Assembly (NCBI RefSeq): GCF_004137855.1
Contig: NZ_QBKB01000002.1
Coordinates: 1,584,750 to 1,648,749, forward strand
Reading direction: 5' to 3'
DNA length: 64,000 nucleotides
Origin: Methanohalophilus profundi
GTDB lineage: Archaea > Halobacteriota > Methanosarcinia > Methanosarcinales > Methanosarcinaceae
Both the position numbers and the translations under genes were made by a program. This document shows positions 1 to 64,000 of the stretch, piece by piece; within the stretch, counting starts at the first letter, position 1; each line of letters begins with the position of its first letter. Under the pieces are notes generated by a model. That model had not been told where the DNA came from, ran no database searches, and saw nothing but the letters and a program-made list of their open reading frames with translations.

Positions 1-822
1 GAAAGGACACTCATTAAGAGAGATACAAAAGGTAACATAAAATATCTGCAGGGAATCATTCTTGACATCACTGAAAAGAAGGAAGCTGAGAAAGCAATCA
101 TAGAAGCAAAAATGATGGCAGAAGCGGCAAACCAGACCAAAAGCCAGTTTCTGGCTAATATGAGCCATGAATTGCGTACGCCCCTAAACTCTATTATAGG
201 TTTCTCAGATGTGCTGCTGGAGGGGGCTTTTGGAAAACTAAATGAAAAGCAAAAAAAATATGCTCATAATATAAACACCAGTGGTAGACATCTTCTTGAA
301 ATCATCAATGATATACTGGACCTTTCCAAAATTGAAGCTGGAAAAATGGAATTAAAACCTGAACGATTCGGACTCGAAGAGATAATTTCCGAATTGAAAA
401 ACACAATGGAACCTCTTGTCAAAAAGAAACAGCTAATTTTGGATGTAGATACCAGTTTGGAATATCCTGTTTATGCGGACAAGCTGAAGATCAAGCAGGT
501 GCTATATAATTTACTTAGCAATGCAATCAAGTTTACACCTGAAAAAGGAAAGATCACGATTGACATTGATTACGGGAATGAAGATATCACTATTAGTGTA
601 TCTGATAGCGGGATTGGTATTCCTCCAGAAGAACAGGACAAACTTTTCAAACCCTTCGAGCAACTTGATTCTGATTCCAACCGGCAATATCAGGGAACAG
701 GCCTGGGATTGGCTCTGGTAAAGAATATTGTAGAGATGCACGGTGGTCAGCTATGGGTTGAAAGTGAAGCCGGAAGGTGGTCCACCTTCAAGTTCACCCT
801 TCCCCAACAAAATGGCTTTTAA
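1..822 (+). CDS. Sensor histidine kinase, 3' part (5' end outside window)
   Basis: The reading frame is open from base 1, so the gene starts upstream; the first ATG at 112 is internal. The first ~25 codons look like the end of a PAS/PAC domain ([10 protein letters not shown]), followed by a short coiled coil. A HisKA domain follows with the phospho-acceptor His in [16 protein letters not shown], then a HATPase_c domain with an N box ([10 protein letters not shown]), G1 (DSGIGI) and G2 (GTGLGL). It autophosphorylates and passes phosphate to a response regulator; the stand-alone receiver at 1927 is a candidate partner. There is no membrane segment in the visible part. The kinase core resembles that of the large kinase at 60184-63690. 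Family call is firm; the signal is unknown. Confidence 0.93.
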
Positions 823-1733
823 GCAGCTACACCCATACCTGTTGCAACTATCAGCAGTCCTCCCAGTATTATAAACTGGCCATCTGCCATTAAGTCGCAC
901 AGGGAATTATTTCCTGTGATCCTCCCAAAGAAAATAACATAGCAGAGTGCATAAATAACTCCTGCTGCCAGTACTAACAAGGATGCAATACCCAATTGTT
1001 GTATACTGGTGTTTATCATGAAATAACCTGATAGAAGCGTCAGGCAGATTAATAATATGCGGGTTTTTTCTGCACCAAGCAGCACTGGTATGGTTTCAAT
1101 TCCTGAAACACTGTCACCTTCGATGTCTCTCATATCAAAAATTACAGTATTGACAAATACCAGAGAGAAAAAGTAAATAAACGTTACAAATACCAGATCT
1201 CCCATTGCCTGTCCATATACCAGTGAAGGGAGAAAGGCAGGAGTTGAAGCCCATGCCGTTGCTATTACCAGATTTTTTACAGATGGGATTTCCTTTAGCC
1301 TACGATAACGAAAACCTGAAGGAAGCCATGCAAAACTGTAAAGCAAACCACTGACAAGAGGAATAGCAGTAACAAGAAGAGCTTTAAATCCGTAGGGAAA
1401 TGCAAGCAGGAAAGCAAAAAGATAAGCAAGAATTGAAGATAGGAATAAGAATTTTTCATATTTCTTTGTAAAGGAATAACGTTCTGAGTGGTTTATGGAA
1501 TCTTCATCCTCGTCTGCTTTACGATCAATATTATATACAGAATATGTGACAAGGAACATTATAGCCATCGTCTGCCAGGATAGGGCAAGTCCCTGTAACT
1601 GACAGGCCATGTATGCCATTACAGCTCCGGCTATCGAAAGATAAACTGAACTGTAGGTAAGGAAATCAAGAATTCTTTTGACAACTGTACCATCTAGATT
1701 CACCTCGGATGCAGGATATTTAAATTCACTCAT
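819..1733 (-). CDS. UbiA-family membrane prenyltransferase
   Basis: 304 residues, strongly hydrophobic with about eight predicted membrane helices. The two Asp-rich motifs of UbiA enzymes are visible: an N-D-rich segment at about residues 68-78 ([11 protein letters not shown]) and DMRDIEGD at about 200-207; these bind the Mg-diphosphate of the prenyl donor. Such enzymes attach prenyl chains to aromatic or glycerol acceptors in the membrane. It converges with the kinase, overlapping its stop by a few bases. The acceptor cannot be read from sequence: methanophenazine, ether lipids or another quinone-like molecule are all possible. The start is an ATG with no close alternative. Confidence 0.85.
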
Positions 1734-1862
1734 GCATGTAATGTTTATAATAGGGGTAAACGTTAGTTGCGGCTCTTAATATTAATCGATCCGATTAATC
1801 TTAGTCATAATAATATATGTATAGTTCTCAGCTTATATTGTATATTATAGGTCAAAGTTCAT

Positions 1863-1892
1863 CCGGGAGGTTTACATTATGTAAACTTCCGG
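1863..1892 (+). promoter_or_regulatory. Inverted repeat in leader of response regulator gene
   Basis: The arms CCGGGAGGTTTAC and GTAAACTTCCGG are complementary apart from one unpaired G and one mismatch, with a four- to five-base loop. It lies about 35 bases before the ATG at 1927. It could be an operator or a leader hairpin; nothing in the sequence decides between them. Confidence 0.4.
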
Positions 1893-1926
1893 AGGTCCCT
1901 TCAAAAACGACAGGTGTGTAGAAAAC

Positions 1927-2349
1927 ATGCTAAAAGAAGATTCCATAATTTTGATAATCGATGACGAGCCCGATATAATCGAATTACTGGAAATTTTTCT
2001 TGAAAATTTCAAGACAATATCATCCTCTTCTCCGATAGAGGGACTTAAGCTCGCAAAAACAGAACATCCTGATCTAATTATACTTGATGTGATGATGCCT
2101 CAGATGAATGGTTATGAGTTGTGCAGGGAAATTAAGCAAAATTCCTCTACAAAAAACATCCCTGTTTTTATGTACTCGGCACTTTTTGATAGTTCTGACA
2201 TTAAAAAAGGATTGCAGGCCGGTGCAGACGAGTACCTGAAAAAACCAATCCATCCCTGTGAACTTGAAACAAAGGTGCAGGAGACTTTGCTTAAAAAAAA
2301 AGCATTTGAATGTAGAGGTCCTATCGATGGACCCATACTACAAAGGTAA
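1927..2349 (+). CDS. Single-domain response regulator (receiver only)
   Basis: 140 residues forming one receiver domain with no output domain. The acidic pocket is D12-D13 (IIDDEPD), the phospho-acceptor D54 lies in LDVMMPQMNG, the switch residue is S84 (YSAL) and the conserved Lys is near 105 in KKPIHP. Stand-alone receivers of this kind act by protein-protein contact or as phosphorelay intermediates. The histidine kinase gene ends about 1.1 kb upstream on the same strand, suggesting a partner, though UbiA lies between on the other strand. A palindromic leader precedes it. Confidence 0.9.
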   Translation: MLKEDSIILIIDDEPDIIELLEIFLENFKTISSSSPIEGLKLAKTEHPDLIILDVMMPQMNGYELCREIKQNSSTKNIPVFMYSALFDSSDIKKGLQAGADEYLKKPIHPCELETKVQETLLKKKAFECRGPIDGPILQR

Positions 2350-2354
2350 TACAG

Positions 2355-3170
2355 TTAGATTAAATCCAATTCAACTGCATCATCCAGATAGTACTCAAAC
2401 AATTTTTCACCCCATTTGATGGCAGTTTCATCATAACTGAAAAGGTCTGTTGTAGTATCATATGTAACTCCATCATTCTTGTACAAACCCAGAGAAAGAC
2501 ATTTATCAGTGACAGTAAACCCGAGATTTATATCATTATCGACCATGAATACCTGAAAATTGGGCAATTTTTGAAGCTGGTGAATTTCCTCAATGTAGGG
2601 TTGTTGTCTTAATTCTTCAACCACACTTTTTGTGCCTATTAATTTTACAGGGATGCCTTCCTGTATTCTGTTCCCAAGAATCTCAGCATGTCCCAAACTC
2701 ATAATCGCAGTTACTCCATATATATGACCTGCTTTTTTGATCATATCCAGAAAGTGGTGGTATACATTGAAAATTTCCACATTCGTATCACTGACGATTT
2801 TCGAATCATAAAGACTACCTATAGACTCGAGTAGGGGTTGTGGTATAGCCTCCATGTAATGGGACTGCCAGAATTCTTTATGTTCCAATACAGTACCCAT
2901 GGTCATGACAGAATCTGCAACTCTAGAGGCTACAATTTTACCCAGAGGTGTTAGCCTGTATTCATGTTCCACACTTTCAATCAACTTGTTGGATTCAAGA
3001 ATTCTTATCTTTGGCAGCAAGGCCTGTGAAGTACTTCCTGTCACTTCACGCAGTCTGGCCAGTGTGTTATTCTCCTCATAGAGCGACAAAAGCATTTGTG
3101 CCTGCAATCTTGATCTATAGATAGCCTGCACTTCCTTTTGTACATCCTCATATATATCGAGTATATCCAT
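2355..3170 (-). CDS. FilR1-type (DUF1724) helix-turn-helix regulator
   Basis: 271 residues: an ArsR-like winged helix at about 15-75 (RLREVTGSTSQALLPKIRILES is the HTH), then a long C-terminal FilR1/DUF1724 sensor domain. This family is expanded in Methanosarcinales; some members, such as the Msr proteins of Methanosarcina acetivorans, control methyltransferase or corrinoid protein genes. Its target here is unknown; the adjacent cobalamin genes are an obvious but unproved candidate. It converges with the response regulator gene, leaving only five bases between stops. Confidence 0.82.
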   Translation of the reverse strand: MDILDIYEDVQKEVQAIYRSRLQAQMLLSLYEENNTLARLREVTGSTSQALLPKIRILESNKLIESVEHEYRLTPLGKIVASRVADSVMTMGTVLEHKEFWQSHYMEAIPQPLLESIGSLYDSKIVSDTNVEIFNVYHHFLDMIKKAGHIYGVTAIMSLGHAEILGNRIQEGIPVKLIGTKSVVEELRQQPYIEEIHQLQKLPNFQVFMVDNDINLGFTVTDKCLSLGLYKNDGVTYDTTTDLFSYDETAIKWGEKLFEYYLDDAVELDLI

Positions 3171-3317
3171 CCGATCTCACTCTCTCTTGAAGAAAGTGGC
3201 ATTTAATCTATTTAATAATTTCATATTAGATAATTTTGGATATTGCATCCGCTTTTCATAGACAAATCCAAAAAAAAAGAATATGGCAAACCAAAAGCGG
3301 CCTTTGTATATCTACAT

Positions 3318-4790
3318 TCAATTTTTATCCAGGTCCAGGATAGAATATATTGTTTCCACATCCAGGGATTCTTCCATTAACTGTGCCAATTCTTCGTAAG
3401 GGTCATCTTCGAGGTCTTCCTCATTGTACTTGATTCCCCTTTTCTCCAGCAGATAGGATACAAAGGCTTTCCTTATGTTGGCATTGGAAAACAAACCATG
3501 TAGATAGGTTCCCACTACCATTCCGCTTTCATCCACACAACCATCGTCACCAAATACAGGGGCAGTTGAACCAGTATCTCCCATGTGGATTTCATAACCA
3601 CCTATGGTTTCACCTTCTATTGAATCAAAAAGAGGGCTTGCCCTGTTTACTTTCTTGGTTACCTGAACGGTTTTTTTCTTATATGCATCAAATATGGTAT
3701 GGATATCCAGCAGGCCAAGTCCTTCATATGTAGCATCTGCTTCCCCTTCAATCGCTGCATCTTCTATTTGTTTACCCAGCATCTGGTAGCCGCCACAAAT
3801 ACCCAGGATCGGTACCTTCCCGTACAGGGATTTTATCTTTTCAGCCATGCCGCTATCAAGCAAATCCTGCAAATCACTTATGGTGTTCTTGGTACCGGGA
3901 ATTATCACGGCATCAGGAGTGCCTAATTTATCATCCAGATCCACGTAGTGTATATTTACAAGGCGTTCCAGGGGTTCAAAATCTGTAAAATTGGATATTC
4001 TGGGAAGCCGGATCACAGCCACATCGACATCATACATTCCTGATGGAGATGACTTGTCCCCGATGGATACCGAATCCTCGGAAGGAATTCCGAGTTTTGA
4101 ATAGGGCATAACTCCCAGTACAGGAATGCCTGTTATCTGTTCCAGCTCTTCTACACCAGCCTGAAGTATGGTGGGATCTCCCCTGAATTTATTAATTATC
4201 ATTCCCCTGACATTTTGCCTGACATCTTCAGGCAGAAGCTGGATAGTACCATAAAGACTTGCAAAGACTCCGCCTCTTTCGATGTCCCCGACAAGTATTA
4301 TTGGCGCATTGGTGATCCTTGCAGTACCCAGGTTTACAATATCTCTTTCATAAAGATTTATTTCAGCTGCTCCGCCTGCACCTTCCATGACGATTACTTC
4401 ATAATCGTTTCCCAGTGTTTCAAGGGCCTGACGAAGTACACCATGAGTTTCCTCTATTGAATCGTAGTAGGCACCTGCGCTTTTGTCGGCATAAGGTTTG
4501 CCCATAAGTATGACCTGTGAAACCCTGTCACCTTTTGGTTTCAAAAGCACGGGATTCATCTCAGCTGTGGGTTCAACACCTGCAGCCATTGCCTGTATTG
4601 CCTGTGCGATTCCTATTTCCTTGCCATCCGTTGTGATCCACGAATTCAAGCTCATGTTCTGTGCCTTAAACGGGGCAACCCTGTAGTTGCGGGAAAATAT
4701 CCTGCAAAGTCCGGTGACTATCGCACTCTTGCCTACGTGCGATGCTGTACCCAGAACAAGTACACTTTTGGGAATACCATCTCTTTCCAT
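3318..4790 (-). CDS. cbiP: Cobyric acid synthase
   Basis: 490 residues, normal length for CobQ/CbiP. It amidates side chains b, d, e and g of adenosylcobyrinate a,c-diamide using glutamine and ATP. The N-terminal ATP-binding domain opens with a P-loop-like GTASHVGKSA; the C-terminal glutamine amidotransferase domain has the Cys nucleophile in GICGGYQMLG and the His in YLHGLF. It diverges from the cbiT operon across an 82-base gap holding a perfect 9-bp palindrome, which suggests shared control. Confidence 0.95.
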   Translation of the reverse strand: MERDGIPKSVLVLGTASHVGKSAIVTGLCRIFSRNYRVAPFKAQNMSLNSWITTDGKEIGIAQAIQAMAAGVEPTAEMNPVLLKPKGDRVSQVILMGKPYADKSAGAYYDSIEETHGVLRQALETLGNDYEVIVMEGAGGAAEINLYERDIVNLGTARITNAPIILVGDIERGGVFASLYGTIQLLPEDVRQNVRGMIINKFRGDPTILQAGVEELEQITGIPVLGVMPYSKLGIPSEDSVSIGDKSSPSGMYDVDVAVIRLPRISNFTDFEPLERLVNIHYVDLDDKLGTPDAVIIPGTKNTISDLQDLLDSGMAEKIKSLYGKVPILGICGGYQMLGKQIEDAAIEGEADATYEGLGLLDIHTIFDAYKKKTVQVTKKVNRASPLFDSIEGETIGGYEIHMGDTGSTAPVFGDDGCVDESGMVVGTYLHGLFSNANIRKAFVSYLLEKRGIKYNEEDLEDDPYEELAQLMEESLDVETIYSILDLDKN

Positions 4791-4816
4791 TTACAACAAC
4801 CTTTTATGTAGCTAGT

Positions 4817-4838
4817 GATATTGTATAGGTACAATATC
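4817..4838. promoter_or_regulatory. Perfect palindrome between cbiP and cbiT
   Basis: GATATTGTA-TAGG-TACAATATC: two 9-bp perfect arms around four bases, centred in the divergent promoter region of the two cobalamin transcription units. The position and symmetry are typical of an operator for a dimeric repressor acting on both directions. The regulator is not identified; it does not match the NikR box I know. Confidence 0.6.
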
Positions 4839-4872
4839 CAATCAATTCCAATAAACTTTACTTGGGAGAACA

Positions 4873-5448
4873 ATGTCTGAGCTACTACATATAAGCGGCG
4901 GGCCTACGAAACCCGAAATAATAGCTGTATCATTATCTAAACTTGACTTGAGTGAAGGATGCACCTTTTATGATATAGGATGTGGTACAGGTGCAGTTTC
5001 CATTGCTGCATCAAAGATGGCAAGAAATATAAAATTCACTGCCATTGATGCACGTCAGGAAGCCATTGAAGTTGCAGAAAAGAATTTCGAAAATTTCGGA
5101 CTCGATAGTGTAAAGCTCATACACGGTGAATCATCGGAAATTCTAGAACAACTTCCTCCCGAAGAAAAAATTGATTGTGCCTTTGTAGGCGGTACAAAGA
5201 ATATTGATGCTATTCTCAAATCTCTGGTAAAACATAAAGCAGGAAGCATCATCGTCAATGCAGTAAGGATTGAGACTGTGGTTTCTGTAATGAACCAAAT
5301 GAAAGAACTTGGAATTTTTGACACTATTACTAATATATCAATATCAAGAGGATATTCAATTACCGGGGAAACTATGTTTAAACCAGAAAATCCCGTGTAT
5401 ATGATATCCGGAAAATACAGTAACATTCAAGGTGATAAAAAATGTTGA
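4873..5448 (+). CDS. cbiT: Cobalt-precorrin-6B C15-methyltransferase (decarboxylating)
   Basis: 191 residues with the class I SAM-methyltransferase fold; motif I is [12 protein letters not shown] at about 34-45 and a motif II acidic residue follows in [10 protein letters not shown]. CbiT methylates C15 and removes the C12 acetate carboxylate in anaerobic corrin synthesis. It is a separate protein, not fused to CbiE, and no cbiE is seen in this cluster. First gene of a tightly packed seven-gene operon; GGGAG lies just before the ATG, and the stop overlaps cbiL. Confidence 0.93.
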
Positions 5449-6059
5449 TAGGAGTAGGACTTGGACCGGGTGACCCGGATCTTCTCACGCTTAAAGCTGT
5501 AAATGCACTTAAAGATAGTGACAAGGTATATGTGCCTGGCAAAATGGCAGAGGAACTGGTAAAACCATATACTGATTCGGAAATACTGGAATTTCCGATG
5601 TTGCGTGATTATGATGTACTAAATGAAATATGGAAAAAGAATGCTGACATCATTGCCAATGAAGCAAGAAATGGAACAGTTGTATTCGGTCTGATCGGCG
5701 ATCCTAACTTTTTCTCAACATTTACACATTTAAAGAGAGTCATGCATAAATACTATCCGGACGTTGAAACTGCAACAGTGCCCGGTATTAGTTCAATTAC
5801 TTCTTTTGCCTCACGTACCGATTCCGAAATCGATTCATCTTTTGAGGTATCTGATGGCTCTGACAAAAAATCAAAGATTGTACTGAAAGCAAAACATACA
5901 CAGGGCATCATCCGCAACCTGAAAGAAGAAGGATATGAGGATTTCATATTTGCAGAAAGACTGTTCCTGGACCGGGAAAGGATTATTAAAGGTAAAGAAA
6001 ACATTCCGGAGAAAGGCAACTATTTCAGTATTATCTACGCCGAAAAGGGAGAGAAATAA
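5442..6059 (+). CDS. cbiL: Cobalt-factor II C20-methyltransferase
   Basis: 205 residues of the SAM-dependent tetrapyrrole methylase family, which has the class III fold. The N terminus [19 protein letters not shown] carries the glycine-rich substrate loop, and [15 protein letters not shown] the conserved central motif. It methylates C20, the ring-contraction carbon. It overlaps cbiT by seven bases and is followed one base later by cbiF, so translation is probably coupled. Confidence 0.93.
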
Positions 6060-6060
6060 C

Positions 6061-6789
6061 ATGGATGACAAAATTGCTTTTGTCGGCGCCGGTCCGGGAA
6101 ACGCCAAATTGATCACCGTACTTGGCAAGGAAAAACTGGAAGAAGCTGATCTTGTGGTATATGCCGGTTCACTGGTAAATCCTGAAGTGCTTGAATATTC
6201 AAAAGGTAAAAAGGTAGACAGCTATGGAATGACCCTTGAAGAGACTACCAAAGTGATGGTGGATGCAATAAATGAAGGCAAGAAAGTTGTCCGGCTGCAC
6301 AGTGGAGATCCCTCCCTTTATGGTTCTATCATAGAACAGATGGAAGAGCTGAAAGAATATGATGTTGAAGTCGAAAGAGTGCCGGGAGTATCCTCCGTGT
6401 TTGCAGTTGCTTCAGCTCTTAACACCCAGCTGACATTAAACGGTGTTTCCGATTCGCTCATAATAACCCGTCCCGCAGGCAAAACACTTGGGGAAGATAA
6501 AATTCCTGCTCTTTCCAGACATGGTGAAACGATGGCAATCTTTTTGGGGACCCAGAAGATTGAGCAGATCATGGAAAAACTGGAATGTCCTTCAGGCACT
6601 CCGGTTGCTGTAATTTACCATGCATCCTGGGATGATGAACAGGTAATCTACGGAAATGTGGAAACAATTGCCCAAAAGGTCAAAGAAGCGGGAATCCAGC
6701 GCTCTGCCATGATTCTTATCGGAGGTGTGGTGGATCCGAAAAATTACAGGAGGTCACACCTATACGGAGTACACCAGCCACCGCTGTAA
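6061..6789 (+). CDS. cbiF: Cobalt-precorrin-4 C11-methyltransferase
   Basis: The ATG at 6061 gives a canonical N terminus ([17 protein letters not shown]) with AAAGGGAGAG ahead of it; the longer open frame upstream overlaps cbiL and is not the gene. 242 residues of the class III methyltransferase fold, with the [10 protein letters not shown] motif that marks CbiF. It methylates C11. The C terminus ends [13 protein letters not shown] and overlaps the probable start of cbiG. Confidence 0.94.
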
Positions 6790-7298
6790 TAACCTTCAAT
6801 CGCAATATGGATATGGCCCGCCAAATAGCAGAACATGTGGGAGCGGACCTGCTTATCTATAGCAAAAACATATTCAAGGAAGCCTTTGAAAAATATGACC
6901 GGATAATTGCTGTTTTTGCTACAGGTATAGTTGTGCGGGATATCGCTCCTCTCCTTAAAGATAAGTGGACCGATCCGGCTGTTGTGGTGGTGGATTCGAA
7001 TCTCAATTTTGCAATCCCTATCATGGGGGGACATCATGGAGGCAATGAACTGGTCCGAAAGATTGCTGAAATTGGTGCGACACCCGTAATTACAACAGCA
7101 ACTGAAGTCCATAATCGCAACTCTGTCGAGGGTATCGCCAAAAATATGGGATGCGATATCGTGAACAAGGAATCCACAAAGGATGTAAATTGTGCACTGC
7201 TGGATCGGGATGTCGAGGTTTTGAAAATAAAGGGACCAAAAATTGTGATCGTGGATAGTGATGTGTCCGTACTCAAAAGAAAACAGGAAGACACATGA
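6762..7298 (+). CDS. cbiG: Cobalt-precorrin-5A hydrolase, N-terminal half (split CbiG)
   Basis: CbiG opens the C20-containing delta-lactone and releases acetaldehyde. The first ATG is at 6807, but homologous residues (TAVITFNRN) lie upstream in frame with no ATG, GTG or TTG. A strong AGGAGGT at 6748-6754 sits seven bases before an ATA at 6762, so an ATA start inside cbiF is possible; if not, the start is 6807. The visible part covers the N-terminal and middle CbiG domains ([23 protein letters not shown]). It ends in an ATGA overlap with the next gene, which encodes the C-terminal domain. Confidence 0.8.
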
Positions 7299-7648
7299 TA
7301 ATAGGAATCGGTGCCCGCAGGGGAATCCACGAGGAAGAAGTTCTTGAAGCCATTTCAAAGGCACTGGAAACAACAAATCTCAGAATGGAAGATATCAAAG
7401 CACTGGCCTCAGCCGAACTTAAAAAAGATGAACAGGGACTTAAAAGTGCAGCTGAAACTATGGGCGTACCAATTCACTTCCTGTCCCCCTCCAGGATTAA
7501 TGAAATTGATGTACCTTCTAAATCCAGGGCATCAAGATTTGGCCTCAAAGGTGTGGCAGAACCCTGTGCACTTGCACTTTCTACTAACCGAAATCTGATA
7601 ATGAAAAAGAAAGTATATGGAAGGATTACAATTGCAATCGCAGACTGA
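7295..7648 (+). CDS. cbiG: CbiG C-terminal domain protein
   Basis: 117 residues starting [11 protein letters not shown], matching the C-terminal domain of CbiG/CobE, with conserved ASAELKKDE and the GVAEPCAL segment. The start codon overlaps the preceding stop as ATGA, and a GGAAG precedes it, so this looks like a genuine split into two coupled genes rather than a frameshift. The two polypeptides presumably assemble into one cobalt-precorrin-5A hydrolase. Confidence 0.85.
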   Translation: MIIGIGARRGIHEEEVLEAISKALETTNLRMEDIKALASAELKKDEQGLKSAAETMGVPIHFLSPSRINEIDVPSKSRASRFGLKGVAEPCALALSTNRNLIMKKKVYGRITIAIAD

Positions 7649-8414
7649 CAAAAAAGGAAAACTCTATGTAATCGGAATTGGACCCGGCTCGGTGGAACAA
7701 CTAACCATTGCATCCAGGGATGCTATCCTGAATTCTGATTACATAATTGGTAATGGCACATATCTTGATCAGGTCAAGGAACTCCTCAATGATCAGGAAA
7801 TCATCAGGAGTCATATGGGAAAAGAAGTTGACCGTGCCAAAAAGGCAGTTGAACTTGCCGCGGACAATGTTGTCTCAATGGTAAGCGGTGGTGATGCCAA
7901 TGTATATGGCATGGCCGGTCTTGTGCTGGAAGTTGCCGAACATCATGAACTGGATGTGAATATAGAGGTCCTGCCTGGCGTTACCGCCATCACAGCAGGA
8001 GCAAGTGTACTGGGTGCACCCATTGTCAATGATTTTGCAGTGGTAAGCCTCAGTGACCTGTTAACTCCATGGGAACGTATTGAAAAAAGGCTAAGGGCTG
8101 CTTCTGAGGCGGATTTTATCATATCTCTCTACAATCCGAAGAGCAGACAACGTAATTCCAACTTCAGAAAAGCCATTGAAATAATACAAAAAACAAGGGA
8201 TGGATCTTCTCCTGTGGGTCTTGTGAAGAATGCACTGCGCGGAGATTCCCAGGAAATGAAGGTAACCACCCTTGGTAAAGTTCTGGATTATGACGACTGG
8301 GTGGATATGAGGACCATGATATTGATCACAACCCCTGAATCCTGTATATGGGGCATGAATGGCATGGAAAAGATAATAACACCCAGGGGGTATCAGAGGA
8401 AATATGACTACTGA
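7617..8414 (+). CDS. cbiH: Cobalt-precorrin-3B C17-methyltransferase
   Basis: Class III SAM-dependent methylase with the CbiH/CobJ signatures GIGPGSVEQLT near the N terminus, VSGGDANVYGMAG, and SLYNPKSRQRN. It methylates C17 and drives ring contraction. The ATG at 7617 overlaps the cbiG C-domain gene by 32 bases; a TTG at 7632 with GGAAGGA ahead of it is an equally good start and is closer to the usual N terminus. The stop overlaps cbiC. Confidence 0.93.
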   Translation: MEGLQLQSQTDKKGKLYVIGIGPGSVEQLTIASRDAILNSDYIIGNGTYLDQVKELLNDQEIIRSHMGKEVDRAKKAVELAADNVVSMVSGGDANVYGMAGLVLEVAEHHELDVNIEVLPGVTAITAGASVLGAPIVNDFAVVSLSDLLTPWERIEKRLRAASEADFIISLYNPKSRQRNSNFRKAIEIIQKTRDGSSPVGLVKNALRGDSQEMKVTTLGKVLDYDDWVDMRTMILITTPESCIWGMNGMEKIITPRGYQRKYDY

Positions 8415-9117
8415 GGAACAAAACGGTCAGGAACTTGACAACCTTGTGGAAATCACAATGGAAGCAGAACCTGAACTCGTGGAAATGTGCAGGGATATGG
8501 GTGCCCAGACAGAAGAAGCAAAAGCCATTTACATGACCAGCAGGCGTATTGCCAGCAAACTGGTTGGGGATGATTCTCCCCAGGGACGTGTCAGGCAGAG
8601 GTGCATGATATCCACAGGCGATCCTGAAGTTGCCGAAATAATGCGCTTCAAGAATGATCCAATAAAAGCAGGGGTAGAAGCTATCAAAAACGGTGCTCCC
8701 ATTTTTGTCGATATCAATATGGTAAAAGCCGGTGTTACCAAGAAGGGCCATGATTGTCCGGTAATCTGTGTCCTTGATGAGGACAAGGATGCACAAATCG
8801 CTCACAAATATGGCATTACAAGAACAGCAGCCGGATTTTTGAATTGTCGTGACAGGCTTGAAGGAGCAATCGTAGCCATAGGAAACGCTCCTTCAGCTGC
8901 ATTTGCAGTATGCCGCATGATTGACCATGGGATAAAACCTGCTCTTGTGATTGGAACGCCTGTAGGATTTGTCAATTCCGCTGAATCCAAGGAAGAGGTT
9001 CGCAAACGGGATATTCCTTCAATAACCTGTGTAGGCACAAGGGGCGGGACGCCTATAGCTGTAGCCTGTGTCAATGAAATTGTGGCTATCAAAAGAGATG
9101 AAGAAACCTGTGACTGA
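8404..9117 (+). CDS. cbiC: Cobalt-precorrin-8 methylmutase
   Basis: 237 residues, full length for CbiC/CobH. It moves the methyl group from C11 to C12 to give cobyrinate. Recognisable segments are RQRCMISTGDPE, FVDINMVKAG and VGTRGGTPIAVACVNEI. It ends the cbi operon; cbiD, cbiE, cbiJ, cbiA and a cobalt chelatase are not in this window and must be elsewhere. It converges with ccdA with no gap between stops. Confidence 0.94.
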   Translation: MTTEEQNGQELDNLVEITMEAEPELVEMCRDMGAQTEEAKAIYMTSRRIASKLVGDDSPQGRVRQRCMISTGDPEVAEIMRFKNDPIKAGVEAIKNGAPIFVDINMVKAGVTKKGHDCPVICVLDEDKDAQIAHKYGITRTAAGFLNCRDRLEGAIVAIGNAPSAAFAVCRMIDHGIKPALVIGTPVGFVNSAESKEEVRKRDIPSITCVGTRGGTPIAVACVNEIVAIKRDEETCD

Positions 9118-9759
9118 TCAGAAGGTCACAAAAGGGTTGATGCTGAGCATCCAGATACCTGCGATAATCAGCACCAATCCAGCTCCTTTTTTTATATAAT
9201 TCTGATATTTTGCAACATTGCCATAATTACCCGTAAAATGGGCGGAATAGGCAACCAATAACATCGGTATCGCAAAGCCCAGGGAATAAATGGAAAGCAT
9301 CGCTGCTCCGTAGTATATATTCCCTTCAACAGCTATCCTGGTGAGCACTGCGCCGAGAATCGGGCCGATACAGGGAAGCCACACAACCCCAAGAGACAGG
9401 CCCAGGAGCAATCCGCCGCTTACTCTCCGATTTGCGCTGGCAGGTACAGGGATTTTTGAAAAGATATTGAATATTTCCACATTGCTGACCATAATGATAC
9501 CAAAAACAATAATGACAGCAGCAGCCAAGATATTCAGGTAGGTCAGGTAATCGCGCAGAGCATAACCAAATGCAGAAGTTACAATTCCCATCGAGACAAA
9601 GGATATGCACAATCCTATAACAATGGCAAGGGGTCTGAAACGACCCCGGCCTGTGGATGAAGCAAACAGGGCGGGCAGCAGGGGAAAGACGCAGGGAGAA
9701 GCAATGCTAACAATACCTGCAACAAAGATCGCAATGGGAGTTATGGTATCAGTAATCAT
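9118..9759 (-). CDS. ccdA: CcdA-type thiol-disulfide transmembrane transporter
   Basis: 213 residues with six predicted membrane helices. The two conserved Pro/Cys motifs of CcdA/DsbD are visible: SIASPCVFPLLPAL near residue 22 and GVVWLPCIGPILGA near 129. These cysteines carry reducing equivalents across the membrane to extracytoplasmic thioredoxin-like proteins, often for cytochrome c maturation. The gene directly follows one for a thioredoxin-like lipoprotein, the likely electron acceptor. Confidence 0.9.
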   Translation of the reverse strand: MITDTITPIAIFVAGIVSIASPCVFPLLPALFASSTGRGRFRPLAIVIGLCISFVSMGIVTSAFGYALRDYLTYLNILAAAVIIVFGIIMVSNVEIFNIFSKIPVPASANRRVSGGLLLGLSLGVVWLPCIGPILGAVLTRIAVEGNIYYGAAMLSIYSLGFAIPMLLVAYSAHFTGNYGNVAKYQNYIKKGAGLVLIIAGIWMLSINPFVTF

Positions 9760-9777
9760 TTGTATACTGCTTTTATA

Positions 9778-10281
9778 TCATGATGTATTGTTCTGTCTGT
9801 AGGCGATCGCATTGTCCAGTGCCTGCCTGAGGATATCACCCTCCGTCAATCCCACATAACGTGTGGATCTCCGGTCAAAAGAAACATTGCCATCAGGTCC
9901 CATGAACAGATACCTGTCATCCTTGATTCCGGCAATGACACTCATGTCGGGTATTGAATACACTCCGAAGAACGAGGCTGCATCACGCTCTTCATTAATG
10001 TTGACCATGATCACAGAGGCCTCACCCTCATAATCATCTGCAATAATATCCAGAATAATATCCTGGTCCCTACAGGGGTCACATGTCGGTGAACCGAACT
10101 TGATGAGCACAGGTTCCTCTTCCAATAAGGTGTTCAGTTGCTCGATATCTTTAGTGTTCGATTCCTGTACAATAGTTTCCTGTTGCTGGTTAACTTCAGG
10201 AGTTGTGCAGCCAGCAGCCATAAATGCCAGTAACATCACAATCAGCACAAATCCATACATAATTCTGTTACCTGCTATCAT
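9778..10281 (-). CDS. Thioredoxin-like lipoprotein
   Basis: 167 residues. An N-terminal hydrophobic stretch ends in a lipobox (FMAAGC), so the mature protein is probably lipid-anchored outside the cell at about Cys25. A thioredoxin-fold domain follows with the active-site CDPC (GSPTCDPCRDQD) and a cis-Pro-like SIPD. Encoded 18 bases upstream of ccdA in the same direction, it fits a two-protein thiol-reducing relay, possibly for apocytochrome c. The substrate is inferred, not seen. Confidence 0.85.
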   Translation of the reverse strand: MIAGNRIMYGFVLIVMLLAFMAAGCTTPEVNQQQETIVQESNTKDIEQLNTLLEEEPVLIKFGSPTCDPCRDQDIILDIIADDYEGEASVIMVNINEERDAASFFGVYSIPDMSVIAGIKDDRYLFMGPDGNVSFDRRSTRYVGLTEGDILRQALDNAIAYRQNNTS

Positions 10282-10361
10282 CCATTAAGAGAGTGGTACA
10301 TTAAAATATAAGTGTTATGCATGGTATCCCCAAATTTATACAAAACCCGGATGTAAAAAAA

Positions 10362-11042
10362 TCAGGCATTTTTGAGTTTCCACTTCAACAGCACCCCATC
10401 CTCCATCTTTTCGGCACTTATAAGAGAACATGTTGGCATGTCGGCTTCATCAAATCCATCACCGTCGATAAGAGTAGGAGCAGTTGACCCTCCTATTATG
10501 AGATTTCCTATAAAAGAATATATTTCATCCACAAGCCCGTTTTTGACAAGTCCCCAGTTGAGGCCTGCACCACCTTCAACCATAAGCCTGTGTATGCCCA
10601 TTTCATCAAGTATGGATAACAATTCAGGAAGATCCACCTGATCTCCGCCAGCCATTATGACCATAGCCTTTTTTCTCAGTGATTCGACCCTGTCAAAAGC
10701 TGCACTTTCAGAAACTGCAATTATTATTTTGCCAGCACCCTTCCTGAATATGTCAGCATCTGTTGGTATACGTGCTTTGCTGTCTAGCACGATTCGTACG
10801 GGATTTTCATCAAGTCCTTTTGCAAGCCTTTTAGATCGCCTTTCATCGGACTTGACAGTAAGACTGGGGTCATCAGCAAGAACAGTTCCAATACCTACCA
10901 TTACCGCATCAGAACTTGCCCGCAACTCATCCATTCTTTCAAAATCCATGTCTCCTGATATCCTTACCTGACGCCGCTGTCTGGTGGATATTTTCCCGTC
11001 AATGGACATTGCAGCATTTATAAATGTAAAGGGAGTGGGCAT
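10362..11042 (-). CDS. Archaeal riboflavin-pathway pyrimidine reductase (RibD C-terminal type)
   Basis: 226 residues of the dihydrofolate-reductase-like RibD C-terminal family. It reduces the ribosylaminopyrimidinone phosphate intermediate on the way to riboflavin and F420-type deazaflavins. Recognisable are the N terminus PFTFINAAMSIDGKIS, the VGIGTVLADDPSLTV motif and MVEGGAGLNWGLV. The deaminase half is absent, as is normal in archaea. A 65-base gap separates it from the CBS gene upstream. Confidence 0.9.
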   Translation of the reverse strand: MPTPFTFINAAMSIDGKISTRQRRQVRISGDMDFERMDELRASSDAVMVGIGTVLADDPSLTVKSDERRSKRLAKGLDENPVRIVLDSKARIPTDADIFRKGAGKIIIAVSESAAFDRVESLRKKAMVIMAGGDQVDLPELLSILDEMGIHRLMVEGGAGLNWGLVKNGLVDEIYSFIGNLIIGGSTAPTLIDGDGFDEADMPTCSLISAEKMEDGVLLKWKLKNA

Positions 11043-11069
11043 AAAATCCCTTCAGTTTCAATTATAAGG

Positions 11070-11926
11070 TTATCTATCAATCAGTGCTTTCATAAGATAA
11101 CGGTCCCTCAGCAGGCCAATGAATGCACCGTTGCATCCACCACAGGAACCTGATCGACCCTGTTTCTTTTCATCTTAAGAGCACATTCACTAACACTCAT
11201 ATTACTGGATGCCTTGATCAGATCGGTGACCATCACTTCTTTTACAGGCACATCCGGAACTTTTATTCGGGAGACACTATAATATATGCTGAGAGTATCG
11301 CGCATGGATTCCCATGTCCACTCGTCATCGTCAGAACCAGCAGACATATCAGACATTTCAAGGGAATCTTCTATGACACTTGCACTGATTATATCACGGT
11401 CAGATATTATACCTACCAAATCAAGTTCTGAATTAAGAACCGGAACTGCTTTTATATGTGCAAGTTCCATGTTCTTGGCAACTAAGGGCAAAGGTGTTTC
11501 ACACCATACCGGACCGATACCTCTTCTGCCCAGATATTTACTTATTGGATCATCGAGTTGCAGAGCGGCCATACTTGCAACAATATCGGCAACTGTTATC
11601 ATGCCTTCAAGTCTACCGTCAACATCCACAACCGGCAACCTTCTGAAACCATAATCAATCAGGTATTGCGCAGCTTTTTTGATGTTATCTTCGGGTTTTA
11701 CCTTTATGGGGTCCCGTGTCATAAGTAAAGCAATCTGTTCTTCTTCAGGATTGCTCAGGAGATTACTTCTACTTACGATACCAACCACCCGATTATCTTT
11801 GAGCACCGGCACACCGGATACCTTTTTATCTTTCAGGATACTCAGTACTTCATCTCGTGAACCGGGCAGAGTGGCTGCGGCGACATCAGTCACCATGATG
11901 TCCTTAATAAGGGTTTTTTCTGGCAT
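11070..11926 (-). CDS. Four-CBS-domain protein (3' frameshift)
   Basis: Two tandem CBS pairs, seen as repeated VPVL/VGIVSRS and LPVVD/EGMITVAD units. CBS pairs bind adenine nucleotides or SAM and regulate partners. As read, the frame stops at 11108 with an atypical tail (DATVHSLAC). Adding one A in the GATGCAACGG stretch near 11131 restores the expected ending VVDANGAFIGLLRDR...KALIDR with TAA at 11070, so the last CBS domain becomes complete. The start ATG at 11926 is 35 bases after the UspA gene, so they are probably co-transcribed. Confidence 0.85.
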
Positions 11927-11961
11927 TTTTAAATAACCTCAATAAAATCTTTTATTGATTT

Positions 11962-12411
11962 TTATTCTTCTTCATTTCCCCTTACTACCATAACGGGGAC
12001 ATGTGAGTTGCGGGTGACCTTTTCTGCAACGCTTCCAAGAAGGAATCTGTCAAGTCCACTTTTACCGTGGGTACCCATGACTATAAGGTCAATTCCATCG
12101 TTTTCAGCAAAATCAATTATCTCATGACCCGGATGGCCTTCAAGCAACTTTGACTCTATTTTGATATCTTCTCCGGTGTCAGATATCACTTTATCGGTTA
12201 TTTCCTTCCCTTCCTTTTCAAGAAGTTCATACATCATTTCCCATCCGCCATCCATGGGAATGGAATCAAATGATGCGGTATCCACGACATACGTCATGTA
12301 TACTCTGGCACCACTGAGCTTTGCCAGTTCAATTCCGTAAGAGACCGCTTTTTTGTTCTCTGTGGAACCATCGGTAGCGATCAGTATCTTTTTGTAGATT
12401 TCACTTGCCAT
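11962..12411 (-). CDS. Universal stress protein (UspA family)
   Basis: 149 residues with the ATP-binding UspA signature GTHGKSGLDRFLLGSVAEKV near the C terminus and the N-terminal ILIATDGSTENKKA strand and loop. Usually a cytoplasmic dimer linked to stress or nucleotide sensing. It lies between the amidohydrolase and the CBS protein genes on the same strand, and Usp-CBS pairing is common in archaea. Confidence 0.92.
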   Translation of the reverse strand: MASEIYKKILIATDGSTENKKAVSYGIELAKLSGARVYMTYVVDTASFDSIPMDGGWEMMYELLEKEGKEITDKVISDTGEDIKIESKLLEGHPGHEIIDFAENDGIDLIVMGTHGKSGLDRFLLGSVAEKVTRNSHVPVMVVRGNEEE

Positions 12412-12438
12412 GTTTGATCTCTCGAATAAATGAATAGA

Positions 12439-13539
12439 TTAATGGATTATTGATAAAATATCGTCTGGCCTTGCCCGACGAACAAGACCACTTAATACAT
12501 CCTGTATTCCTTTTAGATTATTTGACGTGCCATCCAATACCATCAGGTTTGCCTTATGCCCTTCCCGCAGAGGGCCTTTTCCCTCCATCTCCAATATTGA
12601 TGCCCCATTAAGTGTGCACATTTTAAATACTTGTCTATCCTCAAGTCCAAATACCTTTGAAAGGAACTCCATCTCAGAGAACATATTTACAGAATTCAGC
12701 ATAACATTGTCAGTACCTACGCCCACATTTATACCGGCTTTTAACATTTCAGCAACAGGTGCCATCCCCACTCCTGTAAGGAAATTGGATCTGGGGCAGA
12801 CAACCACCGGAATAGATGCATCGGCAACGTTTTTGAGGTCTGACTGTACTGCCTGTGTCAGATGGACAAGCATATCCGGCTGCAGGGATAGTGCATCTTT
12901 GATATCGTGGCGGGATTTTTCACCGGCATGTATACAAAAAGGACTTCTGGATTTGTGACAGGTGTCTGCAATCTGTGCCAGTAGATTCAAATCCACATCA
13001 TGTGCACCGCTCATACCTATACCATCGGCATGGGAAAGGAGTAAGGAAACCCCCTCGTGCACAGGCATACTGAACTCCCTGCTGTCGGGTCTTGCAAATA
13101 TTCTGGAATCAATATCCATATCTTTTAATGCATCCTTCAGTGCCAGCACGCCTCTGGTCCCCCCTTCCCGGAAATCTGCAAAACCAGTGGTTCCGGTGGC
13201 AAGCATATCCCTGATGGAAAATTTCATATATTCTACAAGTTCCTTATCAGAAGTTTTTGCAAGGATGCGGTGTTTTAAGCCATCCGGTGGCCTGACCAGA
13301 CTGTTCAGGTCTCTCTGTATCACAAAATCCTCAGCCGGGCCTATACTGGGATCTTTACAAACCGAGTCCCCGATATGGGTGTGACAGTTGGTAAAACAGG
13401 GAGCAATAATATTTTCAGAAGATGTCGGCTCCTCACACACTTCATGTATGATACCATCCCGGATACATACATAACCCTTCACCAAAGACAGATCATCCCC
13501 CTAGAGGATGTTTCCATAAATAACCTGTTCGCGGCTCAT
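12439..13539 (-). CDS. Metal-dependent amidohydrolase with in-frame TAG codon
   Basis: Cyclic amidohydrolase of the ATZ/TRZ deaminase type: metal ligands in FTNCHTHIGD, His in CIHAGE, and GVGTDNVMLN. The probable start is the ATG at 13537-13539 (MSREQVIYGNIL); codon 13 is TAG at 13501-13503 and the frame then runs unbroken (GDDLSLVKGYVC) to the TAA at 12439. Without reading TAG, translation would have to start at a TTG (13485) and lose the first strand of the N-terminal beta-sandwich. Pyrrolysine insertion or read-through is likely. The substrate is unknown; adenosine- or thioadenosine-type deamination is typical of relatives. Confidence 0.83.
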
Positions 13540-13603
13540 TGAGGACATAATCCTGTATTCATATGTATTAATAACTAAAAAATTAACGCTGGATATTTCC
13601 TAT

Positions 13604-13933
13604 TTAAATTTTGCAGTTACATCCTTTTTTCCTGAGAGCGTTTTTTTGCTCATCGAGGGATGTTATAAGAGTGTCCTGCCTGGATTCTCCTCTCGCAAGG
13701 AGAGGGTCAAGGGGACTGTGGTGATTATATCCCCGTTTCTGCATTTCCCTGACAAGGGTTTCATGGCGCAGGTACAGGGCGTGCAATTTACCTTTCCAGC
13801 GAAGAGTTTCAGGATGATTGGAATAAGCCTTTTTATTTTTAGTGATAATGGACCAGAGGGCGTGCAATTCCCTGTGTTCTCCAAGCAGATGCTGTCTGCA
13901 AAGGTCCGATGGTGGCAAATCCCATATTCTCAT
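13604..13933 (-). CDS. Pyrimidine dimer DNA glycosylase (endonuclease V/DenV-like)
   Basis: 109 residues. The region QHLLGEHRELHALW matches the catalytic Arg-Glu segment of T4 endonuclease V, and LRWKGKLHALYLRHETLV the following helix. Such enzymes cut the glycosidic bond at UV-induced cyclobutane dimers and nick the strand. The T4 enzyme uses the amine of an N-terminal Thr; here the predicted N terminus is Met-Arg-Ile-Trp, so the nucleophile may differ. Followed 64 bases downstream by the amidohydrolase start. Confidence 0.8.
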   Translation of the reverse strand: MRIWDLPPSDLCRQHLLGEHRELHALWSIITKNKKAYSNHPETLRWKGKLHALYLRHETLVREMQKRGYNHHSPLDPLLARGESRQDTLITSLDEQKNALRKKGCNCKI

Positions 13934-14069
13934 GTAATATAGATTGATTTATTCTTATTTGAAATTAACAATCTGTGATTCAGGCATCCAAAACAAAAAA
14001 TATATTTAACAATGATGTAACTTACTGAATCTTCAATTACAATCATTAATTCATATCAGGTTAGATACG

Positions 14070-15311
14070 ATGAAAATCAGCAGACCAAGAGGAACAAGAG
14101 ATTTCCTTCCTGAGAATACGCGATTGAGACGTTTTGTTGAAAACAGGATGAGAGACGTAGTTTCCAGATGGGGATACAGTGAAATAATCACACCTACTTT
14201 TGAAAATCTCGAACTATTCACCCTCAAATCCGGAGAAGGGGTTACAGGGGAGATTTACAATTTTTCTGATAAGGGTGACAGGGAGCTTGCCCTGCGTCCG
14301 GAACTCACCGCACCTGTCATGCGTATGTATGTGAACGAAATGCAGGCAACCCCCCGTCCGCTAAAACTTTTCTATTTCGAGAATTGCTTCCGTTATGAGA
14401 GGCCCCAAAAGGGACGTTTCAGGGAATTCTGGCAATTTGGAGTTGAGACTATTGGAAGCAGCCGTCCTGACGCTGATGCCGAAGTAATAGCTCTCGCCGA
14501 AGAAATGATCGAATCTGTAGGTATCAAAGGGGACCTTCGTGTAGGGCACCTGGGGATTATTCGTCATATACTTCAAGAACTCGAACCGGAGCAACAGACA
14601 AAAATCATGAGGCTTGTGGATAAAAAGGACGATACCGGCCTGGATGATTATCTTGAACAAATAAATGCATCAATAGAGCTTCGCAATGAGCTGTTTGAAC
14701 TTGTAAGTATCACCGGAGATGATGCAATGGAAAAAGCAAGGCAAATTGTGGGGGATATTGAACAACTCCAAATTTTTGAAGAACTGACACAAATCCTGGA
14801 TGCTTATAATGTGGAATATTCCGTGGACTTTGGTATTGCCAGGGGTCTTGACTATTACACTGGTATGGTTTTTGAGATATATGCCGAAGGTCTCGGTGCC
14901 CAGAACCAGATATGTGGAGGTGGCTCCTACCAGTTGATACAGCTTTTCGGTGGAGGGGATGTTCCTTCAACTGGCTTTGGACTCGGGTTTGATCGTATAA
15001 TGGAGATATGTGAACTTGAACCTGAGCAAAAAAAGGAAGTTGTGCTTGTGGCAACAGATGACACCCGGCTGGATGCAATAGGGATTGCGCGCGAATTACG
15101 TCGGGTGGTGCCGGTATATCTCGATATAATGAAACGAAACTTCAAGGGCCAGCTGTCTCACGCCAATAACATCGGTGCCAGGTATGTGGTGATAGTGGGC
15201 AAAAGGGAAATGGAGGCTGGCAAGGTTACCCTGAAGGATATGGAATCCGGTGAACAGCACCAGTTGACCGTTGAAGAGGCCAGAGAACATATTATTAAAA
15301 GTGGAATGTAA
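14070..15311 (+). CDS. hisS: Histidyl-tRNA synthetase
   Basis: 413 residues, normal length. Class II motifs are clear: motif 2 ([20 protein letters not shown]), the His-specific motifs [11 protein letters not shown] and GGGSYQL, motif 3 ([11 protein letters not shown]), and a C-terminal anticodon-binding domain. ATG at 14070 follows a CAGGTTAG stretch. Monocistronic by its spacing. Confidence 0.96.
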
Positions 15312-15474
15312 CAGCTATTGTAGATTCCATGCATACAGCCGTAATGGCACAAAATATATAACCCATGTGCCTTTAATTAGCACCACTTCGCCACTACAGG
15401 GAATCTCCCAACGTTCATACCTGTAACTTTATCGTCACTTTAAATTCAAATCAAAATAATAAGGAGTAATCATA

Positions 15475-15933
15475 ATGGCAAAAATGCACACTCGCAGAAA
15501 AGGCCAGGCAGGGTCCACAAAACCCATTCGTACAGAAGTACTCGCATGGTCTTTGCAGGATGCAGAAGAGATTGAAAAGGTGGTTCTTGACTTGTGGAAG
15601 CAAGGCAACCCCACCAGTGTCATCGGAATGAAGTTGAGAGATAATTATGGAGTTCCTGATGTCAAACTCGCTACAGGAAAGAAGCTCACTGCAATCCTGA
15701 AAGAGAATGAAGTAGCACCTGGTGTTCCTGAAGACCTGTACAATCTTATCGTAAAAGCTATTGGCCTGAGAAAACATGTTGCAGCCAATAACAAAGATGT
15801 ACATAACAAACGTCCTCTTCAGCTTACTGAATCCAAAATTCGCAGACTGGTTAAATATTATAAGGCAAACAAAGTCCTTCCAGCCGAATGGAAATATAAA
15901 CCAGAAACCGCAGAAATGCTTATTACTAAGTAA
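15475..15933 (+). CDS. rps15: 30S ribosomal protein uS15
   Basis: 152 residues, archaeal/eukaryal-length S15 with the extra N-terminal extension ([14 protein letters not shown]) and the conserved three-helix core containing the [14 protein letters not shown] segment. AAGGAG lies seven to eight bases before the ATG. It binds 16S rRNA in the platform. The next gene downstream is the RecJ-like nuclease, a common euryarchaeal arrangement. Confidence 0.96.
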
Positions 15934-16142
15934 ACGGGAATTTGTACAATTCCCATTTTTTAATTTAGTTCTGTTTTTTCCTGTTGTTATATCTTCTATT
16001 AATTGTCATTTACTTAAGGCATTGTGACGGCAATCCTCACACAAATCAATAGAAGTATAAATGTGTGCTGCATAATGAATCTTTTAATATCAAAATAACT
16101 ACATATATAATTAGCATATGTGGATCTGGCAGGTGAAAGTTT

Positions 16143-17462
16143 TTGGAAAAATTGCGGGCCATTGCAAAAAAGGCATCTGAAAAAATCAGTGAATATTCAC
16201 GTGTAAGACTCGTATCCCATAATGATGCAGACGGGATTACCGCAGCAGCTGTAATGTGCCATGCCCTGCTGAAAGAAGACATAGTTTTCCATGCAAGCAT
16301 TGTAAGCAGGCTAGATGAAGATGTTGTGGAAACAGTTAATAACAGCACTGATAATGGTGATCTCGTACTTTTCTGTGACATGGGAAGCGGCCAGCCTGAA
16401 TTGATTGAAAAAGTCAAAAATAACACCATAATAATAGACCACCACGCACCTTTGGGTGACACAACGGCACAAATAATGGTAAACCCTCATCTTGCAGACA
16501 TAGATGGTGCTTATTATATGTGTGCCTCAACAACTGCTTATGTTGTCGCAACAGAACTTAATCCCGAAAATAAAGAGCTTGCAGGGCTTGCAATTGCAGG
16601 TGCCATAGGGGATAAGCAACTTTTGACAGGGAGAATGGCCTGATCCTGAAAGAAGGAATTGAACATGGCTCTGTTTCCATAAGGAAAGGATTAAAGATCG
16701 GAGACGGTGACCTGGCAGAAGTGCTGGAAAAACACCTGAACCCTACCTTGACATAACAGGTGAAAAAGAAAAGATCACAAACTTCCTGAATATTCTGGGT
16801 ATCAGCGGCCCGATCGAAGAACTTGATGAAAACCAGATGAAAAAACTTACTTCTGCCGTGGCACTTAAACTGACAAAAACAGCCAGTCCTGAAGCAATTG
16901 ATGCCAGTATCGGTGAAGTCTGCATTCTCAACCACGAGACCATACCGAATGTCTATGACATGGTAACTCTTCTCAATTGCTGTGGCAAACTTGAGCGTGG
17001 AGGCCTTGCCCTTACTGCCTGTCTGAGAGATGAAAAGGCTGCAGAAGAAGGCTGGATACTTGCGGAACAATACCAGCAAGTTTTGATGGGGCAAATCAAA
17101 AAGGCAGAGAAGCAGATTCAAAAACGGCAGCATCTCAGGTACATTCAGGGGGAAGACATGGAAGCCACCGGCATGATCGCAGGTGTTGTCATCAGGTACA
17201 TTCACCCTGATCTGCCCTTCATTGCCCTGAACAAAGTTGATGATGTTGTTAAAATTTCAGGAAGAGGAACCCGCAAACTTGTAGACAGCGGCCTGGATCT
17301 TGCAGTTGCCTTAAGAGAGGCAGCTTCAGGGGTTGGAGGTAACGGAGGGGGCATAACATAGCATCCGGTGCGGCCATTCCTCCGGGAAGTGAAGAAGAGT
17401 TCCTGAAAGCCCTTGATACCATTATAGCAAAACAGCTGGGAAACAATGCAGATGAAAATTAA
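16143..17462 (+). CDS. RecJ-like DHH phosphoesterase (three frameshifts)
   Basis: Starts at TTG with AGGTGAAAG ahead. The DHH motifs are present (SHNDADGITAAA, DMGSG, IIIDHHAPLGD), then the DHHA1 domain ending GVGGNGGGHNIASGAAIPPG. This family includes the archaeal GINS-associated nuclease and other RecJ-like exonucleases. The frame breaks at three places, each repaired by adding one base: GGG at 16629-16631, CCCTA near 16744, and GGGGG at 17347-17351. The last one falls inside the conserved GGGH motif. All pieces read on without loss, so error is likelier than decay. The restored stop at 17462 overlaps pcc1. Confidence 0.85.
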
Positions 17463-17682
17463 AAGTACACTTTACCTGGCTGCCGGTCAAAGGGGCAAAA
17501 CAATTATCGAATCATTAAGACCGGACAATCTTGAGAATATGGAAAGTAAAACCCTCTGCGATGAAAATTCCATAACTTTGAAGACAGAAAAACTTTCTTC
17601 CCTGATATCTGTTACGGACGATCTCCTTATGAATGCCAAAATTGCCGAAGACCTGGATTTCAGTGGGGCAAAAAATGATTAA
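17452..17682 (+). CDS. pcc1: KEOPS complex subunit Pcc1
   Basis: A 76-78 residue protein with the Pcc1 signature: MKIKSTLYL at the start, IIESLRPDNLE, and SSLISVTDDLLMNAKIAED at the end. Pcc1 dimerises within KEOPS, which makes the t6A37 modification on ANN-decoding tRNAs. The ATG at 17446 is also possible; 17452 gives the family N terminus. It overlaps the restored end of the recJ-like gene and its own stop overlaps the next gene's start. Confidence 0.88.
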   Translation: MKIKSTLYLAAGQRGKTIIESLRPDNLENMESKTLCDENSITLKTEKLSSLISVTDDLLMNAKIAEDLDFSGAKND

Positions 17683-18210
17683 TTCATTCGAAGATTTAGG
17701 GGAGCAAATAAATTCGTGTACTGCATGCCAGCTCCATGAATCCGCAACCCACAAAGTAATAATGAAGGGTGGGAAAATCCAAAAGTACTTTTCATAGGTG
17801 AAGCCCCCGGCAAGAATGAGGATGCAAGCGGAATACCTTTCTGTGGCAGGGCCGGCAAGATTTTGGATGACATGATAGAAGATATGGATATTCAGCAGAA
17901 CGATTGGGCGGTGATCAATACTGTCAAATGCAGACCTCCTGATAACCGCAGGCCCCGTAAAGGAGAACTTGCCACCTGTCGGGCTTTTTTTGAAAGGCAA
18001 ATCGAAATGCTTGATCCAGATGTGATTATTCTGCTCGGAAATACTGCTGAGGAAGCTTTTTTGGGAAACAGGCAACTTCAATGGGGTGAATGCAGGGAAA
18101 TAGATGGGAAAAATGTGGTGAAATTTTATCATCCTGCAGCCCTCATCTATACTAAAAGTCGCCAGCCTGAACAGCAAGAGTTTATAGAAAAAAACAGTGC
18201 ATTATGGTAA
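17675..18210 (+). CDS. Family 4 uracil-DNA glycosylase (one frameshift)
   Basis: ATG at 17675 gives MINSFEDLGEQINSCTACQLH, with the first two Fe-S cysteines (CxxC). The frame then breaks near 17758; one extra A there restores NNEGWENPKVLFIGEAPGKNED. The rest has the family 4 motifs: the uracil pocket GEAPG...GIPFCGRAG, the other Fe-S cysteines in NTVKCRPPDNR and ATCRAFFERQ, and the HPAALIY catalytic-loop motif. It removes uracil from DNA. It overlaps the end of pcc1. Confidence 0.88.
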
Positions 18211-18333
18211 GTCCATTCTTTCTTCCAACATGCTGGTTTGTGCCATCAGGTAAAACTTATAATAATTAGTAACAATAACTGAGTCGTTGTAAGGACTTTA
18301 TTAATCATTATTTAATCATTTCGAGGAAATATA

Positions 18334-19842
18334 ATGGATCTGGAATTCAGGTTAAAAGCTGCCTTCAAAACCAGCGGGGACCCCGCACCCGCCGTAGATG
18401 CTATTCAGGAGTTTCTTGAGGGAGAAGCCCCAAAGGTACTCGCCAAAGGAGCACCAGAAGGGGAAGAAGCAAAAATTAAGAGCTGGAATGTAAAAGATAA
18501 CCGGATAGACCTTGAGATAGTCTCCGGCCGGTATGTCCGATCCCATGATGCAATTATCAGGCTGCGTAAACCTCTGCCGGCAAAATTGGAAAGGAATACC
18601 ATCTGGGCATCCGGGGTATTGATGTTGATGAGTTTGTCATTAAAATGGCTTCTGAAAAATCAGTCGGTGATCTGAAGATACCACATGTCAGTTCAATGGA
18701 TTATGACGGAGAATACATCACAATCAATCTGGATGTCGGACAGGCAGAACTTGAAAACCGTGTTCCTGACAGAATACTTACCCTTATGGAGGACAAGATA
18801 AGGGAAAAGGTCTATGGTGGCAAGACAGAACACTGGAACCTTCTATGGCAGAGTGAAAAAAAAGGCACATCCATTTGAGAAGGATCCTACCCAGGAAATG
18901 CTAGAAAAAGGGTGGATCAAAAGAGGAGCCAGCAGAGGGCAGTGGATTCACGGGCCGCAGTCCACGAAATTGTTCCGCACTTTTGAAAAGATAGTTCTCG
19001 AGGAACTTCTCGAACCCCTGGGATACCAGGAAATGATTTTCCCGAAACTTGTTCCCTGGGATGTATGGCAGAAGTCCGGGCATGCCAAAGGAGTCTATCC
19101 CGAAATCTACTATGTATGCCCCCCGAAGACCCGCGATCCGGAATACTGGGAAGAGGTCGCTGACCATTACAAGGTTACAAAAGAAGTACCTATAGAACTG
19201 ATCAAGGAAAAGATAGGTGATCCTATAGGTGGCCTGTGCTATGCCCAGTGTCCTCCCTTCTGGATGTATTTACAGGGCGAAACCATACCAACAGACTCGT
19301 TCCCCCTGAAAGTCTTTGACCGCTCCGGGACATCCCACAGGTACGAAAGTGGTGGCATCCACGGCATGGAACGTGTTGATGAATTCCATCGTATCGAGAT
19401 TGTCTGGCTGGGTACAAAGGAACAGGTAGTCAAAGCCTCAGAAGAGCTCCACGAACGCTATATGCATATCTTCAATGAAATCCTGGATATTGAATGGAGA
19501 AAAGCCTGGGTCACACCATGGTTCATGGCACAGGAGGGGCTTGCAGGTGTATCGGATGAGCAAAGTGCCGGTACTACAGACTATGAGGCACCCCTGCCAT
19601 ACAGGGGAGAGGACGGCGAATGGCTTGAGTTCCAGAACGTGAGTGTCAACGGGGATAAATATCCTTCCGGTTTTAATGTGAAAAGTCAGTCGGGAGAGGA
19701 ACTCTGGTCCGGATGTTCGGGTGTTGGGCTGGAAAGGTGGACCTCGGCTTTCCTTGCACAGAAAGGCTTGGATCCGGAAAACTGGCCGGTAGAATTCCGT
19801 AAGCGTTTTGGAGAAATGCCTGAAGGAATAAGGTTCTTCTAA
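18334..19842 (+). CDS. serS: Seryl-tRNA synthetase, rare methanogen type (two frameshifts)
   Basis: About 502 residues after repair. The N-terminal alpha-beta domain ([20 protein letters not shown]) and the catalytic core with Cys-coordinated zinc ([24 protein letters not shown]) are those of the type-2 SerRS known only from methanogenic archaea. The frame breaks twice: CTGCCGG at 18574-18580 lacks one G (expected PLAGKIG), and the A8 run at 18856-18863 has one A too many (expected [11 protein letters not shown]). An essential enzyme broken twice with no other loss points to sequence error. Confidence 0.9.
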
Positions 19843-19877
19843 ACTGGATAACCGATTTGTTTATATATGGACATGTC

Positions 19878-19908
19878 TAGTATAGAGGGCCACTAATAGC
19901 CTATACTA
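19878..19908. promoter_or_regulatory. Inverted repeat between serS and eS1
   Basis: TAGTATAG and CTATACTA form an 8-bp perfect stem with a 15-base loop, 36 bases after serS and about 65 bases before the eS1 start. A TATA-like TTTATATATGG lies just upstream. It may be a terminator hairpin for serS or an operator for the ribosomal gene. Confidence 0.35.
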
Positions 19909-19972
19909 TAGAATTTATTAATTACATTAATCATCGACAGAGAAATATCACACTAACACTGGAGGAAATTTA

Positions 19973-20575
19973 TTGGCAAGAAAAGTACAGAGAAAACTGG
20001 ATAAATGGAAGAACAAAACCTGGTATAATATTGAGACTCCTGGATTCTTTGGCAGGACCATTATTGGTACCACCACTACTGATGAAAGTGATAAACTGGT
20101 TGGAAGAAGGATTGAAACCACTGTAGGGGACATTACTAATGATTTCTCAAAACAGAACATCAAACTGCGTCTGGCCATCGACAGCGTAACAGGCGACACT
20201 GCAAACACTATTTTTATTGGTCATGAGATCACTACAGATTATCTGCGTTCCATTGTTAAACGCCAGACATCCCGTATAGACAACAACCTTGAGGTAACAA
20301 CCAAGGACGGACGGAAGCTTCGCATCAAGCCCATTGCATTTACTGTAAAGAGGGCAAGAAGCAGCCAGATAAGAGCAATCCGGGAAATTATGGCAAAAAT
20401 CGTCCTTGAAAGAGCTGCAGAACTTGACTTTGAACACATTGTCGAGGAAATCGTAACCGGTAAACTTGCAGCCAATATTTACAGGAATGCAAAAACCATC
20501 TATCCAATCAGAAGGGTAGAAATACGCAAGACAGAAGTTCTTCCTGTAAAGGCTAATGCTTCCGCAGCAGCCTGA
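19973..20575 (+). CDS. rps3ae: 30S ribosomal protein eS1 (S3Ae)
   Basis: 200 residues, the archaeal S3Ae length. Start is TTG ([13 protein letters not shown]) with GGAGG at 19961-19965. Conserved segments include [24 protein letters not shown] and [14 protein letters not shown]. Part of the small-subunit platform. Converges with gltX. Confidence 0.95.
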
Positions 20576-20601
20576 AATTTGAAAAATAAAAAAGTAGCCT
20601 T

Positions 20602-22314
20602 TCACTTATGAGTGAAATAGGCTACTACCCTCTTTTCTTTTACATCATCTATCCTGCAGAACCCAAAGCGCTCAAACTGCACAACTTTATCTATCTCATT
20701 TGCAATTTGTAATTCTCCCAATCCTGTGAATCTACCTTCAGGAGACAGAACTTCCACTTCCAGATTGTCCTCAGCTACCCACTGGACGATAGGTGGGCGT
20801 TTTTCCCTGACCTCATCCATTGAATCACCAATATGTTTTGCCTGGAGAGGTTGGGTCGATACAATTTCAATGTTATACAGGTCCTTGAGTCTTAATAGAG
20901 ACCCGGAAGATAGTTCTTTTGCATCTTCGCCACTAATATAAACAAGATTATCCACTTCTATACTCCTGTTTCCCATATTTTCCACGGGATGCAGAGGTGG
21001 GGTGGCAACAGTGTGTTTTCCGTCTATAATCTCAACCTTTTGAGGGTCGGGGACGAAGAAGAAACGCTTTGACTTTGAGTCAATGAGTTTACGGTTTTCA
21101 GAATAAAGGGAATCCATGCTTATACTCACATCGGTTTCCCCAACACCCATGTCTACCATAAATTTACGCAGGGCCTCTGGTTTGATGCCACGTCTGCGAA
21201 TTGCCTTTATTGTTGGAAGCCGTGGGTCATCCCAGCCTGTGTATTCGCCCTCTTCTATAGATTTCCTGAGTGCACTGGTGCTGAATTTACCGAATTCATG
21301 CATTTTAATGCGACCCCAGTGAGTGGTCTTTGGATATTCCCAGCCCAAGTAATCATAGATATACTTCTGACGCTTTTCACTGTCCATCAGGTCTTTGCCC
21401 CTGATGATATGGGTCATGCCAAGTTCATGGTCCTCGATTGCTCCTTCAAAGTCAAGAAGGGGCCATACTACGTATTTATCACCCACTTCCGGGCGGGGAT
21501 GTGTAGCTTTTACTATCCTGAAAGCACCGAAATCCCGCAGTGCAGGGTCCTTATGGTCGATATCTGTCTTGATACGCAATACAGCAGATTTTTCTTCATA
21601 CTCACCCTCAATCATCTTGTGCCAGTATTCCAGATTCTCGGCAGGTTCCCTGTCACGATCAGGACACGGAGTACATGAATCTTTATACTTCTTGAAATCA
21701 GCCCCGTCACAGAAACATACATAAGCGTGTCCCATTTCGATAAGCTTGCGTGCATACTCGTAGTAAAGGGTTATTCTGTCTGATGCCTTTACCACCCTGT
21801 CCGGTTCGATACCCAGCCACTGACAGTCATCAAGATACCATTCATAGGCTTCAAGTAGCGGACGTTTGGTCTGGGGATCGGTATCGTCAAAACGTATTAT
21901 GAAATCCCCGCCATACATTTTGACATATTCGGAATTGATTACCATACCTCTTGCACTACCCAGGGTAGCGGGCCCGTTGGGATTTGGCGCAAAACGCATA
22001 ACAACCTTTTCTCCTTCTGCCACATCAAGGGGCTTGAGACCTTTTTCAGGTTCCTTCTTCGTATTGAGTTCTTCAATAAGTTCAGGTGCGACTTCCTCAA
22101 GTCTCTGCTGCCATACATCCGGGTTGCCTTCTGCAACCTGGTTTATAACTTTCTGTACTTCTGCCGTAACGTCTTTGGCCTTGGGACGCAGGTGGGGACA
22201 CTGTCCCATTACGCGACCCATGACAGCGCCAACCTGGGGAGGTTGTCCGTATTTTACAGCATTTTGCAATGCAAATTTCTCAATCGTTTTTATATCTTCA
22301 TCCTCTAATGTCAT
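20602..22314 (-). CDS. gltX: Glutamyl-tRNA synthetase (archaeal type)
   Basis: 570 residues with the archaeal N-terminal extension (GAVMGRVMGQCPHLR). The class I HIGH-like motif is FAPNPNGPATLGSARG, the KMSKS-like motif is GKFSTSALRK, and a C-terminal beta-barrel anticodon-binding domain follows. It charges tRNA-Glu, whose product also feeds haem and corrin synthesis through HemA. Four cysteines (CFCDGADFKKYKDSCTPC) resemble the zinc site. Downstream of the small HTH gene on the same strand. Confidence 0.95.
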   Translation of the reverse strand: MTLEDEDIKTIEKFALQNAVKYGQPPQVGAVMGRVMGQCPHLRPKAKDVTAEVQKVINQVAEGNPDVWQQRLEEVAPELIEELNTKKEPEKGLKPLDVAEGEKVVMRFAPNPNGPATLGSARGMVINSEYVKMYGGDFIIRFDDTDPQTKRPLLEAYEWYLDDCQWLGIEPDRVVKASDRITLYYEYARKLIEMGHAYVCFCDGADFKKYKDSCTPCPDRDREPAENLEYWHKMIEGEYEEKSAVLRIKTDIDHKDPALRDFGAFRIVKATHPRPEVGDKYVVWPLLDFEGAIEDHELGMTHIIRGKDLMDSEKRQKYIYDYLGWEYPKTTHWGRIKMHEFGKFSTSALRKSIEEGEYTGWDDPRLPTIKAIRRRGIKPEALRKFMVDMGVGETDVSISMDSLYSENRKLIDSKSKRFFFVPDPQKVEIIDGKHTVATPPLHPVENMGNRSIEVDNLVYISGEDAKELSSGSLLRLKDLYNIEIVSTQPLQAKHIGDSMDEVREKRPPIVQWVAEDNLEVEVLSPEGRFTGLGELQIANEIDKVVQFERFGFCRIDDVKEKRVVAYFTHK

Positions 22315-22355
22315 CTGGCTGACCTCTATAAAATTAAAAACTGATGCAAATACAA

Positions 22356-22655
22356 TTAAATTGAATTTCTTATCTGCTGGATATGAGATGCTTTTGCAAT
22401 GATGTCGGATATTTGTCCGTCAAAATCTTCAAGGAATTTTTCCGTATTCTCACCGGCAACTGCTCCGTGTGATGAAGGCCTGATGAGATGTTCCTGTTCA
22501 AGTACTCGCAATGAATATCTTACTTTATGGGTTGGCATGCCGGTTTCATCCGAAAGTTTAAGGATACCGATCGGCCCTTCCTCAATAACCTTCCTGAGAA
22601 CGATAAGATGTCTTTCAGTTAATTCAAGTTCCCTGTAAATTTGATCAAAAAGCAT
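22356..22655 (-). CDS. Small winged-helix protein
   Basis: 99 residues. A helix-turn-helix is visible (ILKLSDETGMPTHKVRYSLRVLEQEHLI), followed by GAVAGEN and a helical tail. Predicted DNA-binding regulator found beside gltX in related methanogens by my recollection; not identified further. It overlaps the stop of the FAH gene by one base and gltX starts 42 bases after its stop, so the three genes may be one unit. Confidence 0.65.
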   Translation of the reverse strand: MLFDQIYRELELTERHLIVLRKVIEEGPIGILKLSDETGMPTHKVRYSLRVLEQEHLIRPSSHGAVAGENTEKFLEDFDGQISDIIAKASHIQQIRNSI

Positions 22656-23389
22656 TATGATACCTCATTGGATAATGTGCCTATACCCTCAATGGTTACG
22701 TCTACGGAATCACCGGAATTAAGTTCACCCACACCCGGAGGGGTACCAGTGGCAATTACATCTCCCTTTTCAAGGGTCATTACGGAGGATATGAACTCTA
22801 TCAGAAAATCAACATCGAATATCAATCTGGAAATCGATGAATTCTGTCTGGTCGTGCCATTAACACTGCACTTAATGTTTGCTGCAGAAGCATTGAATTC
22901 TTCCACAGGAGTTATGAATGGGCCAATCGGGGAAAAAGTATCAAAACCCTTTGCCCTGGTCCACTGCCCGTCCTTTTGCTGAAGATCACGGGCTGTTAGA
23001 TCATTAAAACATGTGTATCCTTCGATGACACTTTGTGCCTTTTCAGCATGAATACCGTGGCATTGCTGTCCTATGACAACAGCAAGTTCTGCTTCATAAT
23101 CAACACGATTGCTGCAGGAAGGATAGATTATTTTTGCACCATGGCCAATTACAGAAGATGGGGGTTTCATGAAAATTATTGGTTCATCCGGGATGTCCAT
23201 ATCCAGCTCTTTGGCGTGATCAATATAATTCAATCCCACACAGATAATTTTGGAAGGACTTGAAGGCGCAAGTATATCAAGTGAATTAACATCATAAACA
23301 TCTCCCCCGAGGGATATTACTCTTTCATCCTGCACATTACCCTCAAATATCTCAGTACCGTGTTTGAATTTTCCGATCATGTTATCCAC
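22655..23389 (-). CDS. Fumarylacetoacetate hydrolase family protein
   Basis: 244 residues with the FAH fold: PSKIICVGLNYIDHAKE, the metal-binding Glu segment in DYEAELAVVIG, FNDLTARDLQ, and the C-terminal GDVIATGTPPGVG. Relatives hydrolyse acylpyruvates or decarboxylate oxaloacetate with Mg. The substrate cannot be told from sequence. ATG at 23380 is an alternative start. Confidence 0.9.
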   Translation of the reverse strand: MDNMIGKFKHGTEIFEGNVQDERVISLGGDVYDVNSLDILAPSSPSKIICVGLNYIDHAKELDMDIPDEPIIFMKPPSSVIGHGAKIIYPSCSNRVDYEAELAVVIGQQCHGIHAEKAQSVIEGYTCFNDLTARDLQQKDGQWTRAKGFDTFSPIGPFITPVEEFNASAANIKCSVNGTTRQNSSISRLIFDVDFLIEFISSVMTLEKGDVIATGTPPGVGELNSGDSVDVTIEGIGTLSNEVS

Positions 23390-23561
23390 TTGCTAATAAT
23401 AAAGAGATGCATTGTCCCAGCAGACAAATTATGAAGATATGATATAAATATAAATCCTTTTTCTTATCAATTCCGGCAAATGAGCGCCGGTTTGCCAGAG
23501 TATAACCAATAAGGAAAACTTATTTGACTGTTTGGAAAGAATACTTTATTGGGGAGTGGAT

Positions 23562-23846
23562 ATGAACGATCATTACTGCACAGAAGAAATAAACCATGTA
23601 CTCAGGTATGTGAATAATATCCCGATTTCGGGTAGATATCGGACCGAACTGGTACGATGGATAAATACCTATCTTGATGAAGAAAATGTCGAAAAAAGCC
23701 TTACAAATAAAAAGGATACATTTGACATGTCGGTAAAACAGGCAGCGCAAAGGGATCTTGAACTAACCATCCTTTTTGCCAAAAAAAGAAGACAGGACCA
23801 ATTCAGGAATAATTTTCCTGGAAGGGGAATTGCTTTTTCTGTTTAA
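23562..23846 (+). CDS. Hypothetical protein
   Basis: About 94 residues, not recognised. Start chosen at the ATG at 23562 because GGGGAGTGG precedes it; the frame is open further up to 23532. It is charged and helical, with a basic segment (AKKRRQDQFRNNF) near the C terminus and no membrane segment or cysteine motif. It stands alone between two minus-strand units. Confidence 0.55.
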   Translation: MNDHYCTEEINHVLRYVNNIPISGRYRTELVRWINTYLDEENVEKSLTNKKDTFDMSVKQAAQRDLELTILFAKKRRQDQFRNNFPGRGIAFSV

Positions 23847-23892
23847 CCTGCTCTATGAAAAGGTGAAGGCACAAAAACTTGCTGCCTGATAA

Positions 23893-24669
23893 TTAAAAAC
23901 GGCACTTGCGACCTGAAGAATCACGTTCATAATGTCCGAATTCAGATCCTTCAAGTTCACCGCCATTGAATACAGGGCCGTCCCTGCAGACACGCAGGCC
24001 TTCGGGGTCCATACTGCAGGCTCCGCATACTCCGATACCGCATTTGAAATACCGGTGCAGGCTGAACTCTGTCTTTACGTGAACATTGCGTGCTTTCAAA
24101 ATTTCAAAGACCTTATACATCATAATCTCCGGGCCACACACATATATCCTGTTAATATTGGAGGTATCCGTTTCTGTCAGCTGGTCGGTCACAAAGCCGC
24201 TTCTGCCTTCGGAACCGTCATCTGTGGTAATATCAACCCTGCCACAGGCAAAGCGTTCCCTGAATAAAATTTCATCACAGCATCTGGCACCCAGAATTGC
24301 GTGGGCTTCAATTCCTCTCATCTTTACAATATCTGCAAGGGGAGCAATCGGTGCGGCACCTACACCTCCTGCAATGAAAAGTACATTTTCACCATTTCTG
24401 GGAATGGTGAAACCTCTGCCAAAAGGACCCCTGAGTCCCATATGGTCACCGATTCCAAGTTCGAACATACGGGATGTTGCATCCCCTACTTTCTGGACGG
24501 TAATGGAATTCTTGCCGGATAGGGTCATAGGGACCTCATCGGTTCCATGTACCCAGACCATTACGAATTGGCCGGGAATTGCTTCGTCGAATTGTGTGTC
24601 AAAGAAAAAAGTACGCACATTGGGTGATTCTTCGACAATTTCGGTGATTTTTGAATGAATGGGACGCAT
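23893..24669 (-). CDS. pyrK: Dihydroorotate dehydrogenase electron transfer subunit
   Basis: 258 residues: an FAD-binding beta-barrel, an NAD-binding domain (FIAGGVGAAPIAPL) and a C-terminal [2Fe-2S] site with four cysteines (CGIGVCGACSMDPEGLRVC). It passes electrons between PyrD and NAD in pyrimidine synthesis. Its ATG overlaps the pyrD stop by one base, so translation is coupled. Last gene of the hem-pyr run. Confidence 0.93.
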   Translation of the reverse strand: MRPIHSKITEIVEESPNVRTFFFDTQFDEAIPGQFVMVWVHGTDEVPMTLSGKNSITVQKVGDATSRMFELGIGDHMGLRGPFGRGFTIPRNGENVLFIAGGVGAAPIAPLADIVKMRGIEAHAILGARCCDEILFRERFACGRVDITTDDGSEGRSGFVTDQLTETDTSNINRIYVCGPEIMMYKVFEILKARNVHVKTEFSLHRYFKCGIGVCGACSMDPEGLRVCRDGPVFNGGELEGSEFGHYERDSSGRKCRF

Positions 24670-25568
24670 CAGATCATCTCGTGTGATAGGCCTGCTATAT
24701 CTTCAGCTTTTGAATAACCATACTTTTGCAGGTATGTATCAATACCTTTGCTTATTTTTTCAAAAATTTGTGTATCGTCATGTACTGCAGATCCGATCTC
24801 AACAGCACTTGCGCCAGCCAGCATCATTTCAATTGCGTCTTCCCAGCAGGTAATACCTCCCACACCGATCACGGGTACATCAAGCACTTCATACAGGTCA
24901 TAAACACATTTTACAGCCACCGGCTTTACTGCAGGACCGGATAGTCCTCCAAAACGGTTGCCGAGTATCGGATACCCGGAATGGATATCAATGGCCATGC
25001 CTCGCACAGTATTGATAGCAACGATTGCCGATGCACCTGCGGATTCTGCTGCCCTGCCAATGGAAGTAATATCCGTGACATTGGGTGTGAGTTTCACCCA
25101 TACGGGCACATCCACAGCATCAACTACCGAAGTTGTGATTTCATGTACAAGATCAGGATCAGTTCCCACCGATGCACCATAACCTTCAGCATGGGGACAG
25201 CTGACATTAAGTTCAAAGCAATCAGGCTTTGAGGAAAGCAACCTTTTCGCAACTTCAGTAAATTCTGCAGCGTTCCCGCCGAATATGCTGGCAATTAACG
25301 GTGCATCCGTTTTGCTTTTCGCAATTCCAATTTCCTCACAGAAACCCAAGTAGGAAGGATTGGGAAGTCCCATCGCGTTAATATATCCACATTCCAGCTC
25401 CACCATTGAAGGGTTATTATGGCCTTTCTTGGGAACCGGGCCAATTGATTTGGTTACCACTGCACCGGCACCGTTGCGGCCCATTCTTGCAAGGGCTGCT
25501 CCCGTGGTTCCCATTATGCCTGAAGCCAGGATTGTCGGATTTTTGAGTTCTATACCTGCTACCTTCAT
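24669..25568 (-). CDS. pyrD: Dihydroorotate dehydrogenase, catalytic subunit (class 1B)
   Basis: 299 residues, TIM barrel with FMN. The class 1B catalytic Cys is in ELNVSCPHAEGYG, and the phosphate-binding loop is GVGGITCWEDA. It oxidises dihydroorotate to orotate and works with PyrK. It starts six bases after the hemC stop, so pyrimidine and tetrapyrrole genes share a transcript. Confidence 0.95.
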   Translation of the reverse strand: MKVAGIELKNPTILASGIMGTTGAALARMGRNGAGAVVTKSIGPVPKKGHNNPSMVELECGYINAMGLPNPSYLGFCEEIGIAKSKTDAPLIASIFGGNAAEFTEVAKRLLSSKPDCFELNVSCPHAEGYGASVGTDPDLVHEITTSVVDAVDVPVWVKLTPNVTDITSIGRAAESAGASAIVAINTVRGMAIDIHSGYPILGNRFGGLSGPAVKPVAVKCVYDLYEVLDVPVIGVGGITCWEDAIEMMLAGASAVEIGSAVHDDTQIFEKISKGIDTYLQKYGYSKAEDIAGLSHEMI

Positions 25569-25574
25569 GGATGA

Positions 25575-26501
25575 TCAATTGTTTTTGGGAGATAACTGGG
25601 AAACGGCTTCTTTAACCAGCTCTTTTCCACCCATCTCAACAAGTCTCTTACCCAATTTTTCAGCATGCTCGCGATAATTATCCACAGGGATCGTCTCGTC
25701 CAGACGGATGTCCCGTTTCCCGTCAAGGGATAATATCTCGGCACGTATGTGTATCCTGTTGCCATTGTCCACAAATTCTGCAAATGAACCAACCGGTACA
25801 ATACATCCGCCTTCCACATCCCTGATCACCAGTCTCTCGACCTCTGTAGCGATGCGGGATTCGGTATGATCGATCTGAGAGCAGAGTAATTCCGCTTCCC
25901 CGCCTGCCAGGGTAACCACGGCAATGGTTCCCTGGTTGGCCGAGGGACAGAAACCATCGGCGTCCAGCCTGTGACATTCGATGTCCCAGCCCATGCGTTG
26001 CAAACCCGCTTCTGCCAGTATAATTGCATCATACATGCCGGATTCAAGTTTTTTAAGACGGGTATTTATATTACCACGCAGGTCCTGGACATCCAGATCC
26101 GGACGGTAGCGCAAAAACTGGGCCCGCCTGCGCATGGATGTTGTCCCCACAATTGCTCCCTCGAGCAATTCGTCAAGGGTTGAACCATCATTCGTGAGAA
26201 GTACGTCATGAGGAGAATCACGTTCGATCACTGCTGCGATGGAAAGTTCTCTGGGTCTTTCAGTGGGCAGGTCCTTCATTGAATGGACTGCAATATCAAT
26301 CTCCCCGGAAAGCATCCGGTCATCCAGTTCCCGCACAAAGGCACCAACACCCTCTACCTCATGGAGCGGGCGGTCAGTGAAGGTATCACCGCTTGTCTTT
26401 ATGATCTTGCGTGTAGTGGGGAAACCCCGGCTATCCAGGAGGCCCCCAACGGTCTTTGCCTGTGCAAGAGCCAGGTCACTTCCCCTTGTACCAATTATCA
26501 A
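25575..26501 (-). CDS. hemC: Hydroxymethylbilane synthase (porphobilinogen deaminase)
   Basis: 308 residues, full length. It joins four porphobilinogens. The dipyrromethane-cofactor Cys is in EGGCIVPVGSF, and the conserved Arg/Lys stretch is in RRRAQFLRYRPDLDVQDLRGN. Preceded by hemL with 14 bases between. hemD is not adjacent. Confidence 0.96.
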   Translation of the reverse strand: MIIGTRGSDLALAQAKTVGGLLDSRGFPTTRKIIKTSGDTFTDRPLHEVEGVGAFVRELDDRMLSGEIDIAVHSMKDLPTERPRELSIAAVIERDSPHDVLLTNDGSTLDELLEGAIVGTTSMRRRAQFLRYRPDLDVQDLRGNINTRLKKLESGMYDAIILAEAGLQRMGWDIECHRLDADGFCPSANQGTIAVVTLAGGEAELLCSQIDHTESRIATEVERLVIRDVEGGCIVPVGSFAEFVDNGNRIHIRAEILSLDGKRDIRLDETIPVDNYREHAEKLGKRLVEMGGKELVKEAVSQLSPKNN

Positions 26502-26515
26502 ACCAACACATCCTA

Positions 26516-27778
26516 TTAAAGGCAGGACTCATAAGCTTCAAAGGTCGCTTCCAGATCATCTTCGGTATGTGCCATAGAGAGGAAATTCGTCTCAAACTGG
26601 GAAGGGGGGATAAAAATTCCCTGGTCCAGCATTTTATGGAAGAAATTAAAATAGCCTTCCTTGTCACATTTGAGTACATCCTGATAATTTGTTGGCATAT
26701 CCCCAAAGAAGATCTTGAACATGGAACCCACACCTGAAACACTGTAATCCAGTCCTTTATCAGTGACCATCTCGGAAAGTCTGCTGCGCACATTTCGACC
26801 CATACTATTGAGTTTCCCATGAGCATTTTCCTTCTCAAGCACATCAAGTACTGCATGTCCTGCAGCAACAGATGCCGGATGACCACTAAAAGTCCCTGCC
26901 TGGTATACCGAACCGGAAGGTGCTATCATTTCGATGATATCTTTCCTGCCTCCGAAAACCCCTATGGGCATTCCTCCGCCGATAATTTTGCCCAGCGTTG
27001 TCAGATCAGGTGTCACACCATAATATTCCTGTGCACCGCCCATTGCAAGTCTGAAGCCGGTTATGACTTCATCGAATATGAGGAGAGTATCATATTCCTT
27101 TGTAAGTTTCCTGATCTCTTCCAGATAACCTTCCTGCGGCAATACCGGCCCGACATTACCCATTACCGGCTCCATGATGACAGCTGCTATATCATCGCTT
27201 GATTCAAGTAGTTCTGTCATGGTCTCGATATCATTATAGGGTGCCTGAAGAGTATGTTTGGTGAAATCCTGTGGTACACCCAGAGAGTCGGGTTTACCTA
27301 ATGTGGAAGCACCTGAGCCAGCTTTGACAAGTACTGAATCGTGAGCACCGTGGAAACCGCCTTCTATTTTTACAAATTTGTTCTTTCCTGTATAACCACG
27401 TGCTGCCCGCAGGGCACTCATTGTGGCCTCGGTACCTGTGGATACAAAACGAAGCATATCGATGCCTGGATATGCGGCTGCAATCCTTTCGGCCAGTTTG
27501 AACTCGGACTCTGTGGGGGTTCCATAGAGCCATCCCTTTTCAAGTTGATCACTTATTGCTTTCTTGACCACGGGATTTGCATGACCCAGCATATTGGGGC
27601 CGTAACCGAGGCAGTAATCGATGTATTCATTACCGTCAACATCTGTAATACGGCATCCGGAAGCTTTCTCGGTGTAGAAAGGATAGGGTTTGATTGCTCG
27701 TACCGGACTGCTAACACCACCAGGGAGATATTCCCTGGCCTTTTCAAACATTGCTTTTGATTTTTCCAGATTGACCAT
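26516..27778 (-). CDS. hemL: Glutamate-1-semialdehyde 2,1-aminomutase
   Basis: About 420 residues from the ATG at 27778 ([14 protein letters not shown]); the longer open frame upstream runs into hemB and lacks homology. PLP-fold class III aminotransferase with the Schiff-base Lys in [14 protein letters not shown] and the DEVITGFR motif. It makes 5-aminolevulinate from the HemA product, completing the C5 route. Confidence 0.95.
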
Positions 27779-27797
27779 GTAATCACACCAATAAATT

Positions 27798-28784
27798 TCA
27801 TTCATGCAGTAATTGTGCCATTTCCTTGGCAAAGTAAGTAATTATCATGTCGGCTCCAGCCCTTTTTATTGACATCAGGGATTCGTACATGACCTTTTTC
27901 TCATCCAGCCAGCCTTGCTGGGCGGCTGCCTTGAGCATGGAATATTCCCCGCTGACATTGTAAGCCGCAGTTGGCATACCAAACTCCTGTTTTATCCGGT
28001 AGATGATATCAAGGTACGGAAGAGCCGGTTTTACCATGACGATGTCGGCACCTTCCATAATATCCAGTTCTACTTCCCTCAGGGCCTCATCCGAATTTGC
28101 AGGGTCCATCTGGTATGTAGAGCGGTCCCCGAAACAATAGCATGAATCCGCAGCATCCCTGAAGGGGCCGTAAAATGCGGAACAGTATTTTGCAGCATAG
28201 GACATAATTGGCACATCACTGAAATTTTCCTGATCCAGGGATTGCCTGATTGCACCCACCACGCCGTCCATCATACCGGAAGGGGCTACCATATCTGCAC
28301 CCGCCCTGGCATGGCTTGCCGCAATCTCGCCCAAAATGGGTAGAGTTTCATCATTAATCACATCATGGGTTTCATTATCAATAATCCCGCAATGGCCATG
28401 GGATGTATATTCACACATGCAGACATCGGTAATCACAACCATGTCGTCACCAAGTTCCTCCTTGATAGCACGCGTGGCCTGCTGGACAATATCCTCATCC
28501 CCGCAAGCACTGCTTCCCTTTTCATCCTTATCCGAAGGAATGCCGAAAAGCATCAAAGAACTGATACCCAGGTCTGCCATATTCCTGGCCTCATTGACAA
28601 CCTCGGAAAGGGGCAGTCTCAGGACACCTTCCATGGAAGGTACTTCAACTATGGATTCAGCAGTTTCGTCAACAAACATCGGATAGATGAGGTCATCAAC
28701 CCCCAGGGAAGTTTCACGTATAAGATTACCTATCTTTCCGTTCCTGAGCCTGCGCATTCGAATATTTGGGTACATTGGTATCAC
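27798..28784 (-). CDS. hemB: Porphobilinogen synthase (5-aminolevulinate dehydratase)
   Basis: 328 residues. The zinc-type Cys cluster is present ([13 protein letters not shown]), with the catalytic Lys in [11 protein letters not shown] and a second Lys in [15 protein letters not shown]. It condenses two 5-aminolevulinates. Lies between hemA and hemL in the operon. Confidence 0.96.
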
Positions 28785-28790
28785 AAGTCC

Positions 28791-30062
28791 TTATTTGCAA
28801 TTTTCCTTTTCTTTTTTAGCATAGGGTTTGATGTTAAAAAGCTTACAGGCCGAATCAAGAAAAGCCTCATCATTGTATTCAGCTGCATTACGTAACACCT
28901 TGGTAGGTTCTGCCAGGACTTTGTTTGCAATCGCCCTTGTCAGATCATCCAGGACCTCGCATTCCACATCCCCAATTGTGTGATAAGCTCCCAACCTGTT
29001 CACAGCCCTATCCATTTCATGCTTTCGCAGAGTATATATCTGGCTGTAAAGTTCGGACAAAAGAGCATCTGCCTTCTGTCTTTTGTACTGGTTAATGAGC
29101 ATTTTGTATTCTTCATCAATTATAGTTTCAACTTTCTTTGCCTCTTCCATTCTCATCTGGAGATTGCGCTCATTAATTACCCTCAGGTTATCGATGTTAC
29201 GCAGGATAACTCCGGGAAGGCTTTCAACTTCGGGATCTATGTCCCGGGGACTGGCGATATCTATCAGCAGAAGATTATCGTTCCTGTTCTTGAGGGATTT
29301 TTCCACAGTTGCTTTCTTCAGGACATAATGGGGGGCAGATGTAGCACTGATTATGACATCGGCCTGCTGTGTATAGCGATCAAGACTCATGAAATCCACG
29401 GCCAGACCTCCCAGCTCATCTGCAAGTACTTTTGCCTTCTCATATGTGCGGTTTGCCAGATACACAACATTCATGTCCCTGTGTGATAATGCCCGGGTCA
29501 CAAGAGTGCCCATCTCACCGGTGCCAATTACAAGTATATTACGTCCTTGCAGGCCTTTTAACATTTCATCGGCAAGATCCACTGCAGCAGATGCAATGGA
29601 TACAGAACCCCTGTTGATGTTGGTTTCCGTACGGGCTCTTTTACCCACCTGGATCGCCTTGCTAAAAGCGGTCTCCAGGATTTTGCCCATTGTACCTGCA
29701 TTCCGGGAAAAAGTGAACAAATCCTTTATCTGTCCCAGGATCTGATCTTCTCCTATTATCATGGATTCAAGGCCACAGGAGAGTTTTAAGAGGTGATATA
29801 AGGATTCTTCATGGTCATAAAATTCGACAATGCGGGAAGAAACGCCCATTTTTTTTGCAAAATGAAAAAGGACACTGCTTCCTTTAGGAGATACCACATA
29901 CATTTCCAGTCGGTTGCATGTCTTAAGGACTGCGCATTCGTACACGAGCTCATGGGAACTTAGCTGGGAAAGTATATCCTCGATTTCACCCTGCTAGGCA
30001 TCTTCCATTTCCTCCACTGTTGCCTTTGCATGGGAAATAACCATGCTAGATATTTCAGTCAA
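28791..30062 (-). CDS. hemA: Glutamyl-tRNA reductase with in-frame TAG codon
   Basis: Reduces glutamyl-tRNA to glutamate-1-semialdehyde. The start is the TTG at 30060-30062, with GGAGG at 30069-30073 six bases ahead. The first residues (MTEISSMVISHAKATVEEMEDA) match the family N terminus; codon 23 is TAG at 29994-29996, and the frame then continues QGEIEDILSQLSSHELVYECAVLKTCNR, holding the catalytic Cys. The NADPH-binding GTGEMG and the C-terminal dimerisation helix follow. A start after the TAG (GTG at 29943-29945) would drop the first strand of the catalytic domain. UAG is probably read as pyrrolysine. Confidence 0.93.
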
Positions 30063-30064
30063 TG

Positions 30065-30781
30065 TTATCCTCCGTTATTCGAGCAATGATCCAGCTGCTC
30101 CTTTGAATCTTTGTCTGCGCGATTCCCAATGTGCTCCAACATTATATCGTATGCTATATTATACGCTTTTTCATATGACTCTTCAAAAGCATCCCATACT
30201 TCTCTCCTGTCCAGTACTTCCCACAGGATCTGTCTCCGAAGTGACTGGTCGGCAATATGCTTTTTCACTTCGGTGCGCAATTCATCCTGTAGATAGGCCA
30301 TTTCCCCGTATTCCGGGGTGATGGTATGCTCAAGCTTTATGCGGGTGTATTTTGAGAGAGCGGGACTGTGTCCCAATGTGGAAATACCTACCGTTACAGG
30401 TCCGCGCTTTATCACCGAAGGGGTTATCACATCCCCTTTAGAATCCACGGAATTCACAAATATATCCATGTCAGAGGCTATCAGGTGTATTTTTAGGTTC
30501 AATTCCTGGTCATTGGTAGCAGGTATGACCAGAAATGCTCCTTCAAGATAACTGCGAATCATATCAGAGGATATTTCCCTTACATTTATCTGCACAATAT
30601 CGATTTTATTGGATTCATAAAGGGCAAGGATCTTTTCGGTAAAATCTTCGCTGATGACGGTCACATTAGCAAAATTGGAAAACAATGTGGCTTTGCGTTG
30701 TCCTACACTACCTCCTCCGAAAATCACTATCTTCCGGGAAGATAAATCAAGAAAAAGCGGCATATATCGGCGATCATACAT
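30065..30781 (-). CDS. Precorrin-2 dehydrogenase / sirohydrochlorin ferrochelatase-like (Met8p/CysG N-domain)
   Basis: 238 residues: an N-terminal Rossmann domain (IVIFGGGSVGQRKA) with NAD-dependent dehydrogenase features, the central VDSKGDVITPSVIKRGPVTVGISTLGHSPALS motif, and a helical C-terminal tail. It oxidises precorrin-2 to sirohydrochlorin and may insert iron, feeding the AhbAB decarboxylase encoded just upstream. It ends two bases before hemA starts, and the hemA ribosome site lies inside this gene. Confidence 0.92.
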   Translation of the reverse strand: MYDRRYMPLFLDLSSRKIVIFGGGSVGQRKATLFSNFANVTVISEDFTEKILALYESNKIDIVQINVREISSDMIRSYLEGAFLVIPATNDQELNLKIHLIASDMDIFVNSVDSKGDVITPSVIKRGPVTVGISTLGHSPALSKYTRIKLEHTITPEYGEMAYLQDELRTEVKKHIADQSLRRQILWEVLDRREVWDAFEESYEKAYNIAYDIMLEHIGNRADKDSKEQLDHCSNNGG

Positions 30782-30804
30782 TCTTGGACCCTCTCATATT
30801 ACAT

Positions 30805-31275
30805 TTACAGCCTTACACCTGTTTTCTTGAACTCATGCTCACTGAACAAAAGACGATAGTCATATATCCCGGTTGCATCTGCAATTTTTCCGGCAATTTC
30901 CTCACAGTCTTTTTTGCTGTAAGAATGGACCATTGTAAAAAGATTGTAGGGCCAATCTGGATATCTGGGTCGCTCGTAACAATGAGTCACTTCGCTAAAA
31001 TTAGACATCACTTTGCCGACGTCTTCCACCCGCTCATCCGGTACATTCCAGATGCACATGGCATTGGCAGTTATGCCGATGGTACGATGGCCTATTGATG
31101 CCCCAAAACGACGTATAATTCCCTTATTTTGCATCTCCTTTAGCCGATCTACAATTTCCTGTTCACTTAGACCCGTTTCCTTTGCTATTTTCTTGAACGG
31201 AGAATGGGTATATTCGATGCCGTGTTGTGTTACTTCCAGGATTTTACGGGAAAGAGGATCAAGTTTATCGGACAT
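30805..31275 (-). CDS. ahbB: Siroheme decarboxylase, beta subunit (Lrp-like)
   Basis: 156 residues: an Lrp/AsnC-like HTH followed by an RAM-like domain with IRRFGASIGHRTIGI and CYERPRYPDWPYNLFTMVH, the segment typical of AhbB. With AhbA it decarboxylates siroheme to 12,18-didecarboxysiroheme in the archaeal haem route. The A/B assignment rests on remembered family patterns and could be swapped. Its start overlaps the restored ahbA stop. Confidence 0.83.
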   Translation of the reverse strand: MSDKLDPLSRKILEVTQHGIEYTHSPFKKIAKETGLSEQEIVDRLKEMQNKGIIRRFGASIGHRTIGITANAMCIWNVPDERVEDVGKVMSNFSEVTHCYERPRYPDWPYNLFTMVHSYSKKDCEEIAGKIADATGIYDYRLLFSEHEFKKTGVRL

Positions 31276-31721
31276 CGAATTTCACTCCTATCTTGAAAAG
31301 ACGTTTTTGTGGGCAGGTCAAGTATAGGGCATCCTGTTTCATCTACAATCTGATTGATTATAGTGTCGAGGCGTTCTCGGTCTGCTGCAGAGATGGTGAA
31401 CCATATATTATACTCCGCCGGGCGCAAATAGTTGTGAGAGACTTCCGGATGTTTATTAATGATTTCTCCAATCTCATGGGTTTGTGAATCCGGGGCTTTC
31501 AGGGCTATGAGGGTACTGGTTCCCCCTATCTTGCGGGTATTTATTACAGGACCAATGCGTCGCAAGGCTCCCTCGTTATTAAGTCTCTCCAGTCTTTTTA
31601 ATAATTCCTCTTCAGGAATTCCTATCCTTTCAGCCAGCACTGCATAGGGATTAACGGAAAGGGGAAATTCAAGCTGGATTTCATTCAATATCCTTTTGTC
31701 CATTTCATCAAGCCGGATCAT
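31265..31721 (-). CDS. ahbA: Siroheme decarboxylase, alpha subunit (one frameshift)
   Basis: Lrp/AsnC-like fold with RRIGPVINTRKIG and VSHNYLRPAEYNIWFT, as in AhbA. Read directly, the frame runs to 31230 with an odd tail (FQDRSEIRCPINLI). Removing one base from the A4 run at 31296-31299 (minus-strand TTTT) gives the expected tail SFKIGVKFDVR and a TAA at 31265, overlapping the ahbB start by 11 bases. First gene of the ahb-hem-pyr run on the minus strand. Confidence 0.83.
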
Positions 31722-31964
31722 GGGGTACTCACAGTTATTCTTGAGAATAGAATAGGTTACGAGATGTAATCATGGATTATAATGTTTTCTTTCAAACTAC
31801 CTGAAATATTTGCAATAATAGTACTTTATATGGCACTCCAGTCCTAATTTATAGATTATAGGTGGAAATTATATTATATACTCAAAACAGTGGCATGAGG
31901 CAATAAAGTACCGAATCGACTATTAAAAATTAAATGGGATATTTCACCCACTTAAAATCTGTTT

Positions 31965-33026
31965 TTATTTTTGTCGGGGATGGTAGATACAATAAGGTTC
32001 TTCTTCCAGATAATCTCCGGTTGCTGCATATGCCCGGGCACGGCACCCGCCGCACACATTCTTGTATTCACATTTGCCGCATTTTCCCTTTAGTAGACTG
32101 AAATCCCTGAGTTCATTGAACAAAGTTGAATTGTTCCATATTTCCCCGAAAGTTTGGTTCCTTATATTTCCAGCTATTGCAGGAAGGTAACCGCAGGGCT
32201 GCACATCCCCGGTACTTGAAACAAAACAAAAGGCAGTACCTCCCAGACACCCCCTGCTCACAGCATCAAAACCATGGGTGTTGATTGAAACTTCCACTCC
32301 TTCTTTTTCCGCACACTGGCGCATAATCCGGAAATAATGGGGCGCACAGGTAGCTTTGAGTTCAAGGGAAGTATGCTTTTTCTGTTCATAGAACCAGCGC
32401 AGTATCCTTTCATACTCTGTCGGAGGTATCTCCTCATTTGCAAGGTTTTCTCCTCTGCCTGTAGGCACAAGCAGGAAAATATGGAGGGCCTCGGCTTTCA
32501 GGGAAGTAGCCATTTTAAGGATACGTGGAATCTCTCCAAGATTTCTTTTGGTTATTGTAGTATTAATCTGAAAATCCATGCCTTCTGCCTTTAGGGCATC
32601 AATTCCATCCATGGCTTTGTCAAAGGCACCTTCAACTCCACGAAATCCATCATGGGTTGCAGCATCTGCCCCATCAAGACTTATGCTGACCCTCTTTATT
32701 CCCGCTTCTTTGAGTTTTCTCACAGTTTCTCTTTCAAGGAGGGTGCCGTTTGTAGCAAGTACCACCCTGAGGCCTTTATTTGTGCCATAGTTGGCAAGCT
32801 CATATACATCAGGGCGAACAAGTGGTTCACCTCCACTGAGAATTAATATCGGGGACCCAAGGGAAGCGACCTGGTCAATGAATGTTTTTGCCTCGGATGT
32901 GTCCAGTTCACCAATAGCTTCTTCGTCGGTGGATGCACCTCTGCAATGCACGCATGAAAGGTTGCATCTGGATGTCAATTCCCAGGCAATTAATCTTGGA
33001 GGGTTGGGTTCTTCTGACATAGTCAT
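31965..33026 (-). CDS. ahbD: Radical SAM haem synthase
   Basis: 353 residues. The N terminus LIAWELTSRCNLSCVHCRG carries the CxxxCxxC 4Fe-4S motif, then GGEPL, and a C-terminal SPASM region with Cys-rich CGKCEYKNVCGGCRARA. Closest to AhbD, which converts Fe-coproporphyrin III propionates to the vinyl groups of haem b. AhbC, the step before, is not seen here. Divergent from the ccmD-like gene across a 140-base gap with a palindrome. Confidence 0.87.
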   Translation of the reverse strand: MTMSEEPNPPRLIAWELTSRCNLSCVHCRGASTDEEAIGELDTSEAKTFIDQVASLGSPILILSGGEPLVRPDVYELANYGTNKGLRVVLATNGTLLERETVRKLKEAGIKRVSISLDGADAATHDGFRGVEGAFDKAMDGIDALKAEGMDFQINTTITKRNLGEIPRILKMATSLKAEALHIFLLVPTGRGENLANEEIPPTEYERILRWFYEQKKHTSLELKATCAPHYFRIMRQCAEKEGVEVSINTHGFDAVSRGCLGGTAFCFVSSTGDVQPCGYLPAIAGNIRNQTFGEIWNNSTLFNELRDFSLLKGKCGKCEYKNVCGGCRARAYAATGDYLEEEPYCIYHPRQK

Positions 33027-33053
33027 ATCACAGCCATTTCAATTTATTTAAAT

Positions 33054-33076
33054 AATGGTATACTGATTGTACCATT
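33054..33076. promoter_or_regulatory. Palindrome between ahbD and ccmD-like gene
   Basis: AATGGTA and TACCATT are perfect 7-bp arms with a nine-base spacer, 28 bases from the ahbD start and about 90 from the ccmD-like start. The position suits an operator shared by haem synthesis and cytochrome c maturation genes. Confidence 0.4.
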
Positions 33077-33166
33077 GATCGAATATATAGAATATTTGCC
33101 AGGACCACATGACACATATAAGAGATAGGTAATCTAATTAATTGTAAATGAGTTGTGGTGCAAAAC

Positions 33167-33286
33167 ATGGACTCACTGAACATAGCATTTTTGATTGTGA
33201 CTATAGCAATAGTTTCATATACAATATTCCTGATTCGAAAACGTTCACAGCTTCTTCGTGAATTTGAAAGGTTAAATCCTGAATGA
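33167..33286 (+). CDS. ccmD: CcmD-like small membrane protein
   Basis: 39 residues starting MDSLNIAFLIVTIAIV: one membrane helix, then a basic, charged tail (IRKRSQLLREFERLNPE). This is the size and topology of CcmD, the haem-exporter small subunit that helps load haem onto CcmE. It lies ten bases before ccmE in the same direction, which is the main support. CcmD proteins share little sequence, so the name rests on size, topology and neighbour. Confidence 0.65.
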   Translation: MDSLNIAFLIVTIAIVSYTIFLIRKRSQLLREFERLNPE

Positions 33287-33296
33287 AGGGAAACTG

Positions 33297-33677
33297 ATGG
33301 ATAAAAAACAAAAACAAATTCTTGCAGTTAGTACAATACTTGCCTTTGCTATCCTGGGCTTATGGGGCATAGATACCGGTCAGACTTATTACATGGTATC
33401 AGAAATTAAGGATAATCCAGATGGTTTTGAAGGGAACGACATCAACACAATGGGTGCCATCAAGCAAGGAACGCTGGATGTAAAACCCGGTAATATAACT
33501 TTCATGCTCCAGGACATAGAGCAACCTGAAAAGTACATTGAAGTTGAATATACCGGTGACCTGCCGCCCAATCTTGAAGAAGGTAAAGAACTGAGTATTG
33601 AAGGAAAAATAGATGGACAGGGCAATCTCAAAGCGGAAAAAATTGTCATGGGTTGCCCTTCCAAATACTCCGAATAA
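33297..33677 (+). CDS. ccmE: CcmE haem chaperone, Cys-type
   Basis: 126 residues: an N-terminal membrane anchor (about 8-26) and an extracytoplasmic OB-fold domain. The haem-binding motif near the C terminus is C120-P-S-K-Y124, the CxxxY form known from archaea and some bacteria, instead of the HxxxY of the classical protein. It carries haem covalently before transfer to apocytochrome c. The other ccm genes are not in this window. Next to the ccmD-like gene and followed by a prenyl synthase 28 bases later. Confidence 0.88.
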   Translation: MDKKQKQILAVSTILAFAILGLWGIDTGQTYYMVSEIKDNPDGFEGNDINTMGAIKQGTLDVKPGNITFMLQDIEQPEKYIEVEYTGDLPPNLEEGKELSIEGKIDGQGNLKAEKIVMGCPSKYSE

Positions 33678-33705
33678 CCTATGGCCATCTCAAAGAGGGT
33701 AATCG

Positions 33706-34583
33706 ATGGATATTGATAAATGGGACGAATATCGGAGTATAAACAAAGCACTAATTGACTTTGTGGAAGAAATTGACAACGGTTCCAATATGAAGAAAGT
33801 AGTTGCCCACATATGTCAATCCGGCGGGAAAAAAACCCGTCCTGTGATCCTCCTCTTGCCATCTCGTATATGTGGCAGTGAAATTGGAAATGCCCTTGAT
33901 GCTGCTCTTTCAATTGAACTTATCCACTCTGCATCCCTTATTCACGATGATTTGCTGGATAGGGGTATATTGAGAAGGGGAGCTAAGACTGCCCATGAAG
34001 TATATGGTACCCCTGCAGCAATGCTTGCGGGAGATTACTTGATATCCAAGTCCATTGAACTAATATCTGCATACGGCAAGGAAGTAGGCATGGAATTCGG
34101 CAGGGCAGGTATGGAAATGGCCGAAGGCGAGGCATGGATGTAGATTTGCTGGAAAAGAACAGCAACAATCTTGCTGAGTATTTCAATTGTATTGAAAAGA
34201 AGACTGCTTCACTTTTTGCTGCCTCGGCAGCGATGGGGGCCTATATTGCAGGAGCAGATGAGGATACAGTTTCTAAATTCAGGCTCTTTGGCAATAAACT
34301 CGGAACTGCCTATCAAATCGTTGATGATATGCTGGAATACACCAGTACGGTAAATAACAAGGAATCAATACACATGTCCCCTTCGCTGGTAGATATATAC
34401 AGGCAGGATATGGCTGATTCAAAAGCAATAGAAAAAACCAGGGAAATTGTTGAACAATTAGTTTCTGAAGCACATGAAATAGTCGATCATTTCCCGCCTT
34501 CCCAATCTCAAAATAGATTACATGAGATTACCAATTATGCCACAAAAGGCCTTTTCCCTGAAGTTGGAACAGGGAAATGCTAA
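33706..34583 (+). CDS. Long-chain prenyl diphosphate synthase (one frameshift)
   Basis: Trans-isoprenyl diphosphate synthase fold. The first Asp-rich motif is HDDLLDRG and the second VDDMLE. The residues four and five before the first motif are Ser and Ala, small side chains that in this family allow chains longer than C20. The frame breaks near 34133; one added base after GAGGC gives GEAMDVDLLEKNSNN and restores one protein of about 292 residues. As read, the first part ends in TAG, which is not a true stop here. In Methanosarcina a geranylfarnesyl (C25) synthase is proposed to serve methanophenazine; the same role is plausible. Confidence 0.85.
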
Positions 34584-34595
34584 AAAGGTGAATTT

Positions 34596-35780
34596 ATGAG
34601 AGTATATGAAAAACCCATGATTAAAGTTGATGCAAATGTGGAAGATGATAAAGTTGTACTCACCAGTGAGGGTCCCCTTTCCACCATTGCAAAACCTATT
34701 CTGAAACGTATTAACCGAATTTTTCAGGAAGAAAAACCCATTACATTTGATGATGAAGAGATCATATTTTCAACCTGGGTCCCCCCAATTCCCAGCAATG
34801 CATTCAACAGGATGATCAGTTCCCAGATTGCCGCCATCATGAAAAAACGTGTGCCTGACCAATTCTCAATAGCTATTACCGATAGGTGCCCGAATAATTG
34901 TATTCACTGCGGAGCTGCGGGTTTCCTTACTGAGGAAGAACTAACTACCGAACAAATCAACATTGCTATCGATCAATCCCTTGATCTTGGTGCTTACCTT
35001 ATTTCTTTCGATGGCGGGGAAACAATGCTTCGAAAGGATCTTCCCGACATGGTGAGAGCAGTGGATAAAGATAGGTGCATTGCAACCTGTTTTACTTCTG
35101 GTTTTGGCCTTACGCCTGACAAAGCTGCGCAGTTGAAAAATGCGGGTATGTATGCCATGAGAATAAGCATCGACAGTCCTTTTGAAAAAGAGCATGACCG
35201 TATTCGTGGCAGGGATGGGGCATACAGGGATGCTATTGCAGGTATTAAGAACACCCTGAAAGCGGACATGCTGGCAGATATGTTTGTAGTAGTGTCACCC
35301 GATAATATCGATGACCTTGAAGATTTTTATGGTCTTGCTGCAGATATGGGCATGCAGGAGATGTCGATTTATGAGATCGTTGCTGTGGGTCGCTGGCTTG
35401 AACATGAGGATGAAGTCATCACTCCAAAGGATGTGAAATCCATGGAACGTTTCCAAAAACGGATGAACAGTGGGGCAGACGGGCCACGTGTTACTTCATT
35501 CCCGTACTTCATGGGTCCGGATATGTTTGGTTGTTTTGCCGGAAGGCGATGGATGCATGCCACACCTGCAGGTGAGGTCATACCATGTGCCTACACGCCC
35601 CTGTCATTTGGAAATATAAAAGAAGAAAGCCTCTCGTTAATATGGGACAATATGGGCAAACACCAGGCATATCGTTCCAATTCCGATTATTGCATGATGA
35701 GAAACCCTGAATTCAGACAAAAATACATCCATACGATACCCAAAGATGAAATATTACCATATAGAGTAAGAAATGAGTGA
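34596..35780 (+). CDS. Radical SAM/SPASM-like protein of unknown function
   Basis: 394 residues. An N-terminal region of about 95 residues precedes the radical SAM core with CxxxCxxC in TDRCPNNCIHCGAAG, then SFDGGETMLRKDLP (a GGE-like motif). A C-terminal region carries more cysteines (MFGCFAGRRWMHATPAGEVIPCAYTPLSFGNI), as in SPASM or twitch proteins. It is not AhbC by its N terminus. It starts 12 bases after the prenyl synthase, implying a joint pathway such as ring modification or ring assembly of a prenylated cofactor. The reaction is unknown. Confidence 0.78.
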   Translation: MRVYEKPMIKVDANVEDDKVVLTSEGPLSTIAKPILKRINRIFQEEKPITFDDEEIIFSTWVPPIPSNAFNRMISSQIAAIMKKRVPDQFSIAITDRCPNNCIHCGAAGFLTEEELTTEQINIAIDQSLDLGAYLISFDGGETMLRKDLPDMVRAVDKDRCIATCFTSGFGLTPDKAAQLKNAGMYAMRISIDSPFEKEHDRIRGRDGAYRDAIAGIKNTLKADMLADMFVVVSPDNIDDLEDFYGLAADMGMQEMSIYEIVAVGRWLEHEDEVITPKDVKSMERFQKRMNSGADGPRVTSFPYFMGPDMFGCFAGRRWMHATPAGEVIPCAYTPLSFGNIKEESLSLIWDNMGKHQAYRSNSDYCMMRNPEFRQKYIHTIPKDEILPYRVRNE

Positions 35781-35858
35781 ATTCTGTATTATATTTCTAA
35801 AAAGTAGTCATGTTTTTCATGAATAATTATTATAATCGGCAGGTTGCGGACCGGCAAT

Positions 35859-35889
35859 AACCGAATGGCTTATATGTAAAGTTGCTTAT
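35859..35889 (+). promoter_or_regulatory. Upstream copy of duplicated promoter for ATP synthase operon
   Basis: ACCGAATGGCTTATATG followed by TAAAGTTGCT. TTATATG is a TATA-box-like element with an upstream purine-rich BRE position. The same block recurs at 35963-35990, 104 bases downstream. Confidence 0.55.
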
Positions 35890-35962
35890 GGGTACCTGCT
35901 GTTAACTTGAACCCCCTATACGAATGATTAAACATTATAATTGTTCAATAGCAATCACCTGA

Positions 35963-35990
35963 AACCGAATAACTTATATGCGAGGTTGCT
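35963..35990 (+). promoter_or_regulatory. Downstream copy of duplicated promoter for ATP synthase operon
   Basis: ACCGAATAACTTATATG followed by CGAGGTTGCT, matching the upstream copy in about 24 of 30 positions. The TATA-like element lies about 70 bases before the ahaH start. Confidence 0.6.
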
Positions 35991-36045
35991 ATAAGGGGCA
36001 TAAAATCACGCTGCTTAATAAATCACAGACGCGATGAGGATTCAC

Positions 36046-36372
36046 ATGGCCAAGGACAAAATCTTATCCGAGATAAAAGAAGCAGAACAAAGTGCTGCCA
36101 AAAAGGTGGAAGCAGGCCTGAAGGAGAAGGAGGACAAAATCGCCAGTGCCCGTGCAGAAGCCAGAGAAATAATTAAAGAGGCAGAATTAGATGCAGAAAA
36201 ATCTGCAAATAATGCGCTTAAATCTGCACAGGAAGACCTCCAGAAAGAGTATGAAGAAAACGTCAGCAAAGGCAAAAAGGATGCAGAAGAGCTGATAAGC
36301 AACGCAGAATCCAATGTCGATAAAGCTGTTGCAATGCTTGTGGAGGAATTCGAGAGGGCGATCTATGCTTAA
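36046..36372 (+). CDS. ahaH: A-type ATP synthase subunit H (peripheral stalk)
   Basis: 108 residues, almost entirely coiled coil rich in Ala, Glu and Lys (AKKVEAGLKEKEDKIASARAEA). It pairs with subunit E in the peripheral stalk. The ATG at 36046 is preferred because TGAGGA lies eight bases before it; 36034 is possible. First gene of the ten-gene aha operon. Confidence 0.9.
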   Translation: MAKDKILSEIKEAEQSAAKKVEAGLKEKEDKIASARAEAREIIKEAELDAEKSANNALKSAQEDLQKEYEENVSKGKKDAEELISNAESNVDKAVAMLVEEFERAIYA

Positions 36373-38299
36373 GCCAAAAAGTATGACACGTGCTGTTATC
36401 GTCGGACACAAAGAAGTCCTGGATGAAACAGTAGACACACTTCATGACATCAATATCTTCCATATTGAAGAATACAACGAAGAAGATTCTACTTTTAAGA
36501 TAGGGAAACCCTTTGAGAATGCAGGGGAAGTTTCCAAAAAACTTGTTCAACTGAGGTCAATTTCTAGTTTCCTTGGTATTAAGCCAAAAGAAGTTCCAAT
36601 ACAGGATACAAAAGTTCTGTGGGCTGAACTCGATGAAAAACTGGCTCGCCTGGAAAATGAACTTGATGAAAAGACCGAAGAAAAGAACAGTTATGAAACA
36701 AGGTTAAAAGAACTGGATTCCCTCCAAAAAGAACTCGAACCCTTTGTTTCAATCCCCATAGACCTTAAAAATTACAGAGGTTACGAGAACCTATCTGTGT
36801 TTGCAGGTACTGTAAAGGGAGATATTAGTTCTGAATTATCTGGAATTACAAATGATTATGAACTCGAATTTGATCCAAATACACTCACCATTGCCCTGTT
36901 TGTCAGGAAGGACAAAGAGGAAATCGTGGCGGAGATGTTGGCTGATTACGAGTTCCGTGAGATTCGTGTTCCCGATGTGGAAGGGACACCTTCAGAGATA
37001 ATCGCTGATGCAGAAAGTGAAAGAAATAGTATCAATGAGAAAATTTCCTCACTTGAAAAGAATATCTCCAACATAAAGGAACGTTATTCTGATTTCATAC
37101 TTGCAAGTGATGAAATCCTGTCCATTGAATCCCAGAAATCCGAAGCACCCCTGAGGATTGCCACATCAGAGCATACTTTTGTAATTGACGGATGGGTTCC
37201 ATCCGATGAGTATAACAAATTGACCCGGACACTTGAATCCTCTACTGGTGGAAGAGTATTTGTTTCCAAGCAGGAAGTTGCAGAAGAGGAAGAAGAGGAA
37301 GTGCCGGTAGAGTATAATAACGCAGGGGTCACAAAGCCTTTCGAAACAATAATGAACCTTTACGCAAGGCCCAAATACAAAGAAATTGATCCAACTGCAT
37401 TGATATTTATCACTTTCCCACTGTTCTATGGAATGATACTTGGAGATATTGGTTATGCTTTAATTCTTCTGGGATTGGCATTTGGAGTTAAGAAATTGGT
37501 TAATTCCGATGCAATAAAACCCCTGATGAATATATTGATATACTGTCAGGTATCGACCTTGATATTTGGTGTCCTTTATGGAGAGTTTCTGGGATTCCCT
37601 CTTGCAAGTCTGCATGGGGCCCATGGAATTGAACCCGGTCTCATTGCCGGATTCGAAACTATAAACCTGTTCCAGTCTCCAATCGGTGGGGAAATGATTA
37701 CATACCCAATACACAGAACACATCTGGTAATGACCCTTATCGTGCTTACTGCTCTCATTGGTGTTGCTCACATAAACCTGGGATATATCCTTGGTTTTAT
37801 CAATGAGAAAAAGAAACACGGCTTCAATGCAGCGATGCTTGAAAAGGGTAGCTGGATCGTGGTAGAGATTGGCATTGTGCTTGCAATTCTCGGATATGTA
37901 GGTTACTTACCAATTGCTGTAGGTGCCGCAATATTCGTGATAGGTTTCATAATGCTGATTAAAGGTGAAGGTATTAAAGGGCCCATTGAGTTACCCAGTT
38001 TGTTGAGTAACTCCCTGTCATACACACGTTTGATAGCTGTGGGCCTTTCATCAATTTATATTGCATCCACTGTGAACCTCATCGCCTTTGAAATGATCTG
38101 GCCACAGGGAGGTATAGCAGCGGTATTTGCAATATTGGTATTCATATTCGGACATGCACTAAATACAGTCTTGAGCATAATCGCCCCCGGACTACATGCT
38201 TTGAGGCTTCAGTATGTCGAATTCTTTACTAAATTCTATGAAGGCGGGGGCAAAGAGTACAGCCCATTTGGATATATAAGAAAATATACGGAGGAATAA
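36365..38299 (+). CDS. ahaI: A-type ATP synthase subunit I/a
   Basis: About 644 residues from the ATG at 36365 (MLKPKSMTRAVIVG), overlapping the ahaH stop. The N-terminal half is soluble and helical, binding the stalks. The C-terminal half from about residue 335 has eight predicted membrane helices including FPLFYGMILGDIGYAL and the Arg-bearing helix in LLSNSLSYTRLIAVGLSS that faces the rotor ring. Carries the ion half-channels. Confidence 0.95.
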   Translation: MLKPKSMTRAVIVGHKEVLDETVDTLHDINIFHIEEYNEEDSTFKIGKPFENAGEVSKKLVQLRSISSFLGIKPKEVPIQDTKVLWAELDEKLARLENELDEKTEEKNSYETRLKELDSLQKELEPFVSIPIDLKNYRGYENLSVFAGTVKGDISSELSGITNDYELEFDPNTLTIALFVRKDKEEIVAEMLADYEFREIRVPDVEGTPSEIIADAESERNSINEKISSLEKNISNIKERYSDFILASDEILSIESQKSEAPLRIATSEHTFVIDGWVPSDEYNKLTRTLESSTGGRVFVSKQEVAEEEEEEVPVEYNNAGVTKPFETIMNLYARPKYKEIDPTALIFITFPLFYGMILGDIGYALILLGLAFGVKKLVNSDAIKPLMNILIYCQVSTLIFGVLYGEFLGFPLASLHGAHGIEPGLIAGFETINLFQSPIGGEMITYPIHRTHLVMTLIVLTALIGVAHINLGYILGFINEKKKHGFNAAMLEKGSWIVVEIGIVLAILGYVGYLPIAVGAAIFVIGFIMLIKGEGIKGPIELPSLLSNSLSYTRLIAVGLSSIYIASTVNLIAFEMIWPQGGIAAVFAILVFIFGHALNTVLSIIAPGLHALRLQYVEFFTKFYEGGGKEYSPFGYIRKYTEE

Positions 38300-38303
38300 T
38301 ATA

Positions 38304-38540
38304 ATGGTAGGAGAAGAAGCAATTACAATGATGGACCCAGCAGGACTTAAAGCAATTGGTGCAGGACTTGCAGTAGGACTTGCCGGACTTGGATCCGGAC
38401 TTGCCGAAAAAGACATCGGTGCCGCTGCAGTAGGCGCAATGGCTGAAAACGAAGCCCTCTTCGGTAAAGGCCTTATTCTTACTGTAATTCCTGAGACCAT
38501 CGTCATTTTCGGACTTGTTGTTGCACTGCTGATAAGCTAA
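38304..38540 (+). CDS. ahaK: A-type ATP synthase rotor subunit K/c
   Basis: 78 residues with two membrane helices, GAGLAVGLAGLGSGLAEK and VIPETIVIFGLVVALLIS. E64 in the PET motif of helix 2 is the likely ion-carrying carboxylate. One hairpin per gene, so no duplication as in some methanogens. Whether it moves Na+ or H+ cannot be fixed from sequence alone. Confidence 0.95.
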   Translation: MVGEEAITMMDPAGLKAIGAGLAVGLAGLGSGLAEKDIGAAAVGAMAENEALFGKGLILTVIPETIVIFGLVVALLIS

Positions 38541-38595
38541 GCGAAGTTTGAGAGCATTCAAAAATGCTCTTAAATTCTTTTTAAGGTGAGAGAGC

Positions 38596-39147
38596 ATGGG
38601 ACTCGAAACAGTAATCAAAGACATTATGGATGTTGCGCAGGCGAAGGTCTCTGATATCAATGCAGAGGCAGATGCCGAAGCGTCCCGTATTATAGAGGAT
38701 GCAAAGCAATCCGCCAAAGAAATCAAAGGGAAACGTCTTGCCAAAGCGGAAGATGAAATTCAGCGTATGAAACGGCAAGAATTATCCAGTGCAAATCTCG
38801 AAGTCAAAAGGACAATGCTCAATGCACGTAAAGAAGTGCTTGAAAAAGCCTATAATCAGGCATTCAATGAGATTGCAGGGTTATCTGCAGATAAGCAGGA
38901 AACACTTCTCAAGAACATCATAGAAAATCATGAATCAAAAGGCAGCCGTATCTATTCCAATAAGGAATCAGAAGATTTGGTGAAAAAACTGTCCTCTTTA
39001 GAGTATGCTGGCAACATCGATTGTGTTGGAGGTGTTGTTATAGAGAATGAGGATGGTAGTATCAGGCTTGATTATACCTATGATGGAATTCTTGACAGCG
39101 TGTATGAGCAGAACCTGAAACAGACCTCAGATATCTTATTCGGGTGA
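38596..39147 (+). CDS. ahaE: A-type ATP synthase subunit E (peripheral stalk)
   Basis: 183 residues: an N-terminal coiled coil (about 1-80, AEADAEASRIIEDAKQSAKEI) and a globular C-terminal domain ending in LDYTYDGILDSVYEQN. AAGGTGAGAG precedes the ATG. Forms the stator with subunit H. Confidence 0.94.
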   Translation: MGLETVIKDIMDVAQAKVSDINAEADAEASRIIEDAKQSAKEIKGKRLAKAEDEIQRMKRQELSSANLEVKRTMLNARKEVLEKAYNQAFNEIAGLSADKQETLLKNIIENHESKGSRIYSNKESEDLVKKLSSLEYAGNIDCVGGVVIENEDGSIRLDYTYDGILDSVYEQNLKQTSDILFG

Positions 39148-39154
39148 TATCAAG

Positions 39155-40228
39155 ATGAGGCTTTTCCAGAAACTCCGGAGAAAAGGTTCCGCTGCAGCAA
39201 GCAGTGGGAGCTCAAATTATGCTTATGTAACTGCGCGTGTACGTGCAATGAAGAGCAATCTGCTTCCAAAAGAGACATATTCACGGCTTATGAACATGGA
39301 TCTTGATGAAATTACCCGTTTTATCGGAGAAACCCAGTATAAGCAGGATGTAGATGAACTTGCGCGGAAATTTGAAGGAGTAGATCTCATCGAGCATGCA
39401 TTGAACAGGAATCTTGCAGTCACCTTCTCTAAATTGATTGATATTTCCGAGGGTGAACTCAACTATCTCATCACGGAATATCTGAAAAATTATGACATCT
39501 GGGATATCAAAACTATTCTCAGAGGCAAGTACTACAATGCAACTCTTGAAGAGATAAAGGATAACCTTGTTTCTGCCGGCCAATTTAAGTATAATTTCCT
39601 GTCTGAAATTGCTGAAAAGGAATCTTATGAGCAAGTTATAGATGCACTCAGCAATACGGATTATTATCCAATTCTTATGAATTATGACGGGACAAATCTT
39701 CCAGATATAGAAAATCAGCTTGATAAGTTATATTATCAGAGGCTGTTTAATGCAATTGGGTCACCAAAGTCAAGTGATAGTAAACTATTCTCCAAACTTA
39801 TTCGTACTGAGATTGACATAAAGAATATTAAAACAATGTTCAGGATGAAGAAAGAAGGTGTTGAAGATGGTGAACTTGAAGATTTGGTTCTGGATGGTGG
39901 GCTCCGGCTTAGTCTGAAGGAAATAAACAAAATGGTTCCTTTGCCTTTTGCAGATTTCATAAATTCACTTGAAAAATACCCGTACTGGGAAGCTATGTCC
40001 GATCTGGTAAATCCTGAAATGGAATCTCTTGTCGATCTGGAAACAAGCCTCACCAAGTACAGTATAAAGTCGGCTGCCAGTTTTTCACATGAATACCCTC
40101 TTTCCATCGTTCCGATCATGGATTATATGATCAGTAAAAAGAACGAAGTAAGCAATCTGAGGATAATTACCAGAGGAAAGGCAGTTAACCTCGATGACGA
40201 GATAATCAGAAATCAATTGGTGATTTGA
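39155..40228 (+). CDS. ahaC: A-type ATP synthase subunit C (central stalk socket)
   Basis: 357 residues, mostly helical, with the family pattern [21 protein letters not shown] near the N terminus. It links the rotor ring to the central stalk. Starts eight bases after ahaE and overlaps ahaF. Confidence 0.95.
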
Positions 40229-40530
40229 TGGATCTGGCAGTTGTAGGTGATGGTCAATTCGTAACCGGTTTCAGATTAGCCGGTGTGCAGAAAGTGTATG
40301 AAATCAATGATGATAACAGCCTGGAGGAAAAGGTACAGGATATTCTCAACGATTCCTCCGTAGGCATCCTTGTAATGCACAGTAATGATTTTGATAAACT
40401 ACCGGAAACCTTGAGAGACACTTTAAGTGAATCCGTCGAACCAACATTGGTAACACTTGGCGGAACCGGCCAAAGCTCTAACTTACGGGATAAAATAAAA
40501 CAAGCGGTAGGTGTAGATTTGTGGAAATGA
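40225..40530 (+). CDS. ahaF: A-type ATP synthase subunit F
   Basis: 101 residues with the family start [19 protein letters not shown] and a Rossmann-like core ([14 protein letters not shown]). Part of the central stalk. ATGA-type overlaps with ahaC and, at its end, with ahaA. Confidence 0.94.
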
Positions 40531-42257
40531 ATGGTGAAATTTATCGAGTGGCAGGACCTGTTGTTACAGTCGCCGGTATCAAGCCGAAGATGTATGATGT
40601 GGTAAAAGTAGGTCATGAAGGACTGATGGGCGAAGTAATCCGTATAGAGGGTGAAAAAGCTATAGTTCAGGTATACGAAGACACATCCGGCATAAAACCG
40701 GGAGAACCTGTAGCAAATACGGGAATGCCTCTTTCAGTAGAACTGGGTCCAGGCCTTCTGGAAAGTATTTATGATGGTATACAGAGACCTCTGGAAGTTC
40801 TCCAGCAAAAAATGGGAGACTTCATTGAAAGAGGAGTGACAGCAAACGGTCTTACCAGGGAAAAGAAGTGGGAATTCACTCCTACAGTATCCAAAGGAGA
40901 CAGTGTCAAAGGTGGAGATATTATCGGTGTTGTCCAGGAAACACCCAACCTCGAACACAAGATAATGGTCCCACCAAGAAAGTCAGGAACTGTAGAAGAT
41001 ATCAAAAGTGGTAAATTCGTAGTTGATGAAACTGTTTGTGTACTCTCTGATGGCTCTGAACTATCCCTTATGCAGAAATGGCCTGTAAGGGATCCCAGGC
41101 CAGTAGGCAAGAAACTCTCGCCAACAAAACCTCTTGTAACAGGGCAGAGAATCCTTGATGGAATGTTCCCTGTGGCAAAAGGTGGTACAGCAGCGATCCC
41201 CGGTCCTTTCGGATCAGGAAAAACGGTTACCCAGCAGCAACTTGCAAAGTGGAGTGACACTGATATTGTGGTTTACATCGGATGTGGCGAACGTGGAAAT
41301 GAAATGGCCGATGTACTGAATGAATTCCCGGAACTGGAAGACCCGAAGACCGGAAGGCCACTCATGGAACGTACAGTTCTTATCGCAAACACGTCCAATA
41401 TGCCTGTGGCTGCTCGTGAAGCATCTGTTTATACAGGAATTACCATTGCGGAGTATTACCGTGACATGGGTTATGATGTATCTCTCATGGCGGATTCAAC
41501 TTCCAGATGGGCAGAAGCAATGAGAGAAATTTCTTCCAGGCTTGAAGAAATGCCCGGTGAAGAAGGATATCCTGCATATCTGTCCGCTAGGCTTTCTGAA
41601 TTCTATGAACGTGCAGGAGCAGTCCATTCCCTGGCAGGTCTTGATGGTTCCATTACTGTCATCGGTGCAGTTTCACCTCCCGGTGGTGACTTCTCCGAGC
41701 CTGTTACACAGAATACCCTGCGTATCGTAAAGGTATTCTGGGCACTGGATGCAAAACTGTCCCAGAAGAGGCACTTCCCTGCAATTGACTGGCTTAGCAG
41801 TTACAGTCTTTACAAGGACAGGCTTGCAGGCTGGTTTACAGAAAATGTCGGAAGTGATTGGAATGAACTAAGGGATAATGCAATGGATATTCTTCAGGAA
41901 GAAGCCGAACTTCAGGAAATTGTGCAACTCGTAGGTTCAGATGCACTCCCTGAGGACCAGCAGCTTACTCTTGAAATTGCCAGGATGCTTCGTGAATACT
42001 TCCTGCAGCAGAACGCTTTCCATCCCGTGGACACATTCTGTCCCTTTGACAGGCAGTACAAACTTCTGAAATCTGTATCCAGGTTTGGTGAAAAGGCAAT
42101 CGATAAAATGGAACATGGCGTCCCCATCAACAAGATCATGGAAATGGAGTCCAAGGATGAACTTGCCAAGGTCAAATATGAAGAAGACTTTGATGCAGCC
42201 CTTGAAACAATCATGGCAAAGATGGATGAAGAGTTCACAAAGCTTGGAGGCAACTGA
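40521..42257 (+). CDS. ahaA: A-type ATP synthase catalytic subunit A
   Basis: 578 residues. Walker A is GPFGSGKT, with the A-type Ser variant preserved; the catalytic Glu lies in [10 protein letters not shown] and Walker B in [17 protein letters not shown]. The long non-homologous insert typical of A subunits is present at about 100-190. Start is GTG at 40521 or ATG at 40527, inside the end of ahaF. Confidence 0.97.
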
Positions 42258-42259
42258 AA

Positions 42260-43642
42260 ATGACCAAAGAATACAAAACCATTGTAGATATTGCAGGACC
42301 ACTCATATTCCTTGAAAAAACAGAGCCTGTAGGATATGGGGAACTTGTTCAGATTAATCTCCCTGATGGGACCACCAAGAGAGGTCAGGTCCTTGATACC
42401 TCCGCAGATATGGTTGTTGTACAGGTTTTCGAAGGAACTCAGGGTCTGAATGATGAATCCGGTGTAGTATTCAGTGGAGAAACCATCAAACTTCCTGTTG
42501 CAAAAGACCTTCTTGGTCGTATCCTTTCCGGATCTGGAGAACCTCTTGACGGCGGTCCAAGAATAATTCCCGAAAAAAGGGTCGATGTGAATGGGGCTTC
42601 AATGAACCCTTATTCCAGGAGACCACCTGAAGAATTTATCCAGACAGGAATATCCACCATTGACGGTACAAACACTCTTGTAAGAGGGCAGAAACTTCCT
42701 ATCTTCTCTGGATCAGGCTTGCCACACAATGAGATTGCTCTGCAGATTGCAAGACAGGCAAAAGTACCCGGTTCTGAAGAAGAATTTGCTGTGGTATTTG
42801 CTGCAATGGGTATCACCAATGAGGAAGCCCAGTCATTCATGGAAGACTTTGAGAAGACAGGTGCTCTTGAAAGAGCGACAGTTTTCCTCAATCTTGCAGA
42901 TGACCCTGCAGTAGAGCGTATCATCACCCCGAGGATGGCACTGACAGCAGCAGAATATCTTGCATACGAACACGATATGCATGTACTTGTAATCCTGACC
43001 GATATTACAAACTACTGTGAAGCACTCCGTCAGATGGGTGCAGCCCGTGAAGAAGTGCCCGGTAGACGTGGATATCCCGGTTACATGTACACTGACCTTG
43101 CATCCCTCTATGAACGTGCAGGTGTAATCAAAGGTAACAAGGGATCTGTAACTCAGTTCTCCATCCTGACTATGCCTGGTGACGATATAACCCATCCGAT
43201 TCCCGATCTTTCCGGTTATATCACTGAAGGCCAGATTGTAGTATCCCGTGAACTTCACAGGAAGGGTATCTACCCACCAATCAATGTGCTACCATCCCTA
43301 TCCCGTCTTATGAATTCCGGTATCGGAGAAGGGAAGACAAGGGAAGACCACAAGGCGGTATCCGACCAGTTGTATGCCGGGTATGCAGAAGGACGTGACC
43401 TTCGTGGACTGGTTGCAATTGTCGGTAAGGAATCCCTTTCCGTAAGAGACCAGAGAATCTTGGAATTTGCCGATCTTTTCGAAGACCGTTTTGTAAGACA
43501 GGCAAAAGATGAAGACAGGAATATCGAAGATACTCTTGGCATAGCATGGGAAATTCTGTCCGAGCTTCCGGAAGCACAGCTCACCAGGATAGACAATAAG
43601 TTTATCGATAAATATCACCCTGCGCATCAAAATGCAGAGTGA
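42260..43642 (+). CDS. ahaB: A-type ATP synthase regulatory subunit B
   Basis: 460 residues. Homologous to A but without a Walker A lysine ([11 protein letters not shown] at that position), as in all B subunits. Recognisable are [19 protein letters not shown] and [21 protein letters not shown]. Starts two bases after ahaA. Confidence 0.97.
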
Positions 43643-43659
43643 ACAAAGAGTGATCCATT

Positions 43660-44277
43660 ATGGGCACAAAGGATGTTAAACCAACTCGTTCCGAACTCAT
43701 TGAACTGAAGAAAAAGATAAAGTTGTCCCAGAGCGGCCACAAGTTGCTTAAAATGAAAAGGGATGGTCTTATCCTGGAATTCTTTGAGATTTTGAACAAG
43801 GCCAAGGGTGTACGGAACGAACTGGATGACGCCTATGACAAAGCCACTGAAAAAATAGGGATCGCTGAGGCAGTTGAGGGCAGAATGGTAATAAAATCCA
43901 CTGCTCTTGCTCTCAAAGATGGACCAGAAATAAGTCTTGAAAGCCACAACATTATGGGTGTGGTGGTCCCTAAGATCGAAGCATCCAGTGTGCATAAACC
44001 TATCAACAAAAGGGGATACGGTATTCTTGGGACAAGCTCCTACATCGATGAAACTGTCGATTCATATGAGATCCTTGTTAACAAGATTATTCTTGCAGCA
44101 GAGATTGAGACCACTATGAAAAGGTTACTTGAAGACATCGAGAAAACAAAAAGGCGTGTAAATGCCCTTGAATTCAAGGTAATTCCCGAAATGCAGGAAG
44201 CAATGGATTTCATCCGTTTCCGGCTGGATGAGATGGAACGTGAAAACACCTTCCGCTTAAAGAGGATTAAGGCATAA
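43660..44277 (+). CDS. ahaD: A-type ATP synthase subunit D (central stalk)
   Basis: 205 residues, a long helical hairpin: N-terminal TRSELIELKKKIKLSQSGHKLLKMKRDGLI and C-terminal TKRRVNALEFKVIPEMQ. This is the rotating shaft inside A3B3. The stop TAA overlaps the ahaG ATG. Confidence 0.96.
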   Translation: MGTKDVKPTRSELIELKKKIKLSQSGHKLLKMKRDGLILEFFEILNKAKGVRNELDDAYDKATEKIGIAEAVEGRMVIKSTALALKDGPEISLESHNIMGVVVPKIEASSVHKPINKRGYGILGTSSYIDETVDSYEILVNKIILAAEIETTMKRLLEDIEKTKRRVNALEFKVIPEMQEAMDFIRFRLDEMERENTFRLKRIKA

Positions 44278-44450
44278 TGCCTACTGCAGAACCTGATCGG
44301 CCAGGACTGGCCGACAGGCTTTTTTTTAAAATCACACAACCCAACAACCTTGCGCGTATTCTGCGCTGGGCATGGTTAATATCCCTTATGATGCTGGTAT
44401 TTGGGTATCTTATCATTTATTTCAGGGTTTCAGAGTACTTGAATATCTGA
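44277..44450 (+). CDS. ahaG: A-type ATP synthase subunit G (small membrane protein)
   Basis: 57 residues starting MPTAEPDRPGLADRLFF, with one predicted membrane helix (LISLMMLVFGYLIIYFRV). It occupies the last place in ahaHIKECFABDG, the order known from Methanosarcina mazei, and overlaps the ahaD stop by one base. Its function in the complex is unclear. Confidence 0.82.
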   Translation: MPTAEPDRPGLADRLFFKITQPNNLARILRWAWLISLMMLVFGYLIIYFRVSEYLNI

Positions 44451-44685
44451 TTATACAATTGACTGGAATCATTCAGTAAAGTATATATATCTTCTTCCAC
44501 TATATATGAACCGATAAATAAACAACATGCGGTTCTACTAGTTGTGATATTTTGCTCAACAAAGGTGATATACCTATTTAATTTCATTCTGCCTGCATTA
44601 TTTTTTAGCTGTGCGTATGTTCTTATGCAATTTTTGCAGGCAAATTCATTCAATAAGTAATATAAATTAAAAATGTGGTACATTT

Positions 44686-45999
44686 ATGACACAGCACACA
44701 CAAGCACAAAAAGAAATAGCTAAAAAAATCGATTCTGATACTGTTATTGCCAACTGGAAGGACTGGAGATGGCAACTCAAGCACTCCATAAGTGACATTG
44801 ATACATTTGAGACCTTACTTGACATCAAATTCAATCCCGGGGAAAAGGAGGAACTCAAGCAAACCCTGGAAAAATTCCCATTATCCGTAACTCCATACTA
44901 CCTATCTCTGATAGATGCCGATGATTTCAGGAATGATCCCATATTCCTGCAAGCCTTCCCTTCACCAAAGGAGCTGGACATCGATGAAGACGATCTTGAA
45001 GATCCTCTTTCCGAGGATGAGGACAGTCCTGTTGAAGGAATTACACACAGGTATCCGGACAGGGTACTGTTCCATATAAGCAACACCTGTTCGATGTACT
45101 GCAGGCATTGCACACGTAAGAGAAAAGTCGGAGATGTAGATTCCATACCCACCAAAGATGCGGTTTCTGAAGGACTTGAATACATCAGGAATACCCCCCA
45201 GGTGCGAGATGTCCTGCTGTCAGGCGGGGATCCATTGATGCTGCCTGACGCTTATCTGGATTGGATTCTGACAAAACTGCGGGAAATTCCCCATGTTGAG
45301 ATAATTCGTATCGGTACAAGGATGCCTGTCGTGCTTCCTTACAGGGTAACGGATAATCTTGTAGAAATACTCAAAAAGCATCATCCTCTCTGGATTAACA
45401 CCCATTTCAACCATCCACGTGAAGTAACAGCATCTTCCAGAGAAGCCCTGCGCAAACTTGCGAATGCAGGAATTCCCCTGGGAAACCAGACGGTGTTACT
45501 TTCAGGAGTGAATGACTGCCACAGGATTATGAAAAGGCTTGTACAGAAACTTGTGCAAAACCGTGTACGTCCTTATTACCTCTACCAGTGCGACCTTTCG
45601 GAAGGCCTGTCCCATTTCCGCACTCCGGTGGGCAAGGGTATAGAGATAATGGAACACCTTATCGGCCACACAAGTGGTTTCGCAGTTCCTACCTATGTTA
45701 TCGATGCTCCCCACGGAGGAGGTAAAATACCTGTCATGCCTTCCTATCTCATATCCTGGTCCACCAACAGGGTTATTTTGCGTAACTATGAGGGTGTGAT
45801 CACCTCATATAAAGAACCGGATTCCTATGAGCCGATATACTGTGACCGTAAATGTGAGAAATGCAAACTACAGCTCAAACTTGATGATGCAGCTGAATAT
45901 AAATCTACAGGTATTGCAAAACTGCTTGCCGATTATGATGAAGTTGTAAGTCTTGTTCCGGAAGATACCGAAAGAATGGAGAGAAGGGACATTGAGTGA
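44686..45999 (+). CDS. ablA: Lysine 2,3-aminomutase
   Basis: 437 residues. Radical SAM CxxxCxxC in [18 protein letters not shown], the PLP Lys region near [18 protein letters not shown], and a C-terminal Cys set ([12 protein letters not shown]). It turns L-lysine into beta-lysine, the first step to the salt-stress solute N-epsilon-acetyl-beta-lysine. Preceded by about 235 AT-rich bases with a TATA-like AAGTATATATA; salt induction is known for relatives. Confidence 0.95.
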
Positions 46000-46822
46000 T
46001 ATAATCGAAAAAATCGGCAAATCCCTGATCCAGCACGGTACGTACAACAATCGTATTTACCTTATGAAACTGGATACTGGCGATTTGCCGGATATTATAC
46101 CTGAAATGGATCAGTTGGCAGAACAACGCGGCTATAGCAAGATATTTGCAAAAGTCCCTGCAGATTCCAGAGCTGCCTTTGATGCAAAGGGATATGTAAA
46201 GGAGGCCGGTGTTCCCGAGTATTATTCCGGCAAGAAAGAAGCCCTGTTCATGTGTAAATATTTCTCAGAGCACAGACAGGAGGACACACAGGACGAGGAT
46301 GACCGGATCATCTCCACTGCCAGAGGTAAGGCAGGAGACATCATGAAACCTGAATTACCCGAAGGTTTCCTGGTCCGGATGTGTACGGAAGCGGATTTGC
46401 CTGTAATGGCAGAGATCTATGCCAGGTTTTTTCCTACATACCCTTTCCCTATCCAGGACCCTGCCTACCTGAAAGAGACCATGGAAGATAATGTTGTATA
46501 TTTCGCAGTTGAAAATGAAGGTGACATAGTTGCCCTTTCCTCTTCAGAGATCGATTTTGAAAACCGGAATGCGGAAATGACCGACTTTGCTACACTCCCC
46601 CAGTTCAGGGGAATGGGTCTGTCCACTTATCTCCTCTCAAAGATGGAAAAAGAAATGAATAAGAAAGGGATCCTTACACTGTATACCATCGCCCGGGCCG
46701 CGTCCTATGGTATGAATACTGTTTTTGCAAGGCTGGGGTATGAATTTACCGGAAAACTTGTTCAAAACACCAATATATCCGGTAATCTTGAAAATATGAA
46801 TGTATGGTACAAGCGCATCTGA
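45992..46822 (+). CDS. ablB: Beta-lysine N-epsilon-acetyltransferase
   Basis: 276 residues from a TTG at 45992 ([16 protein letters not shown]) with GAGAAGGGA ahead, overlapping the ablA stop by eight bases. C-terminal GNAT fold ([22 protein letters not shown] is the acetyl-CoA loop). It acetylates beta-lysine to the compatible solute. The gene pair marks a methanogen that lives in saline conditions. Confidence 0.93.
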
Positions 46823-46911
46823 GTAACTCTTAAATAAACATTCCCCATATAATTATTGTTGATCAAAAGGGGGAAGATGATGTTTTATGGAAGGCAGAGA
46901 CAATCCAGGGA

Positions 46912-47778
46912 ATGACAAAAAAGCAAGTTCAGGAAACTTTTGCCTCACAGCTTGATTCTACCGACTCCAAAATAAAACGACCTTCAGGACAAGATCGACA
47001 CTATTGAATTAAATGTTCAATCTCTGCAGGAAGAAAGAAATGAAATTCGTGATTCCCTGCAGGCTATAGAACAAAACATGCAAACAATTAATTCTTCACA
47101 TACCAACCTTCAGCAATTAATGGAAGACAACAGGGAAGTTGCTCAATCAAGTATGGAATATTCCAACAAAATTGTCCAGTGTTTTACGGATGATTTCGAT
47201 GAACTCAAGACTTGCGGCCAAAAAAATGAACGCAGGATGGATACAATTACAGATACCCTTTCCCTTCTTATGGCAGACATATCACTTGTGAACAGCCAGA
47301 ACCAGGAAGAAGGAAGTAAGGTTGAAGAATATCGGAAGGAAAGTATACAGTTAATCGAAGAACTGAAAACTTTGTTGATGAAGTACTCAAAAAAACAGGC
47401 TCTTCTGGTTACTATACTGGCGGCAATAGTGTAATAATAAATAATATTGTAAAAAATTCCACCAATCTAAAACTCTGTATGGAATGGCTTGAATATCTCA
47501 TGGAACTTGTTGGAAGGAACAATTTACAGGATATCCTGGCTTATTACGAAGAACTTGGATGGATAAGTGAGGATGTACGCCTGGATCTTTTGAGGTATGC
47601 CGAAGGAATTGATTTCTATATCGAAAAAACCGACTGGAAAATGTCGCCCGATGATCATGTACGCTCCATCTGGTTTATGGAAAAACTAGCAGGACGTGAA
47701 ATAGACAGGAATAAACTTTCTGTTGTGGAAAAAGATATCAAGAAAGTTAGGAATGGCACAGAGATCTACGGGTTATAA
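46912..47778 (+). CDS. FlaD/E-like archaellum accessory protein (two frameshifts)
   Basis: Three fragments join into one protein of about 289 residues: an N-terminal coiled coil (about 5-170) and a C-terminal FlaD/E domain (MEWLEYLMELVGRNNLQDIL, EELGWISEDVRLDLLRYAEGID). Frames join if the A4 run at 46974-46977 loses one A and the A4 run at 47366-47369 gains one. FlaD/E proteins belong to the cytoplasmic ring around the archaellum motor. The frame is open upstream of the ATG at 46912, so the start is uncertain. No other archaellum gene is seen, but it converges with a pilin-like cluster. Confidence 0.75.
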
Positions 47779-47789
47779 AAAGGTCAACT

Positions 47790-49214
47790 TTATTTTACAA
47801 TATCCACTTCCAGTCCATTTTGTGTTACATGTAAATAAGTGATTCCTCCGGCTTTTACATCATAATTTAATGTTACTGAAGAAGTGTCATAATCTACCGG
47901 ATCACTTTTACCGGGACTATTAATATTAAACACCACTGCACCATCTTTGGTGATCAATTTCAAATAGTGCTGGGTAAGGTCATTCAGTGAAAATGATGTG
48001 TTCCCGTCCTCGATGACAACGTCAGGAAGTTCAGTTGTATCTCCCGGGGTGTCCCATGACAAATCCGGATCTGCACCGTTGTTGGTGGGGGGAGCGTATT
48101 TCATCACAAAAGAATCATTTAGGAAATCCACTGTGCATTCCTGTTCATTTTTTTTGCCATTGACCTGGAATACGTCCACTCCTTCCCAGTACTCTATATA
48201 ATCAGTACCCAAGGATGTATCCTTGTAAGTAACCTCAATCTCCAACTGGTCATTACCACCACTTTTGGAAAGGCTGTATGTCAGAGTCTTTGTACCCGAG
48301 GTTGCTTCTATTTTGTAGTTGGATGGATTCAATCCTTGATTGTCAGCCGCTTCCAAGTTCAGAGAGAAATCATAAATGGGATGGGGCTTTGATGAATTAA
48401 CAGCCCCTATTTTAATCTGGTTGGTAAGGATCGTTGTTCCCATTGGGGGAACTACATCCAGTTCAATAATTGCGGTCTTATTCAGATCATCCTTTTCTAC
48501 ATTGGTATAGACCATTGACTCCGCATAATTGGCCCATGCATCATAATATTCACTTTCAATATAGATATAGATCTTATCGGAGGTCACAGGATTTGTTCTT
48601 GATGTGGATATAGATGTGTTGGGATACAAGACAAAAGGCTTGTTGTCCGATGTTACGGCAATATTTACTTCTCCTTTCCCTGATGTTGAGGAGGAACCGT
48701 TGATCGTCATTATGGGAATAGTGAGTGTTTTCCCATTGTAATGAAATTCCGGGGGTGAAACCATCACAGAACCTCCATTATCCCTGTATTTTGACCATAC
48801 GCCACCCCCTTCATAAGCAATCTTTCTTTCATCGAGGGTATATTCAAAGGTACCCAACGGACAATTAAACTCGTCTATAGGTGTAGAATTTTTAGTGCTC
48901 TGGATAACGATTTTCATACTACTGCTATCGGAATTAGATTCATCGTTAACACTAACTTCGCCTCCCATGAGGGAAAACGAGGTAGTCTGGAGAGGAGATT
49001 CCCCGAGGGCTACTTTACTCATACGGGAGTCAAGAATAGTAAAAGCCTGTTCTACTTTTTGTGATTTTGAATTATCCTTCAGTTCATCGATTGCAGGGAC
49101 GCTGTAGACCATCATTGCACTGATAGATACTACAGTAAGAGCAAACATGAGAAGGATTCCGATAACAGAAGAGACTGCTTTGCAGGAAACGGATAGGTTC
49201 TTTATTCGCAGCAT
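47790..49214 (-). CDS. Pilin-like secreted protein, large (DUF7289-like)
   Basis: 474 residues. After a short basic start comes KAVSSVIGILLMFALTVVSISAM, a class III (type IV pilin-like) signal and hydrophobic helix. The rest is a beta-rich extracellular domain with low cysteine content. Last of six same-strand genes, each with one N-terminal helix. The RAVS-type helix resembles haloarchaeal DUF7289 proteins by my recollection. Probably anchored at or assembled on the cell surface. Confidence 0.65.
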   Translation of the reverse strand: MLRIKNLSVSCKAVSSVIGILLMFALTVVSISAMMVYSVPAIDELKDNSKSQKVEQAFTILDSRMSKVALGESPLQTTSFSLMGGEVSVNDESNSDSSSMKIVIQSTKNSTPIDEFNCPLGTFEYTLDERKIAYEGGGVWSKYRDNGGSVMVSPPEFHYNGKTLTIPIMTINGSSSTSGKGEVNIAVTSDNKPFVLYPNTSISTSRTNPVTSDKIYIYIESEYYDAWANYAESMVYTNVEKDDLNKTAIIELDVVPPMGTTILTNQIKIGAVNSSKPHPIYDFSLNLEAADNQGLNPSNYKIEATSGTKTLTYSLSKSGGNDQLEIEVTYKDTSLGTDYIEYWEGVDVFQVNGKKNEQECTVDFLNDSFVMKYAPPTNNGADPDLSWDTPGDTTELPDVVIEDGNTSFSLNDLTQHYLKLITKDGAVVFNINSPGKSDPVDYDTSSVTLNYDVKAGGITYLHVTQNGLEVDIVK

Positions 49215-49224
49215 ACATCCACCA

Positions 49225-50013
49225 TTATTCCACTCTCACCTTTATAGGTGAATATGTTATATATACATCTATATTTTCGGAAAAATCCCCTTTCCTTAAA
49301 TGTACAGTTGTATTTGTTTCGTCTCTGTTTATTACCTGCATACCCATTGTTTCATTCAGGTAAGTTTCCCAGCCAGCATAATAGTCACTTTTCACAGTAA
49401 TGTCAACAGATGAAACATTTTCATAAAAAAATACCGATGAATCCTCCCTGTCTGCAATAACCCTGATCAATCCCTCTCCCGAAATTCCATTTGAACCCAT
49501 TACTGCAGCAACAGGTATTATCATATTGTTGTCAGAAAGGACAAATCCGGGCTTTTTGACCATAATTGTGCCTCCATTTCCATATCTTGCCCAGACACCT
49601 GTATTTTCATAAGCTACTGCAGTTCCTTCATAAGAATGTTTAATTTCTCGCATTTGCCTCTTGAATGTTTGATTCTCCAAAACTGCGGGCGTTGATGAAG
49701 AATTCCAGGTCTGCATTGTTACATTGATGGTACTGGTGCCGCTGGCCAGGACATTACCTCCATACATTTTTAGTTCAATTGATTGTGAAGGAGCTATATC
49801 GAAAACTAATTTATTGATATTTTCGCACAGTACAATATGGCTCTGCTTTATATTTTCCGTATGGCCGTGCTCCTGAATATTTTGAAGGGCAGGATAACCT
49901 GCAACTCCTATGATAGATATGGCTATTAACATTATTCCAAGTATCAATATGGTATCAACTACTTCCGACACTGCCCTTTCGGACTTGAATATTTTTTTGG
50001 GAACAATATGCAT
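49225..50013 (-). CDS. Pilin-like protein (DUF7289-like)
   Basis: 262 residues with a pilin-type N terminus (SERAVSEVVDTILILGIMLIAISIIG) after a short basic leader, then a beta-rich extracellular domain. Paralogous in layout to the large pilin-like gene ten bases downstream: both have GVWARYG/GVWSKYR and repeated MVKKPGF/MVSPPEF segments, indicating an ancient duplication. Confidence 0.65.
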   Translation of the reverse strand: MHIVPKKIFKSERAVSEVVDTILILGIMLIAISIIGVAGYPALQNIQEHGHTENIKQSHIVLCENINKLVFDIAPSQSIELKMYGGNVLASGTSTINVTMQTWNSSSTPAVLENQTFKRQMREIKHSYEGTAVAYENTGVWARYGNGGTIMVKKPGFVLSDNNMIIPVAAVMGSNGISGEGLIRVIADREDSSVFFYENVSSVDITVKSDYYAGWETYLNETMGMQVINRDETNTTVHLRKGDFSENIDVYITYSPIKVRVE

Positions 50014-50027
50014 GAGATCGCCATTTT

Positions 50028-50502
50028 TCAGTAGACTTCTATTATATCCGTAGTACGGTTGTAAAAGAAGTAATGCTCACCGGTTGCACTGTCTATAGTA
50101 GCGGATTCTATATCTGTTGTTGTCAATTCATAGGGTATCTGGACTCTGGTTTCAGCAATACCGTCTGATTCAAATATTATTTCCTGTGTTTTGTTTGAAA
50201 TTTGCATATAATAATATTCATCCGCTATTTTCATAGGTAACACAATATCGGATTGTATTTCTTCAACATCCCCTCCGGATTTTCTGGTAAGGTTTATTGT
50301 TGTATCAATCTTAGTAAGCTGAAGAGCAATGCTACTGCCATGTATTTCGAATTGCTCCCGCATAACGGAATGTTCATTCCGATCCATCATTACATAGGAA
50401 GAATTCATCACAACCATAAATACCATGATCGTTATTACAAATGTCAATATAAAACCGATAGCTGTAGAAACTCCCCTCCTGTCATGGTATATTTTTGCAC
50501 AT
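50028..50502 (-). CDS. Pilin-like protein (DUF7266-like; one frameshift)
   Basis: About 157 residues once the T5 run at 50492-50496 is shortened by one. It then starts MCKIYHDRRGVSTAIGFILT, a class III signal-like junction (RRGVSTAIG) before a hydrophobic helix. The unrepaired frame starts inside the helix at 50447 and lacks any leader. ATG at 50502 lies eight bases after the preceding gene. Confidence 0.6.
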
Positions 50503-50509
50503 TAATCAC

Positions 50510-51325
50510 TCACGGGACCGTTACGGGGAATGTCACATTGATTTTGTTTTTACTTGTAGCGATATCTACCGTTGCATTGATCATCTTGTATCTCTCACAC
50601 CTGAATGATTCACCGGTGGAGAGTTCTCCTGATAGTGAATAAAGTCCAATAATATTGCTTGAGTTTAAATATTTAAGGCTGTATGTTTTCCCTGCTGTAC
50701 TGTTGTCAAATTTGTAGGTTACATTGCCTTTGATATCTATGAAAGACGGGTCGATGTTATACGTTTGATTTGAAACATTAGCCTTTATATTACTTCCGTC
50801 ATCGTATATTTTCATAAACCAGATGGATGAACCGGATTGATTTAAGGCATGCACCTCGAAAGGTTCGGATATGTCCCCCAGATTACTGGTATCGGTTAAT
50901 TCCATTGTGAAATTATCCGTAGCTTTCACATTATCGATTATCGTCCAGTTCTCCTGCCCTGAGGATAAACCGTTTTTTGTAAAATATGCATCATAGAGAG
51001 TACTGTTGGTAAATGAAAACGATACTCCACTATATGCATATAATAGCGTAGTTTCACGGGAATAATTTTCGAGATAGCGACTGAAGACTGTATGATTGAA
51101 AGAAGTACCTGTGGTGGCATTGTAATAGGCTGCCTTGGTTGCTTCATCGGTCATACGGGCAATATTGGATACTTCAAAATAACTGATATCATTATTGGAT
51201 TCATAGGCCATGTTACTCGCATAAATAATATTATTTAGCATTACAGTTGAAACTACGACCATAAATCCTATGGTAAATGCAGCAAGCAGCAACATTTGTC
51301 CTGAATCATTAGACTTATCCATCAT
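50510..51325 (-). CDS. Pilin-like protein (DUF7261-like)
   Basis: 271 residues: MMDKSNDSGQMLLLAAFTIGFMVVVSTVML is a short leader plus one hydrophobic helix (DSGQ- start), then an Asn/Ser/Thr-rich extracellular domain with many possible glycosylation sites. Third gene of the cluster; 12 bases from its predecessor. Confidence 0.6.
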   Translation of the reverse strand: MMDKSNDSGQMLLLAAFTIGFMVVVSTVMLNNIIYASNMAYESNNDISYFEVSNIARMTDEATKAAYYNATTGTSFNHTVFSRYLENYSRETTLLYAYSGVSFSFTNSTLYDAYFTKNGLSSGQENWTIIDNVKATDNFTMELTDTSNLGDISEPFEVHALNQSGSSIWFMKIYDDGSNIKANVSNQTYNIDPSFIDIKGNVTYKFDNSTAGKTYSLKYLNSSNIIGLYSLSGELSTGESFRCERYKMINATVDIATSKNKINVTFPVTVP

Positions 51326-51337
51326 TTACTCCCGTTT

Positions 51338-51946
51338 TTACATACGCCACATTGTGAGTTTTACATCAACTATATTGTAGAAATCCGTTGTATTGTCCAT
51401 ATCTGGAATTGAAGTTTTGTTCTCAAAGGAAGAAGGATTTGTAAGGTCGCTATTTGAAAGTACAACTTTCCTTGAAACTATCACCGCATTATCTGAAGGG
51501 TCACCGTTGTATATGTAAGGTGATGTGAGAGTATTCTCTGAATCCAGCCTGAATGTAAATTCCATATTGTGGCCGATCCCTTTTGCTACCAGAGTTTGTT
51601 GCAGTAATTCTTTGACCGGGCCACTGATAGTATCACTGCCGTTTGTCCGGGATTTATAGTGAGTAGCATTCCAGACATATTCATCACCACTCCAGCCTAT
51701 AATCTCTTGTTTGAGTTGAGAGTCCTGATCATATTGTGAATGGTCAAGTGCCATTACCATATCCTGGCCCAGGGTATATAGCTGTGATTCAATGTGCGCA
51801 TTTGCTGTAGAAGATGTCAAAGGAGTAATTGTGGTTGCCTGAACGGCAAATATGAGTACACCAATCATTACCATCGCTGCCATTATGGCTTCAAGGGTGT
51901 GAAGTTGTGCCGAATCATTATTATGAAAAACAAATTTCAGTGCCAA
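51338..51946 (-). CDS. Pilin-like protein (DUF7288-like)
   Basis: About 202 residues from a TTG at 51944-51946, one base after the preceding stop, with AGGGTG ahead. The N terminus includes DSAQLHTLEAIMAAMVMIGVLIFAVQ, then TPLTSSTANAHIESQL, the pattern I associate with haloarchaeal DUF7288 proteins. The longer open frame up to 52201 belongs mostly to the gene before it in a shifted frame. Confidence 0.62.
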   Translation of the reverse strand: MALKFVFHNNDSAQLHTLEAIMAAMVMIGVLIFAVQATTITPLTSSTANAHIESQLYTLGQDMVMALDHSQYDQDSQLKQEIIGWSGDEYVWNATHYKSRTNGSDTISGPVKELLQQTLVAKGIGHNMEFTFRLDSENTLTSPYIYNGDPSDNAVIVSRKVVLSNSDLTNPSSFENKTSIPDMDNTTDFYNIVDVKLTMWRM

Positions 51947-51947
51947 T

Positions 51948-52454
51948 TTACCACACCCTGACAGATATTGTGGCGGTTTGCACATTATTGTTTTCTGAAT
52001 CTTCAAAAAGAACAGTTCTTTTGTTTGTCCTATATTTCCAACAGAAGGCAGGGTATTTCCAGCCATGTACATTGTTGCTGAACTATTTTCGATAGTTACA
52101 TTAAGGTCATAACTGTTAAATTCCCCTTTTAATCCGAGAGAGGACAAAGTCGTGTCATAACTGTTATTAAGCAATAAAAAAAAAAGTTTCCGTATTCTCA
52201 CTGTTAATGAGGTTGGTGGTGGTCATATCTCCTGAACCCATTTCTTTTTCAGTAATGGTTACTGCCACACGATCTGCAAGCAGGGTTACTTCATCTGATT
52301 CAGAATGGAATGGCGTAAACAACCCGGAAGTATAATTGAACACAAAAAAAATTACAAATATAAAAATTGTAATTGCGGCCAGGTAATCGATTGTAATCTG
52401 GCCCTTCGTATCTGTTTTAAGCGAATTATCTTCTATTAACCTGTACGTCATCAT
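51948..52454 (-). CDS. Pilin-like protein (DUF7287-like; two frameshifts)
   Basis: First gene of the cluster. N terminus TDTKGQITIDYLAAITIFIFVIFFVFNY is a pilin-type junction and helix. The frame breaks at the A10 run 52176-52185 (nine would restore TETFFLLLNNSYDTT) and again near 52024-52026, where one more base gives GQNKRTVLFEDSE...TATISVRVW and TAA at 51948. The ending resembles other archaeal pilin-like proteins. Either sequence error or slippage at A10. Confidence 0.6.
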
Positions 52455-52629
52455 ATTTCAGTCCATTCAAAAGATGCCAGAATATGTCTATATATTATCG
52501 ATTTCCTCAAGTATGTTTATTTATTATTCTTAATTATAAAAATATGGCGATGAATGTTGATGGTATTGAAAGCAACTTCTGTGTGTACCAATATGTAAGA
52601 TTTATGTACACAAAAAACAAAAGAAAAAA

Positions 52630-53247
52630 TTAAAGGGGCCTCTGTACCCCTTCATTTGCATCAGATGAAGTGTCATCAACTTCTTCAAAATCTGCCACAT
52701 AGGTATATGCGGTATCATTATTCTCGATCTTACGATATGTGACTACCACAGATGCGATCACAACAATCGGAGTGGTAATCAGGGAACCAAAAACTACATA
52801 GCTGCCAATGCCACTGATTATCCAGAGGATAATGGAAATGATTGCCGTATCCAGGAAATTGTTTTTTCCGATCTCAATACTTTCCTTGATGGCATCAATT
52901 CCACTGTAGCCCCTGATGACAAGTAGTGGAAAAGCATACAGCAGCAGTATGGAAAGGATGATTCCCGGTATTATGAGCAACATGTAGCCAGCTAACAATA
53001 GAACAGCCGCCACAATAGCGAAAACCCAGCTTCTCACGAAGTGATCAAAACCACTGAATACATCTTTGTAATCAATAGGCTCTCCCTTTACACTCCTGAC
53101 AGCCATATCTACCAGCCCATAGAACAGCGGGGCAATTGTCACAATAAGAATCGAACCTATCATAGCAACCAATGTAGCAATGATATATGTCACAAAGTTT
53201 TCTTTGAAAACATCCCATGTGTCTGAAAATATCTTTTCATAATCCAT
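52630..53247 (-). CDS. Multi-pass membrane protein
   Basis: 205 residues from the ATG at 53247 (MDYEKIFSDTWDVFKENFVTYII), with AGGAGATC ahead. About five membrane helices and a short acidic C-terminal tail. The layout is like the DUF4013/DUF975 membrane families, whose function is unknown. It stands alone. Confidence 0.65.
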   Translation of the reverse strand: MDYEKIFSDTWDVFKENFVTYIIATLVAMIGSILIVTIAPLFYGLVDMAVRSVKGEPIDYKDVFSGFDHFVRSWVFAIVAAVLLLAGYMLLIIPGIILSILLLYAFPLLVIRGYSGIDAIKESIEIGKNNFLDTAIISIILWIISGIGSYVVFGSLITTPIVVIASVVVTYRKIENNDTAYTYVADFEEVDDTSSDANEGVQRPL

Positions 53248-53428
53248 AAATGATCTCCTGGAATTGTGTATAATTACGACTCTAAAATATATGAGAACTT
53301 TATTATATAAATAGATAACCTGTCGATTTATAGTCATCCATGTGAGGGGGCCAAATGGATTGCTCAGGTTGTATTCTCTTGAAAAGCAATTTAATGCAAA
53401 ACATCATAGTAAAGTCAGGAGGATAAGA

Positions 53429-53785
53429 ATGAAAAATTCCATCACCAAGAGTTTTGAAATGGGGGATTATGCAATAAAAGGAGCACAGATTGATGGATTC
53501 TCCATGAGACTGCATGACCGCGAACATTTGAGCACTGAGGTTAAATATGTGCCAGCCTGCTGTGACAGTTTCACAAAAGAACAGGTTGAGGAACTAATCC
53601 GCAGAATTATGGAAAAAGCAAGAGATTTCATGGAAAAACTTCATGAAAACATCAAATGCAAAGTCATTTTCATGGATTTTGAAGAAACGGGTTTCGCACC
53701 TGATAGTGACATACCATCAATAGAAGTGCGCTCCCTGGAAAAGTTACACGTAATATACAGGTTTTCAGTGGAATATTACATCTAA
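53429..53785 (+). CDS. Hypothetical protein
   Basis: 118 residues from the ATG at 53429, chosen because AGGAGG lies just before it. A mixed alpha-beta soluble protein with a pair of adjacent cysteines (VPACCDSF) and one further Cys; no family recognised. Convergent with the cupin gene. Confidence 0.6.
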   Translation: MKNSITKSFEMGDYAIKGAQIDGFSMRLHDREHLSTEVKYVPACCDSFTKEQVEELIRRIMEKARDFMEKLHENIKCKVIFMDFEETGFAPDSDIPSIEVRSLEKLHVIYRFSVEYYI

Positions 53786-53793
53786 AAAATAAA

Positions 53794-54132
53794 TTACAGG
53801 AGTTGGGTAGATTCTTCCTGTTTTTGCATTTTTACAACTAAAAAGCGTAGAATCCCGTCACCGGCGTTACCCACTAGATGGGGGATCTTTGCAGGACTCT
53901 CAATAATTGAATCCTTCTCCACAATCTCGGCTTCATCGCCAATTTCAACTCTGGCCTTGCCTTCAAGTATATAGAAAAACACATCCACCGGAGTAATATG
54001 TTTTTTCAGAGACTGCTTGGGTTCAAGGGTTATGTGCATTGCCTGACCATGGTCTGATGCATACATCTTTCGCACATCTGCACCATGCGGATTCTTTTTT
54101 TGCTCGGCATCTTTTACGTATCTGATTTGCAT
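53794..54132 (-). CDS. Cupin-domain protein
   Basis: 112 residues, a small single cupin barrel: motif 1 around ITPVDVFFYILEGKARVEIGDE, motif 2 around SPAKIPHLVGNAGDG. Some metal-ligand His residues are replaced, so metal binding is uncertain. It follows hcp by 32 bases on the same strand and may be co-expressed under the HxlR regulator. Confidence 0.82.
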   Translation of the reverse strand: MQIRYVKDAEQKKNPHGADVRKMYASDHGQAMHITLEPKQSLKKHITPVDVFFYILEGKARVEIGDEAEIVEKDSIIESPAKIPHLVGNAGDGILRFLVVKMQKQEESTQLL

Positions 54133-54164
54133 ATTAAATTCTCCTAAAGAGGGGATGGGAGGCT

Positions 54165-55865
54165 TTAGAGCAGCCTCTCCAGATCATTTTCTACAGTTGT
54201 GTTCTTGCTGATGTTGAAATTTTCAACCAGCACGTTCAAAACATTCGGGGAAACAAATGCCGGCAATCTCGGCCCCAGTACAATGTTCTTGACGCCAAGG
54301 CTTAGCAGGGCAAGCAATACAAGGACTGCCTTTTGCTCATACCAGGCAATATTGTAGGAAACCGGCAGATCATTTATGTCATCCAGTTCGAAGGCTTCAG
54401 CCAGCTTTTGGGCAATGACAACCAGTGAATAGGAATCATTACACTGGCCTGCATCCAGTACCCTGGGTATGCCTCCGATGTCTCCCAGATCCAGCTTATT
54501 GTACCTGTACTTGGCACAACCTGCTGTAAGAATTACCGCATCCTGTGGCAGTTGTTTTGCAAATTCAGTATAATACTGCCTGTCTTTGTGACGGCCGTCA
54601 CAACCCGCCATTACAATAAACCGGGAAATCTGGCCGGCTTTTACTGCATCCACTATCTTGTCGGCAACTGAAAGGACGGCATTGTGTGCAAATCCGGCAG
54701 GTATTGCGCCATTTTCCAGTTGTTCAGGTGGTCTGGATTGTTTTGCCATTTCAATGATTTCTGAGAAATCTTTTGTACCGTCTTCTTTCTCTTCGATGTG
54801 CTTGAGTCCTTCAAATCCGACCATTGCTGTTGTGAATACCCGGTCTGAATAGGAATCCTTTGGAGGTACAAGACAGTTTGTGGTCATAAGCACAGGACCA
54901 TTGAATTTTTCAAATTCGGTCTTCTGTTGCCACCATGATCCACCATAGTTGCCCACCAGGTGTTCGTACTTCTTGAATTCTGGATAGGCATTGGCAGGCA
55001 GCATTTCTCCGTGGGTATATACATCAACACCTGTGCCTTCAGTCTGCTTCAGGAGCTGGTCCATATCCTTCAGATCATGCCCACTGATAAGGATTCCCGG
55101 ATTGTTCCCGGTTCCAATATTAATTTCTGTGGGTTCCGGATGACCATAGGCTGCCGTGTTGGCTTCATCCAGCATTGCCATTGTCTTAACACCGAAACTT
55201 CCACATTCCAGCACCAGGCCTGTGAGATCATCTACTGATAGGGAGTCATCAAGAGTGGCTACCAGTGCCCTGTCAACAAAAGCTTCAATATCTTTATCTT
55301 TGTGACCAAGTACACGGGCATGGTATGCATAAGCAGCCATTCCTTTTAGACCATATACCAGTAATTCTCTCAGGGATCTGATATCTTCATCTTCAGTTGC
55401 CAGGATGCTGACTGAATCCGTGTTTCCAAGTTCCTCCGGGTTGACCGTTGCAGCCTGTGGAAGATCGCTCAGGTCCACTCCATGTGCCTGGAGTTCGGAT
55501 TTAAGTTGTTCCCTTTTATCATATGCATCCTGAATCCATTTCTCGAAATCAGTAGCACTGAAGTTGACATTGGTTACTGTCGAGAAAAGGGCTTCTTCCA
55601 TGAAATGGGAATCAATATAATCTTCTGGTTCTCCTTCCTCTTGCTCGTTTCCTTTCAGGGCATTTATTAATCGGGTTTTCAGTCCCGGATTTTCGGGAAC
55701 TGTGTCTCTTGCTTTCTGGTTGACAGCGGCAAGCCCTTTGAGCATATAAATAAGCTGGTCCTGCAGATCTGCAACTTCATTTGATTTCCCGCATGCTCCA
55801 CCCTTTGTACAGGCTTCTCCTTTTGCTGTTTCTTCACATTGGTAACAAAACATATTTTCCTCCAC
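54165..55865 (-). CDS. hcp: Hybrid cluster protein (hydroxylamine reductase)
   Basis: 566 residues. The N-terminal Cys motif ([19 protein letters not shown]) binds a cubane Fe-S cluster, and the later [34 protein letters not shown] and [10 protein letters not shown] segments hold the hybrid cluster ligands. Reduces hydroxylamine in vitro and removes nitric oxide in vivo in bacteria. Divergent from an HxlR regulator; the 105-base gap carries repeated operators. Confidence 0.95.
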
Positions 55866-55901
55866 ACTTTATAGATATTTTTCGACATTTATATCTAGCA
55901 A

Positions 55902-55936
55902 AGTATCTTCTTGATACTAAGTATTATTAGGATACT
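55902..55936. promoter_or_regulatory. Two tandem palindromic operators between hcp and hxlR-like gene
   Basis: AGTATC-TTCTT-GATACT at 55902-55918 is perfect, and AGTATT-ATTAG-GATACT at 55920-55936 differs in one base. Their centres are 18 bases apart. A third GATACT half-site at 55965-55970 touches the regulator's ATG. This arrangement is what an autoregulated winged-helix dimer would bind. Confidence 0.65.
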
Positions 55937-55970
55937 GGTTTATATAATAGAAGGTTTCTAATTAGATACT

Positions 55971-56345
55971 ATGAAAGATTGCACCATTTACAAGATGATG
56001 GACATAATTGGCAAGCGCTGGACCCTGTGTATCCTACTGGAATTGCATAAAGGAGATAAATACCAGAAGCAATTCAATGAACTCAAAGCAATGCTGGGGG
56101 ATATTACACCAAAAATGCTGTCTACCCGCCTGAAGGAACTTGAGGCACATGGACTTGTAGAAAAGAAAATTGATTCCTCGGCCATCCCTGTAAAATCCTT
56201 CTATTCGTTAAGTGAAAGTGGACAGGAATTTATCGAAATAATCAAGGAGATCAAGGGATGGGGTCTCAAATGGAAATTTGACAATCCGCTTTGCAGTGTT
56301 TCCGATTGTAAGTATTGTGGCGTTGCAAAAGCAACCGACAACTAA
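55971..56345 (+). CDS. HxlR-family transcriptional regulator
   Basis: 124 residues with the HxlR winged helix: CTIYKMMDIIGKRWTLCILLEL, then ITPKMLSTRLKELEAHGLVEKK. Cysteines at the N terminus and in the C-terminal CSVSDCKYCG could sense redox or nitrosative stress. Faces hcp across the operator repeats, so it probably controls hcp and itself. Confidence 0.9.
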   Translation: MKDCTIYKMMDIIGKRWTLCILLELHKGDKYQKQFNELKAMLGDITPKMLSTRLKELEAHGLVEKKIDSSAIPVKSFYSLSESGQEFIEIIKEIKGWGLKWKFDNPLCSVSDCKYCGVAKATDN

Positions 56346-56355
56346 AACAGTAATT

Positions 56356-57750
56356 TTATCGGGCAGATATTTCCAATATTCCCCTTGCCGCCAGGATTCC
56401 GGTTGCAGCAGCGTTAACTATATCCCTTGAAAGACCTGCGCCGTCCCCTGCTGCAAACAGGTTCTTGATACTTGATTGCATATTCTTGTCAACCTTTATT
56501 TTCATGGAATAGAACTTGACCTCCGGAGCATAGAGAAGGGTGGAGTCACAAGCCACGCCGGGAATGATCCTGTCAAGGGTTTCCAGTCCCTCTATGATAT
56601 CCATAACTATCCTGTGCGGCATGGCCATCGAAATATCCCCCGGCGTTACATCTTTTAGGGTATTTACCACAGGATTTCTTGTAAGACGCGCTTCAGTGGA
56701 ACGCCGCCCTCTTCTCAGGTCTCCCATTCTCTGGAGGACAGGTTTGCCCCCTCCTATGGTGGTTGCCAGTTTTGCCACCGACCTGGCATACTTGATTGTA
56801 TTTTCAATGGGTTTTGTCAGTTCGATGTGTACCAAAAATGCGAAATTGGTATTCTCAGAAACCGTGTCATGCATTGAATGCCCGTTAGTGGCAATGAATC
56901 CTTCGTACTCTTCCCTGACGACAAAACCGTGTTCATTGGTACAGAAAGTGCGTACAAAATCATCATATTTGCGGGTCTGGATGTGGAATTTCGGATCACG
57001 GTTAATTTTGGTCACAGGGTCCATTATTATGCCGGGAACTTCAACACGAATCCCGATGTCTACTCCTGCATAATGGGCATCTATTGAATGTTTATCAACG
57101 ATTTCATTAACCCATTTTCCCCCGATCCGGCCTGGTGCCAGAAGCGTATAACTGGATTCTATTGTCCTGCCGTTATTCAGGAAAACACCCTTGCAGACAT
57201 TGTTCTCAATCCAGAGATCTTTCACATCAGTGTTTAGAAGGAAATCCACTCCATTTTCATCAAGTTTCTTTTTAAAGTTTCCAATAACAGCAGGTGCGTT
57301 ATCGGTTCCTATATGCCGTTGCCTTATATCGATGAATTTTGCTCCCACAGACGCAGCCCGGCGTTGAAGTTGCTCTACATCTTCTCCCTTTGGCGAGATC
57401 ATTTTTTTTGTGGCACCACACTGCAGGAATATATTATCCACATAATCCACAAGTTCCCATGCCTTCTCCTGATCATGAGTGAATTCTAACAGGTCTCCTC
57501 CGATATCCGGTCTTAAATTCAGGGTCCCGTCAGAAAATGTCCCCGCTCCGCCAACTCCACACATGATGTTGCAGGGTGTACAGTGCATACAGTGTTGAAC
57601 GGATTCCATAGGACAATGTCTTTTTTCGACATCTCTGCCCCTGTCAATTACCAGGATTTTCAAACCATGACCGGAAAGTTCATTGGCTGCAAACATCCCG
57701 GCAGGCCCGGCTCCGATAATAATTACATCGTATCGATTGTTTACTGCCAT
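56356..57750 (-). CDS. FAD-dependent dehydrogenase (COG2509-like)
   Basis: 464 residues. FAD Rossmann motif VIIIGAGPAGMFAANEL, a Cys-rich segment (CPMESVQHCMHCTPCNIMCGVGGAGTFSDGTL) that may bind metal or Fe-S, and the C-terminal FAD motif NLFAAGDGAGLSRDIVNAAATG. An uncharacterised oxidoreductase family common in anaerobes. It converges with the HxlR-like gene. Confidence 0.87.
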   Translation of the reverse strand: MAVNNRYDVIIIGAGPAGMFAANELSGHGLKILVIDRGRDVEKRHCPMESVQHCMHCTPCNIMCGVGGAGTFSDGTLNLRPDIGGDLLEFTHDQEKAWELVDYVDNIFLQCGATKKMISPKGEDVEQLQRRAASVGAKFIDIRQRHIGTDNAPAVIGNFKKKLDENGVDFLLNTDVKDLWIENNVCKGVFLNNGRTIESSYTLLAPGRIGGKWVNEIVDKHSIDAHYAGVDIGIRVEVPGIIMDPVTKINRDPKFHIQTRKYDDFVRTFCTNEHGFVVREEYEGFIATNGHSMHDTVSENTNFAFLVHIELTKPIENTIKYARSVAKLATTIGGGKPVLQRMGDLRRGRRSTEARLTRNPVVNTLKDVTPGDISMAMPHRIVMDIIEGLETLDRIIPGVACDSTLLYAPEVKFYSMKIKVDKNMQSSIKNLFAAGDGAGLSRDIVNAAATGILAARGILEISAR

Positions 57751-58082
57751 AATACCTCCATTTTCTACATAAAACTGGATTTTTTATGATTAAATAGTTG
57801 TCCATATTTTCATGCTGTATTTCGCTATAAATCCAAATATCTGCTAATGGTCCGGACTAATGATTCTTACCCGGGGTCCAAAATTAATATAAGTTATTTG
57901 GATAGAGTATTCCATAATAATTTTAGAAAGAATAAAGCCAATGTATACAATTTAAATGGGGGTCCAATTTTAACAAGTGAAATATGACAACTTGTGGATT
58001 ATTTCCTTTCAGGAGACGAGTATTGTTGAAGATAGATCTTAAATCGGAATAATTGTAAAAATTTATGAAAAGGAGGAGTTTC
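57751..58082. other. AT-rich intergenic stretch
   Basis: No gene is seen. It contains the promoter region of the FAD-dependent dehydrogenase on the left and a strong AGGAGG for the next gene at the right end. The heptamer GGGGTCC occurs twice (near 57874 and 57959), 85 bases apart. Confidence 0.5.
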
Positions 58083-58316
58083 ATGGAGCAAAATAAACAG
58101 AAAAACCCGATAGTAGCACTTATTCTTTCCTTTATCTTTCCGGGACTGGGGCAAATCTATATCGGCCAGCAACAAAAAGGTGTTTTATTCGTAGTCATCG
58201 GAATATGCCTGTTCCTGATGATCTACATACTTATTGGAATTGTCCTTTATCCTTTGTTCTGGTTGTATTCAATGTATGACGCTTACACGTCGTCCACAAA
58301 AAGCAATGTTAAATAA
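58083..58316 (+). CDS. Small TM2-like membrane protein
   Basis: 77 residues from the ATG at 58083 (MEQNKQKNPIVALILSF), with AAAAGGAGGAG ahead. Two membrane helices; the first contains SFIFPGLGQIYIGQ, a TM2-domain-like turn, and the second ends in WLYSMYDAYTSS. Function unknown; widespread small protein type. Confidence 0.75.
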   Translation: MEQNKQKNPIVALILSFIFPGLGQIYIGQQQKGVLFVVIGICLFLMIYILIGIVLYPLFWLYSMYDAYTSSTKSNVK

Positions 58317-58644
58317 CCTGTAACAATATTGGAACTGAGTACCCCATTAGAATTTTCTATATTAATGGGTGAATAAAGTTGATAGTAAAAGCAGTTGGGG
58401 ATATGGTGGTGGTACGATACAAAAGCTGCTTTGAACTTTATTCACCTCTGATTCAATGCATTGTTTGCAATACATATAAATTTGGCGAATGGATCAAAAA
58501 TAATCCAATGTAATCATCCAGGGCAATTTTGTTCACCATAAGTAATTAGTAACAGGCCAACTTATTCTTTTATAAAAATAGATTTATAGCCATACTACAT
58601 TGTCGCTTAAACTGAATTAGGAAATAAAATTTCCGGGATAAAAT
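58317..58644. other. Structured intergenic region
   Basis: No coding frame recognised. Two nested or competing inverted repeats occupy 58343-58446, described separately. The rest is AT-rich with no clear feature. Confidence 0.5.
58343..58446. repeat. Competing inverted repeats (possible RNA element or small inverted-repeat element)
   Basis: First pair: CCCATTA (58343-58349) and TAATGGG (58363-58369). Second pair: GGTGAATAAAGTT (58368-58380) and AACTTTATTCACC (58434-58446), 13 perfect base pairs. Inside it, AAAGCAG (58388-58394) pairs with CTGCTTT (58426-58432). The two outer pairs share 58368-58369 so they partly exclude each other. Confidence 0.55.
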
Positions 58645-58926
58645 ATGCAACTCAGTAACACAATACCTGAAAAATGTACATCAATGGGCCAATTTTTGTA
58701 TACCAATTGTAACACTTTTTCAGAAAAGGTTATCGAAAGACAATATGCCCGCCAACCCGAATTGGCTGCAAAGTATGGTGAAAAAGGAAAAAACTGTCAT
58801 TGCAGGATTGTAGATATCACATATTCTATCTGGGAGAAGCTATCTGTGTTCATAGTAAACCTCTATTCCTGGATTACATGCAAAATGAGGAAAAAAGATA
58901 CATTTAAGCTAACTTTGATGCCATAA
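58645..58926 (+). CDS. Hypothetical protein, possibly a remnant
   Basis: 93 residues, not recognised with confidence. The middle (ERQYARQPELAAKYGEKGKNCHCR) looks like part of a larger conserved domain and the end is poor in family features, so this may be the start of a decayed gene. It has no clear ribosome-binding site and lies in AT-rich, gene-poor DNA. Confidence 0.3.
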   Translation: MQLSNTIPEKCTSMGQFLYTNCNTFSEKVIERQYARQPELAAKYGEKGKNCHCRIVDITYSIWEKLSVFIVNLYSWITCKMRKKDTFKLTLMP

Positions 58927-59404
58927 ATACACTGATTTTAAGGCAAAAAAGGATGAAATCGTAGAAATTGACTTGAATTATTTAATACTGTCAAATGGGT
59001 TTTCCTGACAAAAAAGTGAAATTTTTAGGTTGGAAGAGGGAACGATTTCTTCAGAAAGGAGTGGATATTGTCAAACTTGCAGATTATAAACGTACAATAA
59101 AGAAGTAGAACAGATACGACTGCAAGTATTTTTAAAATATTTCAATATCGACGCAGTTGAAAAGTATCATAGAAATATCATTTTAAAGTACAAAGAAACA
59201 TGAACGAATAATTTTAGATTCAATTATACAAAGTTGTCAACTAGTTTAATAATATTACTAATTGGTTGCAATATATTCATGGAATTAATCATTACTGATA
59301 ATTTCCAATAGACTCGAATTGTATAAATAAATAGTCCGGCAATGTTACCGGACATTGCTATTAATTATTCGATTTAACTTTACTTTTCACTTATTTATTG
59401 TACT
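58927..59404. other. AT-rich stretch with a possible broken small ORF
   Basis: From the ATG at 58995 a frame gives MGFPDKKVKFLGWKRERF and stops at TAG; adding one A near 59100 extends it to TGA at 59201-59203, giving about 70 residues (ending VEKYHRNIILKYKET). No homology recognised and no ribosome-binding site, so I do not call it a gene. The right end holds the 3' flank of the calcium-repeat gene. Confidence 0.3.
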
Positions 59405-59743
59405 TTACAGTATGCATGAACCATCCCTTAGCATATCTCCATTGCCCTGTCCATTGCCCTGTCCATTGCCCTGTCCATATCCAAGGGAATTATCATTGAT
59501 ACCATCACCGTCTTCATCAATGAAATTGTCACAGACTCCATCACCGTCTTCATCAATGAAATTGTCATTGATACCATCACCATCTTCATCAATGAAATTG
59601 TCACAGACCCCATCACCATCTACGTCTATGAAAGAAGCACTTGTTCCGTTCCCTATTCCCTGACCTGCAGCCATGGCAGATACTGTTAAAAGACTAACTA
59701 ACATGACTGCCACAGCAATCACACTAAATGTTCTTATTTTCAT
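59405..59743 (-). CDS. Secreted protein with calcium-binding DxDGDG repeats
   Basis: 112 residues. A signal peptide (MKIRTFSVIAVAVMLVSLLTVSAMA) is followed by five DxDGDGxxDN units, alternating VCDN and INDN, then three GQGN units. The DxDxDG pattern is that of EF-hand loop or thrombospondin type 3 calcium sites. The DNA shows 36-base repeats in a 72-base higher-order unit, plus three copies of a 12-base repeat near 59450-59475. Probably a secreted or surface protein; partner unknown. Confidence 0.7.
   Translation of the reverse strand: MKIRTFSVIAVAVMLVSLLTVSAMAAGQGIGNGTSASFIDVDGDGVCDNFIDEDGDGINDNFIDEDGDGVCDNFIDEDGDGINDNSLGYGQGNGQGNGQGNGDMLRDGSCIL
59450..59630. repeat. Tandem coding repeats in calcium-repeat gene
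   Basis: Three near-identical 12-base units (ATTGCCCTGTCC) followed by about four 36-base units (CATCACCRTCTTCATCAATG core) that alternate in two types. Such runs can change copy number by slippage. Confidence 0.7.
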
Positions 59744-60183
59744 TATTTTACCTCTCTATATTATTTTCTATACCTATTGGTTCTGGTTTATTCTACCTGA
59801 ACCTAATAACCATATTCTCTGTTGAAAATATAAACATACTTTACTTTACAAAAACTTAGATATACATTTCCAGTAAAAATAAACCTTTAAAATGCTTTAT
59901 TTTTAGTTGAATTGCTTTATTACCTATTAGATAACTCTTTTCAAGGCAATTATAGGGAAAAGAATAAATATAATTTTTTTATATGAGCTAAAATTGAAAA
60001 GTAAGGTCTCTAACGCCATATTTATGGGAAAATTTACACAATTACTACCCAAGGTTAAGCAGATTCAAAAAATTTATTGTGAAAAGATATTCATTCCATG
60101 AAAAAACTAAGAAATGGATGATTTGCATTCGCTATTTTAAAATCAAATCTATTTCAAATATTAAATAAAATTATTTTATAGAT
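59744..60183. other. AT-rich intergenic stretch, no gene seen
   Basis: Very AT-rich with many stops in all frames. The left end holds the promoter side of the calcium-repeat gene and a GGTTC/GAACC inverted repeat near 59777-59805. Nothing else is supportable. Confidence 0.5.
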
Positions 60184-63100
60184 TCAATTTGCTTTTTCCA
60201 TAGTAGGTATTTTTACTATGACAGTAGTTCCCTTATTTTCTTCACTTTCTACTTCTATCTTGCCCCCATGAATTTGTACATAATGGTTTACCAGTGTTAG
60301 GCCAATACCCAAACCACCATGTTTTTTTGTAAGAAAATCATCGAGTTGTTTGAAAGGGTCTAACAAAAATTGTATATTTTCTTGTGCAATGCCAACTCCA
60401 TTATCAGATACCTTTAGTTCTACACAATCTTCCTTGTGGCCTATACTGACTTTAACAATACCATTTTGATAAGAAAATTTTATCGCATTATCCAGAAGAT
60501 GATACAATATTTGATTGAACATCTCTTTATCTACAAAAATATTTTCAGTTATATCTCCAGTTGTGCATTGTATTTGAATATTATTTTTTCTAATTTTTGG
60601 AGTTAACGTTTTTTTGACTTCACAAAACATGTCCTTAAAATCATAATATTGTGGGTTAAAATTGTCTGTTTCTGATTTTGTACTTGCATAATCAAGTAAT
60701 TTATTTATTTCTGTCAAGAGATTTTTCCCACTATCATTTATACGTTCAGCATAACGCTTTTGCTTTTCATCAAGGTTATCTTTACTATTTAACAAAATAT
60801 CTGAAAAACCAATTATTGAATTAAGCGGTGTTCTCAACTCATGACTCATGTTTCCAATAAACTCAGATTTTGCTTTATTTGAAGCTTCTTCTATCAATCT
60901 GGCTTTGATAATTGCAGTTTCTGTTTCTTTTCTTTCAAGAAAGCCGCTCACCTTGTTTGATATCAAGGAAAAAATATCTATATCCTCTTTTTTCCATGAT
61001 AAGATTGCTTTTGAATTAGTTAATCCTATAAATCCTGTAAGTTTATTGCCTTTCCATAAAGGCAGGATTAATATGGATTTTGTGTTCAATTTATTAAGTA
61101 ATTCTTTTTCAGATACCGCTTCTTCTGGCATTGCATCCAAATTTTTGACATATATTATTTCGTTATTTTGAAGTTTTTCCATAAACCAGGTGTATTTATC
61201 GATGCTCAAAATTTGCAGATTTTGATTTTGTATTTCTAAGCCTTCAGCATTCCATTCGTAAGTTTTATCCATTAACTTACCATCATTTCTAAAGAAAAAT
61301 GCATAAGATTTGTCCGATTTTGTAAGTTGACCCAATTTGTTTAGAGTACTGTTCAAGCCTTCCTCTAAAGTTACTCTTTCTACAAAAATATCTAGGATTT
61401 CATTAACTACAGTTTGTATCTGGAGTTTTATATTCAATTGTTCTTTGTATTCTTCCCTAAGTAAGGTTCGGCCAATCATGTCAGCTGCTATATTAAGAGC
61501 ATTGAGTTCCTTGTCTTCCCATTCTCCTGTATCAGTAGTATTATCGAGTCCTATGAATCCTGCAAGTTCTCCTTCTTTCCATACAGGTAGCACTAGTATA
61601 GACTTGATATCTTGCATCTGTAAGATTTCTTTTTCAGCTGATGCTTCTATTGGAAGTTCATCTACATCTTTGATATGTATTATTTCATTGTTCCCTAATT
61701 TTTCCATCCACCAAGGGAACATATCAGAAGGTAAATCTTGTAGATTTCTTTTTGTGGCTCTATTCCTTCTGCACACCATTCATGGGTATTGTCCATCACA
61801 TCTCCATTTTCTTGTAGGAGAAATAGATATGACCTACAAGCACCTGTCAAGTAACCTAATATTAACAAGGATTTTTCGATAGCTTCATCAAAATCATCGA
61901 AGTCTACAAGGTTTGAACTCATAACTCTTGTAGCTTCTTTTATCCTAACATTTTGGAGAAGACGCTGTTCACTTTTCTTTCTTTTATCAATCTCAAGATG
62001 CAGTTTACGATTGGCTTTTGTAAGTTCTTCTGTCCGTTTATCTACTTTCCTTTCAAGGTCTTCCCGGTATTCGGCAAGTTTTTCTTCTATATGTTTCCTT
62101 TCTGTGATGTCCTCATGTGTTCCAGTCATACGTAAAGGAAGACCTTCCCCATTCCAACTAACAACTTTTCCTTTATCGTGGACCCAAACCCAATGTCCAT
62201 CTTTATGTTTCATGCGTATTTCGCAATCGTAATATTCTGTCTCTCCTATGAAATGTTTTTCAAGTACTTCAAGGGATAAGGCGAGGTCTTGTGGACGAGT
62301 AAATTTCATCCATGTATCAACTGAAAGCGGTTTAAGTTCTTCCATATCATAGCCTATGATCTCAGCCCATCTATCATTAAAAACCACTTCACCACTTTGG
62401 ACATTCCAGTCCCACATACCCAATTCAGTTGCCTCGATTACAAACTGTAACCTTTCCTTGTTTTTCTGAAGTTTGTCTTCTGCTTCTTTTCGATTTGTTA
62501 TATCTCGAGAAACACCCATTAATACATTTTTTCCATTCCAGACGCCTCGGGTAACTTTTGTTTCTACAGGTATTTGTGTTCCATTTTTTGTAAGCAGAGG
62601 TATGGGACAGCATTCCTTTGTGCCTTTGAGCATTTTTCTACAATAGAAATAGCTTCATTCTGACGATTTTCAGGATGAAGGTCAATTACTGTCATATTCT
62701 TTAGCTCATTATCAGTATATCCAAGTTTGTCGTAGAAAGCTTGATTCACCTTAAGTATGCTACCATCTTCACCTAAAACAAAAAGAAAGTCTTCAATTGT
62801 AGAAAACATCTTCTCCAGATTTATTTGCTGTTGGAACAATGCTGTTTCAGTTCTTATTTTTTGAATAATTTCTCCCAAATGGGAAGCAATAGTTTCAACA
62901 GCCATTTTTGTGGCCATTGTCATGTTTTCATGGGAATGAGAGCCAAGATTTATTGCAGCAATTACTTCACCCCCAACTTTGATAGGTATCACCGCAATTG
63001 CTTTAAGTTCTTCAAAAGAGTTATTTTCTGCAACTGGAAGAAGATGAGAATATGTAGTGTATATAGGTTTACCCTTCATAACAAGCTGAGCTTGTGGGGA

Positions 63101-63690
63101 TTCTGCTTCATAATAAGAAGTTTTTTTAATAAATTCATCAGAAAGCCCATTATGTACAACTAATTTCAATGCCCCACTTTCTTTTTCAAGAAGATAAATG
63201 CCTCCTGCATCTATCGACTCTATACGGAGTAAGTTGGTCAGTACATGGTCCAGATTTGCTTCTAGCCCATTTGAAGTATGTAATCCCATTGACATATCGT
63301 GTTGTATAGTGAGAAGTTGCCTCTCATTTTTTTGTTCTGTTATATCAATAGCATTACATGTCACATATTCAACTTCACCATCTTCTCCAATATGAGGAAT
63401 TTTTGTAATTGACAAAAGATGGAAGTTATCTTCTCCATCAGGAACCCATTCTTCTGTTTGAATAGCAATTCCAGAGCTAAAAAATTTTTTTTATTGGTTT
63501 CTATATATGATTTACTTATATGTTCAGGCAAAACCGTATCAATATGGTTTCTTTCTATTTCTTGTTTATTTTTTCCCAGAAAATCTGCATGTGTTTGATT
63601 TATTGAACCATATGTATATGGGTCAAGAAGATACCAAGTATGGATATCGGTTGTGTAAAAAATATTAGGCGATACTGTAATTTTATTCAT
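60184..63690 (-). CDS. Large PAS/GAF sensor histidine kinase (three frameshifts)
   Basis: About 1,169 residues after repair, all cytoplasmic with no membrane helix. Order: PAS (about 1-140), GAF (about 150-300), two PAS domains (SIEDFLFVLGEDGSIL; ATELGMWDWNVQSGE with PAC), a coiled coil, two GAF domains sharing a repeated pattern (EKLGNNEIIHIKDVDELP / EKLQNNEIIYVKNLDAMP), HisKA ([20 protein letters not shown]) and HATPase_c (LLDNAIKFS, DNGVGIA, GGLGIGL). The frame breaks at 63479-63492, 62633-62637 and 61749-61753, each lacking one base in an A/T run. ATG at 63688-63690. Confidence 0.85.
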
Positions 63691-64000
63691 GTAGCTTCTC
63701 CAAAAAAATATATGCAGGAATAATTAATAACAACTTTAATCTTGTACACTAAATGGAACCTATACAATCTCCTATACTTAAACATTCTGCAAAAGATAAT
63801 CCCTGTATATTAAAATTATCAAATTAGGTCATAAATCCTCCCATTCTAATTTGATGAAGTAAATTCACACATAATTTGCAAATGAATTCGTTTGTTTGAC
63901 ATTATTTTGCAAATACAGTACTTAGCTAATTTTGAGCATCTGAACCTAACAACACCCCCCAATAGCTTTATATGCGGCGAGAACGCCGCCATATGTCATT
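63691..64000. other. AT-rich intergenic stretch
   Basis: Contains the promoter side of the large histidine kinase. No gene recognised. Near the right edge, a TATA-like TTTATATG is followed by a GC-rich hairpin at 63974-63989, suggesting the promoter and leader of a gene beyond the window. Confidence 0.5.
63974..63989. promoter_or_regulatory. GC-rich hairpin at window edge
   Basis: GCGGCG-AGAA-CGCCGC: six perfect GC pairs around a four-base loop, in an otherwise AT-rich region and directly after a TATA-like TTTATAT. Could be an operator overlapping a start site. Confidence 0.4.

Follow-up and report, generated by a model that had tools for sequence, protein, structure and literature searches.

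An in-frame TAG codon in the single hemA gene of Methanohalophilus profundi and its probable reading as pyrrolysine

Introduction

HemA, the glutamyl-tRNA reductase, stands at the head of the pathway that leads to F430, corrinoid and siroheme and is required for all three. The sole hemA gene found in the genome of Methanohalophilus profundi has a TAG in frame at codon 23, which raises the question of whether the organism itself carries this codon and, if it does, whether the codon ends translation or is read as an amino acid. A first-pass annotation of the region had proposed that HemA carries pyrrolysine and that tetrapyrrole synthesis is thereby tied to pyrrolysine supply. The window analysed here is the whole stretch of 64,000 nt at positions 1,584,750-1,648,749 of contig NZ_QBKB01000002.1 (assembly GCF_004137855.1). 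The genome of the window is labelled G000 and its contig C2; the assembly comprises 4 contigs and 1.83 Mb, with a completeness of 89.98. The congeneric genomes G002, G004 and G005, with which it was compared, are single contigs.

The hemA gene and its frame

The presence of an in-frame TAG in hemA is confirmed. The gene lies on the minus strand and its features are listed in Table 1. The start, read from the sequence, is the TTG at 30062-30060, and the terminator is the TAA at 28793-28791. Within the 424 codons of the frame, stops occur at codons 23 and 424 and nowhere else. The TTG start with GGAGG six bases ahead, as described in the first-pass annotation, is borne out by the sequence and kept in 8/8 Methanohalophilus genomes, and so is the frame that opens beyond the TAG and runs past the KTCNR motif to the TAA. 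The frame matches the profile TIGR01035 with 375 bits (cut-off 209.55), and the product contains PF05201, PF01488 and PF00745, which are the N-terminal, NADP-binding and dimerisation domains. PF05201 has one match only in the genome of the window, and this is hemA. The match to the solved enzyme of Methanopyrus kandleri (1gpj) spans residues 2-387. Residues S6, H11, E20 and C49 are invariant among 18 aligned HemA sequences, and C49, the Cys of the KTCNR motif, is presumably the catalytic one. The closest named records are those of M. euhalobius and Methanohalophilus sp. RSK, both at 98% identity. The ORF upstream of hemA is taken here to be precorrin-2 dehydrogenase/siroheme-synthase-like, and the hemB, hemL and hemC names of the three downstream ORFs are presumptive, assigned from the sequences.

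Table 1. Position and strand of hemA, its elements, its neighbours and a second gene with a private TAG (coordinates of the window).
Feature	Position	Strand	Description and evidence
hemA, glutamyl-tRNA reductase	28791..30062	-	423 codons + TAA, TTG start, one internal TAG; TIGR01035, Pfam
Ribosome-binding site GGAGG	30069..30073	-	Six bases ahead of the hemA TTG; read from sequence
In-frame TAG, hemA codon 23	29994..29996	-	TGG (Trp) in relatives; sequence and congener comparison
KTCNR motif of HemA	29910..29924	-	Sequence; alignment
ORF upstream of hemA	30065..30781	-	PF13241; ORF list
ORF downstream of hemA, hemB-like	27798..28784	-	ORF list
ORF downstream of hemA, hemL-like	26516..27832	-	ORF list
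ORF downstream of hemA, hemC-like	25575..26501	-	ORF list
Amidohydrolase-family gene	12442..13548	-	Private TAG at codon 16 (G004 numbering); TAC/TAT, Tyr in three relatives; Pfam

The sequence is coding before and after the TAG. All 15 flanking residues on each side are identical in the three congeners compared, and 75-82% of the hemA substitutions relative to three congeners fall at third positions. The homologous protein runs stop-free at 97-98% identity in five congeners, which shows that the frame is not open by chance.

Origin of the codon

The comparison of HemA from related genomes at this position was named in the first-pass annotation as a check. Codon 23 is TGG in the seven other Methanohalophilus genomes, so that the TAG is private to one of the eight, and it differs from TGG by a single G>A. 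A search of 111 genomes of the family matched hemA in 109 (two were without a match, and in G099 the match starts only at residue 84), and an internal TAG was present in the genome of the window only. One other family genome has a HemA match with one internal TAA (G059:C2:663086-664342).

Of 80 HemA loci, 72 start near enough to be scored at residue 23 by offset, a procedure that assumes no gap for distant rows; the 8 later-starting loci were left out. Trp (TGG) occupies the position in 63/72, and the other nine have Arg (3), Ser (2), Ala, Thr, Gly or Leu. The residue of the M. kandleri enzyme (1gpj) aligned to this position is Arg. TGG in the congeners, together with varied residues elsewhere, points to a single G>A change at a tolerant site, which took place either in the lineage or in the assembly.

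Capacity to decode UAG as pyrrolysine

UAG is readable as pyrrolysine in this organism. The first-pass annotation had made its reading depend on the presence of pylT and pylS, and the full pylTSBCD set was found at G000:C2:818001-838000 (locus L092): a tRNA-Pyl with anticodon CUA, PylS with 370 bits, and PylB, PylC and PylD, each above the curated cut-off. The N-domain model PF21360 for PylC gave nothing over threshold in the genome; this apparent absence is a shortcoming of the model, since the NCBIfam PylC model matched. Both MttB (PF06253) genes of the genome have one internal TAG each. With the complete pyl set at hand, a real TAG would most likely be read through as pyrrolysine. To this extent the proposal of pyrrolysine in HemA stands; it is weakened as to the codon itself, which could be a base error in an indel-rich assembly.

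No stable RNA structure of the kind associated with programmed recoding follows the UAG of hemA, and the fold of the 103 nt from the TAG is not unusual (z 0.43). In M. acetivorans, an amber codon introduced in a reporter is read as pyrrolysine at 20-30%, with most of the product terminated; replacement of the PYLIS element of mtmB reduces but does not abolish pyrrolysine insertion, and a pylT mutant grows on methanol with no apparent defect (PMC2933860). The pyrrolysine peptide of MttB was measured in M. portucalensis (PMC4928046).

Close to where the PylB family match ends, the pylB frame (L092:10282-11439) has a TAG, beyond which it continues over the start of pylC. In some other Methanosarcinaceae pylB is terminated by TAG (PMC2933860), and the pylB TAG of the present genome may serve as a stop as it does in those relatives.

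TAG as a terminator

UAG is almost out of use as a stop in the genome of the window. Among 398 conserved ORFs, with G004 as the reference, the terminator is TGA in 219, TAA in 177 and TAG in 2; at the aligned ORF ends in G000, TAG is found in 2 of 396. Each of the two TAG ends belongs to a methyltransferase frame interrupted at a shared TAG, and beyond it 162 and 111 further codons are open. The methyltransferase names are presumptive; the two TAGs are pyrrolysine codons. Taking the ORFs of G000 as the reference instead gives 11 TAG ends among 403. These comprise the two methyltransferase codons, six ORFs that reach a TAG, out of frame in G004, after a one-base gap, a beta-lactamase-fold gene (counted below as a private TAG), one antisense-looking ORF and one with GAG in G004, the TAG of this last row lying five codons ahead of the ORF end. 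A looser earlier count had TAG ending 4/381 ORFs in G004. Avoidance or rarity of TAG as a stop is stated for the Methanosarcinaceae and the seventh order in a published account (PMC3941956).

Private in-frame stops across the genome

The TAG of hemA could be a sequencing or assembly error, in which case the organism has TGG, its hemA is ordinary and the TAG is one slip among those of the indel-rich, probably unpolished assembly. We take this possibility seriously, while holding it to be less likely than a real TAG. Errors would be expected to give TAA and TGA as well as TAG, with a TAG share of 0.43 as calculated from the codon make-up and the substitution spectrum. When at least two reference genomes were required, G000 had 4 TAG and 1 TAA in 84,169 codons and G002 had 1 TAG and 1 TGA in 88,216 codons; none was found in G004 (87,958 codons) or G005 (80,592 codons). 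The TGA of G002 lies in an ORF of 109 codons with a third-position share of 0.25-0.33 that is probably non-coding. The excess of G000 over the three single-contig genomes (256,766 codons) has a Fisher p of 0.004, which rises to 0.012 when the doubtful TGA is counted. Either errors or a lineage more tolerant of TAG would account for this excess, and since errors predict it, it counts against a real TAG.

The composition of the private stops argues in the other direction. The curated tally for the sampled part of G000 is 8 TAG, 1 TAA and 0 TGA (p 0.006). It combines the two-reference sites, the single-reference sites and two sites confirmed against five congeners, after 11 rows had been dropped by judgement because they lay before the likely start, in a short ORF or in an antisense-looking frame, or because the stop was common to relatives. 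The dropped rows are four TAG (1350779, 1481783, 1508886 and 1598352), four TAA (1235112, 1525779, 1629418 and one at codon 23 of 213) and three TGA (1382373, 1382544 and 1625006). Without any curation of the two strict scans, TAG accounts for 12 of 20 (p 0.09), and the five two-reference sites taken alone give 4/5 TAG (p 0.11). Looser scans, in which the flank and start rules were lax or absent, are without a TAG bias (6 TAG, 10 TAA and 6 TGA in one, 5 TAG, 4 TAA and 4 TGA in another); the additional rows of the loose scans break one or other of these rules. The TAG bias at clean sites speaks for real, tolerated TAGs, and its dependence on curation makes that support weaker.

The kept TAGs lie in hemA and in genes for CofD, an amidohydrolase, a CLC-CBS channel, UDP-glucose dehydrogenase, an HdrD-like protein, a beta-lactamase-fold protein and a YkgJ-like protein, and the kept TAA lies in a Cache-type sensor gene; all of these names except hemA and amidohydrolase are presumptive. 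The TAG of the UDP-glucose dehydrogenase gene is counted from one reference genome and that of the YkgJ-like gene from one or two, depending on the scan. At the private TAGs of the heterodisulfide-reductase-like Fe-S gene (G000:C2:1193339) and the beta-lactamase-fold hydrolase gene (1197496; both in locus L227), five congeners have GAG or GGG and CAG, respectively. The single-contig genome G002 also has a private TAG, at codon 81 of 209 in a flavin-reductase-like gene (G002:C1:1209904), where three relatives have Leu; as far as the sequence goes, this suggests that drift to private TAGs occurs within the genus. A second candidate in G002, in a hydroxylamine-reductase-like gene, was an alignment artefact of an in-frame insertion and was dropped.

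Assembly quality and the base call

The base call is the weak point of the case. Of 283 ORFs aligned to G004 in both genomes, G000 has internal frame-breaking gaps in 51, of which 35 shift the frame overall, and G005 in 8, of which 2 do so. A less sharp contrast in the same direction comes from other pairings over the ORFs of G004, with 77/334 in G000, 27/303 in G002 and 18/277 in G005. Such indel-rich ORFs indicate an assembly with many small errors, as do the six sampled ORFs that run into an out-of-frame TAG, and the completeness value and the surplus of private stops also weigh on this side. Within the window, a gene at 33703-34580 (+), which we take to be polyprenyl (GGPP) synthase-like, lacks one base compared with G004 and is split by this deletion, probably an assembly error given that the gene is of an essential type. 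Single-base indels relative to G004 were seen in four more window genes, all on the plus strand, at 16143-17459 (three deletions), 17633-18207, 18334-19839 and 23502-23874. The contrast is small, however, in the 58 ORFs also present in G001, with gaps in 11 (G000), 7 (G001) and 4 (G005).

In hemA itself no indel was seen relative to G004, and among the seven other curated TAG genes six are likewise free of frame-breaking gaps. In its private substitutions G000 has a spectrum like those of the other genomes, and errors of substitution do not show up clearly; its private ratio of nonsynonymous to synonymous changes (0.31, against 0.24-0.30 in the others) nevertheless leaves room for some tens of miscalled bases. 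A methylation-linked hot spot of error at Dcm-like CCTGG (CCWGG) sites was considered and rejected, G>A at position 4 occurring in 5 of 352 sites against a background of 1.3%.

Interpretation

The evidence favours a true TAG, which is the likelier case, short of proof. Two pulls act on these odds in opposite directions: the rarity of TAG as a true stop on one side, and the frequent frameshifts and the unbiased loose scans on the other. A real TAG that is decoded as pyrrolysine and was reached by neutral drift from Trp23 is the explanation we consider moderately probable. A recent G>A mutation would have turned the Trp23 codon of the only hemA into TAG in this Methanohalophilus lineage. At UAG23 the release factor would face competition from tRNA(CUA) charged with pyrrolysine, and complete glutamyl-tRNA reductase would result, bearing pyrrolysine at a tolerant site near the start of the N-terminal domain, with the side chain where M. 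kandleri HemA has Arg. The change would be neutral or nearly so, allowed by the near-vacated stop codon, and would be no evolved control. The sequence shows the TAG and its one-base difference from relatives, the single hemA, the full pyl set, the other TAG genes and the rarity of TAG as a terminator; a correct base call, translation as pyrrolysine and a working enzyme are points that we infer. By analogy with the introduced amber codon, loss of product to termination would be costly in an essential enzyme, which is an argument against a real TAG.

Selection for the codon, so that pyrrolysine in HemA couples the synthesis of tetrapyrroles (F430, corrinoid) to pyrrolysine supply and to growth on methylamines, has a biological fit and no computed support. 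Pyrrolysine enzymes act with corrinoid proteins whose cofactor needs HemA. The TAG, however, is private (1/109 in the family, 1/8 in the genus), residue 23 is variable, with six other residues in nine of the 72 relatives, and the RNA fold after the TAG is ordinary. The private codon and the variable residue leave the coupling put forward in the first-pass annotation unsupported and indicate drift at a tolerant site instead; the sister TAGs in unrelated genes likewise point to drift. We consider selected coupling very unlikely. Termination at a real TAG, giving a hemA null or a shorter HemA from the GTG at 29945 (codon 40), is very unlikely as well: an open frame does exist from this GTG, but no GGAGG stands ahead of it, residues 1-39 would be dropped although they align to 1gpj from residue 2 and include the invariant S6, H11 and E20, and a true null is implausible where the genome has one match only to the enzyme on which F430, corrinoid and siroheme depend.

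Comparison with known systems

Neutral drift to a pyrrolysine codon in hemA would differ from the established use of the residue. In MtmB, MtbB and MttB, UAG is read as pyrrolysine by the same pylTSBCD, and genes of the mttB family with TAG occur in this genome. Pyrrolysine in the methylamine methyltransferases is conserved and thought to be catalytic, whereas the TAG of hemA is private, lies at a variable site and has no known catalytic part. A closer likeness is offered by Thg1 (tRNA-His guanylyltransferase) of M. acetivorans, likewise an in-frame amber in a housekeeping gene of one species of the Methanosarcinaceae, outside methylamine metabolism. Three sources describe Thg1 as having acquired a pyrrolysine codon, explained as neutral evolution (PMC6471195, PMC2933860, PMC3639795). 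Thg1 is reported there to be made as one chain, whereas hemA is known here from its sequence, and both gene and genus differ. As expected of a neutral codon of the Thg1 type, the TAG of hemA is confined to one lineage, with TGG in 7/7 congeners and no second case among the 109 matched family genomes. Amber avoidance in pyrrolysine-using archaea is matched by the rarity of TAG as a terminator here; the published work concerns stop usage (PMC3941956), whereas in the present genome the codon, hardly used as a stop any longer, seems to be returning to genes with a sense meaning. A search that reached few subscription journals found no literature joining pyrrolysine and glutamyl-tRNA reductase.

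It is possible, though doubtful, that UAG is effectively a pyrrolysine sense codon proteome-wide, drifting into housekeeping genes (hemA and those for UDP-glucose dehydrogenase, CofD, the heterodisulfide-reductase-like protein, the chloride channel and others), and that the pyl genes are essential on every substrate. Some archaea are said, in a recent proposal, to read all TAG codons as pyrrolysine. The proposal was sought in the literature and not found; if it is in print, a proteome-wide sense UAG in this organism would be a case of it. If HemA contains pyrrolysine, the pyl genes would be needed on all substrates, since the one hemA supplies an enzyme that F430 and corrinoid synthesis require. 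A real codon would then make pylT necessary even on methanol, unlike in M. acetivorans. An essential enzyme would need pyrrolysine, and an expansion of the code that M. acetivorans can do without on methanol would have turned essential, a step in codon reassignment caught as it happens. Gene finders that truncate such genes at the TAG would, if the codon is real, give reason for a warning. A wrong codon, by contrast, would only add to the errors of an assembly that has many.

Other features of the window

At 4498-4812 (+) a TAT>TAG difference relative to G004 lies at codon 63 of 106, in a frame that is without a Pfam match and may be no gene. Tandem repeats with units of 12 and 36 bases occupy positions 59438-59633.
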